Assembly (NCBI GenBank): GCA_022827095.1 | Contig: JAJDTP010000002.1 | Span: 1-56,162 of the forward strand | Direction: 5' to 3' | DNA: 56,162 bases | Source: Dehalococcoidia bacterium | GTDB lineage: Bacteria; Chloroflexota; Dehalococcoidia; Lucifugimonadales; UBA3495 | Shown here: positions 1-56,162 of the stretch, one piece after another | How positions within the stretch are numbered: the first letter of the stretch is position 1 | Layout: each line of letters opens with the position of its first letter | The notes under the pieces: generated by a model | Seen by the model: the letters and a program-made list of their open reading frames with translations, nothing else | The model's database searches: none | Told to the model about the DNA's origin: nothing | Made by a program: the position numbers and the translations under genes

Positions 1-170
1 CGCCCAGCAACGTCGACTGGGTGATCACTGTGCAGCCGTCCGGGGACGGCGACGTGACGGTGGTGCTGCCCGCCACCACCGACTGCGAGGTTCAGGGAGC
101 CATCTGCACCGCAGACGGTCGGATGCTGTCCACCCCGCTGAAGTTGATCGTTTCCGGTCCGAGCGAATAG
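1..170 (+). CDS. C-terminal end of a secreted surface protein (5' truncated by window edge)
   Basis: Only the last 55 codons are in the window; the frame is open from position 3 and stops at TAG 168-170. The translation closely matches the end of the surface protein at 23123-27391: both have a WVITV/WIITV strand, then GDVTVVLP, a TTDCE motif, an AIC.ADGRMLS motif and a short tail. The two cysteines (TTDCE and GAIC) probably form a disulphide in this beta-rich terminal domain. The function of the domain is not known to me. Because the same domain ends another protein here, the missing upstream part is probably also a large secreted multi-domain protein. Confidence 0.75.
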   Translation, partial: PSNVDWVITVQPSGDGDVTVVLPATTDCEVQGAICTADGRMLSTPLKLIVSGPSE

Positions 171-244
171 ACACTGGCCAACGGTTTCCGAGGCCAGGCA
201 AGCGGTACACCGAAATCTCCGACGGACACGGCCACTATTCCAGA

Positions 245-462
245 CCTGCGCTAAGCTGCTTTATCTGACCTAATCTCGAGATTGGCGACTGGCGGATGGA
301 TGCAGAGCTGGTTGACGCTTCACAGGCCACTGCCGGCATAGCCGGACTTACACAGTCTCCATGTCCTGAAACCGGGAAGCTCGAACCCGGCCATTGGTTC
401 CAAATTTAGCGCGGCGTTGCAGTCCCGCTCGACAGCGAGCCACATCCGCCGCAATGCCACTG
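245..462 (-). pseudogene. 3' remnant of an IS200/IS605-type tnpB with its downstream RNA region
   Basis: On the minus strand a zinc-ribbon fragment (HCGGCGSL) is followed, after a frameshift, by ERDCNAALNLE, the C-terminal TnpB signature. The DNA from about 450 down to 313 is closely similar to 22150-22280 at the end of the intact TnpB gene, including stretches such as GAGCTTCCCGGT and GTGTAAGTCCGG. The reading frame is broken but the nucleotide sequence is well kept, as expected if this stretch served as the guide (omega/re) RNA scaffold. The IS1380 remnant begins immediately to the right, so that insertion probably removed the rest of tnpB. Confidence 0.7.
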
Positions 463-464
463 TC

Positions 465-2038
465 GATCAGAGAGCGTCAACTGCGCGTTGTGCCATCCGC
501 TGATCCTGGCAGTCACCCTGGCGCATCACCTGGGACTGGGCGAGTTGATGGACCGCCACGTTGACCTGGGTGATGCGCCGGGTCGAGCGAATGCAGGAGA
601 CAAGCTGCTGACCCTGGTGTTGTCGGCGCTGGCCGGTGGTGACTGTATTGACGACGCCGACGAGCTGCGCGCTGGCGGGACGGAGCGGGTGCTGGGATGC
701 GCGGTCAAGGCGCCAACCACCCTGGGCACTTTCTTGCGGAGTTTCCGGTGGGGCCACCCGCGTCAACTGGACCGGGTGACCCGTGAGGTTCTGGCCAGGG
801 CGTGGGCGGCTGGCGCTGGTCCGGGCGATGATCCGTTGACTATGGGCCTTGATTCCATCCGCCGCAGGCAGACGGGACCTACGGTCTGGCCAAGGAGGGC
901 GCCCGCCGGCACAACTACGCCGGTCAGCGGGGTTATCACCCGCTGTTGGCCATCGCCCCTGGCACCGGCGACGTATTGATGCCAAGGCTGCGAAAGGGTC
1001 GGGCCAATCCGCCCCAGGCGGACTCGGAGCGCCGCCAACTTCCCGCGCGGAACGGTGAGCCGAGTGCGCTATGCCGGAGCCACCGGACCGCTCACCATGC
1101 GGGCAGACAGCGGCTTTTGCGCTCACCCCATCGTGGCCGCCTGTCGTGACCAGAAGGTCCGCTACTCCATCACTGTCCGCCAGCACGCCCAGTTGCGCAA
1201 CCTCATCGAGGCCATTCCCGAGGCGGAGTGGACAGCCATCCCGTACTGGATGGAGGGCGCCGCTGACGTGGCGGAAACCATTTACACTCCCTTCTCCAGC
1301 GAGCCCGACGCTGTACCGGTGCGCCTCATCCTCCGCCGGGTGAAACCCACGCCCGGCACCCAGCCGGCCCTGCTTACTAAATGCAGCTATCACGCCTCAT
1401 CACTGACAGAGACGGCGACACTCTGGAACTGGAGGCCGATCATCGCCGCCACGCCGAGATCGAGAACGCCATCCGCACTCTCAAGTACGCCGTGGGGCTC
1501 AACCATCTCCCCTCAGGACGCTTCGCCGCCAACGCCACCTGGTTGGCGGTGCGAGTAATCGCCCGCAACCCGGTGCGCTGGGCCACTCGCATCGGTCTGG
1601 GTGAGCCGATGGCAACCACCAAGACCCTATGGCGACGCTTCTTCTCCCTGGCCGGACGCATCACCAGCTCGGCGCGGGGTCTCTCCCTGCATCTTCTCCA
1701 CAACTGGCCTTGGCAAAACCAGTTCAGCAGCGCCTTGGCGAGACTGCGCGCCCTGCCGCTGCCTTCCTGATCGCCGTCCTCGGCATTTGACCTGTCCACC
1801 ATGACGCCCAACGCTTGGGCGATCAGCGCACAGGCTGGATCCCTGACGGTCTCCGCCGGCGATTTGCGCCGAAAATCGCGCCCAGCTCCGCTACCACAGG
1901 CCGTAAACACCCCTCTGCCGTGGCCGCCACACTCCGCAGCGTCCATCTCACCGACATCAGGCCACTGCCAGCCCGTTTCCTGACACCTCATCCCTCGTCT
2001 CACCGCCGCCACCGTATCGCTTCGGTGGATTCAGGCTT
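465..2038 (+). mobile_element. Decayed IS1380-family insertion sequence, left end missing
   Basis: This contains a frameshifted IS1380 transposase and about 270 bp of downstream IS sequence. The right terminal inverted repeat is at 2018-2038 and ends TTCGGTGGATTCAGGCTT. The same terminus, in one orientation or the other, occurs at 31190-31210, 52683-52703 and 55429-55449, which defines the element end. I find no matching left terminus before 488; the sequence passes directly into the TnpB remnant, so the left end is lost. Confidence 0.75.
488..1770 (+). pseudogene. IS1380-family transposase (DDE), multiply frameshifted
   Basis: Three successive frames together rebuild an IS1380 transposase. 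488 to about 870 gives LTLVLSALAGGDCIDDADEL and a GLDS first-Asp region. About 870-1380 gives GYHPLLAIAPGTGDVL, RLRKG, RADSGF and SITVR. 1381-1770 gives ITDRDGDTLELE, a helix with IENAIRTLKY (catalytic Glu region) and a C-terminal LHNWPWQNQF. The order and motifs are those of IS1380 (DDE group 1) transposases. At least two frame changes and an in-frame stop near 1380 make it inactive. Confidence 0.8.
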
Positions 2039-2200
2039 CGGGCTACAGCTCATCCGTTTCGTTCGGCGGCGGCGTGGCCAGCTCATTCGCTCCGGCCGGT
2101 GGGGCCTGCGTCGCGGCGAACGCCGCCGCTTGGTACGGAGGGGCAACAGGACGACAGGTCGCCCCGGGCTTGAGCAACACAGCTGCGAACAGCTGTGGAA

Positions 2201-2260
2201 TTACACGTAAATTATCGCCGTAATACCACTAAATATCACGTTCAGATCACATCATTAGCA
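2201..2260 (+). promoter_or_regulatory. Shared cis element, site 1 (upstream of first surface-protein gene)
   Basis: An AT-rich island within GC-rich DNA. It shares a skeleton with 13533-13594, 22879-22930 and 9988-10036: ACGYAAATTRTCRCYGTA, then AATRTCACGTT, then GATCACAYMATT. The ATC cores lie at 2214, 2235 and 2246, that is 21 and 11 bp apart; a weaker ACCAC copy at 2225 fills the gap. Eleven-bp direct repeats are the layout of PhoB/OmpR-type operators. A CRP-like dyad around TATCACGTTCAGATCACAT is an alternative reading. The surface-protein start codon is about 140 bp downstream. Confidence 0.6.
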
Positions 2261-2334
2261 TAGGCTATACCGCCGATCCTCCGCAGCGACGGAGGCGGGA
2301 AGATGCGCGCGGTCCGCAGGATAGCGGGCGTCGC

Positions 2335-2377
2335 CCATCGGTCAATACGCATGGCCCGTAATGGCGGGTTGAGATGG
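2335..2377 (+). promoter_or_regulatory. 5' leader hairpin overlapping the Shine-Dalgarno sequence, copy 1
   Basis: CCATC-GG-TCA at 2335-2344 can pair with TGA-GATGG at 2370-2377, closing an inner stem GCCCG/CGGGT (2354-2358 with 2365-2369). The right strand of the outer stem runs into the GGAG ribosome site used by the ATG at 2388. The copy at 13700-13742 keeps the fold and turns the inner G-T pair into G-C. This suggests RNA-level control of translation. It is not a riboswitch class I can name. Confidence 0.45.
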
Positions 2378-2387
2378 AGCTATAACG

Positions 2388-5360
2388 ATGCAGATGAAGG
2401 ACAACAGAACGATTGCGCGCGCAACCCTATTGCGAGTATTGACAGCAGTTGCCGCCCTGGCGGTCATCTCCATCATCGCCGTCCTCCTGCTGGGAGGCCC
2501 GGCCGCCCAGGCCCAGAGCGATGAGGGCGCCGTATCCAACCTGCGGCTGTCCAGCCCCAATGCGGGCGAGTTGGTTATAGCCTGGGAAGCGCCCAGTGAA
2601 GATCCCACGGACTACCGCGTGGTCTGGGCGCCGTCCGGCGAGGGCTTTCCTTCCTATAAGGACGCCAACACCGCCGTCAAGGGCAATGCCTATCCCAGCA
2701 CCGCCGCCCACAGTGTGAACGGCCTGAACCCGGGCACGGAGTACCAGGCGCGGGTGCGGGCGCGCTATAGCGACGGCGAGCACGAGGATTCTCCCTGGAG
2801 CGGGCCGTGGTCGGACACGGCAACCATCACCATATCCAGCCCGCCCGAACCTACTCCGGAACCCACGCCCGAGCCCACCCCGGAGCCTACCGCACAGCCG
2901 ACCCCGGAATCCACGCCGGAACCAACCCACGAGCCTACACCAGAGCCGACCCCGGAATCCACGCCGGAACCGGAAAATGGCGAGATTACCGGCCTGATCC
3001 TCTCCAGCTCCAGCCCGGGCGAACTCACCATCGCATGGATCACGCCCAGCCCGGCCCCCGACAGCTACCGGGTCCTCTGGGCGAAAGACGACCTGGAGTT
3101 CCCGTCCTACAAGGACGACAATGAGACGCACCGGGGCAACGAGTACCCCGGCGGCGACGCCACGTCCGTCGCCCTGACCGGGCTGGGCGAGGGCGACACC
3201 TACCGGGTGAAGGCCCGCGCCCGCTACAACAGCGGGGGTGAAAACGGCGCCTCCCGGAGCGGCCCATGGACCGGGGTGGTGAGGACCCGGGTGAGCGACG
3301 ACCCGCCGGCCGCTCCCGCTGGCCTCATTGCGGGCACAGTCTCCCACGAGAGCGTCACGCTCACATGGACGGACCCGCAGGACAGCCGCATCACCGGCTA
3401 CCGGGTGTTGCGGGGAGCGGACGCCGCAAATCTGTCGGTGATAGCGCAGGACACGGGCAGCGCCGTGGCGAGCTATACCGACGGCACGGTATCCCCGGAG
3501 ACGACCCACCACTACGCTGTGTCGGCGCTGAGCCTGGACGGGGCTGGTCCCCGCTCCACCGTGAGCGCCACTACGCTTGCCGCGCCTGTGGAGCCGAAGA
3601 AGGCGGAAGGGACCAAAACCACGAGGGCCGCGGCCACAGGCGAGCCCGCGATCTCGGTCCCCAACGCGTACCGGGTGCCGGCGGTGCTCACCGCTGCCAA
3701 GGGAACCATCGCCGACACCGACGGACTGCCGGCCGAGTCGCAATTCACCTGGCAGTGGGTGCGGGTGGACGGCGTGACCGAGACCGACATCTCCGGCGCC
3801 ACCGGCAAGACCTACACGCTGACCGGCGACGACGTGGGCAAGAAGATCAAGGTGAAGGCCAGCTTCACAGACAGCGGGGGCGCCTCGGAGATGCGGACCA
3901 GCGCGGCCGTTCCCAGCGGCAGCGGCACCGTCTTGGCCGAGGTAACCTGCAATCCGCCCGCCTACACCTTCAGCGAGAAGCAGGTCTGGAAAGGCAAGGT
4001 CACGGTCGGGAAGAACTCGCAGAACGTCGGCTTCATCGCCGATTCCTTCGGCGAGCTGGACACCAACAAGTTCACTGTCGCGGGGACCGAGTATACGATT
4101 ACCGACCTGTATGTATACAACAACAACGATTTTCTGTTCAGAACCAGCAACAGCGTACAACAGGCGCACCACAGCAAGCTCACCCTCTACCTGTGCGACC
4201 TAGCCCTGCCTCCCTTCAGCGCGGCGACTCTCTCCGCAGGTACGAAGTGGACGGCACACTGGAAGACCCTGAACACCAGCCTGTCCGGTTGGGCGAACTG
4301 GGGCGACCAGGCCGTGCGCACCCTCTATCTCGGCCACGACACCGCCCCGCCGGAGGCGTTGTCGGCGACGCTGGCCGGCACTGAATTGGTCATCACCTTC
4401 AGCGAGGCGCTTGTTGCGGCCTCAATGCTGGACAACACCGCCTTCACGGTGAAGAAGACCGTGGGCGGCACGGAGAGGACGGCATCCCTGACCGGCAGCC
4501 CCTCCATCAGCGGGAAAACAGTGACCCTCACGCTGTCCCAACCCCAGGTGGCTACCGAAACCAACATCAAGGTGAGCTATACGAAGCCCTCCTCCGGCAA
4601 CGACAACAAGCTCAAGGACAAATTCAACAACGAGACCGCGAGCTTCTCAGACCAGGCGGTGACCACCCTGTTGACAGCCAGTTTCGGCCAACCTACATAT
4701 TGGATAAGTGAAGGGGTGGGCACCCAGTTGGAGATTAATCTCAGTAAAGCTCCCGAGAATCTGGTGTGGGTTTACATCTCGCATGAATGCGAATGCAGCC
4801 ATGCAGGTACCCCTGACTACCGTACCGATGAGTCTGTCTATTTCCTTCCCGGGCAGACCACTGCAAGACTGCGCTTCGCCACGGAAAAGGACGTGGACAA
4901 CGACCCCAATGAGTATGTCACACTGGAAATGTCAACAACGGCGTATGGTCCGCGTCTCGGGCCCTCTGCCAGAGTTAACATCAATGATATTGACCACGGC
5001 TACACCGTATCCTTCGACAGGGAGCGCCACTCTATTGAGGAAGGCGACAGCGTCACCATCTCGGTCAGACTGCGGGAAGCGCCCTCTTCTCCGTTGAGGT
5101 TCTCCATCGTGAATACGGCCATCAGCTACCTGCCAACGGACCACTTCTACCACCTGCCCAGTAATGAATACAGCGGCGTACCCAGAGTATTGACTTTCGG
5201 TACAACCGACACGAAAAAGACATTCACCTTCACGGCCACCGAAAACACCACGAGGCGCTCCAATCGAATCGGCTATGTCTTGCTCGAATTCGAATCACCC
5301 TGGGAATACCCCGATGATTATCCGTTCCCCGTGTTTATCAAGGTCTACGATGATGACTAA
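2388..5360 (+). CDS. Large secreted/surface protein with FN3, Ig-like, SwmB-like and Calx-beta-like domains (990 aa)
   Basis: Residues 1-43 form an N-terminal signal or anchor helix ending in AAQAQ. Three fibronectin III-like domains follow (about 47-148, 199-302, 304-398), the first two separated by a Pro-Thr-Glu repeat linker (about 152-197). Next come an Ig-like domain (about 418-510), a two-cysteine module (517-650) with CNPPAYT and LYLCD motifs, a SwmB-like domain (654-760, with ITFSEAL and FTVKK) and two Calx-beta-like regions to the end. I see no LPXTG or C-terminal membrane helix, so cell-wall attachment is unexplained. The start has a GGAG site 8 nt upstream. It is a shorter paralogue of the gene at 13753. 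The likely role is adhesion or host contact, by domain content only. Confidence 0.8.
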   Translation: MQMKDNRTIARATLLRVLTAVAALAVISIIAVLLLGGPAAQAQSDEGAVSNLRLSSPNAGELVIAWEAPSEDPTDYRVVWAPSGEGFPSYKDANTAVKGNAYPSTAAHSVNGLNPGTEYQARVRARYSDGEHEDSPWSGPWSDTATITISSPPEPTPEPTPEPTPEPTAQPTPESTPEPTHEPTPEPTPESTPEPENGEITGLILSSSSPGELTIAWITPSPAPDSYRVLWAKDDLEFPSYKDDNETHRGNEYPGGDATSVALTGLGEGDTYRVKARARYNSGGENGASRSGPWTGVVRTRVSDDPPAAPAGLIAGTVSHESVTLTWTDPQDSRITGYRVLRGADAANLSVIAQDTGSAVASYTDGTVSPETTHHYAVSALSLDGAGPRSTVSATTLAAPVEPKKAEGTKTTRAAATGEPAISVPNAYRVPAVLTAAKGTIADTDGLPAESQFTWQWVRVDGVTETDISGATGKTYTLTGDDVGKKIKVKASFTDSGGASEMRTSAAVPSGSGTVLAEVTCNPPAYTFSEKQVWKGKVTVGKNSQNVGFIADSFGELDTNKFTVAGTEYTITDLYVYNNNDFLFRTSNSVQQAHHSKLTLYLCDLALPPFSAATLSAGTKWTAHWKTLNTSLSGWANWGDQAVRTLYLGHDTAPPEALSATLAGTELVITFSEALVAASMLDNTAFTVKKTVGGTERTASLTGSPSISGKTVTLTLSQPQVATETNIKVSYTKPSSGNDNKLKDKFNNETASFSDQAVTTLLTASFGQPTYWISEGVGTQLEINLSKAPENLVWVYISHECECSHAGTPDYRTDESVYFLPGQTTARLRFATEKDVDNDPNEYVTLEMSTTAYGPRLGPSARVNINDIDHGYTVSFDRERHSIEEGDSVTISVRLREAPSSPLRFSIVNTAISYLPTDHFYHLPSNEYSGVPRVLTFGTTDTKKTFTFTATENTTRRSNRIGYVLLEFESPWEYPDDYPFPVFIKVYDDD

Positions 5361-5386
5361 ACCAAAGCCAAGGTGAGATGTGCAGT

Positions 5387-5505
5387 TCCCTCTCCCTCCG
5401 GGGGAGGGCTAGGGTGGGGGCGCGCCCTGTATCTGCCAAGGCCCCTGATCGCCAGGAATTCACCCTCACCCCAACCCTCTCCCTCAAGGGAGAGGGAGAA
5501 TTAAG
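5387..5505. repeat. REP-like inverted repeat pair
   Basis: Two CCCTCTCCCT arms, one followed by CCGGGGGAGGG and one by CAAGGGAGAGGG, flank a block of about 50 bp; the two halves are roughly inverted with respect to each other (CTAGGGTGGGGG against CCCTCACCCCAAC). Such paired, intergenic, palindromic units are typical of REP/MITE-like repeats. It begins 27 bp after the surface-protein stop codon and may also end its transcript, although no T-run follows the second hairpin. Confidence 0.6.
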
Positions 5506-5564
5506 GGATTCTGGCAAATGTACATTCCAGCTTGGCATCGGGTTAGTGGACCGGCAGCGTTGTT

Positions 5565-5929
5565 TTAATGGGCAGACAGGGCAACCACTCGCACCCTATC
5601 CCCGTCGGTCATCACCTGCTGAAGGGGGATCTCCGCGGCCCGTATCTCGGTCCCGTCGGCCCGCCGGATGCTCACCGCCGCCAGCACTTCCTCCATGGTT
5701 TCGGCCGTGGGGGCCACCTCACCGGCCATCCTCGTGGCCTCGCGGTTATGTGACGTCAGGACCCCCGTCCTGGCGTCGAACACCAGCACCGCCACCGACG
5801 ACGTGTCGATCAGCTTCTCCATGTTCATCCTGGCCCACTGCTCCCCCGGTGCCTACGGGCGTTGGCGATTACCAGCGCGGCCTGGGGGGCGAACATCATA
5901 ATAAAGTCTTCCTCGTCAAATGTAACGTT
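5565..5929 (-). pseudogene. Remnant of a GAF-PAS sensor kinase
   Basis: Two minus-strand pieces in different frames match the linker and PAS region of the kinase at 7505-9877. The first is DEEDFIMMFAPQAALVIANA, against TLVMFASQAALVIANA there. The second, from MNMEKLIDTSSVAVLVFDARTG through RRADGTEI and PLQQVMTDGDRVRVV, matches the PAS domain. The kinase core, receiver and output domains are absent and a frame change separates the pieces, so this is a decayed paralogue. Confidence 0.75.
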
Positions 5930-6196
5930 GGAATCATCTTGGATGCGTATGATCCACGGTCTGCGATTTGGATATCCGAATCCGGCGGGTTCAGGGTGAG
6001 ATGAGGTCGCCCATCGACGGACGCACCCCGAAAGCCACTGGGAAAGCAGTTGAGCGAACATAAGCATTTGCAAGATTCATGGCCATCAACACGACAAATG
6101 CCTTCCCGCGCGACGAGACCGATGGGGTGGAACTCATTCCCGTGGCGGGGTCAAACCTGTCGGTTGGGCTAATCCAAGGGCAAGGAGGTGATCGTG

Positions 6197-6307
6197 ATGA
6201 CGGACCGAGCCGTCGTATGGAGGGTCTGCCGGGCCGATGCCTTGACGCACCTGTGGTATGCCAGGGAGCGTCAAGACCATTCGTGGCGTCTGCCCGCATG
6301 CGGGTAG
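6197..6307 (+). CDS. Small ORF (36 aa) behind an unusually strong ribosome binding site
   Basis: ATG 6197 follows AAGGAGGTGATC, a full 12-nt complement to the canonical 16S 3' tail, at a normal distance. The peptide begins MTDRAVVWRVCRADALTHLW and ends LPACG, with two cysteines and several aromatics. The stop falls inside a near-perfect dyad (6288-6309). Reading through the TAG would add about 14 residues. The next gene starts 44 bp downstream on the same strand, so the two may form a unit. I do not recognise the peptide; it could be a leader peptide. Confidence 0.4.
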   Translation: MTDRAVVWRVCRADALTHLWYARERQDHSWRLPACG

Positions 6308-6309
6308 AC
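6288..6309. promoter_or_regulatory. Near-perfect 22-bp dyad (GC-rich) upstream of the membrane protein gene
   Basis: GTCTGCCCGCA and TGCGGGTAGAC are complementary apart from one position that is a G-U pair in RNA. The core CCCGCATGCGGG is a perfect 12-bp palindrome. No T-run follows, so it is not a clear intrinsic terminator. It overlaps the stop codon of the 36-aa ORF and lies about 41 bp before the next start. It could be an operator or an attenuator hairpin. Confidence 0.4.
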
Positions 6310-6350
6310 GGGCGCCCGATGTTCGAAGAGAAAACGCGGGGTAAGGATTC

Positions 6351-6695
6351 ATGTGGTGGGAGCAGGAACTTTTCACATACGGCTCACTCGTTATGGCGGC
6401 GGTGATATTGGTCGCCCCCGCAGCGATAGGTGCGGTCGTAACTGCCGCATCAATCTTGGCTGTCCGGGACCGGGGTGGAACCGAAACCATCCGAAGAGCA
6501 GGGGTGATAGCCGTGTTGGGTGACTATGCCGCGTGCATCATCGGCATCGTCACCATATACAACACTGGAATCATCGACCGCTATCAGCGGGAGGAGTATG
6601 CCATTGCTTGGGCAATCATCTGCTCGGTGGTCGCATACGGTGTGATCGTCGGGACAGCCGTTTTGTGCTGGAACCACCCTTGGCGGTATCCCTGA
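6351..6695 (+). CDS. Small membrane protein (114 aa), unknown
   Basis: I see three hydrophobic helices, at about residues 10-36, 48-68 and 80-105. Polar residues between the first two include RDRGGTETIRRAG. The ATG follows GGTAAGGATTC, giving an AAGGA ribosome site. It lies downstream of the 36-aa ORF and upstream of the decayed secreted-protein gene at 6806. I recognise no catalytic motif and assign no function. Confidence 0.6.
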   Translation: MWWEQELFTYGSLVMAAVILVAPAAIGAVVTAASILAVRDRGGTETIRRAGVIAVLGDYAACIIGIVTIYNTGIIDRYQREEYAIAWAIICSVVAYGVIVGTAVLCWNHPWRYP

Positions 6696-6805
6696 TCAAA
6701 GCAGGCAGGTCGAGAGAGAAATCATTCCCGCGGCTCATCTCTCGATTGGCGGCCATGTTATCCGCGTGGGTTGCATGGTCTCTCAATGCAGACAGGAAGA
6801 AGGAT

Positions 6806-7464
6806 ATGACAGGAAGAATACACGTCAGGACACTCGCCCTTGGCAGTGCGCTGTGCCTGCTGATAGCCGGCATATTGCTCTGGTTCGGTACGCCGCCGTG
6901 GGCACAAGCGATGACCGTTGCGAAGGGCGCTGCATCGTCGTCGCCCCAGCCTCTGGACCTGGGAGACAACACGTTCCATGTGGAGCCAAGCCTCCTTGCC
7001 GTGCTGGACAAGCATTCTCGACGACAGGAAGTAGGCGAGACCTTGGAAGTCCATTCGTGTCAGACGCTAGGCTGGCATCCACTCAGACGGAAACTAAATC
7101 GCTGTCGGACGAAATAAAGGCGCGCGGCGGAACTGCCGTGGCAAATACGACCGACGCATGGACAATGCCCACGGGAAGCGTGCTGCCCATCATCCAGCGG
7201 AGCGACGTGAATGAAGCACATTCGCATCCGCGCACGGCCGCCGCGACGGCGGGGGCTGTGTCGACTGAACTCTCGCAGATCACGGAGGCAATTTCTAACG
7301 GCTCGTCTGCCCAAACGGCATCAGGGTCCGTGATATTCGCCGATGTATCGACTGGTGAAGTCATGACGTACATCAAGGCGGACACGTCATCTGTCGCGGG
7401 CGAGGTCAGGACATGGCTGGAAAACCCCTGCCGGGAGACCGCACCTCACATCGAACATGCCTGA
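6806..7464 (+). pseudogene. Secreted protein gene broken by a frameshift
   Basis: ATG 6806 has an AGGAAGAAGG site and encodes a signal peptide (hydrophobic core LALGSALCLLIAGILLWF, then WAQA). That frame stops at 7117. From about 7040 the next frame carries what looks like the rest of the protein (DEIKARGGTAVANTTDAWTM, PIIQRSDV) up to TGA 7462-7464. The phrase ARGG..TAWTMP..LPIIQR looks like a secreted repeat family I cannot name. The simplest view is one gene with a single frameshift near 7040-7085. A sequencing indel is also possible. Confidence 0.55.
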
Positions 7465-7504
7465 CAATGACACCGATGAAAAACTCGGGTCGGTCAGGCA
7501 GCCG

Positions 7505-9877
7505 TTACACGCCTTTATCCATCCAATATCCGATGCGTCGTTTGGTGAAGATGTACTTGGGATCGCCAGCGTCGTCGCCCAGTTTGCGACGCAGCCTCCT
7601 GACGATGGCGCGCACTGGACCCGAGTTGCCGGAGTGGTCGTAGCCCCAAACCCTTTGCACCAGCTGTTCATGGGTCATGATCCTGCCCGCGTTGGCCGCG
7701 AGTTCGGCGAGCACCCGGTATTCGAAAGCTGTCAGCTCCAGAGGGTAGCCGGCCAGTGATGCTCTTCTTTCCGTGTAGTGAACCGTCAGGTCGCCCATGA
7801 CAAAAGGTTCCGCCTGGGCCGAGTAGCTCGGCGTTGCGTGCCGTCGACGCAGGGCCGCGTGGATTCTCGCCGTAAGCTCAGTGGGCGAGAACGGCTTGAC
7901 CACGTAGTCGGCCGCTCCCATCTCGAAGGCTCTGGCGATAATCTGATCCTGACCGTACGCGGAAAGGAAGATGACCGGCACCTCGGAGAGAGCGGGAACG
8001 GTCTGCATCAACTCAATCCCGTCAGTTCCCGGAAGCATGAGGTCCAGCAAAACAAGGTGCGGTTCCTCCTCGTCCACGAGTCTGGTCACCTCATCTGGGT
8101 TGCCGGTAACAACCGGAGTGAAACCCGCCTTCGTCAGGAGGTCCCGCACGTAGCGGAGCGCTTGCGGGTCGTCTTCGACCACCAGGATGCGCGAACGGAA
8201 GTCGGCCCGCCCCGCCCCACGAAGCGCTCCCCGGCGTCCCCTGTTCCGGGAGACGGCTGGGGCGACCTCGGCGATGGGAAGCGTAAAGGCGAAGCGCGCT
8301 CCCAGGCCAGGCCCATCACTCTCCGCCCAGATGCGTCCGCCGTGGGCCTCGACGATGCCCTTGCAAATCGCCAGCCCCAGGCCGGTATCTCCGCCCTGGT
8401 CCTCCGCCTCGAGACGTGAGAACTTCCGAAACAGTTGGGGAATCCGTTCGGCCGGGATGCCACGGCCCTCGTCTATGACCGAAACCTTAACGTGGGGCCC
8501 TTCCGCCTCACCGGTGATCCGAATGGCTGTTGCATCCGAAGAGTGCCTGGAGGCATTGGACAGGAGGTTGTTGATCACCTGGACGATGCGCCGCCGGTCC
8601 GCCATTGCCTCCGGAAGGCTCGCAGGCAGCTCCACGCGGATGTTGTTCCTTCCTCCCGCGGAAAGGTAGAGGCCCTTGGCCTCGTCGGTGAGGGCAGCCA
8701 ATTCCGTCGGCTCCGGAGCGACCGACAACGCCCCCGTTTCGATGCGAGCCACGTCCAGGAGCTCACCGATCAAGTCCCGCATCCGGTTGGTCTGGGTGTC
8801 GATGATCCGGTGAAACTGGGCGACCTCGGCGGGGTCCAGGGACGCGGTGGGATCCAGCAGGTTGGAAACGGATCCCTTGACCGAGGTCAGCGGAGCCCGC
8901 AGCTCGTGGCTGACCATCGCCAGGAACTCGGCCCGCAATCGCTCCGTCTCTTCCAGAGGGGTCATGTCCTGCATCGTGACGACGAACGACTCGACCACAC
9001 CCTCCCGGGAGTGAATGGGGGTGGCATTGATCAGGATGGTCACGCTGCGACCGTCAGGAACCCGGATGACGACCTCCTCAGTGCGAATTCGCTGGCCGGC
9101 GGCCATCGCCTCGGCCAAGGGCAGTTCCCGCAACGAGTACTCCCGGCCGTCAGCCCGCTGGAAGGTGAGCACGGCCAGGAGCTCATCCAAGGGGCCACCC
9201 GGGTCGTGCAGGGCGCTCGCGATCCTTTCCGTCTCCCGGTTGTATGACATCAGGGCTCCGGTCCTGGCGTCAAACACTGCCACGCCGACTGGGGACGTGT
9301 CGATCAGGGCCTCGACGTCGGCCCGGGCCCGCTGTTCGCGGCGATGCTGGCGGGCGTTGGCGATGACCAGTGCCGCCTGCGATGCGAACATTACCAGCGT
9401 TTCCTCGTCCTCCCGGGTGAACTCCTGGCCCGCCTCGCCCTTAGTCAAGTAGATCGTGCCGGAGACAACTCCGCCATGGAGGATCGGCGCCACCAGCAGC
9501 GACGTCACCAAGACCGAGGGGAGAAACTCCGGTAGGCCCAGGTTTCCAAACAGGGTCGCCACGTCCGCCACCCGCAGGGGAGCGTCGAGCCCGCTGAGAT
9601 ACTCGAAAAACGGGCGGCCCTCCGGCATATCCCAGAGGCCCTGGTGCTCCGTCTGGCTCATCCCCGAAACGATGAAGTCGGGCATCCGCCCCTCCTCGCC
9701 CAGGATCGTCATCGCCGCATAGCGGGCGCCGGTCAGCGCCCGCGCGTTATCCACCACGCTCTGCAGCACCGCATCGAATTCAAGGCTTCCGTTGATGCGC
9801 AGGCTCGCCTGGCTCAACTGGGTCAGGCGCTCCCGGAGGCCATCCACCTCTTGCTGTAACTCGGTCGCGCTCTTCAT
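7505..9877 (-). CDS. Fused GAF-PAS histidine kinase / receiver / OmpR-type winged-helix regulator
   Basis: A whole two-component pathway in one soluble chain. Numbered from ATG 9877 (790 aa): coiled start, GAF about 20-180, PAS about 187-305, HisKA with SHELRAP and phospho-acceptor His324, HATPase with NNLLSNASRH, DEGRGIP and GLGLAI (about 425-535), receiver about 563-680 with Asp612 and Lys661, and an OmpR/PhoB-type winged helix at about 692-790 ending RRIGYW. There is no membrane segment, so the signal is cytosolic. Longer starts exist up to 10000, but homologous kinases begin near this Met, and the longest start would place the shared cis element (9988-10036) inside the gene. It is the likely regulator of the surface-protein genes (inference). 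Confidence 0.85.
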   Translation of the reverse strand: MKSATELQQEVDGLRERLTQLSQASLRINGSLEFDAVLQSVVDNARALTGARYAAMTILGEEGRMPDFIVSGMSQTEHQGLWDMPEGRPFFEYLSGLDAPLRVADVATLFGNLGLPEFLPSVLVTSLLVAPILHGGVVSGTIYLTKGEAGQEFTREDEETLVMFASQAALVIANARQHRREQRARADVEALIDTSPVGVAVFDARTGALMSYNRETERIASALHDPGGPLDELLAVLTFQRADGREYSLRELPLAEAMAAGQRIRTEEVVIRVPDGRSVTILINATPIHSREGVVESFVVTMQDMTPLEETERLRAEFLAMVSHELRAPLTSVKGSVSNLLDPTASLDPAEVAQFHRIIDTQTNRMRDLIGELLDVARIETGALSVAPEPTELAALTDEAKGLYLSAGGRNNIRVELPASLPEAMADRRRIVQVINNLLSNASRHSSDATAIRITGEAEGPHVKVSVIDEGRGIPAERIPQLFRKFSRLEAEDQGGDTGLGLAICKGIVEAHGGRIWAESDGPGLGARFAFTLPIAEVAPAVSRNRGRRGALRGAGRADFRSRILVVEDDPQALRYVRDLLTKAGFTPVVTGNPDEVTRLVDEEEPHLVLLDLMLPGTDGIELMQTVPALSEVPVIFLSAYGQDQIIARAFEMGAADYVVKPFSPTELTARIHAALRRRHATPSYSAQAEPFVMGDLTVHYTERRASLAGYPLELTAFEYRVLAELAANAGRIMTHEQLVQRVWGYDHSGNSGPVRAIVRRLRRKLGDDAGDPKYIFTKRRIGYWMDKGV

Positions 9878-9987
9878 TTTTTCCACGCATTGATCGGATG
9901 ACGCACCGACGCTGTGTCGCATTTTGGCCGGAGAGAGACACGCGCCTTTATGACGAGCCATCATATCATCGGTTCCCAAATGTTTCA

Positions 9988-10036
9988 CGCAAATTATCAC
10001 CGTAATCCAACCATATGTAACGGTGCAATCATATTT
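9988..10036 (+). promoter_or_regulatory. Shared cis element, site 4 (between the kinase gene and the M60 peptidase region)
   Basis: ACGCAAATTATCACCGTAAT is followed by TGTAACGGT and CAATCATATTTG. The half-site cores lie at 9996, 10017 and 10028, spaced 21 and 11 bp, as at sites 1 and 3. It reads toward the plus-strand peptidase gene, from which a TnpB remnant now separates it, and it lies about 110-160 bp before the kinase start on the other strand. It may therefore serve either gene and would allow kinase autoregulation. Confidence 0.5.
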
Positions 10037-10177
10037 GCGGTGTACCGTTTGGGGGCGAAGATTTGGGGAAAGGAACCTGGCGGGTTAACGTTCTATGCGG
10101 TCGCTCCTTGCCCCCTCTCACCAACCTGACCAGCTCGGCAACCGGCACTGTTGCCGACCCCGGCGCCAACGTCCGGG

Positions 10178-10560
10178 CCAACGCCGGTCTCAACCGCTCT
10201 TTGCTGGAACAAAACTTGGGACACCTCACGACGCAACTGACCTACCAGGCAGCATGGGCCGGTAGGATGCTCGTCAAGGTTCCAGTGTCCCTTTCCACCA
10301 GGACCTTTTCCCGGCGCCTCACCGTGGGCGAAGGTCCGGCTAGTGACCGCACCTTCCGTTGCCTGACGTGCGGTTTTGCTGCCGACCGGGACGAGAACGT
10401 CGCGCTCAACATGCTGCGTCTCACCTGCGAAGCGCTGGGTGTCGATACGGAGAACGCTCAGCCCACACTTTTGGGCGGGCCGCCAACAAATGCCCCCGTT
10501 TCTTTCCTGAGAGCCGGTAATTCGGCTCGGCACGCCGACAGGAACACTTCAGGCGACCGC
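10178..10560 (+). pseudogene. C-terminal remnant of a TnpB (IS200/IS605 OrfB) gene
   Basis: The reading frame contains NAGLNRSLLEQNLGHL, a TYQAAWAGRMLVKVP strand-helix pair, the second zinc-ribbon half FRCLTCGFAADRDENVALN and a short tail. These are the last 100 or so residues of TnpB nucleases. The first zinc-ribbon half (usually CSxCG) is degraded to FSRRL, and no upstream RuvC Asp/Glu segments are present. It belongs to a different TnpB lineage from the one at 21071. It separates shared cis element site 4 from the M60 gene. Confidence 0.75.
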
Positions 10561-10648
10561 GTCATGCGGACCGCCATAGTGCGCGAATTCCCAGTCCCTG
10601 AACGGCATATCTCGCGCCGGTTCAAACTGAGGTACTACCCAAGGGAGT

Positions 10649-13246
10649 ATGGCATTGACATCAGTAACCGCAGCAGTCTGGAAATGGCAATCGCCCCGGT
10701 TCTGGACCGCCATTCTCATGTTCCTAGCGATAGCCGCACTGGTCGGTTGCGATGACACCTCGGGGATACCGCCGGCGGCGTCCGATCCGGCAATTCGGAC
10801 GCCTCCAATCACGCCGACCAAAGCCGCGACTCCAAGCCCCGTGAGTGTCCCGACGCCCACAACCGAGCTGATGCCCACCGCGACTACTACTGTGCCCCGG
10901 TCTCCGGCGCCGGCATCCGCGGCGAAACACACACCTAAACCGACGGCGCCGCCTTCGCCGACCGTTACTCATCGACCCACATCCACACCTTCGCCGACGC
11001 CTACTCGTTTGCCAACGACAACGCATTCTCCGACACCCACCCGTCCGGCGGCAATAACGCCGGCGAAGGGCGCTGACGGCGGTTCTGGCGGGGACGATTT
11101 GAACTCGTTGCTCAGGGGTGTGGCTGAGATCAGCGTGCCCGGCATACCGGGCCCCTTGTGCGTTTATGGGTCAGAAACCCTCCCCGTTTTCACCGATACC
11201 ATGCGGGGAGGCCTGAGGGCTCCAGTGGCGGCCGCAGGCCGTTGGCAGGACGGCAGGGTCGTCGCGCTGGGGCACGATGGCTACTTCCTGCGCGCGGAAC
11301 TCGAAACATTGGACACCGGACGCTTCATCGCGAACGCTTTGCGCTGGGCCGCTGGGGAAGGCACTTCCGATCTCCGCATTGGAGTCGTAAACGCTCCGCA
11401 ACTGCTTGGTTGGCTTGAGGAGGCTGGTCATGAAGCCGTCGAGGTCTCACTGACGGACGATTCTCTGGATAATATCGATGTTCTGGCCCTGATAGCATGG
11501 AATCAAAGCGGACCTGAGATCGAAGTCCTTTCGGCATTCGTGCGCGGCGGCGGTGGCCTCGTCGCGGTGAATACGGGCTGGGGATGGGCGCAGTTGAACC
11601 CGGACCTGGATCCGGGCACCGAACATGCGGGCAACCAGCTGTTGGCCCCGGCCGGGATCCAGTGGTCCTTCGACTGGTTCGCCGGCGCGGCCGGTCGAGG
11701 CTATGCCGTTGATAGAGACGGCCTTGGCCCGGTGGACCTGGGCAAGGCTCTTGACGCCGTCCAAGCGCACGCCACGGGCAGCCTGGAATTCACCGACTTG
11801 GAAATTGGCCAGTTCGCGGAGATTTTGGAGTACACCGTTCGCTGTGTGCCGGCGGACGACACACTGCTTCGGCCACGGCTGCGCGCCTTGTCAGAGGATC
11901 TCGAGCAGGGCCGCCGCTGGCCCTCAGAATCGCGACCGGTGGGTAAAGACGACGTCTTGGATCGGTTGGCCGCCAATCTGTTCACATCGGAACATCTACG
12001 AACGCCTCCGGAACACGTCCGGGCGCATCCTGCGGCCGCGGACTTCCCTGGCGCGGTCCCGGTCGATGCGCCGCGGGTCAAGCGCAGCATTACCATAAAC
12101 ACCTCCGTGCCTCGTTGGCACTCCACCGGCCTGTATGCCGCCCCGGGCGAATTGATCACAGTGGTCATGAACGAGGAAGCGGCCGATGCTGGTGGTTTTT
12201 TCGTGCGAGTTGGCGCCCATACCGACAGCATATGGCACCGCCCTGAGTGGACGCGCATGCCCGAGATCAGCCGCAGATTCCCGGTATCCACGACGACCAC
12301 CGCGGTGGCCAATGCCTTCGGCGGACTGCTCTACATTGAGGTTCCGCCCAACATCAACCTGGGGTGGATCGACGTCGAGATCGACGGGGCCGTGGCTGCG
12401 CCCATCTTGGTATTGGGCGAAACGGACCTGGATACTTGGCGCAGCGAAATCCGCCATGCGCCAGCGCCTTGGGCGGAGATCGTCGGGCGGAACATGATTG
12501 TCACCACTCGGGCCTCCGAAGTACGCGACCTCGATGACCCGGACTCGGTGGCAGAGACCTGGGATCGCGCGCTCGACCTCAGCGCGGAACTGGCGGCCTG
12601 GGATGCGGCGGACCGCACCAGCCCGGAGCGCTTCGTCGTGGACCGGCAGATCTCGGTCGGATACATGCACGCCGGGTATCCGATAATGGCCCACATGGAT
12701 CAGCAGGCGAACCTGGTGAACACGGAGCACCTGAGATCGGAGTGCAACTGGGGCTTTTACCACGAGGTGGGCCACAATCATCAGGAAGGCGACTGGACGT
12801 TTGATGGAACGACTGAGGTCACCGTGAATTTGTTCACGCTCTACGTCTACGAGTTCCTGTGCGGGATACCGGTGTCGGAGAACCCCAGGGGGTCCGCATC
12901 ATTCCAATCCTCCCAGATGGCGAGCTACGATTTTGACGACCCCGACTTCGAGCAGTGGAAGCGGGAGCCATTCCTGGCCCTGGTTATGTACGAGCAGTTG
13001 CAACAGGCCTTCGGTTGGGAGGCGTTTCGGGAGGTGTTTGCCACCTACCGGGCCCTGCCTGACGACAGACGCCCGAAGAGCGACCACGGGAAGCGCGATC
13101 TGTGGCTCGTGCTGTTCTCGCGTCAGGTTGGCCGGAACCTCGGCCCGTTCTTCCAAGCGTGGGGCGTGCCGACGTCGCCGGTGGCTCGGGAGTCCGTCGC
13201 AGACCTGCCCGTGTGGCTGCCGGCCGGTTTTCCGCCTGGCCGTTAG
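10649..13246 (+). CDS. M60-like (enhancin/mucinase type) zinc metallopeptidase lipoprotein (865 aa)
   Basis: A hydrophobic N-terminus ends in a lipobox (ALVGC, Cys34), so the protein should be lipid-anchored. Residues about 40-140 form a Pro/Thr/Ser-rich stalk. A domain at about 150-400 has a glutamine-amidotransferase-like look (SAFVRGGGGLVAVNTGWGW). A beta-sandwich (TGLYAAPGELITV) precedes the catalytic domain with HEVGHN (His705, Glu706, His709) and a downstream Glu723 in FDGTTEVTVN, the gluzincin layout of M60. Family members cleave mucin-like glycoproteins, so host glycoprotein processing is the likely role. The last 115 bp of the gene are duplicated at 20816-20932. Confidence 0.85.
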   Translation: MALTSVTAAVWKWQSPRFWTAILMFLAIAALVGCDDTSGIPPAASDPAIRTPPITPTKAATPSPVSVPTPTTELMPTATTTVPRSPAPASAAKHTPKPTAPPSPTVTHRPTSTPSPTPTRLPTTTHSPTPTRPAAITPAKGADGGSGGDDLNSLLRGVAEISVPGIPGPLCVYGSETLPVFTDTMRGGLRAPVAAAGRWQDGRVVALGHDGYFLRAELETLDTGRFIANALRWAAGEGTSDLRIGVVNAPQLLGWLEEAGHEAVEVSLTDDSLDNIDVLALIAWNQSGPEIEVLSAFVRGGGGLVAVNTGWGWAQLNPDLDPGTEHAGNQLLAPAGIQWSFDWFAGAAGRGYAVDRDGLGPVDLGKALDAVQAHATGSLEFTDLEIGQFAEILEYTVRCVPADDTLLRPRLRALSEDLEQGRRWPSESRPVGKDDVLDRLAANLFTSEHLRTPPEHVRAHPAAADFPGAVPVDAPRVKRSITINTSVPRWHSTGLYAAPGELITVVMNEEAADAGGFFVRVGAHTDSIWHRPEWTRMPEISRRFPVSTTTTAVANAFGGLLYIEVPPNINLGWIDVEIDGAVAAPILVLGETDLDTWRSEIRHAPAPWAEIVGRNMIVTTRASEVRDLDDPDSVAETWDRALDLSAELAAWDAADRTSPERFVVDRQISVGYMHAGYPIMAHMDQQANLVNTEHLRSECNWGFYHEVGHNHQEGDWTFDGTTEVTVNLFTLYVYEFLCGIPVSENPRGSASFQSSQMASYDFDDPDFEQWKREPFLALVMYEQLQQAFGWEAFREVFATYRALPDDRRPKSDHGKRDLWLVLFSRQVGRNLGPFFQAWGVPTSPVARESVADLPVWLPAGFPPGR

Positions 13247-13532
13247 GGTGTCGCGACCTTACCGTCTACGGCAACTATGGGGAACGGATACCAACAATCG
13301 ACGTAGAGAAGGCCCCAAGCGTAGCGACGCAAAAGTCGCGTTGGTGAAGGCGCAAGTCAGTGCTGAAAGTAGGGGCTACCGGTCATTCGTTTCGCCCTGC
13401 GTCCTCGTGGCCATCTCGTTCGCTCAGGCCTGTGGGGCCCGCGTCGGGGCGAACGCCGCCGATTAGTACGGAGGGCCAACAGAGAGACAGGTCGCCCCGG
13501 GCTTGAGCAACAGGCGTGCGAACAGATGCAAT

Positions 13533-13594
13533 ATTACACGTAAATTGTCGCTGTAGTACCAAAATTGTCACGTTCAGATCACACAATTAGCATA
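13533..13594 (+). promoter_or_regulatory. Shared cis element, site 2 (upstream of second giant surface protein)
   Basis: ATTACACGTAAATTGTCGCTG is followed by AATTGTCACGTT and GATCACACAATTAGCATA. The cores lie at 13547, 13567 and 13578, spaced 20 and 11 bp. Here an outer inverted repeat AATTGT/ACAATT (14 bp apart) is also visible, so a dyad-binding regulator of CRP type is an alternative to tandem PhoB-like binding. The flanking DNA from about 13395 to the start codon is a diverged copy of 2050-2388. Confidence 0.6.
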
Positions 13595-13699
13595 TTGTGT
13601 TTAGCCGACCTTCGCAGCGACGAGGCTCAAGCCAAGGTTATTGGTGGCGAGCGGCGGAGGCGGGAAGACGCGCGCAGTCCGCAGGATAACGGGCGTCGC

Positions 13700-13742
13700 C
13701 CATCGGTCAATATGCATGGCCCGTAATGGCGGGCTGAGATGG
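13700..13742 (+). promoter_or_regulatory. 5' leader hairpin overlapping the Shine-Dalgarno sequence, copy 2
   Basis: The arrangement matches 2335-2377: CCATC-GG-TCA pairs with TGA-GATGG around an inner stem GCCCG/CGGGC (perfect here, G-T in copy 1). The last G residues of the outer stem belong to the GGAG ribosome site at 13741-13744, 8 nt before ATG 13753. The surrounding leader (GGAGGCGGGAAGA and GTCCGCAGGATA) is also conserved between the copies. Confidence 0.45.
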
Positions 13743-13752
13743 AGCTATAACG

Positions 13753-16700
13753 ATGCAGATGAAGGATAACGGAACGATTGCGCGCGCAACCCTATTGCGA
13801 GTATTGACGGCAGTTGCCGCCTTGGCGGCCCTCACGGCGGTTTCCGCTCTCCTGCTGGTGGCTGGCAACCACGTCCAAGCCCAAGGGGAGCGAGGGACCG
13901 TCTCCAACCTCAGCCTCTCAAGCCCCAACGCGGGCGAGCTGGTCATATCCTGGGACGCGCCCGACGAGACTCCCACGGACTACCGGGTCGTCTGGGCACC
14001 GTCCGGCGAGGGCTTTCCCTCGTGGAAAGACGCCAACACCTCCGGCAAAGGCAATGCCTATCCCAGCACCGCCACCCACGCGGTGAGCGGCCTGGCGTCC
14101 GGCACGGAATACAAGGCGCGCGTACGGGCGCGTTATCGGGACGGCGAGCACGAGGATTCTCCCTGGAGCGGGCCGTGGTCGGGCACGGCAACCATCACCA
14201 TATCCAGCCCGCCGGAACCCACACCGGAACCGACGCCCGAGCCAACCCCGGAGCCGACTCCTGAACCGACGCCGGAACCCCAATCAGGCACGGTGACCGG
14301 TCTGGCCCTTTCCAGCGACAACCCGGGCCAGCTCACCATCTCTTGGGACACGCCCAGAACGGCCCCTGACAGCTACCGCGTCGTCTGGGCGAAAGACGAC
14401 CTGAACTTCCCGTCCTATAGTAACGACAACGAGCCGCACCGGGGCAACGAGTACTCCGGCGGGGATGCCACGTCTATCACGCTGAGCGGGCTGAGCAATG
14501 GCGACACCTTCAAGGTGAAGGCCCGCGCCCGCTACGACAGCGGCGGTGATAACGACGGTTCCTGGAGCGGCCCATGGACGGAAACTCTAAGGGCCCGGGT
14601 GAGCGACGACCCGCCGGCCGCTCCCACCGGCCTCATTGCGGGCGCGGTCTCCCACGATAGCGTCACGCTCACCTGGACGGACCCGCAGGACAGCGCCATC
14701 ACCGGCTACCGGGTGCTGCGGGGAGCGGACACCGCAAGCCTGTCGGTGATAGCGCAGGACACGGGCAGCGCCGTGGCGAGCTACACGGACGACACGGTGT
14801 CCCCGGAGACGAACTACCACTACGCGGTTTCGGCGCTGAGCGTGGACGGGGCTGGTTCCCGCTCCACAGTGAGCGCCACGACGCTTGCCGCGCCTGAGGA
14901 GCCGGAGACGCCGAAAGGGTCCAAAAACACGAGGGCCGCCCCCACCGGGGCGCCCACGATCTCGGTCCCCAACGCGTACCGCGTGCCGGCCGTGCTCACC
15001 GCCGCCAAGGGAACCATCGCCGACGCGGACGGACTGCCGCCCGAGTCAACCTTCAAGTGGCAGTGGGTGCGGGTGGACGGCGGCACGGAGACGGACATCC
15101 CCGGCGCCACCGGCAAGACCTACACGCTGACCGATGCCGACGCGGGCAAGAAGATCAAGATGAAGGTCAGCTTCGCAGACAATGGGAACAACTTCGAGAC
15201 CGTGTCCAGCACTGCCGTCCCCAGCAGCGGCACCGTGCTGGCCCGCGCCGCCTGCGACGCGCCCACTTACACCGGCGGCGCGACTCAGATATGGAGCGGC
15301 ACGGTCACGGTCGGGAAGAGATCGAATGACGTCGGCTTCGTCGCCGATTCCTTCGGCGCGCTGGACAGCAACAAGTTCACTGTCGTGGGGACCGAGTATA
15401 CGATTACCGACCTTTATCTATTCAGAGTCAACCGTTTTCTGTTCAGAACCAGCAACAGCGTACAACAGGCGCACCACGGGAAGCTCACCCTCTACGTGTG
15501 CGACGTGGCACTGCCTCTCTTCAGCGCGGCGAGCCTCTCGGCGGGTACGAAGTGGACGGCAGATTGGCAAGGCCTGAACAACAGCCTCTCCGGTTGGACG
15601 GGCTGGGGCGACCAGGCCGTGCGCACCCTCTATCTCAGCCACGACGACGTCGCGCCCACGGTGGAGAACACGGCGGCAAGCGGCACGAGCCTGACCATCA
15701 CCTTCAACGAGGACCTGGGGGCGGCATCGTCGCTTGCCAACAGCGCCTTCGAGGTGAAGAAGACGCCCTCCGGCGGCTCCAGCCAGACGGCAACGCTGAG
15801 CAGCACAGCCCCAAGCATCAGCGGCAAGACGGTGACCCTCACGCTGGCATCGGCCCTTGCCTCCACGGACGGAAACGTCACGGTGAGATATACCAAGCCA
15901 AGCTCGGGCAACAACAACAAGCTTGCCGACAAGTTCGGCAACGAGGTCGCGACCTTCACTTTCACGGAGGTTCCCTTCGGCGACGCGACCCCGCCGCGGA
16001 ACTTCAAGGCCGTTGGCGGCGACGGCAGGGCGGTGCTCACATGGGACGCCCCGGCAAGCAGCGAGAACGTCACCCACTACGAGTACCGCCATGCAGTCTC
16101 GTTGTTAAGCAACTCCGGCCAGGTGCCTGACGATAGCCCAACCGCCAACCGCGCTGCGCAGGCATTCACCACCGGCAGCGATTCCGCAGCCCTGCCCGGC
16201 ATCACACTTATCGGGGCTTCCTGCTCCACCTGCGGCAACACGGTGACGCTGCATGAAACGTCCAGGACCGGCACAAAGGTCGCCGATTTCACTGCGGTTG
16301 CCACGATTGCAAGCGGGACGCGGAACTACAACCGACTGGTGCTCACGCCGACCACCGCCGTCACCCTCAAGGCCAGCACCACGTACTTCATCGTCACCGC
16401 CAACGACTTAGGGACGGGACGGTGGGAAACAACCGATTCCGATGCCGAGGATGCCGGCGGCGCCACGGGCTGGAGCATCGCCGACGGGAGCGAGCTCTAT
16501 CAATCCGGCACGATGGCCTGGGGAACGTCGACATCAAGCCGGAAGTTCACCGTCTCCGGCGCCCCCACCGAGTGGCAGCAGACCTCCTCGGCCGAGGAGA
16601 GGCGGGCGAAGATCACCGGCCTGACCAACGGCACGCCCTACGCCTTCGAGGTGCGCACCGTAAAGTCCGCGACCAACAAGAGCGCGGCCGCAACCGCAAC

Positions 16701-19700
16701 CGCAACCCCCCAGACCAACCGCCCGGCCACGCTGGAGGCGCTTCAGGGGCCGATCAGGGTGCCCGGGGAATTAAGATGGTTTTCTTTCCCGTCTGACCTG
16801 GATGGGATCCTCACCGCTTCGGCACTCTGGTTCAATTCCGTCGACCGAGACAGCGGCTTTATAACTCAGTGGCTGCGGGTGGACGACACCACGGAGACTG
16901 CGATCGAAGGCGCGACCAGTCCGTGGTACACACTGACCGCGGCCGACGTGGGCAAGAAGATCAAGGCCCGGCTGACCTTCGAAGACGACGGCGGCAACGC
17001 CGAGACCGTGACAAGCGCCGCCTTCCCCGCCACCGGAACGATCCTCGACACCGCACCCTGCCCCGCTCCCACCTACGTGGGCGGAGCCGAGCAAATCTGG
17101 ACGGGCGCTCTTAGTGCCGTTAATAGGGGAGAATTTCATGGTTTTAACATATTAGTAGATACAGGCGCTCTGGATCTCTCCAGCTTTGCCATCGGGATGA
17201 ACACATACGAAATAGAAGCCTTTGCCCAAATCAAGTTAAGCACAGCCAACGGCATTGTGATCGGATTCTCTTCAGTCCCTGATATCACAGCCGAAAAAGA
17301 TAAACTCACGCTGTACGTGTGCGACCAGTCCCTGCGTCTTGCCGACACCACATATCACCCCCTATACCTAAACACCTATCACAGGTCACACGTCTGGGAC
17401 AATTCCTCAAACACGATCGGCCTGTTCGAGCACGGCGTCCGCCAGCTGTACATCAGCCGGGACGTCGTCGCGCCCACGTTCGCTTCGGCAACGGTTTCCG
17501 GCACCACTCTGGTCGTCGCCTTCAGCGAGGACCTGGGGGCGGCATCGTCGCTGGCCAACACCGCCTTCACCGTGAAGAAGACGCCCTCCGGCGGCTCCGA
17601 GCAGACCGTCACCCTGAGCGGCAGCCCCAGCATAAGCGGCCGCACGGTGACCCTCACGCTGGCAAGCGCCATATCCGGCACCGACACCGGCTTCAAGGTG
17701 AGCTATGCCAAGCCAAGTTCGGGCACCGACAACAAGCTGGCAGACAACTTCACCAACGAGGTGGCGACCTTCACCGACCAGCCCGTGAGCCGCAACGCCG
17801 CCGCAAGCGGGACGCCCGCCATCACGGTTCCCAACGTGTACCGGGTGCCGGCCGTGCTCACCGCCACCAAGGGGAGCATCACCGACGGGGGCGGGCTGCC
17901 GCCCGAGTCGGCATTCAGCTGGCAGTGGGTGCGGAACGACGGCTCGACGGATACGGACATCGCCGGCGCCACCGGCAGGACCTACACGCTGACGGACGCC
18001 GACGTGGGCAAGACGTTCAAGGTGAAGGCAAGCTACACCAACAGCGTCGGCGACTCGGAGGGGCCGTTCACCAGCGCTGCCACGTCAGCCGTCGTGGCGC
18101 GCGCCACCTGCAACGCCCCCACATACAGCGGCGACCAGACACAGATCTGGACCGGCACGGTGGGGGTCAGTAAAAGCCCAATCACTCGTAATTTGCATGG
18201 ATACAACACCAGGCCCCCTCATGTCTACGGCACGCTCAGCGACACCACTGTCACCGTGGGGGGCGCTGAATACAGCGTCATTTTCACTAATGCGGATATT
18301 CGGAATAAGGTTCATACCATTAGTCTTGCGCCCGTGCTGCCGGAGTGGCTCCGCAAGCAGCTCACCCTGTACGTTTGCGACGACGCTTCGGCCTTCAGGG
18401 ACGCAGATTTAAGGTCCAACCAATACAGCTGGGACCCTACCACTCTCGACTGGTCCGGCCACGCGGAGCGCACGCTGTACATCAGCCGCGACGCCGTCGC
18501 GCCCACGGTGCAGTGGGCAAGGCTCACCGGCGCGAAGCTGACGATCAAATTCAACGAGGACCTGGGGGCGGCATCGTCGCTTGCCAACGGCGCCTTCACC
18601 GTGAAGAAGACGCCCTCCGGCGGCAGTGAGGAGACCGCCACCCTGAGCAGCACAGTTCCCAGCATCAGCGGCAGCGAGGTGACGCTCACGCTGGCGACAG
18701 CCCCGCTCGCCACCGACGACAACATCAATGTCACATACACCAGGCCCACCACTGTGGGCTCAAACAAGGAACTTGTCGACAAGTTCGGCAACTTCGTGGG
18801 GAACTTCACAGGCCAGGCCGTGGGCCGGGAGAACGTCGCCGCAACCGGAACGCCTGCGATCACGGTCTCCAACGCGTACCGGGTGCCGGCGGTACTCACC
18901 GCTGGCAAGGGCTCCATCGCCGACGGCAACGGCCTGCCGGAGGAGTCTGCCATGATGTGGCAGTGGATACGAGTGGACGGCGTGAACGAGACGGACATAT
19001 CCGGCGCCACTGGCCAGACCTACACCCTGACCGACTCAGACGCCGGCAAGAGGTTCAAGGTGAGGGTCAGCTACACCGACCTCCACGGCTACACGGAGGG
19101 TCCGTTCACCAGCGCTGCCGTTCCCAGCGGCACAGTGCTGGCACGGGCGACATGCAACGCGCCCACCCACGACGGCGCCACGCGCATCTGGACCGGCACT
19201 GTGACCGTCGGTAAAAGCACGGACAACGTGGGGTTCTACACCACAGGACCTCTGGGCGCAATCAGCGACGACAAGTTCAGCGTGGAAACGGACGAGTACA
19301 CCATCACCAGCGCATACGTGTTCAATAGCAGGAGCTTCATCTTCAGAACCACCCCGAACATACCCGAGGCAACTCGCAAGCAGCTCACGCTGCACGTGTG
19401 CGACGCAGACCTTCCCTTCCACGCGGGATCTTTCAGCTCAAACGCGATGCGGTGGAACAGCCTGTCCGGCGTCGCCGGATGGTCCGACCAGGCCTTTCGC
19501 ACGCTCTACCTCAGCCGTGACGCGGTCGCGCCGGCTTTCGAGTCGGCTATCGTTGACGGCACGCAGTTGGTAATCACCTTCAACGAGGACCTGGCCGCGG
19601 CATCGGCGCTTGCCAACGACGCCTTCACCGTGAAGAAGACCTCCGACGGCACTGAGCAGACGGCAGCCCTGAGCGGCAGCCCCACCATCAGCGGCCGCGA

Positions 19701-20559
19701 GGTCACGCTGACGCTGACGACGGCCGTAGCCGACAACGACACCGACTTCAAGGTGAGCTATACCAAGCCCACCTCGGGCAACAACAACAAGCTGGCCGAC
19801 GAGTTCGGCAACGAGGTCGCCAGTTTCCCCGCCAAGGACGTTGAATTCCATCCCTATCCGGACGTTACGGTCAGGTTCGCCCGGGATTCGTACTCCGTAG
19901 CGGAGGACGACAGCGTGTCCGTCACGATCATCATGAGCGCCAACCACGAACGCCTCAGCGATCTCCTGATCCCCCTCTCAGTGGGGAGCCGGGGCGGCGC
20001 GGTGTGGGGAAGGGATTTCCGGACGCCCAGCGGGGTGTTCTTCGGGCACGGAGAGACGGCGGTGACGTTCACCGTCAGAGCCATGCATGACCTGATCGAC
20101 GACGACGGAGAAAGCGTGAGGCTGGGCTTCCGCAACCCCCCGCGCGGGGTCACGGCCGCGACGCCAAGCGCCACGACCATAAGCATCGTCGATGACGATA
20201 TCCCCATGAATCCGGACTATCGAGTGGATGGACTTACCGTATGGTGGGAGGACATGTTCCCTGACAACCTCATCATCAAGGATCCCTGCACGGGGACCGA
20301 AGATTTCGATGTGATTTGGGACAACCCGGATGGCAAGGGAGACCCCGATCAATGGGAGATTTACACGAGGTCGTCGTCAGACGCCATCAGTCTGGTGAGT
20401 CATCGCCTCACCGGTCGTCCCGGCCTGCCTGCGATGAACGCCACGGCGAGAATACAAAGCAAGGGCAGTATGACGGTCCACATCCGTGGCCGGTGGGGCT
20501 CCACGTGGGGCACGTGGTCGCCTGGGACCTCGCTTTTCTGCCGTGAAAACAGGAATTAG
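13753..20559 (+). CDS. Giant secreted/surface protein with repeated Ig-like / Cys-module / SwmB-like units (2268 aa)
   Basis: The signal or anchor helix spans 1-44. Three FN3-like domains (about 50-150, 180-281, 283-378) surround a Pro-Thr-Glu linker (about 154-176). Four units follow, each made of an Ig-like domain, a two-cysteine module (C..PTY to LYVCD) and a SwmB-like domain (ITFNEDL, FTVKKT, VSYTKPSSG): about 401-741, 990-1346, 1355-1691 and 1700-2031. After the first unit an FN3 domain (about 745-980) is split by a nested module of about 155 residues. A Calx-beta-like domain (about 2035-2150) and a unique C-terminus end the protein. The gene at 2388 has one unit, so units have multiplied here. 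I see no wall-sorting motif. The role is presumed adhesion or interaction. Confidence 0.8.
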   Translation: MQMKDNGTIARATLLRVLTAVAALAALTAVSALLLVAGNHVQAQGERGTVSNLSLSSPNAGELVISWDAPDETPTDYRVVWAPSGEGFPSWKDANTSGKGNAYPSTATHAVSGLASGTEYKARVRARYRDGEHEDSPWSGPWSGTATITISSPPEPTPEPTPEPTPEPTPEPTPEPQSGTVTGLALSSDNPGQLTISWDTPRTAPDSYRVVWAKDDLNFPSYSNDNEPHRGNEYSGGDATSITLSGLSNGDTFKVKARARYDSGGDNDGSWSGPWTETLRARVSDDPPAAPTGLIAGAVSHDSVTLTWTDPQDSAITGYRVLRGADTASLSVIAQDTGSAVASYTDDTVSPETNYHYAVSALSVDGAGSRSTVSATTLAAPEEPETPKGSKNTRAAPTGAPTISVPNAYRVPAVLTAAKGTIADADGLPPESTFKWQWVRVDGGTETDIPGATGKTYTLTDADAGKKIKMKVSFADNGNNFETVSSTAVPSSGTVLARAACDAPTYTGGATQIWSGTVTVGKRSNDVGFVADSFGALDSNKFTVVGTEYTITDLYLFRVNRFLFRTSNSVQQAHHGKLTLYVCDVALPLFSAASLSAGTKWTADWQGLNNSLSGWTGWGDQAVRTLYLSHDDVAPTVENTAASGTSLTITFNEDLGAASSLANSAFEVKKTPSGGSSQTATLSSTAPSISGKTVTLTLASALASTDGNVTVRYTKPSSGNNNKLADKFGNEVATFTFTEVPFGDATPPRNFKAVGGDGRAVLTWDAPASSENVTHYEYRHAVSLLSNSGQVPDDSPTANRAAQAFTTGSDSAALPGITLIGASCSTCGNTVTLHETSRTGTKVADFTAVATIASGTRNYNRLVLTPTTAVTLKASTTYFIVTANDLGTGRWETTDSDAEDAGGATGWSIADGSELYQSGTMAWGTSTSSRKFTVSGAPTEWQQTSSAEERRAKITGLTNGTPYAFEVRTVKSATNKSAAATATATPQTNRPATLEALQGPIRVPGELRWFSFPSDLDGILTASALWFNSVDRDSGFITQWLRVDDTTETAIEGATSPWYTLTAADVGKKIKARLTFEDDGGNAETVTSAAFPATGTILDTAPCPAPTYVGGAEQIWTGALSAVNRGEFHGFNILVDTGALDLSSFAIGMNTYEIEAFAQIKLSTANGIVIGFSSVPDITAEKDKLTLYVCDQSLRLADTTYHPLYLNTYHRSHVWDNSSNTIGLFEHGVRQLYISRDVVAPTFASATVSGTTLVVAFSEDLGAASSLANTAFTVKKTPSGGSEQTVTLSGSPSISGRTVTLTLASAISGTDTGFKVSYAKPSSGTDNKLADNFTNEVATFTDQPVSRNAAASGTPAITVPNVYRVPAVLTATKGSITDGGGLPPESAFSWQWVRNDGSTDTDIAGATGRTYTLTDADVGKTFKVKASYTNSVGDSEGPFTSAATSAVVARATCNAPTYSGDQTQIWTGTVGVSKSPITRNLHGYNTRPPHVYGTLSDTTVTVGGAEYSVIFTNADIRNKVHTISLAPVLPEWLRKQLTLYVCDDASAFRDADLRSNQYSWDPTTLDWSGHAERTLYISRDAVAPTVQWARLTGAKLTIKFNEDLGAASSLANGAFTVKKTPSGGSEETATLSSTVPSISGSEVTLTLATAPLATDDNINVTYTRPTTVGSNKELVDKFGNFVGNFTGQAVGRENVAATGTPAITVSNAYRVPAVLTAGKGSIADGNGLPEESAMMWQWIRVDGVNETDISGATGQTYTLTDSDAGKRFKVRVSYTDLHGYTEGPFTSAAVPSGTVLARATCNAPTHDGATRIWTGTVTVGKSTDNVGFYTTGPLGAISDDKFSVETDEYTITSAYVFNSRSFIFRTTPNIPEATRKQLTLHVCDADLPFHAGSFSSNAMRWNSLSGVAGWSDQAFRTLYLSRDAVAPAFESAIVDGTQLVITFNEDLAAASALANDAFTVKKTSDGTEQTAALSGSPTISGREVTLTLTTAVADNDTDFKVSYTKPTSGNNNKLADEFGNEVASFPAKDVEFHPYPDVTVRFARDSYSVAEDDSVSVTIIMSANHERLSDLLIPLSVGSRGGAVWGRDFRTPSGVFFGHGETAVTFTVRAMHDLIDDDGESVRLGFRNPPRGVTAATPSATTISIVDDDIPMNPDYRVDGLTVWWEDMFPDNLIIKDPCTGTEDFDVIWDNPDGKGDPDQWEIYTRSSSDAISLVSHRLTGRPGLPAMNATARIQSKGSMTVHIRGRWGSTWGTWSPGTSLFCRENRN

Positions 20560-20630
20560 TATTGGAACGACGGGTTACGTGGTAGCATTTACACGGCAAT
20601 CGGAGGAGGCTTCGCGAGGTGAGGCGGGGC

Positions 20631-20815
20631 GATGGACGCGGCAGCTTTGGGGGCGGTGTGCGAGGTCTTCCAGGATTTCCACGCTTACTTTGGATCGGCT
20701 TTCGGTCGAGAGCAGTAACGGGAGCGTCGCTAGCAATGCCAGCTAGCCCTGCTGGTACACTCCCAGGACCGAAGCAATGCGGAAAACCTGTCGGAGGAGG
20801 TCGCGGCGTCGCCGC
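20631..20815 (+). pseudogene. N-terminal remnant of an IS701-like transposase
   Basis: ATG 20631 opens MDAAALGAVCEVFQDFHAYF and GSAFGREQ, then hits a TAA. The following codons (LALLVHSQDRSNAENLSEEV) fit the usual early IS701 region in which a helix precedes an E-N-x-S-E motif. The fragment ends abruptly at about 20815, where the copied M60 tail begins. A C-terminal piece of a related transposase lies at 30200-30895. The 70 bp between the surface-protein stop and this fragment show nothing I recognise. Confidence 0.55.
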
Positions 20816-20932
20816 GGCCGGAACCTTGGCCCGTTCTTCCAAGCGTGGGGCGTGCCGACGTCGCCGGTGGCTCGGGAGTCCGTCGCAGACCTGCCCGTGT
20901 GGCTGCCGGCCGGTTTTCCGCCCGGCCGTTAG
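20816..20932 (+). pseudogene. Duplicated 3' end of the M60 peptidase gene
   Basis: This stretch of about 115 bp repeats 13131-13247 with about two mismatches, running from GCCGGAACC through TCTTCCAAGCGTGGGGCGTG to the CGTTAG stop and the GGGTGT beyond. It is fused on its left to the IS701 fragment. A second complete peptidase copy probably once stood here and was removed by IS-mediated deletion. Confidence 0.85.
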
Positions 20933-21070
20933 GGTGTGTAACTGTTGGCTGGAATCTGTTGTTATCTGATGGTTCATGATGCTATCTGACGATTGGCAAG
21001 AGTCGGCAGCCGCGTCGTCAAACTGGTGACGCGACGGGCGCGACGGCAATCGGGCGACGTCGTTATAGTG

Positions 21071-22345
21071 ATGGTCATGAAGAGGTCCCACCGCATTGCG
21101 CTCAAGCCCACGCCCGAGCAGGAATCGCTGTTCGGTCAGCATGCTGGCTACGCCCGCTTCGCCTACAACTGGGCACTGGGCGAGTTCAAGGCAGGGCTGG
21201 ATGTAGGCGAGTGGCTGGGCGAACGCACGCTGCGGCCGCGTTGGAACCGGGTCAAGAGCATGATCGCGCCGTGGGGATTGGAGCTGTCCCAGAACGCGAC
21301 CAAATACGCCATCATCGACTTGGGGCAAGCCGCCGAAGGCTGGGGCGAGTACCGCCGCAAGGTGAATGCTGGTCGGCGTCCCGTTCGGCGCGTTGGGTTT
21401 CCCCGTTTCAAGCGGCGCAAGCACGAGCAGGGGTTTCGGGCCGACAACGGGCCCGACACCGTGCGGGTGGACGACAAGGTGGTCATCCTGCCCAAGATCG
21501 GCCGGGTGGACATGGTGGAACACCTGCGCTTTGCGGGCAGCATCCGCGAGGTGACCGTCAACCGGACGGACGGGACGTGGTTCGCGTGTTTCTGTGTTGA
21601 GGATGGCCAGAAGCCGCCACCTGTGAAGGATGGGCCGACCATCGGCGTGGACGTGGGTCTAGGCACCATGGCGACCTGCTCCGATGGAAACAAGGTCGAA
21701 AATCCGAAGGCGCTGACCACCAGTTTGAAACGGCTGCGCAAGGTGGACAAGGCCATCGCCCGCAGCCGGAACGTCCACGGCAAGAGCAATCATTCCAACC
21801 GCAGGGAGCGGCTGTACGCCAAGCGGCGCCGGCTTCACGCTCGGATCGTCAACGTCAGGAACGCCAACCATCACAAGGCAACGACGGCGATAGCCAAGTC
21901 GGCGGGCCGCGTGGTGGTCGAAACCCTGAACGTGGCGGGGATGATCCGTAACCGCAGGCTGGCACGGGCCATCGCCGACGCGGGGATGTCCGGTTTCCTC
22001 ACCAAGCTGGAGTACAAGTGCGGTTGGTACGGTGCCGAGTACGTGAAAGCGGACCGGTGGTTTGCATCATCAAAGCTGTGCGCCCACTGCGGCTGGAAGA
22101 ACGACGACTTGACGCTTTCCGACCGCGAATGGTGGTGCGGTGGCTGTGGAACGTTGAACGACCGCGATCTCAACGCCGCGCAGAATTTAGAGCAATGGCC
22201 GGGTTTGAGCTTCCCGGTGCCAGGACGTGGAGACCGTGTAAGTCCGGCAATGCTGGCAGTGGTCGGTGAAGCGTCAAGCGGATCTGCCCCTGAAATCTGG
22301 GCTCCAGCAAACTTGGAGTATCAGATTTCATCAGATTCCGAATAG
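21071..22345 (+). CDS. tnpB: TnpB, RNA-guided nuclease of an IS200/IS605-type transposon
   Basis: TnpB cuts DNA with a RuvC-like domain guided by an RNA made from the element's 3' end. In the 424-aa form from ATG 21071 all key residues are visible: Asp194 (GVDVGLGTM), Glu284 (VVVETLN), Asp366 (DRDLNAA), and zinc-ribbon cysteines 337, 340, 356 and 359 (CAHC and CGGC). The N-terminus (HRIALKPTPEQ, YARFAYNWAL) is typical. Length and motifs suggest an active protein. A second Met lies two codons downstream. The absence of tnpA means this copy cannot move without help. Confidence 0.88.
   Translation: MVMKRSHRIALKPTPEQESLFGQHAGYARFAYNWALGEFKAGLDVGEWLGERTLRPRWNRVKSMIAPWGLELSQNATKYAIIDLGQAAEGWGEYRRKVNAGRRPVRRVGFPRFKRRKHEQGFRADNGPDTVRVDDKVVILPKIGRVDMVEHLRFAGSIREVTVNRTDGTWFACFCVEDGQKPPPVKDGPTIGVDVGLGTMATCSDGNKVENPKALTTSLKRLRKVDKAIARSRNVHGKSNHSNRRERLYAKRRRLHARIVNVRNANHHKATTAIAKSAGRVVVETLNVAGMIRNRRLARAIADAGMSGFLTKLEYKCGWYGAEYVKADRWFASSKLCAHCGWKNDDLTLSDREWWCGGCGTLNDRDLNAAQNLEQWPGLSFPVPGRGDRVSPAMLAVVGEASSGSAPEIWAPANLEYQISSDSE
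22170..22345 (+). ncRNA. Candidate TnpB guide RNA (omega/re-RNA) scaffold overlapping the tnpB 3' end
   Basis: In known TnpB elements the guide RNA is processed from the 3' end of the tnpB transcript up to the right element end. Here 22180-22280 is strongly conserved with the remnant at 313-450 at DNA level even though the remnant's frame is shifted. That suggests selection, or recent shared ancestry, on the RNA rather than the peptide. The guide would be the sequence immediately to the right of the element end near 22342. Confidence 0.45.
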
Positions 22346-22479
22346 CGGTGTCCCAACTGGTCAATAGCCGTCCGCATCTTTTCACTGGCGCACTCGGGGT
22401 ATTCCTCATTCGGAATGCCATTTGCACAGTAGGAAGTTCAGGGACTGCCTGTTGCCTCACCGGACAATGTCACCGAAAT

Positions 22480-22800
22480 TCAGCACCGGGGAGCCGTTCC
22501 CACCAGCGCCATTTCCGGCAGTCCGCCGGGTGGCGGCCGTGTTCCGGAGGACTCGCTGCAAGCCAGATCTTTGGCCATGATGCCGCGCCACTCTCTCAGT
22601 CCGCACCGAATGGCGCGCGACTGAGCCTCGCTGAAGCGGTCCGGATGTTCTGACTTCACCCGTTCCGTCAGCGCCTTGCCGGTTGCATCCGGCTCGGCCT
22701 GCCACCAAGCCCGTACGTCTGCCCACACGCCTTTGAAGGGATCCTTGGCGGTTCCCCCGCGATGGGCGCGCCACGCTCTGCCACACCTCCCACGCCATCG
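22480..22800 (-). pseudogene. C-terminal fragment of an integrase-type transposase
   Basis: On the minus strand DPFKGVWADVRAWWQAEPDA, then TGKALTERVKSEHPDRF, then RCGLREWRGIMAKDL resembles the C-terminal helical region common in Mu/IS21-like integrase-core transposases (W..V..WL...P.A.A..L..RL...P..F.....R.LQRRV..WR). The catalytic core is missing and both ends run into unrelated sequence. Confidence 0.45.
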
Positions 22801-22878
22801 AAGCTCTGGATTGCCAAGCCTGAACATGGGATTGGTGTGGGGTGCGCCGGTGATGCCGGGGCCGGATTTTTCTTTCGC

Positions 22879-22930
22879 ACGCAAATTATCACCGTATTGA
22901 GGTCAATTACCACGTTGCGATCACACAAAT
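22879..22930 (+). promoter_or_regulatory. Shared cis element, site 3 (upstream of the LRR surface protein)
   Basis: ACGCAAATTATCACCGTATT is followed by CAATTACCACGTT and GCGATCACACAAATTTGG. The cores lie at 22888, 22909 and 22920, giving the same 21 and 11 bp spacing as site 1. The start codon of the surface protein (23123) is about 200 bp downstream. Unlike sites 1 and 2, the intervening leader is not conserved, so here the motif stands out alone. Confidence 0.6.
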
Positions 22931-23122
22931 TTGGTACTACTAACTCGGTGTGTCCCGGCATCGACTGGGGCAGGTTGCGATTCAGGCTGGACGCGGCACG
23001 ACGGGCGCCAGAGGTATACAACGACGCCGGCATTCCGGCGACCATCGCCGCGACGACGAAACGAATGGGCGACGACCAGGCATAACTTCTTCCTGAACTT
23101 GATGGGCCAAGGGGAGCAAAGT

Positions 23123-26100
23123 ATGGACCACAGAGTTACCGAAAGGAAAGGGCACGACGCCGAACAAGGGCGTGGCTTTCGAGACATCCCGAAGCCAAAT
23201 CCGGCACGAGCGAACCATCATGCACCGAACGGGGCCACACCAGGCGCGGCCGCGGGTTTCTTCGAAAGTTCCCGCCGCATCGCCGCGGCGCTCCTGACGC
23301 GACTTGCCGCAACTCCCAGCCACCGCCCCGCGTTGACGGCCGGCTTCGCCCTGGCGGCGCTGCTGCTGGCAATCGCCATCCTGGTCGCCGTGCCCGACCG
23401 GGCCGAGGCGCAGTCTCAGTCTGGCCTGCGGCAGCCCATCCTGGTGAGCAATGCCGGACAGACGGTTTCGCTTTCCCTATCGGCCAACCGTGCCGCGCAG
23501 GCATTCACCACCGGCGGTTCCCGCGACTACACCCTGGATAGCATCACCCTTCACGGGAGTGGTTTTTGTTCCAGCTGCGTCAACACGGCTACGCTCCGCC
23601 GGGGATCCAGGACCGGGAGCGCGATCACCCAATTCAACGCCGTTGTCGGCAATTCCGGCGCCACGCTGGCGCTCACACCCACCGGAGCCACCCGCCTCAA
23701 TGCAAACACCACGTACTTCATCGTCACCGCCAACAACTTTGGAAGCAGCGCAATCTGGGCGACAACCTCTTCCGATAACGAGGACGCCAACCCCGCCGCG
23801 GCCTGGAGCATCGCCGACGGGAGCGAGTTATATAACACCGGGCGGGGCGCCTGGAGACCATTAACCACAAGCCGGCAGATCACCGTCAGGGGCTACGCCG
23901 GCCTCACCGCCACCAACTATCCCGCGGCGGGGAAACCCGTAATCTCCGGTACGAACCGGGTCGGGTATGTCATGACGGCGTCGCGCGGGTCGGTCCGGGA
24001 CCCGGACGGCCCATTCGGTCCCTTTACCGTGAGCTACCAATGGATCCGGGTCGACGGGACCACGGAGACCGATATTGCTGGGGCTACCACCCAATACTAC
24101 ACGCTGACCGGCGCAGACGTGGGCAAGACCATCAGGGTCCGGGCATCGTTCACCGACGGCGAGGGCAACCTCGAAGCTCGCAAGAGCGGCAGCACCTCCA
24201 AAGTCACCGCACGCGTGTTAACGGCGTTCTCGCACTGCGACTCGACGGACGCAGACGAGGTGTGGTGCGGCACGGCGAGAGTGACAACCATGGGCGATTC
24301 TCTCGTCGGCTTCGCCCGGAGCCTCAATAAAGGGTCGGTCGATCCCGACGCATTCACCGCCGGCGGGCACGACTTCATCGTGAATCATATCTATCAGGCA
24401 GAGCAGTTTTTCGGGTTCTCCATGCAAGAGTTGACCGGGTCTGTTGATGACGGCTGCCTGCACGACCGGATCGGAGGCGGGAGCTACCGGCTGACGGTCG
24501 GAACCGGAGATAGCGCGAGGACCTTCGACTTCAACATCGAGAGAGGCCCGGTGAGACATTGGCAATGGGTCCCGAAGGGTCGCAAATGGGCTGCCAACGA
24601 TAGCGTCAAGGTCAAGCTGGAGCGAGTGTCCTCAACGGGCGGCTCGACCAGGCAGGATAAGCCGGTCGTGAGCGCGGCGCCGCTCACTACCGGCGGCGAC
24701 GGCGCCATCGCGGTGAGCTGGACCCGGGTCGGGAGGGTGTGCGGCCTGGATACGACGGGATACCGACTCCAGGTCTCCGCAGACGGGGAGCGCTGGCGGA
24801 CGCTTTGGGTTCAGAATAACGAGGACTTTCTGAGCTATACGCACCAGGGTCTGCTGCCCGATTCCAGGCGCTACTACCGGGTGGAGGCGTTGAACTGGTC
24901 GCAGGCATCGGGTTTCGGCGCGCCGGCGTCGGCGGAGACCGCCGGAAGCAACCGGGGCGTCTGCGGACGCACGGAGGCCGTGCGCGCCGTCATCATGGAC
25001 GCCATCCCGAACGTCATCGACTGCCGCCATGTGACCGGCACGCACCTCCTGGCCATCACCTCCCTGTCCATCGGCGACGACCGGCTGGAGACGACGGGCC
25101 TGCGGGCCGGGGACTTCGCCGGGCTCGCCGGGCTCCGGACCCTCAGCCTGCGGAATTCCGGGCTGTCCGCCCTGCCGGCGGGCGTCTTCGACGGGCTCAC
25201 GGCGCTGACGAGGCTCGATCTGGCGGTTAATAGCCTGACCACCGTGCCGGCGGGCGTTTTCGACGACCTCACGGCGCTGACCAACCTCAACATGGCGCGA
25301 AACAGCCTGACCGCCTTGCCGGCGGGCGTCTTCGACGACCTCACGGCGCTGACCCGCCTGGATTTGCAAAGCAACGAACTGGCCTCCCTCCCGGATGGCC
25401 TATTCGAGAACCAAACGCAGGCGGATAATTGGAACCTCGGCGGCAATCCCGGCAACCCGTTCACGAAGGCGAATGCGGGCGCGGACCGGACCGTGGCGCC
25501 GGGCGCCACGGTGACGCTCTCGGGCAGCACGACCGGGCCCTGGGGCAGCAACGTGGTCTGGTGGTGGAGCCAGCGCGACCGTGAGGGCAGTTTCACCATC
25601 CCCTCGAATCCGGTCACGCTCACCGGCAGATCCACCGCGACGGCGAGCTTCACCGCGCCGTCCACGGCGGCCAGTCTTTATTTTAGGCTGGCGGTATGGG
25701 GCAAGGGCGAAGGTCAATCGCAGCAAGGGCTCGACTGGGTCACCATCACCGTCGAGTCGAGCATGCGTCAAGCCCCGAACAACCCGGCGGCGGGCGCCCC
25801 CACCATCACCGGCACCGCGCAGGCCGGCCGGACCCTCACGGCAAGCGCAGCCGGCGTCACCGACGCCGACGGCCTGGACAACGCCAAGTACGCCTACCAG
25901 TGGCTCGCCGACGATGCAGAAATCTCCGGAGCCGCCGGAGCCGCCTACACCGTCGCTGACGGCGACGTCGGCAAGACCATCAAGGTGCGCGTCGATTTCG
26001 ACGACGACCAAGGCAACGCAGAGTCCCGGACCAGCGCCGCCACTGCAACGGTCATCGCCGCCACCCTGGACGTAGATTCGGCGACCGTATCCGGGTCCAC

Positions 26101-27391
26101 CCTGGCCATCAACTACAAGGCCACCCTGGACGACGGCGTGACCATACCGACCGGCGCATTCTCCGTCAACGTCGCCGGGGGCTCACGCTCCGTCAGCTCC
26201 GTGTCCATCGCGGGCTCCACGGTCTCACTCACGCTGGCTTCCGAAGTGACGTCGGGACAGACGGTGACGGTCAGCTACACCCGACCGTCAGGGTCGGATT
26301 TCATCCGCGATACCGGAGGCCGCGCGGCTGAATCGTTCACCGATTACAACGTCACCAACACCACCGCCAGGTCCGCCGTTCCCAAAGCGGCCTTCACCGC
26401 CAACGTCCACGGCGAGCCTTCCACCCACGACGGCAGCGCCGCCTTCACCTTCGAGCTCCACCTCACCGAGGAACCCGCCGAGGGCTTCAGCTACCGGACC
26501 ATGCGCGACCACGCCTTCAATGTCACCAACGGCGACGTCAAAAAGGCCAAGCGCAACGACGCCGGCAAGAACCGCAAGTGGATCATCACCGTGGCTCCCT
26601 CGGGAGACGTCGACGTCGCCATCACCCTGCCGGCAACCACCGACTGCTCCGCCCAGGGCGCCATCTGCACCCAGGACGGGAGGATGCTGTCGGAACGGGT
26701 GTCGTTCACCGTTCCGGGTCCCAACAGCTCCCGGTCCCAGGAGTCCAACGCGAACTCCCTAGCCACCGGCGCGCCCACCATCACGGGGACCGCCCAGGTG
26801 GGCGAGAGCCTCACCGCCGCCACGGCGGACATCAGAGACTCCGACGGATTGACCAACGTCTCCTACGGCTACCAGTGGGTCCGCAACGACGGCGCCAACG
26901 ACGCCGACATCGGCGGGGCCACCGGCAGCAGCTACACATTGGTGGAAGCAGACGAGGGCAGGACCGTCAAGGTCAGGGTCTCCTTCAGCGACGACGCCGG
27001 CAACCGGGAAACGCTGACCAGCGCGGCCACGGGAACGGTAGCTGCCGCACCGGCCCCGCTGACGGCCGGTTTCCACGAGACGCCGTCCTCCCACGACGGC
27101 AGCGCCGCCTTCACATTCGAGCTGCGCTTCAGCGAAGAGTTCCCGGTCAGTTTCAGGACCCTGCGCGACCATGCCTTCAACGTCACCAACGGCGACGTCA
27201 AAAAGGCCAAGCGCAAGGACACCGGCAAGAACCGCAAGTGGATCATCACTGTAGAACCCACCGGCAACGGCGACGTCACCGTCGTATTGCCCCTCACCAC
27301 CGACTGTGAGGCCGACGGGGCCATCTGCGCCGCCGACGGCCGGATGCTCTCCAACCGTAGCGGGTTGACCGTCAACGGACCGGACGGCTAG
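23123..27391 (+). CDS. Large secreted/surface protein with leucine-rich repeats (1422 aa)
   Basis: ATG 23123 is chosen because AAGGGGAG lies just upstream; the open frame extends further back but through the cis element. A membrane or signal helix follows at about 70-98. Then come a module (about 102-256) homologous to the one nested in the 2268-aa protein, Ig-like and Cys-containing domains, an FN3-like domain (about 511-603), four to five leucine-rich repeats (about 640-770, LPAGVFDDLTALTRLDL pattern), a PKD-like region, an Ig-like and a SwmB-like domain, and two copies of a terminal domain containing NVTNGDVKKAKR and TTDC..GAIC. Leucine-rich repeats of this kind commonly mediate host-protein contact. 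Confidence 0.8.
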   Translation: MDHRVTERKGHDAEQGRGFRDIPKPNPARANHHAPNGATPGAAAGFFESSRRIAAALLTRLAATPSHRPALTAGFALAALLLAIAILVAVPDRAEAQSQSGLRQPILVSNAGQTVSLSLSANRAAQAFTTGGSRDYTLDSITLHGSGFCSSCVNTATLRRGSRTGSAITQFNAVVGNSGATLALTPTGATRLNANTTYFIVTANNFGSSAIWATTSSDNEDANPAAAWSIADGSELYNTGRGAWRPLTTSRQITVRGYAGLTATNYPAAGKPVISGTNRVGYVMTASRGSVRDPDGPFGPFTVSYQWIRVDGTTETDIAGATTQYYTLTGADVGKTIRVRASFTDGEGNLEARKSGSTSKVTARVLTAFSHCDSTDADEVWCGTARVTTMGDSLVGFARSLNKGSVDPDAFTAGGHDFIVNHIYQAEQFFGFSMQELTGSVDDGCLHDRIGGGSYRLTVGTGDSARTFDFNIERGPVRHWQWVPKGRKWAANDSVKVKLERVSSTGGSTRQDKPVVSAAPLTTGGDGAIAVSWTRVGRVCGLDTTGYRLQVSADGERWRTLWVQNNEDFLSYTHQGLLPDSRRYYRVEALNWSQASGFGAPASAETAGSNRGVCGRTEAVRAVIMDAIPNVIDCRHVTGTHLLAITSLSIGDDRLETTGLRAGDFAGLAGLRTLSLRNSGLSALPAGVFDGLTALTRLDLAVNSLTTVPAGVFDDLTALTNLNMARNSLTALPAGVFDDLTALTRLDLQSNELASLPDGLFENQTQADNWNLGGNPGNPFTKANAGADRTVAPGATVTLSGSTTGPWGSNVVWWWSQRDREGSFTIPSNPVTLTGRSTATASFTAPSTAASLYFRLAVWGKGEGQSQQGLDWVTITVESSMRQAPNNPAAGAPTITGTAQAGRTLTASAAGVTDADGLDNAKYAYQWLADDAEISGAAGAAYTVADGDVGKTIKVRVDFDDDQGNAESRTSAATATVIAATLDVDSATVSGSTLAINYKATLDDGVTIPTGAFSVNVAGGSRSVSSVSIAGSTVSLTLASEVTSGQTVTVSYTRPSGSDFIRDTGGRAAESFTDYNVTNTTARSAVPKAAFTANVHGEPSTHDGSAAFTFELHLTEEPAEGFSYRTMRDHAFNVTNGDVKKAKRNDAGKNRKWIITVAPSGDVDVAITLPATTDCSAQGAICTQDGRMLSERVSFTVPGPNSSRSQESNANSLATGAPTITGTAQVGESLTAATADIRDSDGLTNVSYGYQWVRNDGANDADIGGATGSSYTLVEADEGRTVKVRVSFSDDAGNRETLTSAATGTVAAAPAPLTAGFHETPSSHDGSAAFTFELRFSEEFPVSFRTLRDHAFNVTNGDVKKAKRKDTGKNRKWIITVEPTGNGDVTVVLPLTTDCEADGAICAADGRMLSNRSGLTVNGPDG

Positions 27392-27398
27392 ACCCGAA

Positions 27399-27431
27399 GG
27401 GCGCGGCCGGTGGCCGGTTCCGGCCGCGCCC
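27399..27431 (+). terminator. GC-rich hairpin 8 bp after the LRR surface-protein stop
   Basis: GGGCGCGGCCGG and CCGGCCGCGCCC form a perfect 12-bp stem with a 9-nt loop, flanked by GAA/TTC that can extend it. No T-run follows, so it is either a weak intrinsic terminator or an mRNA 3'-end protecting hairpin. Confidence 0.5.
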
Positions 27432-28076
27432 ACTTCGGGGCATTGGTCGGCGTGCCGATGCCCACCGATCTCTTCTCTAGTCCTCCTATACCGTTGCTGA
27501 TCGATCTTGCTGCTGATGCACGCCTGCCATGATCGGAGAAATATCGGAATACCTCAAAACAACCAAACGTTTCGCGCAAGATTGGATCGGTATAAGAACC
27601 TGTGGTCAATACCCGCGTCGACCGAGCGGCAAAGGCACAAACGGCATCCCCCGACAATGGCAGGTTCCGCTAGCCGTGCGACGGCGCATAACTCCGCCGA
27701 TGTCGGCGAGCTGCCGGGACACCCTCGCAACGTCCACGACGGGATAAACCGGCCGGCGCTCGACGAGTAGGGCACCTATTTCGCGTCGAAAACCGCGGTT
27801 AGGAGTTTCCGTTCCGGCCTCGAGGGAGTTGGAAATGCAGCCCGCCGTTCGAAGAACTCTGGGTGTTCTCGGTTTGCGGAACTCGGGTTCCACTGGGCTC
27901 GTCGGGCGTGCCCAGAGTCTCGTCCAAAATCTGAAACGAGATGCCATCGGAGGCGAGACGTCCGTCGTTTGGACCGTGGCGCCACCTGCCGCCCGGCGCC
28001 GGCACGGTCCTGCAGGCGCAGCGCACAACGTCATCCTCCGCGTGATCAGCAAAGATCAGGTCCGTGGTTTGAGCAT
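27432..28076. other. Intergenic stretch without a recognisable gene
   Basis: I find only short, unconvincing open frames and no transposase motif, RNA gene or shared cis element. The sequence just before 28077 has no clear Shine-Dalgarno site. Confidence 0.5.
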
Positions 28077-29354
28077 ATGACTTCAAAAAGGTGTTTATCG
28101 CTTCATCTCTGCCTTCTCCTGTTGGGTACGTTCTTAGCGTTCATCACGACAGTTCCAGCCTGCGTGGGCGGGCAGGGCAACACGCAGCCACCAAATGGAA
28201 AGGATCTATGGAACTGGGGTGATGCCTTACGTACTTCCGAGGGCGAAAAAAACAAACCGGGCATTTTTGAACGCCGGGTGATATTCGGCCAATCAGCAGC
28301 CCTAAGAGGGCCTGCCAAGCATCTGGGCCGGGATATGCGCCAGGGCATTCTGGCCGCGTTTTATGAGGTCAACCAGGCGGGAGGCGTTCACGGCCGTGAA
28401 CTGAAACTCGAAACCATGGACGACGCTTACCAACCCGAGTTGGCGTTGCACACGACGCGCTGGCTCATCGAAAAGCGGGAGGTTTTCGCCCTTATCGGAT
28501 CAGTCGGAACTCCCACAACTCGCGCTGCATACCCACTCGCCCACGCCGCGGGTATTCCCTTCCTGGCCCCTGTGACAGGAGCGGAATTCCTGCGAGACCC
28601 GGCTTTGGACAACGTGATCAATCTCAGGGCGTCGTACTACCAGGAAACCGAAGAAGTCATCGCTCGCTTAACTGAGGATTTGGGAGTCACCCGCATCGCG
28701 GTACTCTATCAGGACGATGCTTACGGCCGGGATGGGTTGGAGGGTGTCCGGCTGGCGCTTGGCCGGCGGGGACTGGAACCTCTCGGTACTTGGAACTACC
28801 AGCGACATCTGGGCGGAGTGCGACACGCGGCGTCCCCTATCGTCGAAGTCGACCCGGAGGCGGTCGTCATAATCGGAACCCATGAACCCGTCGCGGCAAC
28901 GGTAAAAGCAGTGCGGCGCGACACAGATGCGGTTTTCATGACGGTTTCGTTCGGCAGTGGTAAAGGTCTTACCCGGGAGCTGAAGAAGGATGGTCATGGC
29001 GTTTACGCCACGCAAGTGGTGCCCTTTCCCGAGGACAGCGCCATCCCGATTGTTGCCAGGTACCACGCCGCTCTGTCCCGTCTTGATCCACAAGCGCAAC
29101 CCGGGTTTGTCTCCTTGGAAGGATACCTGGCTGGTCGCCTTGCCATTTTCGGTCTTGACGCCTGTGGTCGTGAGCTCAGCCGTTCATGTTTCATCGAAGG
29201 CTTGCAGTCTTCGGATTTCATAAGTTTCGATGGATTTCAACTCAACTATGGTTACGGAGACAACCAGGGATCTGACGCCGTGTTCCTAACGGTGATCGAC
29301 GGGGAGGGAAAGTACTGCCAAATAAACAAGCTTAGTGACGAGAGTTGCAGGTGA
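28077..29354 (+). CDS. ABC-transporter substrate-binding lipoprotein, branched-chain amino-acid (Peripla_BP_6) type
   Basis: Starting at ATG 28077 the protein (425 aa) has a hydrophobic signal ending in TVPAC, a lipobox. The mature part follows the class: RRVIFGQSAALRGPA, GILAAFYEVNQAGGVHGREL, ALIGSVGTPTTRA, an IPFLAPVTG segment, the second-lobe RIAVLYQDDAYGRDG, and a late SLEGYLAGRLAIFGLDACG. These are hallmarks of LivJ-like and related periplasmic receptors. No permease or ATPase gene is near, so it is an orphan receptor that pairs with a transporter elsewhere or acts in sensing. Substrate unknown. Confidence 0.85.
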   Translation: MTSKRCLSLHLCLLLLGTFLAFITTVPACVGGQGNTQPPNGKDLWNWGDALRTSEGEKNKPGIFERRVIFGQSAALRGPAKHLGRDMRQGILAAFYEVNQAGGVHGRELKLETMDDAYQPELALHTTRWLIEKREVFALIGSVGTPTTRAAYPLAHAAGIPFLAPVTGAEFLRDPALDNVINLRASYYQETEEVIARLTEDLGVTRIAVLYQDDAYGRDGLEGVRLALGRRGLEPLGTWNYQRHLGGVRHAASPIVEVDPEAVVIIGTHEPVAATVKAVRRDTDAVFMTVSFGSGKGLTRELKKDGHGVYATQVVPFPEDSAIPIVARYHAALSRLDPQAQPGFVSLEGYLAGRLAIFGLDACGRELSRSCFIEGLQSSDFISFDGFQLNYGYGDNQGSDAVFLTVIDGEGKYCQINKLSDESCR

Positions 29355-29460
29355 CATTTGTGATTCATCTGAACCGAAACCAAGGCGACATCTATACTTA
29401 CTTTGGTGTGGATGGCCTAGGATTCGATCAGTATCTAACTGGTCATGAAATTGTCAGTCG

Positions 29461-30180
29461 ATGAAGGACCTGACATTGAGCCAGCTGGAACAGACGAGAC
29501 TCCACTTGCTCAACTCAGTATTGGAATACCAGCTGCCGGTAATCCAGGCCGCCGAGATCATGGGGGCGAGTGAACGCCATGCCTGGCGACTTCTGGCGGC
29601 CTATCGGAGGGAAGGCGCCGCCGCATTCGCTCACCCGAACCGCGGGCTGCAAACCACGCAACACGATCTCCGACGACGAGGCGAAAGCGGTGGTCAGCCG
29701 GCCAGCACCGCCTACGCCGGCGCCAACCACACCCATCTCACCGAGTTGCTCAAGGAACGGGAACTCATCGTCCTGAGCCGGCCCACAGTGCGGCGCATCC
29801 TGTCCAGAGCGGGCATCCCCAGCCCGCGCGACCGGCGTCCGGGCAAGCACCAGGTGCGACGGCAATGGATGCCTCAGGCTGGGAAGCTGGTACAGATTGA
29901 CGGCAGTTTCCACCGGTAGCTGGGCGATGACGGTCCGCAATTCACCCTGCTGCTGGCGGTGGACGACGCCACCAGCGCCGTGATCAGCGCGGTGTTCAGC
30001 CCCGAGGAAGACACCTGCAGCTACTTCACCCTGATGCGGGGGCGGACTGATCGAACGCTGGGCCGGCCCATCGCCTCTACGGCGACCGCCACGGCGCGTT
30101 CAAATTTTCCGGCAAACCCAGGCGCATCCAACCGCGGCGCAAGCTACCCATTTCCGCCGATGCTGCCAGTCCCTCCGTGA
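29461..30180 (+). pseudogene. ISNCY-type transposase (helix-turn-helix plus integrase core), nonsense and frameshift mutated
   Basis: MKDLTLSQLEQTRLHLLNSV opens an HTH region (AAEIMGASERHAWRLLAAYR) followed by LSRPTVRRILSRAGI and VQIDGSFHR, the start of a DDE core. A TAG at 29917-29919 replaces a sense codon before LGDDGPQFTLLLAVDDATS. A further frame change near 30050 turns the expected YGDRHGAFKFSGK into another frame. The gene is therefore dead. Confidence 0.65.
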
Positions 30181-30199
30181 ACCCGTTACCCTGATAGCG

Positions 30200-30895
30200 A
30201 GACTGCGCCTGGGACGCCGCCCTGTACGCGCCAGCGCCGCCTCGTCAGCCGGGTCAGGATGGTGGGCCGTCACTGAAACGCCCCGACGACCGTTGCTGAA
30301 AAGGCTCCTGGACCAAGCCGATGTAACTTGGTCCAGCTCCAAGCTGGCTGGTACGACGGCACCATCCGTACGCTGGAACTCACTTCCCAGACCGGCGTCT
30401 AGTGCCGCTCCGGCAAGCCGCCAGCCCTCCTCAATTGGGTGTTGATCCAAGCCGACAAGATACCTTCGTTCCCCAAGTGCTGCTATGTACCGACCCGGCG
30501 GCGGACCCGACTCAGATCCTGGAATGGTTTGTGTTGTGCTGGCCGCCTTTGGCGGGGAGGACACTTTCCAGAAGGTGCGCACCCGCCTGGGCATGGAGAC
30601 CCAACGCCAGTGGTCCGACCTAGCCATGGCCCGCACCACGCCGGCACTACTGGGCCTTTTCTCCTGGACCACCCTGGCCGCTCACGCCTTGCAAAAACAA
30701 CACCCCATCACCCAGCGTACCGCCGCCTGGTACGACAAACCATCGCCGACTTTCGTGGACGCCATCGCACTGGTCCGACGCCAGCCAGAGGTGGCGTCGG
30801 AAGATTTCTCACTGTCGGCCAGCAACCCCGACACGCAGGAACTTCCCGTCACCCTGTACCACCGAATGGTGGACTCCCTCGCTTACGCCGCTTGA
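30200..30895 (+). pseudogene. C-terminal part of an IS701-like DDE transposase
   Basis: Fragments in different frames spell QVLLCTDPAADPTQILEWFV, then EVRTRLGMETQRQWSDLAMA, then LFSWTTLAAHAL and LPVTLYHRMVDSLAYAA. They represent the last catalytic acidic region and C-terminus of a DDE endonuclease. Stops and frame changes lie upstream. It ends exactly where the minus-strand IS1380 fragment begins. Confidence 0.6.
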
Positions 30896-31210
30896 ATTGC
30901 GCAAAGTCCAGCTTGTCGCCCGCGTTGGCACGACCGGGGACATGGCCCAAGTCAACATGGCAATCCACCAGTTCGCCCAGGCCCACGTGATGGGCCAGTG
31001 TGACCAGCAGGATGAGCCCCGCATTGGCAACCAGGCGAGGATCGTCGAAGGCCATGTGGATGCGGTCAGACTGCTCGCGTGGTAGCATGCGATGGGTGAC
31101 CCTCGTTTCAGGGAGGTCTTCTGTCACAAAAACCATTGTCCCCGAAGCCGGGAGCGCTTGCTTATCCCGTCACCACGACACCACCTCATCGCTTCGGTGG
31201 ATTGGGGCTT
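30896..31210 (-). mobile_element. Left-end fragment of an IS1380-family element
   Basis: The minus strand begins with the terminal inverted repeat (31210-31190) and a second conserved block GCTTCGGGGACAATGGTTTTT (about 31150-31127) also present at 52748-52768. It then encodes the transposase N-terminus DDPRLVANAGLILLVTLAHH, GELVDCHVDLGH and RANAGDKL before breaking off at 30896. It sits at the left edge of the CoiA-like pseudogene and probably destroyed its 5' part. Confidence 0.7.
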
Positions 31211-32014
31211 ACAGAGGGACAAGAGTATGCAGTCAGCATCGCATGCGACAGGTGTGCAGGAAAGATCAGCGCGAACGTTGCCATCGACGGTGCAACCATA
31301 GCCACAGAGAGAATCGCAGTCACAGGCGCCCGCTCAGACTTGGTTATCACCACAGCCGACGGGACCACGGCCAGGATCATCGTGTAGATCGTACTTCACC
31401 ACGACCTGGAAACCGAGACCAAAACGCGATACGAGACGTCAGGTATCCCAATCATCAAGGTCATCCCAACTTGGGAGACCGTCGACACACTCAGAGATAC
31501 AATCCATTCGCGGGGATCCCTGAACGCGAAGATCACCACCTACAGGCGATGTCGGCGTCAAGAAGCCCTGCACCAACAGTGGCTCACCACAGGTGAAGCC
31601 CAAATCCGGAAAGCCACCGGGCACAAACAGGTAACCCGGCCTCGGACTAAACAGATCACCAAAGACCGATACGACTCATTCCTCCGAGCCGATACCAGAA
31701 GCCAAGTCAACAAGATCGTCAGATCGCTGGCGAAACTGGGATTCCTGCAACAGAAAACCCGAGCGTCCCTGTTCAAAGTCCAAATTTCCCAATGGACCAT
31801 CTACGCCGACCTCGACAGCACGGAGGTCATGCGCATCTGGGAAGTCGATTGCGAGCCCGGACTGTACGCATTCCCACAAGAAGCTGAACCACCAAAATGC
31901 AGCGAGCGCCTGCTGGAAGTGGTTCGCCAACTGCTCGAACAGCACGAGGTGGGAGTCCGACGCTGCTTCATGGACCACGGCTGGCACAATCACTGGACGG
32001 CGCCTGAACATTAG
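31211..32014 (+). pseudogene. CoiA-like/competence-type protein, 5' truncated and with an internal TAG
   Basis: One frame runs from the IS border to TAG 32012-32014 and is interrupted only by TAG 31385-31387. Across that stop the text reads TTADGTTARIIV, stop, IVLHHDLETETKTRYETSGI, PIIKVIPTWETVDTLRD. That is the usual V-E-I-V-x-H-D-x-E-x-E..Y..x-x-I-P..x-V-x-P-x-W core of CoiA-like nuclease-fold proteins, so GAG (Glu) to TAG is the likely lesion. An N-terminal CDRCAG pair is present. The distal 130 residues are basic and of unknown role. The downstream part has no ATG start and is easily missed. Confidence 0.5.
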
Positions 32015-32210
32015 CAAAACAAAAGCGCACCGCCGGCCCTCACGACCCCAACCCCAACATTACATACTGATAGCCGTAGCCGATGCAGCAACCCACCCTT
32101 TCCGACCGCACCACAACGGCTGCCCCATCCTCTCGTATCCAAGCACGAATTCGCTCCTTCCCATTCAATCGTTTCGGACCGCATGCGAACGTTCCGACTG
32201 GGCTTTACTT

Positions 32211-33173
32211 ATGGCAAGTTACCAAATCCAACTTCCTCCATGGGAAGCAAGAAGCAACCCAGACCGTCAAGCGATAGCAAATTGGCTGGAGTGCGCCACC
32301 GACATCGCCCACTCCACTCAAATTCTTAGGCCGCCCAGCTCGAACGTCGACACCGCCACTGTAACCATACAAGCTGCACGCCTCGCTTCCGTGATCAGAG
32401 CGATATCCACACCGATACGGAAGCTGCTCCTCGACGGAAACGGCTCGCTACTTAAGAAGGCCGTCGGCTCACCAACCCTGCACCCAATGATCGAGCCAGT
32501 TCATGACGTTCCCATCAACTTCGCCCGGCACCTTCAAGAACAGTCCTTCACCATAGGATTCGCCGACGGCCGTTACAGCGACATCACCGTGCCCGCGGTC
32601 ACTCACCACACATCCGTCCATCCTTTACATGGCGTCAGCCATCTCAACGGAACCAAGTTCCAGATGTCCAACCCCTTTGACCACCATGCTGAACCGGTAA
32701 ACTTCAACAAGTGGATGAACGCCCACCTGCTCGAGATAGACGGTAACCAGTTCAGAGCACAACGCCTCCTGCGCGATCTGGCCAACAAGGAAGGCGCTCA
32801 CATCGAGAATAATTATCCCATGATGACCACGCCTGACCTCCCTATTGGTCCAGACGACAACACCCTGCACCGTTTAGCCAACGGAATACGGTTCGGCGGA
32901 TTGACCTACCTGCAAATCTTCTCGTTGTACACAGCACTGTATATCCTCAACAGAACCCGCGCATCCTTGGACCAGCTGACCGGGTTGATGAACGACCAAA
33001 ACCTCGATTACGTCCGCCAGACCATCGATGATGCTCCTCGCACCCTTACCACCAGCGAAGCTGAGATAGAAATCATGAGCGGGCCTATGGCGGTCCTCGA
33101 CCATGACGGGAAACTTAGAGGCGATTACAGCGCAGGGCTCTCGACAACTTTCAAGATCCCGCGAACATCGTGA
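32211..33173 (+). CDS. Uncharacterised protein (320 aa)
   Basis: This is an open frame of clear coding character but I do not recognise the family. The first 120 residues look helical (IQAARLASVIRAISTPIRKL, a four-helix style). The middle part contains LLEIDGNQFRAQRLLRDLANKEGAHI, a phrase of the type D-G-x-x-x-x-R-x-x-x-R-x-x-A-N-K-x-G-x-H found in unannotated cytosolic proteins near other accessory genes. There is no signal peptide or membrane helix. Its base composition is visibly less GC-rich than the surface-protein genes, and like its upstream neighbour it looks acquired. Confidence 0.6.
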   Translation: MASYQIQLPPWEARSNPDRQAIANWLECATDIAHSTQILRPPSSNVDTATVTIQAARLASVIRAISTPIRKLLLDGNGSLLKKAVGSPTLHPMIEPVHDVPINFARHLQEQSFTIGFADGRYSDITVPAVTHHTSVHPLHGVSHLNGTKFQMSNPFDHHAEPVNFNKWMNAHLLEIDGNQFRAQRLLRDLANKEGAHIENNYPMMTTPDLPIGPDDNTLHRLANGIRFGGLTYLQIFSLYTALYILNRTRASLDQLTGLMNDQNLDYVRQTIDDAPRTLTTSEAEIEIMSGPMAVLDHDGKLRGDYSAGLSTTFKIPRTS

Positions 33174-33290
33174 TCTAACTCCGCCCCCAGGCAACCCCTA
33201 AGGCTCGATACTCGGCCAGCTCAAGTGCCATGATCACGACTGATCCGGTACCGGTACTGGCTGTCAAGGACAGACCATGACATTGAGCCA

Positions 33291-33536
33291 GTGATCGCCG
33301 AGGACTGGATAGCACCATTGACACGTGGCGATTTTGGTCAGCATCGGTTCCTGATTGCCAGGTCAATCACCTCCCTCCACGACCAGCTAAGCACGGCACG
33401 AGGAAAGCCGTTCTCGGTACATGGTGCCTGCGTTGTACGCTCGATGGCGATCGAGGACGAGCTCGGAGAGATCCGCGGACTGGTGGGCGGTGAGCAGCTG
33501 CGCGACCACCTGGGATGGTTCGGTATTGACCGGTAG
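33291..33536 (+). CDS. Doubtful short ORF (81 aa), unknown
   Basis: Encodes MIAEDWIAPLTRGDFGQHRF through LGEIRGLVGGEQLRDHLGWF. No family recognised and no good ribosome site. Just upstream (33281-33293) the 13-bp TGACATTGAGCCA repeats the start of the ISNCY transposase gene, so this may lie beside another IS scar. Listed only because the frame is open and its composition is coding-like. Confidence 0.25.
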   Translation: MIAEDWIAPLTRGDFGQHRFLIARSITSLHDQLSTARGKPFSVHGACVVRSMAIEDELGEIRGLVGGEQLRDHLGWFGIDR

Positions 33537-33703
33537 AACCTCAGAGGCCCGGCCCGGCACCCGCAAACAGCGCCGTTTCCCTTCGCGGGATGTTCCGGTG
33601 CCGACACGAAGCAAAAGCCGGGCCGAAACCAAGGTCGGCAGTCCCATGAGTTGAAAACCCGAACCGAGGCTCCGGTCAGGGATAGCCGCCATTTCGCGAA
33701 TCC

Positions 33704-33776
33704 GCCACATAGAGCGACGGGACGGCGTGAAAGGACGTGAGAGACCCAGTAGCAACGAAAATGCTCTCCAAGTGGC
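33704..33776. repeat. 73-bp hairpin repeat, copy A
   Basis: Begins GCCACATAGAGCGA and ends GCTCTCCAAGTGGC, so the two ends can pair over about 10 bp. Related copies are at 42830-42901 and 55683-55754. All three are 72-73 bp, start GCCACAT, contain AAGGAC..GAGAC in the middle and are followed by TGAAAA or TAAAAA. A short GCCGC/GCGGC hairpin with TTTT (33820-33838) follows this copy, as a similar one occurs near copy B (42608-42625). Confidence 0.6.
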
Positions 33777-33946
33777 TGAAAAGCGAAAACTAGCACAGAA
33801 AAAAGCCAGCACAGACCGAGCCGCAATGGCGGCTTTTCCTGTGCCCAAACGACGAGCAAAAGAAAACGGGATAGGAAACCCAGAAGAAAACAAGCGAGGA
33901 AACCCAGAACAAAGCGAGCAAGCAAACGAGCAAGACGGAGGGTGCG

Positions 33947-34372
33947 ATGGTCAAACACAGCAACGGCGTCGGCTATTTCACCGCAGAAAACATCGTTGGC
34001 GTCCTCAGAGCACTGCCCTAAACGCACGGCACCTATGCCGAAGTCGCCGAGCAAGCCAAAGTGTACGGGGCTACCATTTGGAAAACCGTCCTGGGCAAAT
34101 GGGTGGCACATGGCCACCGGGATCTCCAGGCCGGCAGACGTCAAAGTGCATTCGGGAGGTTTGCAACTATGTACGACGAGATCAAAGATGAGTCCTGCAC
34201 CGCCGAGGCCAACAGAACCCGGGAATTCGACCACGCCATGCAGATTCTGGAGAGGACCTGCGACTGCGGGAACGACGAGATGGCGATGGCCGACGGAACC
34301 CTGGGCGACACCTGCCGGGAGTGCCACGAGATTGAAGAGCAAGGACGGCCGCGACGGAAGCCAAAGAGTTGA
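33947..34372 (+). pseudogene. Small zinc-ribbon-like protein, interrupted by an in-frame TAA
   Basis: ATG 33947, behind GGAGGGTGCG, encodes MVKHSNGVGYFTAENIVGVL and then meets TAA at 34019-34021. The same frame continues with THGTYAEVAEQAKVYGATIW (HTH-like), FGRFATMYDEIKDESC and a CDCG..CREC cysteine cluster up to 34372. An internal ATG at 34061 could still produce 103 aa. The C-terminal block recurs at 48661-48840 and partly at 42645-42752. The HTH-plus-cysteine build suggests a small DNA-binding protein from a mobile element; this is inference. Confidence 0.5.
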
Positions 34373-34425
34373 TTCCCATTACGTAGACGCAAAGGTCGCC
34401 GCCAAACCCGAAACTGATGACACCA

Positions 34426-34450
34426 GGCCGCTCTGACAGACGGGGCGGCC
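34426..34450 (+). terminator. GC-rich hairpin of a repeated type
   Basis: GGCCGC at the left and GCGGCC at the right pair around CTGACAGACGG. A near-identical unit (GCCGCCCTGACCAACGGGGCGGC) is at 50950-50972 and a degenerate one near 55885-55906. Each is followed by an A/T run. It may terminate the small gene before it and the convergent operon ending at 34630. The rest of 34373-34629 shows no gene. Confidence 0.4.
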
Positions 34451-34629
34451 AATTTCACGCCCGGGCCAACGGCTCCACAGAGATCAAGACCTCCTGAACC
34501 AAGCCCGACGACAAGGGGGCGGAAATCCGGCGCTACGCACTGGAGGAGTCTGATGACGGCAACGACTGGAAAGCCCATCAATTCCGTAGCAGTCGCCAAC
34601 CCCGTTACCTGATGTCTCGCCGGCTCAGT

Positions 34630-35499
34630 TCAATTGCCGAAAAGCCGGCGGGATATTCGGCGCAGTCGCCGGCGCAACCAATCCATGCGAAACAGGTTTC
34701 GGGCGAAGTAAATGGATGCGGAGAGGCCGACGAGCCCGGTAGCGACCGCCGCGAAACACAACGTCCCGAAGAGGACTTTCCACGCGCCTTCGGTTATCCA
34801 TTCGGGTACTTGGTGCGTCCCGTCCTGGCTGATGTTCAGGATTATGACGATAACGACGCCCAAGATGGTGACCGCAACCAAAAATACTCCGAACAGTACG
34901 ACTGGCTCCATTGCCGCTCGGCCCCGTTCGGTTTCCCGCTCCAGATTGGACTCCACCCTCGACATATAGCTCCAGCTCACCTGATCCTGGTTCGCCAGGG
35001 CTTTCTGCAAGCGTTCCCAAGTGGAATCTTTCGGAAATTCCTTTGGGTCCTTGATCCCCGGCGTGCTGTGAAGTTCAAAGGTGAAAACGTCCGCGCCCGG
35101 CAGGAGCCTGATCGACTCATTGCCCAGGTTGGCCACTCGGATGAACAGTCGTTCATCGGTGCGCCCCTGACCGTAGCCCGGATCCACCTGTATGCCCATC
35201 AACCCGGTCAATCCCTGCCGGGCATATTGGAGCCTGATGCCGATTTTGCCGACGAGGTCGTTGGGCATGCACAGCTTTTCTTTGGTGGACAGTATGGCTA
35301 TCTGGCCAGGCCTGATCTCGATGTACGGCCCCCTGATGTGACACCCTGGTGGATAGTGTTCTCCGTCTACCACGAGGCCGTCCGAAGCCACCCGAAGGGC
35401 GTAGGACGCTTCCTTGATGAATGCGCAGTCCCACGTTTTATGGACGAATATTTCCCCACGTTCGGCTCTGGATTGTATGTTGGCGCCGCTGAGGATCAT
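34630..35499 (-). CDS. dCTP deaminase/dUTPase-fold domain fused to two transmembrane helices (289 aa)
   Basis: Residues 1-145 follow the dCTP-deaminase fold: MILSG start, RPGQIAILSTKEKL, MPNDLVGKIGIRLQYARQGL, VDPGYG, ANLGNESIRLLPGADVF. In my alignment to E. coli Dcd the RSSLAR motif is IRLQYAR and the catalytic Glu in the VLEFYN strand is Arg121 (FIRVAN), so deamination is unlikely. Two hydrophobic helices follow (about 198-222 and 241-265), then a basic tail. The catalytic-dead ligand fold on a two-helix membrane module suggests a nucleotide sensor with a membrane output (inference). It is the last gene of the operon, with AGGAG about 11 nt before the ATG. Confidence 0.7.
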   Translation of the reverse strand: MILSGANIQSRAERGEIFVHKTWDCAFIKEASYALRVASDGLVVDGEHYPPGCHIRGPYIEIRPGQIAILSTKEKLCMPNDLVGKIGIRLQYARQGLTGLMGIQVDPGYGQGRTDERLFIRVANLGNESIRLLPGADVFTFELHSTPGIKDPKEFPKDSTWERLQKALANQDQVSWSYMSRVESNLERETERGRAAMEPVVLFGVFLVAVTILGVVIVIILNISQDGTHQVPEWITEGAWKVLFGTLCFAAVATGLVGLSASIYFARNLFRMDWLRRRLRRISRRLFGN

Positions 35500-35669
35500 C
35501 AGTCGTCTCGCTCCTGAGGTTGCGTGGCCGTCAGTGCAATTTCGTCAACGCGTCGGAAAAGGTACGCGTGATGATTGTCCAAACACACAGACGCCCGATA
35601 TGCCGGCGACCGGGTTTCACGGTCAGCGTAGGCTCGTCTATGCGCCTGCCATGGTTCTTGCCGCGGCAC
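35499..35669 (-). CDS. Possible 56-aa ORF between the kinase-fusion gene and the DCD-like gene
   Basis: A GTG at 35669, 2 bp after the upstream stop, opens a frame that ends in a TGATG overlap with the next start codon (stop 35501-35499, ATG 35499-35497). The peptide includes RAYADRETRSPAYRASVCLD and HHAYLFRRVDEIALTA. The tight overlap supports translational coupling, but the ribosome site is weak and I do not recognise the sequence. Confidence 0.3.
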   Translation of the reverse strand: MPRQEPWQAHRRAYADRETRSPAYRASVCLDNHHAYLFRRVDEIALTATQPQERDD

Positions 35670-35671
35670 GC

Positions 35672-37366
35672 CTAAGAAAGTCCATATGGTCGGACTTCGT
35701 CTGGAACCAAGTCGTTGATGCGCCATTTGGGAGGGTACTGGAATGCTATCGCCTCCGAAGTGGGCCGGTACTGTTGTTTGATGCGGCGGCGTTCGCTGGT
35801 TCCCTGTACGCTGGGGTGCGCAACCCGAGCGTATTTCGACACCTCGCAAAACAGGTTTTGACAGTCAATCAGCTGTAGCGGCCTGCCCCAAAGTGACCGA
35901 AACTCCAGCTCCCGTTGTTCGAATTCGCGTTCTTGACGTTCGGTCACCAGCCGTATCATGTCGGCCTCGTTCAGCCCCCCAAGGTCGTCGAAGCACTTGC
36001 GCAGGCCGTCCTTGGCTCCCGGTCCGGCGACGACGAATTCCATTTCCGAGAAATCGCAGAGCTCGCTGTAATTCAGATCCGTAACGTATTGATAGGCCAG
36101 AAAATCGCCAACCGTCGGATACGAGCGCAGTATCTCGAATGCCGCTTTCATGCTGGCGGCGTCCGCTATTCGGTACGCCACGCGGTCGCGCATTAGCATC
36201 TCCAGCAGCCTCAAGTGATTGCGGTGCTTTTCCCGGTGGCCGAAAGCGTTCCTGCCAGACGGCATGATGTAGGCGGCGGAGTATATGGCCGACTTGGTTG
36301 CCATTGCGGCGGTCAGGATTCGATCGTAGCGATCATAAGAGTAATCCTCGAACGTGATGCCACCGAGTTCTGAGGACAGCAATTCCCACGTTTTGATCCT
36401 GTTGAAGAGTTTGAACAGGATGATCCGGAAGAAGATCTCTTCCGGGGCCTGGTCACCCTCGTATATGACATTGCGGATCAGATATTGGCTGACCCGATCT
36501 GACGCCCGATAAGCGTTGGTGAATTTGTACCGTGCAAGGATCGGATCTTGCGTCCACGGGGGAGGTTGTCCCTCCAGTTTTCGAAAGAAGACGGCCTGCC
36601 GCTCGGCAGCAAACTTCCAAAAGGTGTCGTAGACGACGGTAGTACGCGCAGGGGACAAGGACGTCAAGATGGGCGGGTTCTTCTGGACAGGGTCCCTTAC
36701 TGCCGCTTGGCTCGTGGCGCTCGTGGACCGGGTCGGCGCCCCATTGTGTGCCTCCAGCTCTTCCGACAAATGCGCCAGCATGAGGCCCACGGCTTCCCGG
36801 ACGGTCCCATTGTTCTCTACCCGCGTGACCGGATACTTGCCGCACTCCCCTTGCGCGAGTTGTTCGTATCCTGCGCGGAGGCGGTCCGTGTAACCATTAC
36901 CGGATCCCGCAACGGTTCGGTCCACAAGGAATATGACGCTGGGCCGGGTGTCCGTCCACAGCTGGCGTTCGACGGCGACCATGGCCTCCAGTATTTCGGG
37001 GTCGCCTCCTGCGCAGATGCCGTAGACCCACATTGACCACCAGCATCGTTCGAGCACTACCCAATGACCCTGCGCCAAAGCGGGTTGAATGATCCGCTCG
37101 ATCATGTCGAGGTGTGCCGCAAGGTGGAGAGCTTGAAGGCTGTTGGGCGTTATGTCCTCCAACCCGAACTCTTCCGGATGGTGGTGTACACGGTTCACCA
37201 GCCGCCCGAGGGTGGCTTCAGCATCGCCCGGGAAGGCGGCGTGCAAGCACGAGATGCGGCGCGAAGCCAGTTCCTCAGCCAAGGCCCCGGCGAGGGTCGA
37301 TTTGCCGACTTCGTCGGGTCCTTCCAAAATGATCAGAGCCCCCGGCCCCTTCGGTTCAGCCAACAT
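35672..37366 (-). CDS. dTMP-kinase-like domain fused to an HMUDK-type base-hypermodification helical domain (564 aa)
   Basis: Residues 1-205 are a thymidylate-kinase-like P-loop domain: GPDEVGKST (16-24), HWVVLERCWWSMWVYG in place of the DRY region, and SVIFLVDR. Residues 235-555 match the helical domain found in 5-hydroxymethyl-dU DNA kinases and putative thymine-hypermodification enzymes: TTVVYDTFWKFAAERQAVFF, KFTNAYRASDRVSQYLIRNV, FFRIILFKLFNRIKTWE, YIMPSG, DFLAYQYVTDLNYSE, VVAGPGAKDGLRKCF, LQLIDCQNLFCEVSKY and a final YPPKW. It overlaps the thymidylate-synthase-like gene by 11 bp. The fusion would phosphorylate and further decorate a modified thymidine. Phage counterparts do this on viral DNA; the bacterial role is unproven. 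Confidence 0.75.
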   Translation of the reverse strand: MLAEPKGPGALIILEGPDEVGKSTLAGALAEELASRRISCLHAAFPGDAEATLGRLVNRVHHHPEEFGLEDITPNSLQALHLAAHLDMIERIIQPALAQGHWVVLERCWWSMWVYGICAGGDPEILEAMVAVERQLWTDTRPSVIFLVDRTVAGSGNGYTDRLRAGYEQLAQGECGKYPVTRVENNGTVREAVGLMLAHLSEELEAHNGAPTRSTSATSQAAVRDPVQKNPPILTSLSPARTTVVYDTFWKFAAERQAVFFRKLEGQPPPWTQDPILARYKFTNAYRASDRVSQYLIRNVIYEGDQAPEEIFFRIILFKLFNRIKTWELLSSELGGITFEDYSYDRYDRILTAAMATKSAIYSAAYIMPSGRNAFGHREKHRNHLRLLEMLMRDRVAYRIADAASMKAAFEILRSYPTVGDFLAYQYVTDLNYSELCDFSEMEFVVAGPGAKDGLRKCFDDLGGLNEADMIRLVTERQEREFEQRELEFRSLWGRPLQLIDCQNLFCEVSKYARVAHPSVQGTSERRRIKQQYRPTSEAIAFQYPPKWRINDLVPDEVRPYGLS

Positions 37367-38165
37367 GCTCGTCCTCGCCGACTCGCAGCAGCGCCAGCCG
37401 CGGTTGTTCCAGCGTTTCGTTCACCTTTTCGTACAGGGAGGTCAGCTTGAATTTGGCGATGTTCCCTCGGACGGCCGGCGTCGCGATGCAAGTAACTTTT
37501 GAGAACGGCAGTCCCATTTCGTGGGCCATGAAGCGGCCCAGGCGGCAGAGCCCCAGGTAGTTGCCGTAGGCTTTCTCAGTGATGTATTGGGTCGGGTAAA
37601 AACCCGTCACCGCCAGTCCTCCAGTTTCGTCCTTGGCGAAGGCAACCTGCTGCAGGCACGGGAACCCGCGTCGACGCTGCATCGTATGATCGACGCGCGG
37701 GTCAAACACTGCCGCCTGCAACGCGGTGCGGCGAGCGTGGCCAGTTTTCCAGACCTTGATGATATGCTCCAGCTGGTTGATCCCGCCCGTGCCGTCTCTG
37801 TCGCAGCCGTAAGCCATCAAGCGCTGGAAGTAGAGTCCGTTGTTGTTGCCGGCGTGGCGCCTGAGGTGAGGAATCAATGGCCGGTAACGCTGGAACAGCT
37901 GTTCGCCGGTCAATGCGGGGTTCCACATGCTTTGGGGGAAAATAGTGTTCGCCACCGTGTGACAGGACTGATCACCGAGGCCGGTCAGCATTCGGTCGAG
38001 ATCCTGTCGGATCACAGGGAGTTCGGCGGGTTCGTCGCTACCGCCGACACGCACAGTCACGACCAAGGGCGAGATTTCTTTGAACCGCCACACAGCGAGG
38101 AATGCCTTGCCCCACGCCAGCGACAGGTTGGTTTCGTCAATGACCACAGGGTTCCTCTGCATCAT
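37356..38165 (-). CDS. Thymidylate-synthase-like enzyme, candidate dUMP hydroxymethylase (269 aa)
   Basis: The start is set at the ATG-ATG at 38165/38162 inside the end of the ImmA-like gene (29-bp overlap), because homologous proteins begin at NLSLAWGKAF. The order fits ThyA-superfamily enzymes: DHTMQRRRGFPCLQQVAF with the presumed nucleophile Cys170, then LAVTGFYPTQYITEKAYGN. The Asn of YGN (Asn202) aligns with the ThyA Asn that selects dUMP over dCMP. It is clearly not housekeeping ThyA, lacking the usual C-terminal region. Next to a hypermodification kinase, formation of 5-hydroxymethyl-dUMP is the likeliest reaction (inference). Confidence 0.7.
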   Translation of the reverse strand: MMQRNPVVIDETNLSLAWGKAFLAVWRFKEISPLVVTVRVGGSDEPAELPVIRQDLDRMLTGLGDQSCHTVANTIFPQSMWNPALTGEQLFQRYRPLIPHLRRHAGNNNGLYFQRLMAYGCDRDGTGGINQLEHIIKVWKTGHARRTALQAAVFDPRVDHTMQRRRGFPCLQQVAFAKDETGGLAVTGFYPTQYITEKAYGNYLGLCRLGRFMAHEMGLPFSKVTCIATPAVRGNIAKFKLTSLYEKVNETLEQPRLALLRVGEDEHVG

Positions 38166-39012
38166 CGTCCGGCAGATGCCTGAACACGCTTCGCCCCACG
38201 AAACCTCGTTTCGAGACCCTGATGAAAGCCGAGAAACCGGCCCTGCTCTCCATCTTGCCGATGCCCGGCCGTGTTGCGCGCCACAGCGAACCGCCGTTGG
38301 CCGCCCCCACAAGTTCCACGCAGTTTCCTTCGGCGGTAACAGTTTCGGGTGCGAAGACCAACGTCCCCGTTTCCACGTCTATGGGGCGGTGTGTCCAACA
38401 GTGGTCGACTGGCACCACAGGATCTCGTACATCTAATCCCAAGAGCATGGCTTGGGCTTGCCTGGGTGAGACCTTCAGGAGCGCGGTCGCGCGCGGCTTG
38501 TTGAGCAAGCCCAACCCCCGGTGCAGGTGGTGGACCAAGGTCGAGTAACCGACCCCGAAGTACTGGCTGATGGCGTAGATTTGGTCTGGAGCCGTCCCGT
38601 CGATAGGCCACCCTCGCAGCGTGAAGGCCCTTTGAATCGCCATCTTGGGCATCAGCAGCGCACCGGCGAAGCAATCGGCTTTGAACTCTTTCACGTCCAC
38701 TTTTTCATCACGCTGGCCGTCCAGCAGTTCATCGACTGTCGTCCCGTCGCCGTTGTTGTGGTGTCCGAGTTCGTGGGCGCAGGTGAATGCGGTCCTGCCC
38801 GGCGGACGCAACGACGACAGGATGATGTTTGGCTGGACGCCGGCGACGTACATACCCTCCAGGCTCGGTACGTTGATGAACCGGACTTCGACTCCGAGAC
38901 ACTCGGCCAGGTCGAGCACCGAGATGGGACTCAGCAGGTCCAGACCGGCGGCTCTGCGCATACGCAAAGCTTCGCCGAACGCCTGCTTGACGACTTCCTT
39001 ACGTCGGTACAA
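38137..39012 (-). CDS. ImmA/IrrE-family metallopeptidase (291 aa)
   Basis: The zinc site is HELGHH (His80, Glu81, His84), followed by EFKADCFAGALLMP with Glu109, as in M78 ImmA/IrrE proteins. The last 150 residues (about 140-291) form an extra domain of unknown role. In ImmR-ImmA pairs the protease cleaves an XRE repressor on a damage signal. Here the XRE gene lies 3 bp upstream, which fits such a pair. The stop codon lies inside the next gene. Confidence 0.85.
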   Translation of the reverse strand: MYRRKEVVKQAFGEALRMRRAAGLDLLSPISVLDLAECLGVEVRFINVPSLEGMYVAGVQPNIILSSLRPPGRTAFTCAHELGHHNNGDGTTVDELLDGQRDEKVDVKEFKADCFAGALLMPKMAIQRAFTLRGWPIDGTAPDQIYAISQYFGVGYSTLVHHLHRGLGLLNKPRATALLKVSPRQAQAMLLGLDVRDPVVPVDHCWTHRPIDVETGTLVFAPETVTAEGNCVELVGAANGGSLWRATRPGIGKMESRAGFSAFIRVSKRGFVGRSVFRHLPDDDAEEPCGH

Positions 39013-39015
39013 GGT

Positions 39016-39357
39016 TCAATTGTCCTGGTTGGATTTGAGGGAACTGATCAAATCGAGCAAGAGGTCAATGTCCTCGTCTCGCAGTTGGCTCAACTTCCGT
39101 GCCGCCAGCATGGTCCTGGCGCTGGCAATCTGCGGTTCCTGCTCGCCAAGGATCCAGGGGATATTGACTGCGTAGAGGTCCGCGAGGAGCGACAGTTCTT
39201 CGGCGGAAACCTTTCGGCGGCCGGCTTCTATCTGTGAGAGGGTGGGTCTGTGCCACCCCAGTTGTCTTGCGGCCTGACCCTGGGAGAGGCCGGCCGTCTC
39301 CCGCGCTAGTCTGAGGCGGTTGGCTATCTCCAGACGCACGGTGGTTTCATCACTCAT
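39016..39357 (-). CDS. XRE-family HTH repressor (113 aa)
   Basis: From ATG 39357: a helix-turn-helix at about residues 12-66 (LRLARETAGLSQGQAARQLG, HRPTLSQIEAGRRKVSAEEL). An acidic C-terminal helix follows (LRDEDIDLLLDLISSL). It overlaps the end of the acyl-carrier-like gene by 8 bp and precedes the ImmA-like protease. It is the obvious candidate to bind the GGTAAGA operator at 39660-39687 and repress the operon, with relief by ImmA cleavage (inference by analogy with ImmR/ImmA). Confidence 0.85.
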   Translation of the reverse strand: MSDETTVRLEIANRLRLARETAGLSQGQAARQLGWHRPTLSQIEAGRRKVSAEELSLLADLYAVNIPWILGEQEPQIASARTMLAARKLSQLRDEDIDLLLDLISSLKSNQDN

Positions 39358-39640
39358 GTCTGGTGCTCCCGGGCTGCGTCGCCTGGACGACGAAGTCGGC
39401 GATTTCGCCAATGGACGGGACACGTTGGCCTTCGCGGCCGGTGAAGAGGTGGTCCGGGAGTTCATGGCCCACGGAATCGGACAACAATACCGTGGCTTCC
39501 ACTCCACTCAAGCTGTCGAAGTCATCCAGATCTCGTAGCGGGCGCGTGTTCGGGCCCAGGTGAGCGGATCCCATTCCGCTACATTCGCGAACTTGCCGGA
39601 TCGCGCCGATCACCTGTTGCATGGCCTGGTCCCTGTTCAT
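39350..39640 (-). CDS. Acyl-carrier-protein-like small protein (96 aa)
   Basis: ATG 39640 has GGAG 6 nt upstream. The chain has an ACP-like profile: an amphipathic first helix, then LRDLDDFDSLSGVEATVLLS in which Ser43 occupies the phosphopantetheine-serine place (D-S-L), and a final SIGEIADFVVQ helix. Length fits carrier proteins. It is the first gene of the operon. A carrier would make sense if an acyl or aminoacyl group is attached to a modified base. A degenerate or unrelated helical protein is possible. Confidence 0.5.
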   Translation of the reverse strand: MNRDQAMQQVIGAIRQVRECSGMGSAHLGPNTRPLRDLDDFDSLSGVEATVLLSDSVGHELPDHLFTGREGQRVPSIGEIADFVVQATQPGSTRHE

Positions 39641-39659
39641 CTTCCGCTCCGTACGTATT

Positions 39660-39687
39660 GGTAAGAAAATCTTACCAGTCGGTAAGA
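39660..39687. promoter_or_regulatory. Operator with three GGTAAGA half-sites
   Basis: GGTAAGA-AAA-TCTTACC (39660-39676) is a perfect inverted repeat, and a third GGTAAGA lies at 39681-39687, 21 bp from the first and so on the same DNA face. It begins 20 bp upstream of the first start codon of the operon, the usual place for an XRE autoregulator. The promoter core itself I cannot place with confidence. Confidence 0.65.
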
Positions 39688-40019
39688 ACGGAGTCAACGG
39701 TGTGATCCTCTCGGCAGCACGAGGTGGCGGGATGGGCCCGTTCGGGCCTAACGTGGACGGGCTGAGGTTGTCGTCGGACGATGTAGCGTCGAGCGCACAT
39801 CGCCGGACAATGAGCAGAACTCAGCCGAAGGGACTGGAGCCATGCGGGCCTACACGCGCGCTCCCGTTGCCCACCTCGAACTCCCGCCGGACGACCGGTA
39901 GTGGTTCAACCTTCAAGTGCGCTAGCAGCGTCAGCCAGTCGTTCGCCACGAGTTCCTGGCTTGGAGTGCTCCAGGGCACGAGTGTAGTCGGCCATTGACG
40001 AAATGCCCTAGCCTCGGAG
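39688..40019. other. Gap between the hypermodification operon and the MazG-like gene
   Basis: Holds the operon promoter side and a GGGCCCGTTCGGGCC hairpin near 39736-39750. Short peptides can be read on both strands (for example 29 aa on the minus strand, 39995 to 39906) but none is convincing. Confidence 0.4.
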
Positions 40020-41282
40020 CTAAGTGCGAGTGCTCCCGGCCGGGGTGTCGGCCATCCAGATCGCGCCCTGTTCAAGGTCAGCGCGGATGTGTCCTTCGCC
40101 GGCTCCCCTAACTTCGCGCCAGATCTTGAAACCGGTCACGATGGCTTGTTCCCAGTCGGCCTCGATACGGCGCGCGACTTCGAGGTGCTCCGTCCACTCC
40201 CTGATGCTGCGCAACAGCTTGTAGTCCACGGTTTTAACACCGTCCAGGAAGTTCCGTCTGGCGGCATAGTCAAAAACAAATGCGGAAATCCCCTCTTCCA
40301 CCACCATGGCCCGCCCGCCGTCTTCCGTTTCGTCGACTTTGGGGTTGCTCTTGCGCTTTCGTTTCAAGAGGGCGCGCGCCGTGGGCGACCATCCCAGCAT
40401 CGACGCGAATGACAGGTGGAAAACGTCGTGGAACCGGTATCCGTCATCGGCGTAGTGGTTGTCTGTCAGCGGGGTGCCAAAGTCGTTGCCGTTCACGGTT
40501 GTCACCGTTCGGCCGTGCCCATCGGGTCTGATGAAGATGTCCATCTTCCTGGGAAAGCGTTCGTTTTCGGCGTAGTCTTCGTCGAATAACTGGTAGCCCG
40601 GCCGTTGCGGGGAAGGCGGTCCCCAACGCCTGTCAACCTTTTCCAGATTGAAGCGGGCGACGTCCTCGAGGTTAAGATCGTAGTGAGAGGCAACGTTGGA
40701 CAGGCGCCGGATCAGTATGCCCAACTGATCCTTCACCCGTTCAGGCTGTGCCGCGTATTGATCCCCAAACTGGAACCACTCTTCGTATTGGCTCAACAAT
40801 GATCCGACGTTTCCGGCCAGGGCGAACAACGGGACCAATACCCGGTAACCCCCGCTGCTGGATTCCTGTGGTCGGTCTGGTGGACCAACCCGACTGAACG
40901 TGCGCTGATAATCGTTGAGTTCGATGCCCGTAAGAGAACGGGCAGGGTCGGACCACACGTTCGCGTCGGGTAGGCTCCTTCCGAGAGCGCTGACCTGTAC
41001 GTGGTTAGCTAGCGCAACGTCCCCCAAATGGAAGCCATGCTTGGTTGCAACATTCGACAGGTACCACAGGAGGTCGCCCAATTCCTCCGTAACTCTCTCC
41101 GGGAAGAGCGTGTATGACCGCCCATCGCGGAGCCACTTCTTGTGTTCCGCCAACAGTTCTCCGGCTTCTCCGGCTAAACCTAGTAGCGGAACCATCATGA
41201 GGTCAAGATGGTCTTGGACCGCTCCCATTCCAGCTTGTTGGTCGGTCTGACTTGCCAGCACTTGGTATTCGTCAAAATTCAT
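40020..41282 (-). CDS. MazG-like nucleotide pyrophosphohydrolase with degenerate second MazG repeat and MazG_C-type tail (420 aa)
   Basis: ATG 41282 is preceded by GGGGAGGT 9 nt upstream. Residues about 15-100 form a MazG domain with intact metal motifs (GEAGELL: Glu39, Glu42; EELGDLLWYL: Glu67, Asp70). A second copy (about 145-215) keeps the fold signature (PLFALAGNVGSLL, DQLGILIRRLSNVA) but lost these acids, so it is probably structural. The last 200 residues (YRFHDVFHLSFASMLGWSPT, VVEEGISAFVFDYA) resemble the C-terminal domain found in MazG proteins linked to modified-base systems. It would hydrolyse a (d)NTP to the monophosphate and so feed or protect the pathway next to it. Confidence 0.75.
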   Translation of the reverse strand: MNFDEYQVLASQTDQQAGMGAVQDHLDLMMVPLLGLAGEAGELLAEHKKWLRDGRSYTLFPERVTEELGDLLWYLSNVATKHGFHLGDVALANHVQVSALGRSLPDANVWSDPARSLTGIELNDYQRTFSRVGPPDRPQESSSGGYRVLVPLFALAGNVGSLLSQYEEWFQFGDQYAAQPERVKDQLGILIRRLSNVASHYDLNLEDVARFNLEKVDRRWGPPSPQRPGYQLFDEDYAENERFPRKMDIFIRPDGHGRTVTTVNGNDFGTPLTDNHYADDGYRFHDVFHLSFASMLGWSPTARALLKRKRKSNPKVDETEDGGRAMVVEEGISAFVFDYAARRNFLDGVKTVDYKLLRSIREWTEHLEVARRIEADWEQAIVTGFKIWREVRGAGEGHIRADLEQGAIWMADTPAGSTRT

Positions 41283-41647
41283 GTGGTTGACCTCCCCGCT
41301 ACGGCGCATTGTCGTAGGCACTGGGGATTCGGCTGTGGCTCATTGGCCATTTATGGTTCAAATGTATGCCGTGAAACAGGTGGGACGCTGTGGCCGTACC
41401 CATGTGCCTTTCCAACGAGTGATGGCGTGTAATCGCTGAGAAAACCGGGACGGGTTTGGTCCAGTCGGGGACGCGGCGGATGGTCGACCAAGGTCCATTT
41501 TACTGGTCAGCCATTGCCGGCCGAGCCAGGACACTGGGTTAACCGAAGCCTCTCTGCCGGGCCGCTGCCAAAGAACAGACTCCCGGTTGGAGGTAATGAG
41601 GTTGCCCCCTGGGCATCCGAGGTCTGCCGGATCCAGAGCTGCCGGGA

Positions 41648-42043
41648 GTGACATCCACCAAAAATAGCAGCGGTCGAACGCGATGTGATCCGCCCCGGAT
41701 GTTTCGGCAAGTAGCCGACGCTGACGCCAACGAAGCGATCAAGAGCTTTTGCACGGGAAGCCATCGGGTCCATGAGGCGGTAACTGCCGCGAAAGGCTAT
41801 GCCAGAGGTAGCGGGTTCGGCCGCTCAAGACGGCATGCGGAACTGCGACACGGCCAAGCACGAACCATTGCGGATCTCCTTTGGGGACACAGGAGAATGT
41901 ATGACCGGCCCGATAATATCACAAACTTGGAATCAGACAGTTTTTGCGTCCGTGGACGAGATATACATAATCAGCTCTTGAGGTCATCAGCGACCATTGT
42001 ATTCATCTTTCAAATATACAATATCACGGACGTGGAACGATGA
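41648..42043 (+). CDS. Doubtful ORF (131 aa)
   Basis: Open frame with basic composition and no recognised motif; ends FIFQIYNITDVER. Its TGA overlaps the ATG of the next open frame (ATGA at 42040-42043), which is the only argument for reality. The rest of 41283-41647 shows nothing I can name. Confidence 0.2.
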   Translation: MTSTKNSSGRTRCDPPRMFRQVADADANEAIKSFCTGSHRVHEAVTAAKGYARGSGFGRSRRHAELRHGQARTIADLLWGHRRMYDRPDNITNLESDSFCVRGRDIHNQLLRSSATIVFIFQIYNITDVER

Positions 42044-42534
42044 AAACCCGGCGGATGGCGTCCAAGGTGGCTCACGCGATCGCCGGTTCGTTGGGCCTTA
42101 GTTATCCTGCAGCGAGGATGATCTGCTGTCGCCGGCACGGGACACCATGGTCGAACGGAGCAAGGCCCGATGTCGTACCTTTCCCAGCCATAAACCACGC
42201 GATTTTCGCTACCGAGACGAGCGAAATGGCTTCAGATAGGGGAAAGCCCGCAGCCGGGCGAACATCGCTCTGCGGCGCTGAAATGCGACGATTAGACCGG
42301 AGTGATGCGAGCCGACCCGAGCCGCCCTCCCGGCGGCTCTTTCCATGGCTGAACAACCAAGTGAGGAAGGGAGTATTCAGAGGCTGTAGCACGAGTTCTG
42401 CGGCTCGGTCGAAGAGGTACTGGGGTCAGAAGCGTCTGAGCTGCAAAAACAGGACCCGGTGGCCGCTACGAAAAGTCAAGAATCAGCCATTTTCAGCCAC
42501 ACAGACGAACGAATTGGCGTTGGACACCGGATAG
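42040..42534 (+). CDS. Doubtful ORF (164 aa)
   Basis: Starts MKTRRMASKVAHAIAGSLGL behind GGACGTGGAACG, downstream of an AT-richer patch (41910-42030) that could hold a promoter. A strong hairpin at 42319-42343 lies inside the frame and the end overlaps repeat material near 42484, so the frame is probably fortuitous in its second half. No family recognised. Confidence 0.2.
   Translation: MKTRRMASKVAHAIAGSLGLSYPAARMICCRRHGTPWSNGARPDVVPFPAINHAIFATETSEMASDRGKPAAGRTSLCGAEMRRLDRSDASRPEPPSRRLFPWLNNQVRKGVFRGCSTSSAARSKRYWGQKRLSCKNRTRWPLRKVKNQPFSATQTNELALDTG
42319..42343 (+). terminator. Intrinsic terminator-like hairpin
   Basis: GAGCCGCC and GGCGGCTC form a perfect 8-bp stem with a 5-nt loop, followed directly by TTT and CC. 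The downstream T-run is short, so strength is uncertain. Confidence 0.5.
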
Positions 42535-42644
42535 GACCCGGAAGCAAGCAACGTCCCTGTACGGGCCGGAAACGCGCCAATACCGCCACGTCAAGGATCA
42601 GCTCAAACCGGTGCCGCCGCAATAGCGGCTCTTTCGTTTCTTGG

Positions 42645-42752
42645 CGACCAAACGAGAAAATGACGATGCCAATCGGAACACTGGGCGACACCTGTCGGGC
42701 GCGCCAGGAGATTGAAGGACCGGAACGACCACGCCGTATCAAGCGGACGTGA
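42645..42752 (+). pseudogene. Fragment of the repeated small zinc-ribbon-like gene
   Basis: NEKMTMPIGTLGDTCRARQE, then IEGPERPRRIKR matches the C-terminus of the gene at 33947 (NDEMAMADGTLGDTCRECHE). The two preceding cysteines and the last one are lost and nothing upstream matches. A GCCGC/GCGGC hairpin stands just before it, as near copy A of the hairpin repeat. Confidence 0.55.
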
Positions 42753-42829
42753 GGAGCAGAGCTTGCCGCACGCCGAGGATTCCAAAGAGCCAGCGAAGAC
42801 GGCGCCATATCCCGCTGATCCGCAAATCC

Positions 42830-42901
42830 GCCACATAGAGTGATCCAACTGCGGAGAAGGACTTGGAGACGCCGAACGTCCCAAACATCGCTCTGCGTGG
42901 C
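42830..42901. repeat. 72-bp hairpin repeat, copy B
   Basis: GCCACATAGAGTGATCCAAC at the left and CATCGCTCTGCGTGGC at the right; the ends can pair over 11 positions with two mismatches. The interior GATCCAACTG..AGAAGGAC..GGAGACGC is shared with copy C. A further half copy in opposite orientation (GTGGCTGAAAATGGCTGATT on the minus strand) lies at about 42481-42500. Confidence 0.6.
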
Positions 42902-43057
42902 TAAAAACAGCCGATAAGCAGGGTTCAGCGCAGAGGGCCTGGTAGGCAGATCGGGAAGACGGAAACGGCGAGTGATGCACAGCATCGCCGACCACATCCG
43001 CCTGAACATCGAGGCGATTTCACTACTCGGGTGCGGTCGGGACTGGCGTGGGATTGG

Positions 43058-43206
43058 TCATGTGAGGGGACTTAGCCAGGGTAGGCCGGGGAAGCGGGCG
43101 AAATCGGAATCGTTGGTGTGGAGCTCCGCGTCGTTTTCCATCGCCAATGCGACGATGTGGGCGTCTGTCACCAACTGGGTTCCACTGCCGGCGAGGACCG
43201 TGAAAC
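43058..43206 (-). pseudogene. C-terminal fragment of a VapC-like PIN-domain toxin
   Basis: The minus strand reads VTDAHIVALAMENDAELHTN, then DSDFARFPGLPWLSPLT and stop. TDAHIAALA and LHTNDSDF are the last two acidic motifs of PIN-domain ribonucleases. The N-terminal catalytic part and any antitoxin gene are missing. It lies directly downstream of dnaE2. Confidence 0.7.
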
Positions 43207-43226
43207 CTCACCACCCGACAAAAGCA

Positions 43227-46200
43227 CTACCGCCAGTCCCGCCGGCCGTGGTGGTCCAGGTCAATCCCCAGCGGCCAGGCCTTTTGCACCGCCACGTTGA
43301 GGGTGTCGTCACGGCGGGACACCTGGCCCTCCACCACGACGAGAGAGCAGCGCAGCGCGCCCTTGAGCCACTCCCACTGGGCCGACCAGACGGCCAAGGG
43401 TATCAGTCCAAACTCGTCCTCCAGGGTCAGGAACACCGCGGCCGCCAGAGGGCGCTGCCGGCGCACCACCCGGCCGGCCACACGCACCACGTCGCCGTCA
43501 CAACAGCCCAGCAGACCGTCGCTGGTCAGTACCTCAGACCCAAGTTGGGGGCGCAGCAGCTCCATCACGTGACCATCGGGACAAAGACCCAGCATGGCGT
43601 ACTCGTCCAGCATTCGCCGGGCGAGGGAGGCTGCGGTTAGAGCTGATGGCGGATTGGCAGCGGGCAGCGGCAGGGCCAACTGGCCGCGGCGCACGCCGGA
43701 CACGTAGCCGGCGCCCACCTGCCACAGGACGCTGCGGCGGTCGGTGCAGTCGGACAGCGCATCCATGGCACCGGCTCGCGCCAAGTTCTCCAGAGCCTCT
43801 CTCGTCAAGCCCGAACGGGCCAGCAGGTCCGACAGGTCAGTGAATGACCCGGCCTCCCGGGCCCGCAGGAGCGTCTCCCCCAAGCGACTGTCCACGCCCT
43901 TGACGAAGGTCAGGCCCAGGCGCATGGTGTCGTCGCCTTCGGCAGTGCAGAGCAACTCGGAGCGGTTCACGTCGGGATGGGCCACACGTAGGCCCAGCCG
44001 GCGGGCGTCCTGCTTGAGGGTATCCAGGTCCCAGAAGCCCATGGGCTGCTCGTTGAACAGGGCCACGAAGAACTCCAGCGGATGATACCGGCGCAGCCAC
44101 GCCATCTGGTAGGCGGTGAAGGCGAAGGCGACGGCATGGCCCTCGGGAAACATGTAGTGAGGGTTGAACTTGCCGAAGATCGTCTCGGCAGCGTCTACCG
44201 GAACCCCACGCTCCCCGGCCCCGGCGATGAACCGCTCCCGGTACTGAGCCACCAATTGTTGCCCGTCGCGACGCCCGAAAGCACGACGCATCCGGTCGGC
44301 CTCGGCGGCGGTGAACCCGCCCACGTCCATGCCCAACTGCACCACCTGGTCCTGGAACATGATCACCCCCATGGACCGTTCCAACGCATTCTGCTCCAAC
44401 GGGTGGTCGTAGTCCCAGGCGATGCCCTCCCGGCGGCGCAGGAACTCGGCCACGCCGTCGTTGGCGCCCACGCCGGGCCGCACCGCGGCCACCTCCAGGG
44501 CCAGGTCGTAGATGTCCTCCGGCCGCATCCTGACGATGGTCTGCATCTGGGCGGCGGACTCCACCTGGAAGACGCCCACGGTGTCGCCCCGCCCCAAGTC
44601 CTCGAAGACACCGGTGTCGCGATAGTTGATGCGGCTCAGGTCGGGCTCGACGCCGGCGCGGTTCCTCACCAGCCGGACGGCCTGCTGCATCTGGGACAGG
44701 GCGCCCAATGCCAGCAGGTCGATCTTGAGCACGCCGGCGTCGTCAACGCTGTCCTTGTCCCAGTGGGCCACGTAGCGACCTTCGATTGCCGAAGGCTGGA
44801 TGGGCACCAGGTCGGTGAGGGGCGTGGACGACACCAGCATCCCGCCGGGGTGTTGAGCCAATCCCTTGGGAAAGCCGGCCAGCTGTCCCGACAGGGCCAG
44901 CAGGTCTCGCCAGCCGGGGCGGTCATGACGAGCCAGCAGGGTGGGCGCGGCGGACAGCTCCGCAGGGGAGTCGGTCTCCAGACTTCGGGCCAGGGCGGCC
45001 ACCTCTTCCGCGGGCAGGCCCAGCGCCTTGCCCAGGGCTCGCACGATCCCCCGCGCCTTGTAGGTCGGCATCATGCCGGCCAGGGCGGCGTGGTCCCAGC
45101 CCCACTCCTCGATGACCCGCAGGATGAGCCGTTCCCGGATGTTGCGGGGGAAGTCCAAGTCAATGTCGGGCACGACGGCAGTTTCAGAGGACAGGAAACG
45201 GTCCAGGGCCAGCCCGTACTCCAAAGGGTCCACGTGGGAGAGGCCGATGAGGTAGCCCACCAGCATGGACACCGAGGAACCCCGGCCCCGCCCCGGTGGC
45301 AGCCATTCCAAGGGAGTTTCCGAGTGGCCGTAGCCCAGTTCCAGCATGCACTCCCGGGCCAGCTCCACGATGCGGTGATAGACCAGGAAGAACCCGGCCA
45401 GCCCGTGGCGGCCGATCAGGTCGAACTCCTGGTCCAGCCGCTCTCGCACCTTCCGCTCAACGTGCCCGTAGCGTCGTGCCGCCGACTCCTCACACAGGCG
45501 ACGCAGCCAGGAATGGGGGTCATAGCCCGGCGGCACAGGACAGTCCGGGTAGGCGTAGCGGCCGCCCAGGTAGTCGGGCAGGCTGAAGCCGGAGCAGCGT
45601 TCGGCGATTGCTAGGGTGTTGGCCACGGCGTCCGGGCAGCAACGGAACAGGGCCGCCATCTCCTGAGGCGACTTCAGCCAGTACTGGCGGTTCACCTTCA
45701 GTTGGTCCCGCACATCGGACAACGGACGGTTGAGCCGGATGGCGGTCAGGGCGTCATGCAACCTGCTCCGTCCTCGCCAGTGGTACCACGGCTCGTTGGT
45801 GGCGACGGTTGCCACATCGCAACGCTCGGCCAGTTCGCGCAACCGCTTGTTGCGCACGGTGTCGCCGTGAACCAGATGCTGTTGCAACTCAAGGAACACA
45901 TTGCCCGGTCCGCACCAGCCGCGGTAGCGTTCCACCAATGCCTGAGCTGACGCCCACTCACCATCCTGAAGCAGCCGGGCCAGAACACCGTCCGGCGCAC
46001 CCAGCAGGACGATCAACCCGCCGGCGTGGGGTTCCAAGAAACGTGCGTCCAGAACAGGCTCGGTTCGACCTCCGGTCACGTGGGCCAGTGATACCAGCCG
46101 GCACAGATTGGCGTAGCCCTCTCCGGTTTCGGCAATGAGGGAAACGATGCCATCGCCCTCAGGGTCACGCACCGTCAGGTCCACGCCGAGGATGGACTGA

Positions 46201-46415
46201 ACGCCGGCGTCCCGGCACTGCCGGCTGAACTCCAATGCCCCGCAGAGATTGGATGCGTCGGTCAAGCCCAGGGCCGGATATTCCAGTTCCGCGGCGCGGT
46301 CCACCAGCTCAGCGGTGGAGGACGCGCCGGCGCCGAAGCTGTACCAGCTGTGCCCCCGCAACTCCACGTAATCGGCAACGCGGGTCACGTCAGTAACCCT
46401 GCCGGAACCATTCAC
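43227..46415 (-). CDS. dnaE2: Error-prone DNA polymerase III alpha subunit DnaE2 (ImuC) (1062 aa)
   Basis: A C-family polymerase of DnaE2 length. The N-terminal PHP domain (about 10-75) has lost metal ligands: LHCHS is LRGHS and the LTDHDGL motif is LTDASNL, so proofreading by PHP is unlikely. The catalytic PDIDLDFP (416-423) is present, as are GRGSSVSMLVGYLIGLSHVD, the HPGGM and FQDQVVQL segments and a C-terminal OB fold (VVRVAGRVVRRQRP, FLTLEDEFG). It overlaps the end of imuB by 26 bp, the usual mutasome arrangement. It carries out translesion synthesis after DNA damage together with ImuB. Confidence 0.92.
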   Translation of the reverse strand: MNGSGRVTDVTRVADYVELRGHSWYSFGAGASSTAELVDRAAELEYPALGLTDASNLCGALEFSRQCRDAGVQSILGVDLTVRDPEGDGIVSLIAETGEGYANLCRLVSLAHVTGGRTEPVLDARFLEPHAGGLIVLLGAPDGVLARLLQDGEWASAQALVERYRGWCGPGNVFLELQQHLVHGDTVRNKRLRELAERCDVATVATNEPWYHWRGRSRLHDALTAIRLNRPLSDVRDQLKVNRQYWLKSPQEMAALFRCCPDAVANTLAIAERCSGFSLPDYLGGRYAYPDCPVPPGYDPHSWLRRLCEESAARRYGHVERKVRERLDQEFDLIGRHGLAGFFLVYHRIVELARECMLELGYGHSETPLEWLPPGRGRGSSVSMLVGYLIGLSHVDPLEYGLALDRFLSSETAVVPDIDLDFPRNIRERLILRVIEEWGWDHAALAGMMPTYKARGIVRALGKALGLPAEEVAALARSLETDSPAELSAAPTLLARHDRPGWRDLLALSGQLAGFPKGLAQHPGGMLVSSTPLTDLVPIQPSAIEGRYVAHWDKDSVDDAGVLKIDLLALGALSQMQQAVRLVRNRAGVEPDLSRINYRDTGVFEDLGRGDTVGVFQVESAAQMQTIVRMRPEDIYDLALEVAAVRPGVGANDGVAEFLRRREGIAWDYDHPLEQNALERSMGVIMFQDQVVQLGMDVGGFTAAEADRMRRAFGRRDGQQLVAQYRERFIAGAGERGVPVDAAETIFGKFNPHYMFPEGHAVAFAFTAYQMAWLRRYHPLEFFVALFNEQPMGFWDLDTLKQDARRLGLRVAHPDVNRSELLCTAEGDDTMRLGLTFVKGVDSRLGETLLRAREAGSFTDLSDLLARSGLTREALENLARAGAMDALSDCTDRRSVLWQVGAGYVSGVRRGQLALPLPAANPPSALTAASLARRMLDEYAMLGLCPDGHVMELLRPQLGSEVLTSDGLLGCCDGDVVRVAGRVVRRQRPLAAAVFLTLEDEFGLIPLAVWSAQWEWLKGALRCSLVVVEGQVSRRDDTLNVAVQKAWPLGIDLDHHGRRDWR

Positions 46416-47817
46416 CAGTGTCCAGGTCGCGGTACACCGTCAGCAGACCGCCGTCGGTGAGAGCCAGTCTCCAGTAGCGCCGGTACACCGGCTCCGGCGT
46501 CCACCATTCGGTGTCCACCTCCCACCGGTCAACCACCTGCTCCACCGGCCGCCAATGTCTGTCACCTGTCTTGACCCGTCGGGGAGCGCCGCTCACGGAC
46601 TCAACGGACGCTTTGGCCGGCAGGTTGAGAGGCCTTAGCGATGCGTCCAATGCCCACCGCCGCTCCGGCATCGCCGACCCAGGAACCATGGCTGCCAGCC
46701 GCTCCACTCCGGCCACGTCACCGATGTTCGCCACCCGCTCGGGTTGCCAGATGGTGGCCTGGCACCCGGTTTCAGCAGTGAGAGCGCCGACGGTCAGCGA
46801 CAGATCCAGCAGGGGAGCCTCGGGCCAGCGGCTGCCACCGGCGGCGTCCCGCGCTCCCAATCCAGCCAGCAGGGAGCGCGCCAAGGCGTCTGCCGACCCG
46901 GCCGGCTGTCGCAGTGTGCGCTCAAACCGCCAGTGTCCGCCGGAGAGGAGCTCCCCCTGGAGAGTTGCTTCACCCACGCGGCGCGCCCGCAGCAACGCCG
47001 AACGCCACAATCGTTCGGTCAGCGAGTTGACGCCGGCCTCGATGGCCGGAACCGTGTCCACCGGGAAGGGGAACTCCAGCTGCTCCGACAAACATTCCGG
47101 CAACGGCGTGGGAAGCACGGGCTCCGGGTCGATGCCCTGGGCCAGTTGCCAGGCCCTGATCCCATCCGGCCCCATGAACTCCGCCAGCGATGATGCTGAG
47201 ATTTTCGCCACGTCGCCCAATGTGCGAATGCCGAAACTCTGCAAACGTCGTATGGCGTCGCCGTCCAGCGGCAGCCAGGACACCGGGAGCGGCGCCAGCC
47301 AGCAGGCGGCGTCGGTAGGAACCTGCCGCCAACCTCCAGCCTCTGCCCGGGCCGCCGCGCAGTAGGCGGGAAACTTGCCCATCCCGACGCCCAGGCGGGG
47401 ACGCAGCCATTCCGCGGCGGTGGACAACAGCACCTTGGCCAGCTCGTCGGTTCCGCCGTACATTCCGGTCATTCCCGTCAGGTCCAGGTAGAACACGCCC
47501 CAGCCGTCCGCTTCCACCGCGGGAACGAAGTCCCACAGCGCTGCCAGCAAGCCGTCGTTGACCCCGGACAGATACTCGGTGTCCAACGGCAGCGTAACGG
47601 CGTCAGCACAACGGGATAAAGCCTCGGCAACGGTCTGCCCGACCGCCACGCCAACCGCCGCTGGAGAAGCGTCCAGTGCCTGCGGGCGAGTGGTGTTGCC
47701 GGTAGTAATGATCAACGGCCGACTGGCTAATTCCGGCCGGCGTCGCAGTTCGGCCTTGACCGGCAGGTGGGTGACCAGCAGGCAGCCAGTGAGTTTAGGG
47801 CTTTCGGAAAAGTTCAT
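46390..47817 (-). CDS. imuB: ImuB, inactive Y-family polymerase partner of DnaE2 (475 aa)
   Basis: From ATG 47817. The N-terminal region carries a Y-family-like palm and fingers (GVAVGQTVAEALSRC, FYLDLTGMTGMYGG, GVGMGKFPAYCAA), followed by a helix-hairpin-helix (IRRLQSFGIRTLGDVAKIS) and a little-finger-like domain. The C-terminal ImuB-type region has SVSGAPRRVKTGDRHWRPVE, EWWTPEPVYRRYWRL and a WFRQGY end. ImuB bridges DnaE2 to the sliding clamp. No imuA or lexA is next to it. The gene is divergent from the SRAP gene, 117 bp away. Confidence 0.88.
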   Translation of the reverse strand: MNFSESPKLTGCLLVTHLPVKAELRRRPELASRPLIITTGNTTRPQALDASPAAVGVAVGQTVAEALSRCADAVTLPLDTEYLSGVNDGLLAALWDFVPAVEADGWGVFYLDLTGMTGMYGGTDELAKVLLSTAAEWLRPRLGVGMGKFPAYCAAARAEAGGWRQVPTDAACWLAPLPVSWLPLDGDAIRRLQSFGIRTLGDVAKISASSLAEFMGPDGIRAWQLAQGIDPEPVLPTPLPECLSEQLEFPFPVDTVPAIEAGVNSLTERLWRSALLRARRVGEATLQGELLSGGHWRFERTLRQPAGSADALARSLLAGLGARDAAGGSRWPEAPLLDLSLTVGALTAETGCQATIWQPERVANIGDVAGVERLAAMVPGSAMPERRWALDASLRPLNLPAKASVESVSGAPRRVKTGDRHWRPVEQVVDRWEVDTEWWTPEPVYRRYWRLALTDGGLLTVYRDLDTGEWFRQGY

Positions 47818-47934
47818 GAGGGCAATGCTATTAGCACGCCTGTACGATCCGCAACGTCCCGCTGTCATCAACTGGCAATTTCCCCCGTGCTACCATAGCC
47901 GTGACTTCGATTGTTCTCCCACAGGGTGACCGGA

Positions 47935-48615
47935 ATGTGCGGAAGAATCTGTTTGTTCGCCGAGCTGGGAGGCCTGGCTTCCCAGTTCCGGTTCAATCCC
48001 GGCTTGGTCGAGGAAGCCTACCGTCCCTCCTGGAACATCGCGCCCACCGCCCCGGTTCTGGCGGTAATGGCAGCGAATGGCGAACATCGGGCCGGCATGG
48101 TGCGCTGGGGCTTCACCTCCAGTGCCCGCCGGAGTGGCGGCGGTTCATCGCGCCCGCTGTTCAACGCCAGAAGCGAGACACTGACGGAACGCCCCGCCTT
48201 CCGCGCGGCTTTCGTCGGACGTCGCTGCCTGGTTCCCGTCAACGGCTTCTACGAGTGGCGCGACGAGGGCAACGGGCGGGCGCCCCTATGGATTCACCGG
48301 GTCGACGAACGGCCCTTCGCCCTCGCCGGCATCTACAACGCCGGACCCGACGACGTGGCGGCGTGCGTCATCACCTGCGCGCCCAACTCGTTGATGCAAC
48401 CCATTCACCACCGGATGCCCGTCGCGCTGGCCGATGACGAATACGACGCCTGGCTGGCCCCGGAGACCAAACCGGAAACGCTCCACGACCTGCTGGCGCC
48501 CCGAGAATGGCCGGACCTGGCGGCGCGGCCGGTATCCGGCGCGGTCAACCGAGCCGGGGCCGATGGCCCGCAGCTGATCGCGCCGACGGTTGCCGCCTCG
48601 CCCCGGTTGCTGTGA
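47935..48615 (+). CDS. SRAP-domain protein (YedK/HMCES family), abasic-site crosslinker (226 aa)
   Basis: The start is fixed by biology: the Met must be cleaved to expose Cys2 (MCGR). Other catalytic positions are Asn77 (NARSET), Glu107 (FYEW) and His159 (HHRMP). SRAP proteins form a thiazolidine crosslink with abasic sites in single-stranded DNA and so protect forks. Divergent pairing with imuB-dnaE2 suggests common damage control. I looked for a LexA-type palindrome in the 117-bp gap and found none that is convincing. Confidence 0.9.
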   Translation: MCGRICLFAELGGLASQFRFNPGLVEEAYRPSWNIAPTAPVLAVMAANGEHRAGMVRWGFTSSARRSGGGSSRPLFNARSETLTERPAFRAAFVGRRCLVPVNGFYEWRDEGNGRAPLWIHRVDERPFALAGIYNAGPDDVAACVITCAPNSLMQPIHHRMPVALADDEYDAWLAPETKPETLHDLLAPREWPDLAARPVSGAVNRAGADGPQLIAPTVAASPRLL

Positions 48616-48660
48616 CCGGTTCGGGCAAAGCAGGCCGTGCTGCGCTGAACCGGTCCGCCA

Positions 48661-48840
48661 GCCTACGCCCGGTTCGCCCAGAAGTACGACCAAATCAAGC
48701 ACGAACACTGCACCGACGACGCTAACCGCACCCGGGAGTTCGACCTCGCCCTCCAGATCCTGGAGCGCACCCGCGACTGCGGCAACGAGAAAATGACCCT
48801 GCCCGACGGCACGCTCGCCGACATCTGCCGCCGGTGCTAA
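48661..48840 (+). pseudogene. 5'-truncated copy of the small zinc-ribbon-like gene
   Basis: AYARFAQKYDQIKHEHCTDD, then ANRTREFDLALQILERTRDC and GTLADICRRC with stop at 48838 parallels FGRFATMYDEIKDESC..CDCG..CREC of 33947-34372. Cysteines are mostly kept, but there is no start codon; the homology begins abruptly 40 bp after the SRAP stop. Confidence 0.6.
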
Positions 48841-48934
48841 GACCTCGAGGGCCAAGGATGACCGCCCCGGAAATCACGGTAAGGGTCGCCCACTATCAAG
48901 CTCATATCCAGCAGACCCAATCAACCTCTGCCGT

Positions 48935-49070
48935 TGTAAAAATGGTTGACTCTGGTTACAAACCGCCGTCAGCCAAATCTGAAGACGCGGTCTGTGCCGC
49001 GCCGCCGCCCCAACAGTGCAAGGCGGCTCCGCCCGGGACTCTCACCCGGGAACACCGAGCTGATCCCCGC
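48935..49070 (-). ncRNA. Candidate guide RNA region of the TnpB-related element
   Basis: Directly downstream of the tnpB-related gene on the minus strand lies CCGGGTGAGAGTCCCGGGCG, then a GCCGCC/GGCGGC hairpin. Structured GC-rich sequence at the 3' side of tnpB-like genes usually is the guide-RNA scaffold. Element ends were not located, so the borders are arbitrary. Confidence 0.3.
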
Positions 49071-50700
49071 TCAAGCCACCCCGCGAGCATCGGCTCGCAC
49101 GACAGCCTGAACCGGATTGGGTCGGCGTCTCCGCCTCTCCAGCCGGTGTTGCGCTGCAAGCGCCGGTCTCAACTGTCCCCAGATCGCGCCCCAGTACGTC
49201 CACACGTGCTTCACTCGCCTCCTTGCAGGTACGGTGAAGGCGACGTGGACGCCATTGCCGACGGGTGCTACCCGCCGGCGCGGGATGCGCTCGGAACAGC
49301 CGAGTGAACGACGGGCCAGCACCAGAGCCGCTGCCTGGTGGACGCTGAGCCCGTAACGTTCCATGAACTTCACCCGACCGATCACCGAACTGAAGGCCGG
49401 GTTGACCTGATGTATTTCCACTCCCTCACGGTGGCCACGGGAAACGAAATACGCCTTGATCTTGCCGTAGCTGAAGCTGGACAGCATCCGGCTGTACTTG
49501 CGGGACTCACCCTCCAGCGCGGCCTTCTTCCGCCGGAAGTCCGGCTTCTCGATGACGATGGGCTTGCCGACGTTCCGGGCGAACTCCACGACTTGGGCCA
49601 CGACGTCGCCGATGATGGCTTCAGCCTGGTGCTGGGACTTGCCGTAGGTGACCAGTGGCACGCTGAAAGCATGGACGTAGTTGCCCGACGCGTCAGTCTC
49701 GCACACCGCCAGGTGGTCGGCGTTCAGGTCCACGCCGATGGCACCGCGGTGCTGATCCGTCACCACCGCCACGTCCATCATCGCGGTGGTGGCGAGCACT
49801 CGCCAGCCTTTTCCGTCCCGCTTGAACCGGTAGCTGATGGCTTGACCCAGCCCGCTGGCTCTCGCGGCTTTCTCGCCGTGCTCACGCCGATACCGGGCGC
49901 ACTCAGAGTTGCTGTCCAGCGCCGCCAACACCTGCTCGTGGCCGTAGGCGAACCGCACACCTCGGATGGTCACGTATTTGCCATGCGGACCGGCGAGGCA
50001 ATCCGGCATGCGAAGCCCGCAGGGTCAAGCTCCCGTCATCGGCCACGGCGGCCACGCAGAGCTGGCAGCCACTGGTCTCATCCCGACTGCCCAGCACGAA
50101 GAACTCATCCCTACGCGCTTCCCGCCAGTCCGCCAGCCACTCCTGATGGCTGGCGTAGCCATTCTGCTCAAGGTGGTGTTGTTTCCGCCACAGCCGCTTG
50201 GACCCGAAGCACAGTCGCACTCGCTCCTGCGTAATATCGGCTTCCAAAGCCGCCAGCCTGGATTGCAGGATCGCCAACCGGCGTCGTTTCTGGTGGACCT
50301 GGTCCCAACGTCCGCGCTCAACAGCAGCGCCGACAATCTGCCCCTGGGCCCGAGCAATCCGCCGGCCCAGGCTGTCCAACCGCAGCTTCTGCTGCTCCCG
50401 CACCGACGCGATCTTGCCCTCCAGCGACAGCCGCACCCCGTTGAACATCCGCGCCGGTATCCCGTACCGCTTCAGGTACACAGTCTTCAGTGACGCCGCG
50501 CTCCTCCCCGCCGCCGCCTCGGCGAACAGTTTCCGCTCTACCCGACCGTATAACTCGGCGTAGGCCGCCAACGCGGCGTCGCCAGCAGACCTCTCCCTGC
50601 CCCCGTAATCGCAGATGCGGGACTGGTAGGTGGCGACCGGCGAACCTCTTGAGGATCCCAAAGTGCGCCGTTGCCCATGATTTACCTGATCTCTTCCCAT
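49071..50700 (-). pseudogene. TnpB-related protein (IS200/IS605 accessory type), split by one frameshift
   Basis: The minus strand from about 50610 (start region up to 50700) encodes AAYAELYGRVERKLFAEAAA, RYGIPARMFNGVRLSLEGK, a coiled region, KRLWRKQHHLEQNGYASHQE and FFVLGSRDETSGCQL, and shifts frame near 50005 (after DDGSLTLR). The other frame continues PDCLAGPHGKYVTIRGVRFA, GVDLNADHLAVCETD (RuvC Asp), KPIVIEKPDF (Glu) and SVHQAAALVLARRSL. Read together they give one full TnpB-related protein of over 500 residues. A sequencing indel or recoding is possible. Confidence 0.75.
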
Positions 50701-50949
50701 GCTTTCATCATATCAGAACCGGCGTACGAGAAGTCGACGGCGAGTGCCCGGAGAAAGGCACTTCCTTCCGCCGGCGCCCCTTGTCACCATCATCAACGAT
50801 AACCCACTAAAGTTCACTAAATCCGCAACGGTTGGCAACCCCCGCGCCAGAGCCAAATGCAACCGTTCCCAAATTGCTGACACCGGGGCGTAGCGCACCA
50901 GATCCCACGACTAGCACAATCAACCCGTCGCGGACCAACCGCGACAGCA

Positions 50950-50972
50950 GCCGCCCTGACCAACGGGGCGGC
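50950..50972 (+). terminator. Repeated GC-rich hairpin upstream of the nuclease gene
   Basis: GCCGCCC and GGGGCGGC pair around TGACCAAC, followed by CAGGGTTTT. Same type as 34426-34450. With the flank TGATGACAGCAGGCCGTAGCG it recurs in degenerate form at 55885-55940, again shortly before a copy of the nuclease gene, so it may belong to that gene's leader. Between 50701 and 50949 I see no gene. Confidence 0.4.
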
Positions 50973-50986
50973 CAGGGTTTTGATGA

Positions 50987-51220
50987 CAGCAGGCCGTAGC
51001 GCCACGCAAGGGCGGGCCGATAGACTCGCAACGGGCCGACGACGGCTACTCAATCCCAGAGGGCCGCACCGTAGCTGAGCAACGAGACTTCCCCTATATC
51101 TGGGCGACCTGGCTGCCCAAACTCCTCACCGGCGAGAACTCCTGCGAGTGGGCCGTCTGGTTCAAAGCCCACCATCAAAACTGGGAACGCGTCCCGTCGG
51201 ACTTCGACCAAGCCAAGTGG
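50987..51220 (+). other. In-frame 5' extension of the Cas4/AddB-like nuclease, no standard start codon
   Basis: The frame of the gene at 51221 is open back to 50987 (TGA at 50984). It reads EGRTVAEQRDFPYIWATWLP, KLLTGENSCEWAVWFKAH, which is clearly coding and is repeated at 56001 onward. There is no ATG, GTG or TTG in this stretch; where the second copy has GTG (56001) this one has GTA (51074-51076). The segment carries the first of four cysteines expected for the iron-sulphur site, so the intact ancestor began here. Confidence 0.55.
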
Positions 51221-51748
51221 ATGCTCGATCACATCACCCTCCTCAACGAGCGCATCGCCAGCTGGACCGTCGGCGCCCACGACGTAGAGACCGAGGCACA
51301 GAACAGGTTTGAACTCCATGGCAAGACTGCAATCCTCTCCGGCCGACAGGATATGATCGCCCGCAGGGAAGACCACGGTGTCATCGTCGACGCCAAGACT
51401 GGACACCACGGCCCAGGCCACGCAGTTCAGGCCATGATCTACCTGTACGCCATCCCCAAGGCCATCGAATGGTGCCGGAGCGCCAAACTCAGGGGACAGG
51501 TCACCTACCGCGACCACACGATCCGCATCTCGGCAGAGGCCGTCGACGACCAGTTCGTCCACAACCTAGGCACGCTGATCCGCCGGACCTCCAGTGACGA
51601 ACCCGTAAGACGCGGACCCAGCCGCCGGGAATGCCGGCTCTGCAACATCAGCACCGCCGACTGCCCTACACCCGTGGACGACGGCTACGAGCCTGAAGGA
51701 GTGCCCCCGAAGATCTTTGGCACTGCAAGGGAGAGAGGTTCACCATGA
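51221..51748 (+). CDS. PD-(D/E)XK nuclease, Cas4/AddB-like with C-terminal cysteine cluster (N-terminus unresolved)
   Basis: Core motifs: SGRQDMI (Asp), VIVDAKTG (Asp-x-Lys), then HAVQAMIYLYA (Gln/Tyr), the RecB-nuclease pattern. The C-terminus has CRLCNISTADC, three cysteines which, with Cys in GENSCEW encoded upstream of this Met, give the one-plus-three arrangement of Cas4/AddB iron-sulphur clusters. This makes the Met at 51221 an unlikely original start. The stop overlaps the ATG of the next small ORF (ATGA). No cas genes or repeats are nearby; a role in a mobile element or defence unit is more likely. Confidence 0.65.
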   Translation: MLDHITLLNERIASWTVGAHDVETEAQNRFELHGKTAILSGRQDMIARREDHGVIVDAKTGHHGPGHAVQAMIYLYAIPKAIEWCRSAKLRGQVTYRDHTIRISAEAVDDQFVHNLGTLIRRTSSDEPVRRGPSRRECRLCNISTADCPTPVDDGYEPEGVPPKIFGTARERGSP

Positions 51749-51867
51749 CCGCACAGCTAGCCGACTCCACGCCAATATCGCTTCCGCCAGAGTTGGCGGC
51801 CGACCTGCACCGTTGCAACCCCTGGTGGGACGACAAGCCTGCGCCGCCCACGCCAGATTCTCGATAA
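51745..51867 (+). pseudogene. N-terminal stub of a probable ATPase (40 aa)
   Basis: Starts MTAQLADSTPISLPPELAAD, LHRCNPWWDDKPAPPTPDSR and stops. The N-P-W-W plus P-x-P start is typical of AAA ATPases of the DUF4143 kind, in which a Walker-A GPRRVGKT follows some 30 residues later; that part is absent here. It overlaps the nuclease stop by 4 bp, so nuclease and ATPase were once an operon. Function lost; identification tentative. Confidence 0.35.
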
Positions 51868-51954
51868 GCGACTTCCAACGTTGCCGCTATCAGTTTGCTC
51901 GTCAACTCTATCGTGACGAGACCGCCATGCGCGTAGTAAAGGTCAAGGCTAACG

Positions 51955-52389
51955 TCAACCTGGCCCAAAGAATATTGCGTCGATCAGCAACTCGGCAATT
52001 CTGGCGATGGTGTAACTTGCGCTCACCGAGCCGACTATCCAAGCGAACGTGATGATATGTCCTCGGAATTCTCGCCCCAACCCGGGTGGAGGCCGGCCAC
52101 GAGTCCGGGCGAAAGCCCCTTGCACTAAAGTGGCAATTGATGACGAAAGCAAAATCGCAACCAATGCAACCGTAAGTACGTAAATCAGCGATACATCAAA
52201 CCTAGCCCTCTGGCGTTCGGGCTTCGATTCGGATGGCGTCGGGACTGTCGGCGGCTGCCCCGGATCTACCCGCGTTTCCCCAGGCACCGCTACCGGCGGC
52301 TCTGATAGTGTAATAAGCGCCGCGAACAACGTCGTCGCCATCGCCGCCACGGCGACAACTAACAGGAAAACAAAGGACGGTCCGCTACT
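51955..52389 (-). CDS. Small membrane protein with three predicted helices (144 aa)
   Basis: From ATG 52389. Helix 1 at about 5-28 (FVFLLVVAVAAMATTLFAAL), a Pro-rich acidic-basic loop, helix 2 (VSLIYVLTVALVAILLSSS) and helix 3 (HIITFAWIVGSVSASYTIA). The start codon overlaps the stop of the upstream membrane-protein gene, so the two are translationally coupled and probably act together. No family recognised. Confidence 0.55.
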   Translation of the reverse strand, partial: SSGPSFVFLLVVAVAAMATTLFAALITLSEPPVAVPGETRVDPGQPPTVPTPSESKPERQRARFDVSLIYVLTVALVAILLSSSIATLVQGAFARTRGRPPPGLGREFRGHIITFAWIVGSVSASYTIARIAELLIDAIFFGPG

Positions 52390-52612
52390 CATTACCGGCA
52401 AAAGCCGACTGCTCTCTCACGCACCAAACCGCAGCCAGCATGATCGGAGCGACGACGATGAACCCTAAAAGCCCCCAGAGGAACAAAGCCATTGGGTTCA
52501 CATTAAAAGGCATAGGAAGATTCCTCATCCAAAGAATATGCACCGCAGCGTAATCGGCAACAACGAAGGACAGCACAGCCAAACCTAAAGTCACACGAAC
52601 CAAGTCCATCAT
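52385..52612 (-). CDS. Small membrane protein with two predicted helices (75 aa)
   Basis: From the ATG pair at 52612/52609, behind GTCGGGGGA. Helices: VRVTLGLAVLSFVVADYAAV and ALFLWGLLGFIVVAPIMLAAV, connected by a short loop with FNVNP. The open frame extends upstream, but that part crosses the IS1380 terminus at 52683-52703 and is not native. Coupled to the next gene. Unknown function; a two-gene membrane pair of this size could be a toxin-like or stress module, which I cannot show. Confidence 0.5.
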   Translation of the reverse strand: MMDLVRVTLGLAVLSFVVADYAAVHILWMRNLPMPFNVNPMALFLWGLLGFIVVAPIMLAAVWCVREQSAFAGNE

Positions 52613-52682
52613 TCCCCCGACGCTCGAAAACCTAATTCTACTGAAATTGTAGACGCTATTGTGAGAGGGTTCAAGGTTCACT

Positions 52683-53355
52683 AAGCCCAAATCCACCGAA
52701 AGGATAAGATTGGCGTCGTGGCGAAGGGATGAGAAAGCGCTCCCTGCTTCGGGGATAATGGTTTTTAAACACGAAACCACCCTAAAACAAGGAGCAGTCA
52801 TCGGATGCTACCATGCGAGCAGACCAACCGTATCCATGTCGCTTTTGACGATCACCGCTTGGTGGCCAACGCTGGACTGATCCTGCCGGTCACCCTAGTC
52901 CATCATCTGAGTCTGGGGGAGTTGGTGGACCGCCACGTTGACCTGGTGTAAAGGGCAGAGAGAAGGGTCCGTTGAGAAAGTGGGCAAGCCTCCCCGAGGT
53001 TTACGGCAGTGGTGGCATGGGGTGGAAGGCCCACTGGCTTACCCAGAATGGCAGCCACACCGCAGCGCCGAAATTGGCCGCCACGTCGTTCGCGGCGTTC
53101 CCTCCGCTAGCTGCGATAGCGGTTGCCGACGCTGGTGGCGTCGGAACTGGCCGGTGGAGACAGCATTGACGACGCCGACGCGCTGCGCAGTGGCGGAACC
53201 GAGCAGGTCTGGGCGGCGAGGTCAAGGCGCCATTCACGCTGGGGATCTCCCGACGCAGCTTCCGATGGATTCGTGATCGTAATTCGGAGCGGGTGGGCCG
53301 CGGGTTGCTGACTCAGGTCTGTAGCACTGAGGCTGGTCCCGGCGAGGGCCATTGA
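52683..53355 (+). mobile_element. IS1380-family remnant with an internal 175-bp insertion
   Basis: The left terminus AAGCCCAAATCCACCGAAAGG is at 52683, followed by the conserved GCTTCGGGGATAATGGTTTTT (52748-52768). The transposase N-terminus (FDDHRLVANAGLILPVTLVH, GELVDRHVDL) runs to about 52946. Homology resumes at about 53123 (TLVASELAGGDSIDDADALR, SGGTEQV) and fades at 53355. The piece in between is unrelated. The transposase is non-functional. Confidence 0.7.
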
Positions 53356-53491
53356 TCATCGAGAGCACAACGGGCAGCACGGAGTTTTGTCCAGTTCGCT
53401 TGGGCTAATTCACGACTCCCACGGCGTATCGTTGTTTCTGGAGGCCGCTGGCCACTCTATGATTCGCGAGCACAAGAAGGGAGGCGCACCC

Positions 53492-53668
53492 ATGAAAGAC
53501 AGGGATGACCGCAACAACCATGCCAACCAGATGAATCCTAACAACGATGCGTACTGGCAGGCCCGAGGCTACAATGAACGACCCGACGACTGGAAGGACA
53601 TAGTGGATAAAGAGGAACGGCGGCGCGTCCCGGAACGCCGTAGCGACGCTTCGAGGGCTCAGAGGTAA
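53492..53668 (+). CDS. Small hydrophilic protein (58 aa)
   Basis: ATG 53492 has a strong AAGGGAGG site 8 nt upstream. The peptide is highly charged: MKDRDDRNNHANQMNPNNDA, then YWQARGYNERPDDWKDIVDK and a basic tail. The NPN-x-x-x-YWQ-x-RGY-x-x-RP-x-x-W pattern looks conserved rather than random, but I cannot name the family. It precedes the HTH/TPR gene on the same strand by about 60 bp. Confidence 0.6.
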   Translation: MKDRDDRNNHANQMNPNNDAYWQARGYNERPDDWKDIVDKEERRRVPERRSDASRAQR

Positions 53669-53731
53669 CCAAATCGGCGGGGTGTCCGGAGTGTGCGGCT
53701 TCATCCGGACACCCTCTTCGGTGACATCACT

Positions 53732-55510
53732 ATGAATGAAGAGAGTTTCGTGAACACGGCTCCCTTGGGCGGCCTCTACAGCGGCCGGATCCTCCGCGCT
53801 GTCGTCCAGTGCCTAGACGTTCAGGACGAAGTGCTGACCAACCGGACGGCCCGGCGGTTCTTCTCCGGGCAGCATGTCGACGAACACAACCGAAACCAGA
53901 TCTTCGACGCCTTGGGGCAGGCCCTGATCACCCGAGGCCTAGTGCCGGCCACGCTGGAAGATCTGCCCGAAACACTCCCCATGGCGTCTGTGGTGGGAAT
54001 GACGTTGATGATGGTGTGCGGGGAATGGGACCGGCTGATGGCCCACATCCAAGCCTGTTCCGGGCAGACCGATGACGTCGGAGAGGCCGTAGCTCAGCTA
54101 CTGCGGCTGGTCGTGGTGGACGCGGCCTTGCGCCTGTTCGCCCTGGTCTACCTAGACCTGGAGAGGCCGCCCGGGTCAGAGCCTCCGGCATGGGTGTTGG
54201 AGAACGGCACTGGAACCGTCCTCCGGCAGCACCTGCGAGAAGCGGGCCTGACTCGGGACCAGCTGGCCGCCCGGCTGGAAGTTTCGCCCACTTCCGTGGA
54301 CAACTGGCTTGACGGCAAGAACCAGCCCAGTCCTGAAAACGTTGCTGCCCTAGCCCGAGAACTGGCCTCAAGGGAAAGCGGCGGTGATGCCGCGGCCCTG
54401 GAACGGTCTCTGAACCGTCAGATCTCCCTGGCCGCTATGGCAGACCAGATGGCTGCCCGCATTGGCCGGGACAAGGTCATCAAGCTGACCACAAAGCTGA
54501 CTCATTTCGCAAGTGCATTATCGGAGTCACCGGAGCTCCCCCGAATCCTGGGGGACAATCCCCGGGGGATTGTGCGCAACCTGATCATGCTAGGTTCCGC
54601 CGGGGGTTCTGCCGCAGACCTGCTCTCGTGGCTGGCAGACCGGGAGCCGGACCCCGATTGGCGTTGGAACATACTCGCGGCCATCAGGTTCTGGGATCCT
54701 GCCTTCGAGGAGGTGGCCATGCTGCACACCGGCCAGAGGTCGGCGTCCGGACTGGCCCAGGACATCTCCGACGTGACGGAAGTCTTCGCAGAAGAGAACC
54801 GGCACATTATTGAGATCCTGAAACAAGGGTTAACCCGGCATGCCGACTTCGCCAAAGCGCCCCGGGCTGACGATGAGGGCGCCAAGTCCCGCCTGGCCGA
54901 GCTTCAGGGCAGAATCGACCAGAGGCGGCGGCTAGCGGAGCGTTTTCTCGGGAATCCCCTGGCGCATTTGCAGCTGGGATCCTTTCTCGGAGATCTGGGG
55001 ATTCAATTCGCTGACAGGACGCTGATTGATGAAGGAATCCTCGAGTGCAGGATCGCCACCGGCCTGCAACCCGACTGGGATGCCCCGGCGGTGCAGCCGG
55101 CAAGCATCCTCGTGAACTTTGGCGAGCGCGAGGCGGCGCTGCGAGAACTGGAACAGGCGGAGCGCAATCTCCCTGCACCGACTCCCCACCTGCGGTTCGT
55201 CAAGGGCTACATCCTCATGACCCTGGAGCTTTACTCAGAGGCACTGTCATGCCTGGAAGCGGTGATCGAAGAGCGGCAGGACTTTGCCCCAGCGTACGAC
55301 CTTGCCGCCCACTCCGCTTTCCGGTCGGGAGACAAGACCAAGGGGCTACGCTATGCCAAGGGCGCCAGGATGCTGGGCATATACACCGAGCACAGAGCTT
55401 GGGGGTCCGGGGCGTACTCATCTCGACCTAAGCCCGAATCCACCAAAGGGAAACGGCGGCGGCGGTCAGACGAGGATGAGGGACCAGGGACCGGGCCGGC
55501 GAGGACCTGA
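53732..55510 (+). CDS. HTH-containing protein with C-terminal TPR-like repeats (592 aa)
   Basis: From ATG 53732 (a GTG at 53693 is possible). Residues 1-150 are helical. An XRE-like helix-turn-helix lies at about 167-215 (LREAGLTRDQLAARLEVSPT, SVDNWLDGKNQPSPENVAAL). A middle helical region carries GRDKVIKLTTKLTHFASAL. The C-terminal 220 residues hold TPR-like helices (ERFLGNPLAHLQLGSFLGDL, AALRELEQAERNLP, EALSCLEAVIEERQDFAPAY). The last 27 residues, from KPESTKGKRRRR on, are encoded by an IS1380 terminus. A regulator with protein-binding repeats is likely; the target is unknown. Confidence 0.65.
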   Translation: MNEESFVNTAPLGGLYSGRILRAVVQCLDVQDEVLTNRTARRFFSGQHVDEHNRNQIFDALGQALITRGLVPATLEDLPETLPMASVVGMTLMMVCGEWDRLMAHIQACSGQTDDVGEAVAQLLRLVVVDAALRLFALVYLDLERPPGSEPPAWVLENGTGTVLRQHLREAGLTRDQLAARLEVSPTSVDNWLDGKNQPSPENVAALARELASRESGGDAAALERSLNRQISLAAMADQMAARIGRDKVIKLTTKLTHFASALSESPELPRILGDNPRGIVRNLIMLGSAGGSAADLLSWLADREPDPDWRWNILAAIRFWDPAFEEVAMLHTGQRSASGLAQDISDVTEVFAEENRHIIEILKQGLTRHADFAKAPRADDEGAKSRLAELQGRIDQRRRLAERFLGNPLAHLQLGSFLGDLGIQFADRTLIDEGILECRIATGLQPDWDAPAVQPASILVNFGEREAALRELEQAERNLPAPTPHLRFVKGYILMTLELYSEALSCLEAVIEERQDFAPAYDLAAHSAFRSGDKTKGLRYAKGARMLGIYTEHRAWGSGAYSSRPKPESTKGKRRRRSDEDEGPGTGPART

Positions 55511-55645
55511 TGCCGATGAAACGGATGATGTGGGGCGTGGCGAACACGCCAAAGGGATGTTGACGGCCCGTAGTAGCGGCACTCGGAGCGATTTTCGGCG
55601 CCAGATCGCAGGCGGAGGCCGTCCGGACGCCAGACTGAGGGCCGG
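55429..55645 (-). mobile_element. Right-end fragment of an IS1380-family element
   Basis: The minus strand is collinear with about 1820-2038 of the first copy: LAPKIAPSAATTGRQHPFGV corresponds to FAPKIAPSSATTGRKHPSAV, then come CTCATCC/CGTCTGACCGCCGCC and the terminus at 55449-55429. The transposase part is absent. The terminus lies inside the 3' end of the HTH/TPR gene. Confidence 0.7.
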
Positions 55646-55682
55646 GAGCCAACCGCGCCATCAGCTGCTGATCCTCAAATCA

Positions 55683-55754
55683 GCCACATGGAACGATCCA
55701 ACTGGACAGAAGGACGTTGGAGACGCTGAACATCGAAAAAGCCTTCTAAGTGGC
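55683..55754. repeat. 72-bp hairpin repeat, copy C
   Basis: GCCACATGGAACGATCCAAC at the left, AGCCTTCTAAGTGGC at the right; ends pair over about 11 positions with mismatches. Interior AGAAGGACGTTGGAGACGCT matches copy B. It is followed by TGAAAACGGC. 55755-56000 then resembles 50800-51060 in degenerate form. Confidence 0.6.
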
Positions 55755-56000
55755 TGAAAACGGCAGATTAGTAAGGTTTAGGGCAGAGGCGCGGGAGAAG
55801 AAATCGTAAAGGCCGATACGGCCAGTTATTCGCAACGTCAGCAGCCGGTCAACTCGTCGTCTACCCGTAGCAACGCCCACCGGTCCGACCGACGGGGCGG
55901 CTGACCGTTTGATGACACGAGCCCGTAGCGTACCCGGCAGGCCACCCCATAAACTCAGGTCAAGCCGACCCACGGCTAATCTTCCGGACGGTGCCGTGCC

Positions 56001-56162
56001 GTGGCAGAGCAACGAGATTTTCCCTACAGATGGGCAACCTAGCTGCCCAAACTCCTCACCGGCGAGAACTCATGCGAATGGGCCGTCTGGTTCAAAGCCC
56101 ATTACCAAGGCTGGGACCGCCCGCCCTCCGACTTCAACCACTCCGAGTGGATGCTGCGCCAC
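56001..56162 (+). pseudogene. Second copy of the Cas4/AddB-like nuclease gene (start only, with internal stop)
   Basis: GTG 56001 opens VAEQRDFPYRWAT, then TAG, then LPKLLTGENSCEWAVWFKAH and a YQGWDRPPSDF segment up to the window edge. Identity with 51074-51230 is high. The TAG at 56040-56042 replaces TGG (Trp) of the other copy. The window ends before the catalytic motifs. Confidence 0.65.

Follow-up and report, generated by a model that had tools for sequence, protein, structure and literature searches.

We found that the six-gene operon on the minus strand of the window (the whole 56,162-nucleotide stretch of Dehalococcoidia DNA that was analyzed) is preceded by a palindromic site that is conserved across phyla and very probably serves as an autoregulatory operator, at which the operon's XRE-family protein would repress its own synthesis until the ImmA-type peptidase encoded next to it cleaves it. 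This reading draws on sequence patterns and on analogy with known repressor-peptidase pairs. The coordinates of the site, of its promoter, and of the genes are collected in Table 1.

Table 1. Operator, promoter, and gene features, in window positions.
Feature	Position	Strand	Evidence and remarks
Triple half-site operator region	39660-39687		Sequence GGTAAGAAAATCTTACCAGTCGGTAAGA
Operator core: palindrome GGTAAGA-N3-TCTTACC, 17 bp	39660..39676	.	Sequence; kept in 41/43 related operons
Third half-site GGTAAGA, -35 side of core, 4-bp gap	39681..39687	+	Sequence; upstream copy in 8/41 loci vs 1.7 expected
Degenerate GTACGG near the relatives' usual place of the third half-site (GTAAGG)	39649..39654	-	Alignment by eye; downstream third half-site in 29/41 loci vs 2.9 expected
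-35 hexamer TTGACT	39692..39697	-	Promoter match; TTGACA-like box at 16-18 bp in 21/41 loci vs 0.6 expected
-10 hexamer TAAGAT, within operator core	39669..39674	-	Spacer 17; 9/12 matches; TG before -10
Probable Shine-Dalgarno GGAG of first gene	39647..39650	-	Sequence
Carrier-protein-like gene, 96 aa, first in operon	39350..39640	-	Ser43 invariant in 35 homologues; Pfam PP-binding in 10/35; ACP fold
XRE-family repressor (putative), 113 aa	39016..39357	-	Pfam HTH_31/HTH_3; PADLOC capH 2e-11; model matches ImmR DNA-binding domain 7t8i
ImmA/IrrE-type (M78) metallopeptidase, HELGH motif	38137..39012	-	Pfam Peptidase_M78 4e-14; capP 4e-14; motif invariant in alignment A2
Thymidylate-synthase-like protein	37356..38165	-	NCBIfam TIGR03283 4e-11, below its cut-off
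dTMP-kinase-like domain fused to 5-hmdU DNA kinase (HMUDK_hel)	35672..37366	-	Pfam PF02223 + PF18723 (PF18723 5e-114)
dCTP-deaminase-like domain, hydrophobic C-terminal segments	34630..35499	-	Pfam DCD; segments read from sequence
MazG-MazG-MazG_C protein, upstream of operon, same strand	40020..41282	-	Pfam

Read on the coding (minus) strand, the site runs TCTTACC-GACT-GGTAAGA-TTT-TCTTACC. The centers of its half-sites are spaced 10 and 11 bp, or about one helical turn, which places all three on the same face of the helix. The earlier note had described a perfect inverted repeat with a third in-phase GGTAAGA about 20 bp from the first start codon of an operon that encodes an XRE protein and ImmA; the repeat and the third half-site are present at 39660-39687, the distance from the end of the site to the ATG at 39640 (minus strand) is 19 bp, and the operon encodes both the XRE protein and an M78/ImmA peptidase in which the HELGH motif is intact. 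The window contains four copies of GGTAAGA, against a shuffle-based expectation of 2.4, and three of the copies fall within the 28 bp of the site. No second copy of the palindrome was found in the window with up to 3 mismatches allowed, and the 17-bp palindrome without mismatches has a single occurrence in the 3.79-Mb genome.

The site also coincides with the promoter. TTGACT-17-TAAGAT (minus strand, 39697 to 39669) is the sole sigma70-type match in the surrounding 8.5 kb, and the predicted transcription start lies about 22 nt, including the GGAG, from the ATG. Because one half of the palindrome holds the -10 hexamer and the other half the predicted start, a protein bound there would block the promoter. 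The core lies over the -10 box in most related loci as well.

To sample relatives, we selected loci by the sequence of the peptidase, and the operator played no part in the selection. The kinase domain gave strong matches in 6 of 40 related genomes, 3 of which (L025, L027, and L029) contain the upstream portion of the operon in full, with the small first gene, XRE, and ImmA; the palindrome precedes the small gene in all three. An alignment of the ImmA sequences of these three loci and of the window (alignment A2) served as the query for scanning genome contigs, and the scan yielded 47 loci, of which 44 resemble the same system. Their record titles name Chloroflexota (Dehalococcoidia), Bacteroidota, Acidobacteriota, Cyanobacteriota, Planctomycetota, Verrucomicrobiota, Pseudomonadota, and Actinomycetota, or groups within these, at least eight phyla in all, with the proviso that many loci are metagenome bins with uncertain names and that our counts treat loci as independent.

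Conservation was scored in the 120 bp before the first gene of 43 distinct loci, the window included and two near-identical loci dropped. In 41 of them, from at least eight phyla, we found a match to GGTAAGANNNTCTTACC at 11 to 14 of 14 positions, located 11 to 62 bp before the first gene. Taking the best match favors the pattern, a bias for which the shuffles and the control loci account: shuffled 120-bp stretches average 8 of 14 (P ≤ 0.01 for each of the 41 loci), and the best match within 1 kb of 21 loci with other kinds of ImmA gene is 10 of 14. The earlier note had made its reading depend on conservation of a palindrome at orthologous promoters, and this prediction was borne out (41 of 43 distinct related operons versus 0 of 21 loci with unrelated ImmA genes, the cut-off being the same for both groups). 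When six plasmid or viral loci were added (47 loci), the core GTAAGAT-N2-TCTTAC carries approximately 1.1 to 1.95 bits per position, mostly above 1.5, and the flanks are near 0 bits except at the -35 box and the third half-site. Between loci whose repressors are less than 50% identical, the 15-bp core is on average 82% identical versus 26%, the chance level, for the 30 bp upstream; recent transfer of the whole DNA stretch, therefore, does not account for the conservation. An operator kept across phyla within randomized flanks shows that the operon moves with its own switch. On one IMG/VR contig (L087, 392-8423), a carrier-XRE-ImmA-ThyS-MazG cassette with the operator lies between terminase-like and portal-like genes, as if prophage-borne.

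The third half-site differs in position among the loci. A GTAAGG or GTAAGA half-site is found 3 to 6 nt downstream of the core in most relatives, over the ribosome-binding region, where it often merges with the Shine-Dalgarno sequence; the window belongs to the minority with an upstream copy. This refines the arrangement given in the earlier note.

Changes in the repressor's recognition helix mostly come with a changed or absent site. Across 38 repressors, residues R37, P38, E42, E44, G46, and R48 in and around the recognition helix are invariant or nearly so. At locus L033, where the helix reads CGTPKISNIEAGII, both the helix and the site are lost, and L061, with HRQT in place of HRPT, has GGCAA-type half-sites. 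A sister group with differing helices (e.g., PRSAISDIERG or RRSAISEMEAG), composed of Streptomyces and C1-peptidase relatives, has 7-3-7 palindromes of other sequence, such as TGTCGTA-N3-TACGACA in two Streptomyces plasmids and TGTCTGA-N3-ACAGACA in Sulfitobacter, although these palindromes come from few loci and a lenient search rule. At L071, the site is absent and the recognition helix is only modestly changed (KRPA); this locus was counted against the operator reading, which none of the tests run contradicts. Together, these observations support but do not prove co-evolution of site and recognition helix, and the natural helix and site variants offer a ready test of repressor specificity. 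Farther along the same 38 repressors (alignment A4, window residues 85-89), a C-terminal AAR is invariant and the E/K-L that follows nearly so; this AAR(E)L region may be a region of cleavage or dimerization.

The site is also rare in genomes. Allowing one mismatch in the 15-bp core, we found one near-exact site in each of three genomes (G008, G037, and G427), at the operon, and three in a genome from the same GTDB family as the window's assembly (G022), one of them at the operon. In three genomes that have the kinase without XRE-ImmA at the locus (G001, G019, and G017), that locus has no near-exact site. The switch seems to serve mainly or only the carrier-XRE-ImmA operon. Among viral contigs, 38 contain the exact 17-mer, and in one of these, the same one found by the protein search, it lies in front of the system. 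The other 37 occurrences, which have no operon, are most likely due to chance; the sequence alone is thus no proof of the system and a poor means of finding it.

Could the conserved sequence be a promoter and nothing else, with TAAGAT an unusual -10 box and the remainder fortuitous? The middle half-site does hold a -10 hexamer at the right distance from TTGACT, and the T at core position 8 (40 of 47 loci) is kept more strictly than its mirror partner (19 of 47), as a -10 box requires. The latter fits a -10 box superimposed on the palindrome. However, the mirror half TCTTAC, which is no promoter element, is conserved as strongly as the left half. Moreover, Gastranaerophilales (L053, L055, and L058) have a distinct promoter, TTGACA...TATACT, on the downstream side of the palindromes, and in most Bacteroidota loci (e.g., L063, L065, L068, and L073) the palindrome is followed just downstream by TAnnTTTG, the type of promoter element used in Bacteroidota. 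Both groups keep the palindrome apart from the -10 box, which indicates that it is conserved independently, as an operator and not merely as a promoter; the promoter-only explanation is largely refuted, and we regard it as very improbable. Still less credible is that the repeat forms an RNA hairpin or intrinsic terminator, an explanation to which we give practically no weight: TCTTACCGACTGGTAAGA-TTTT was scored as terminator-like, but this hairpin uses the window's extra upstream half-site, which is missing in most relatives, and lies ahead of the operon's first start codon, and the region shows no excess of terminator-like sites (11 found versus 8.8 expected). On these grounds, the terminator reading was rejected.

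Two further explanations accept a regulatory site and differ in the protein or its action. We infer the pairing of the XRE protein with the site from sequence, so the site might instead be bound by a regulator of the host that has no relation to this XRE protein. Yet operon and site occur together in at least eight phyla, on plasmids, and on prophage-like contigs, and a change in the XRE recognition helix is accompanied by a change in the site; we consider a host regulator extremely unlikely. Alternatively, the XRE protein could be an activator-repressor similar to the controller (C) proteins of restriction-modification systems, which would raise early expression and later repress it. The XRE model does resemble C.BclI and C.AhdI, and multiple half-sites are typical of C-protein operators. 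A core over the -10 box and the start site, however, is in a repressing position, and the adjacent peptidase, a partner that C proteins lack, suits derepression; although it is the least implausible of these alternatives, we judge this one unlikely too.

Returning to autorepression relieved by ImmA, we propose that a dimer of the XRE repressor would bind GGTAAGA-N3-TCTTACC over the -10 box and the predicted start and so block RNA polymerase, and that the additional half-site, at a distance of one turn, probably brings in a second repressor subunit and makes repression tighter. The inducing signal is probably single-stranded DNA from damage or phage replication, by analogy with CapP and IrrE/PprI: single-stranded DNA activates CapP, which cleaves CapH (PMC13373217, PMC10233336), and activates PprI to cleave DdrO (PMC10904395). 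Cleavage of the repressor by the ImmA-type peptidase would then allow expression of the whole operon, the repressor included. The peptidase's zinc-binding HEXXH motif (AHELGHH) is invariant in the four orthologues of alignment A2, and the XRE-family helix-turn-helix gene lies directly beside the M78 peptidase gene, an arrangement kept in related loci. A sequence search of solved structures with XRE and ImmA returned designed proteins only; the fold search was informative. For the XRE model (pLDDT 86), the nearest match is the DNA-binding domain of ImmR (TMt 0.93, rmsd 0.5); further fold matches are the C proteins named above and DdrO.

In relatives, the MazG-MazG-MazG_C gene lies within or beside the operon. 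No operator-like site was seen in the sequences inspected upstream of this gene, where a second target of the switch might have been located. In the window (35672-37366) and in several relatives, a single protein combines the dTMP-kinase-like and 5-hmdU-kinase domains; at L036, L059, L060, and L032 they are separate, or the dTMP-kinase-like domain is missing. The thymidylate-synthase-like gene of L025 has an in-frame stop (position 7534), which is either real or an assembly error. Beside the operon in the window (43227-48615) we noted by eye genes for a DnaE-type polymerase and a Y-family-polymerase-like (ImuB-like) protein and, oppositely oriented, an SRAP/YedK-like gene (MCGR start), a neighborhood that resembles a damage-mutagenesis cassette.

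The conserved carrier-protein gene at the head of every operon is the unexpected part of the system, and it raises the new question of what the switch or the chemistry draws on. A small first gene precedes XRE in 44 of 44 loci examined. In the window, its product has no match in Pfam or PADLOC and contains a D-S-L motif. Ser43 is the sole invariant residue in the homologues and sits at the position of the phosphopantetheine serine; the structure model has a four-helix ACP fold, with ACP folds as the top structural matches (probability 1.00, but E of approximately 0.01). In several plasmids, the first gene is annotated publicly as "acyl carrier protein." A holo-ACP synthase gene (acpS) lies beside the operon in three rhizobial plasmids (L108, 10853-11227; L110, 5972-6310; L158, 1-234), from Sinorhizobium fredii, Rhizobium rosettiformans, and R. 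ruizarguesonis, consistent with a carrier protein that is phosphopantetheinylated.

At four loci (L113, L159, L160, and L158), carrier-XRE-ImmA occurs with a C1 (papain-like) peptidase gene in place of the thymidylate-synthase-like gene. A uracil-DNA glycosylase gene adjoins this type in three cases (L113, L159, and L160), and L158 also has a dCTP deaminase and a 5-hmdU kinase. In these loci, the same control cassette seems to carry a second type of cargo. Because the carrier-like gene stays with XRE-ImmA where the thymidine-modification cargo is replaced (L113, L159, and L160), we tentatively suggest, as a possibility that we hold to be somewhat doubtful, that carrier, XRE, and ImmA might be the three parts of a portable control cassette, with the carrier protein contributing to sensing or gating. 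If so, an immune-type operon would be switched by an acyl or other thioester-bound group, besides or instead of DNA damage.

Among known systems, ImmR-ImmA of ICEBs1, which controls a conjugative element, is similar in the DNA-binding domain of ImmR, the nearest fold match of the XRE model, and in the adjacency of repressor and peptidase; to our knowledge, it has no carrier-protein gene. CapH-CapP likewise pairs an XRE repressor with an M78 peptidase in an immune-type operon and provides the best PADLOC matches for both proteins, by profiles that have no curated cut-off (capH and capP, E = 2e-11 and 4e-14, 43 and 51 bits, with partial coverage of capP). The similarity is moderate, and here a carrier-protein gene precedes the repressor. 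No link to a CBASS operon was found, the cargo being thymidylate-synthase-like, kinase, deaminase-like, and MazG genes of a nucleotide/5-hmdU pathway. The DdrO-IrrE (PprI) system of Deinococcus is comparable: its XRE repressor, which is cleaved by an M78 peptidase, binds a palindromic motif (RDRM) situated near transcription starts or over them (PMC8072749, PMC10904395). DdrO is also among the fold matches. Whereas the DdrO regulon comprises about 20 genes, the genomes searched here have few or no further near-exact sites. Finally, a betaproteobacterial kinase gene, searched at the DNA level against E. coli genomes, gave no match, and the E. coli relative was not located. As presented in the main text of the DefensePredictor study (PMC13092281), thymidylate synthase, dNMP kinase, and 5-hmdU DNA kinase domains, the same unusual enzyme domains as in the window's operon, are newly validated in anti-phage defense in E. 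coli, and ImmA control is not mentioned in that text. In the literature that we found, the regulation of these phage-defense enzyme domains is undescribed, and the site makes the control of this widespread operon, whose enzyme domains have recently been tied to phage defense, accessible at the level of sequence.
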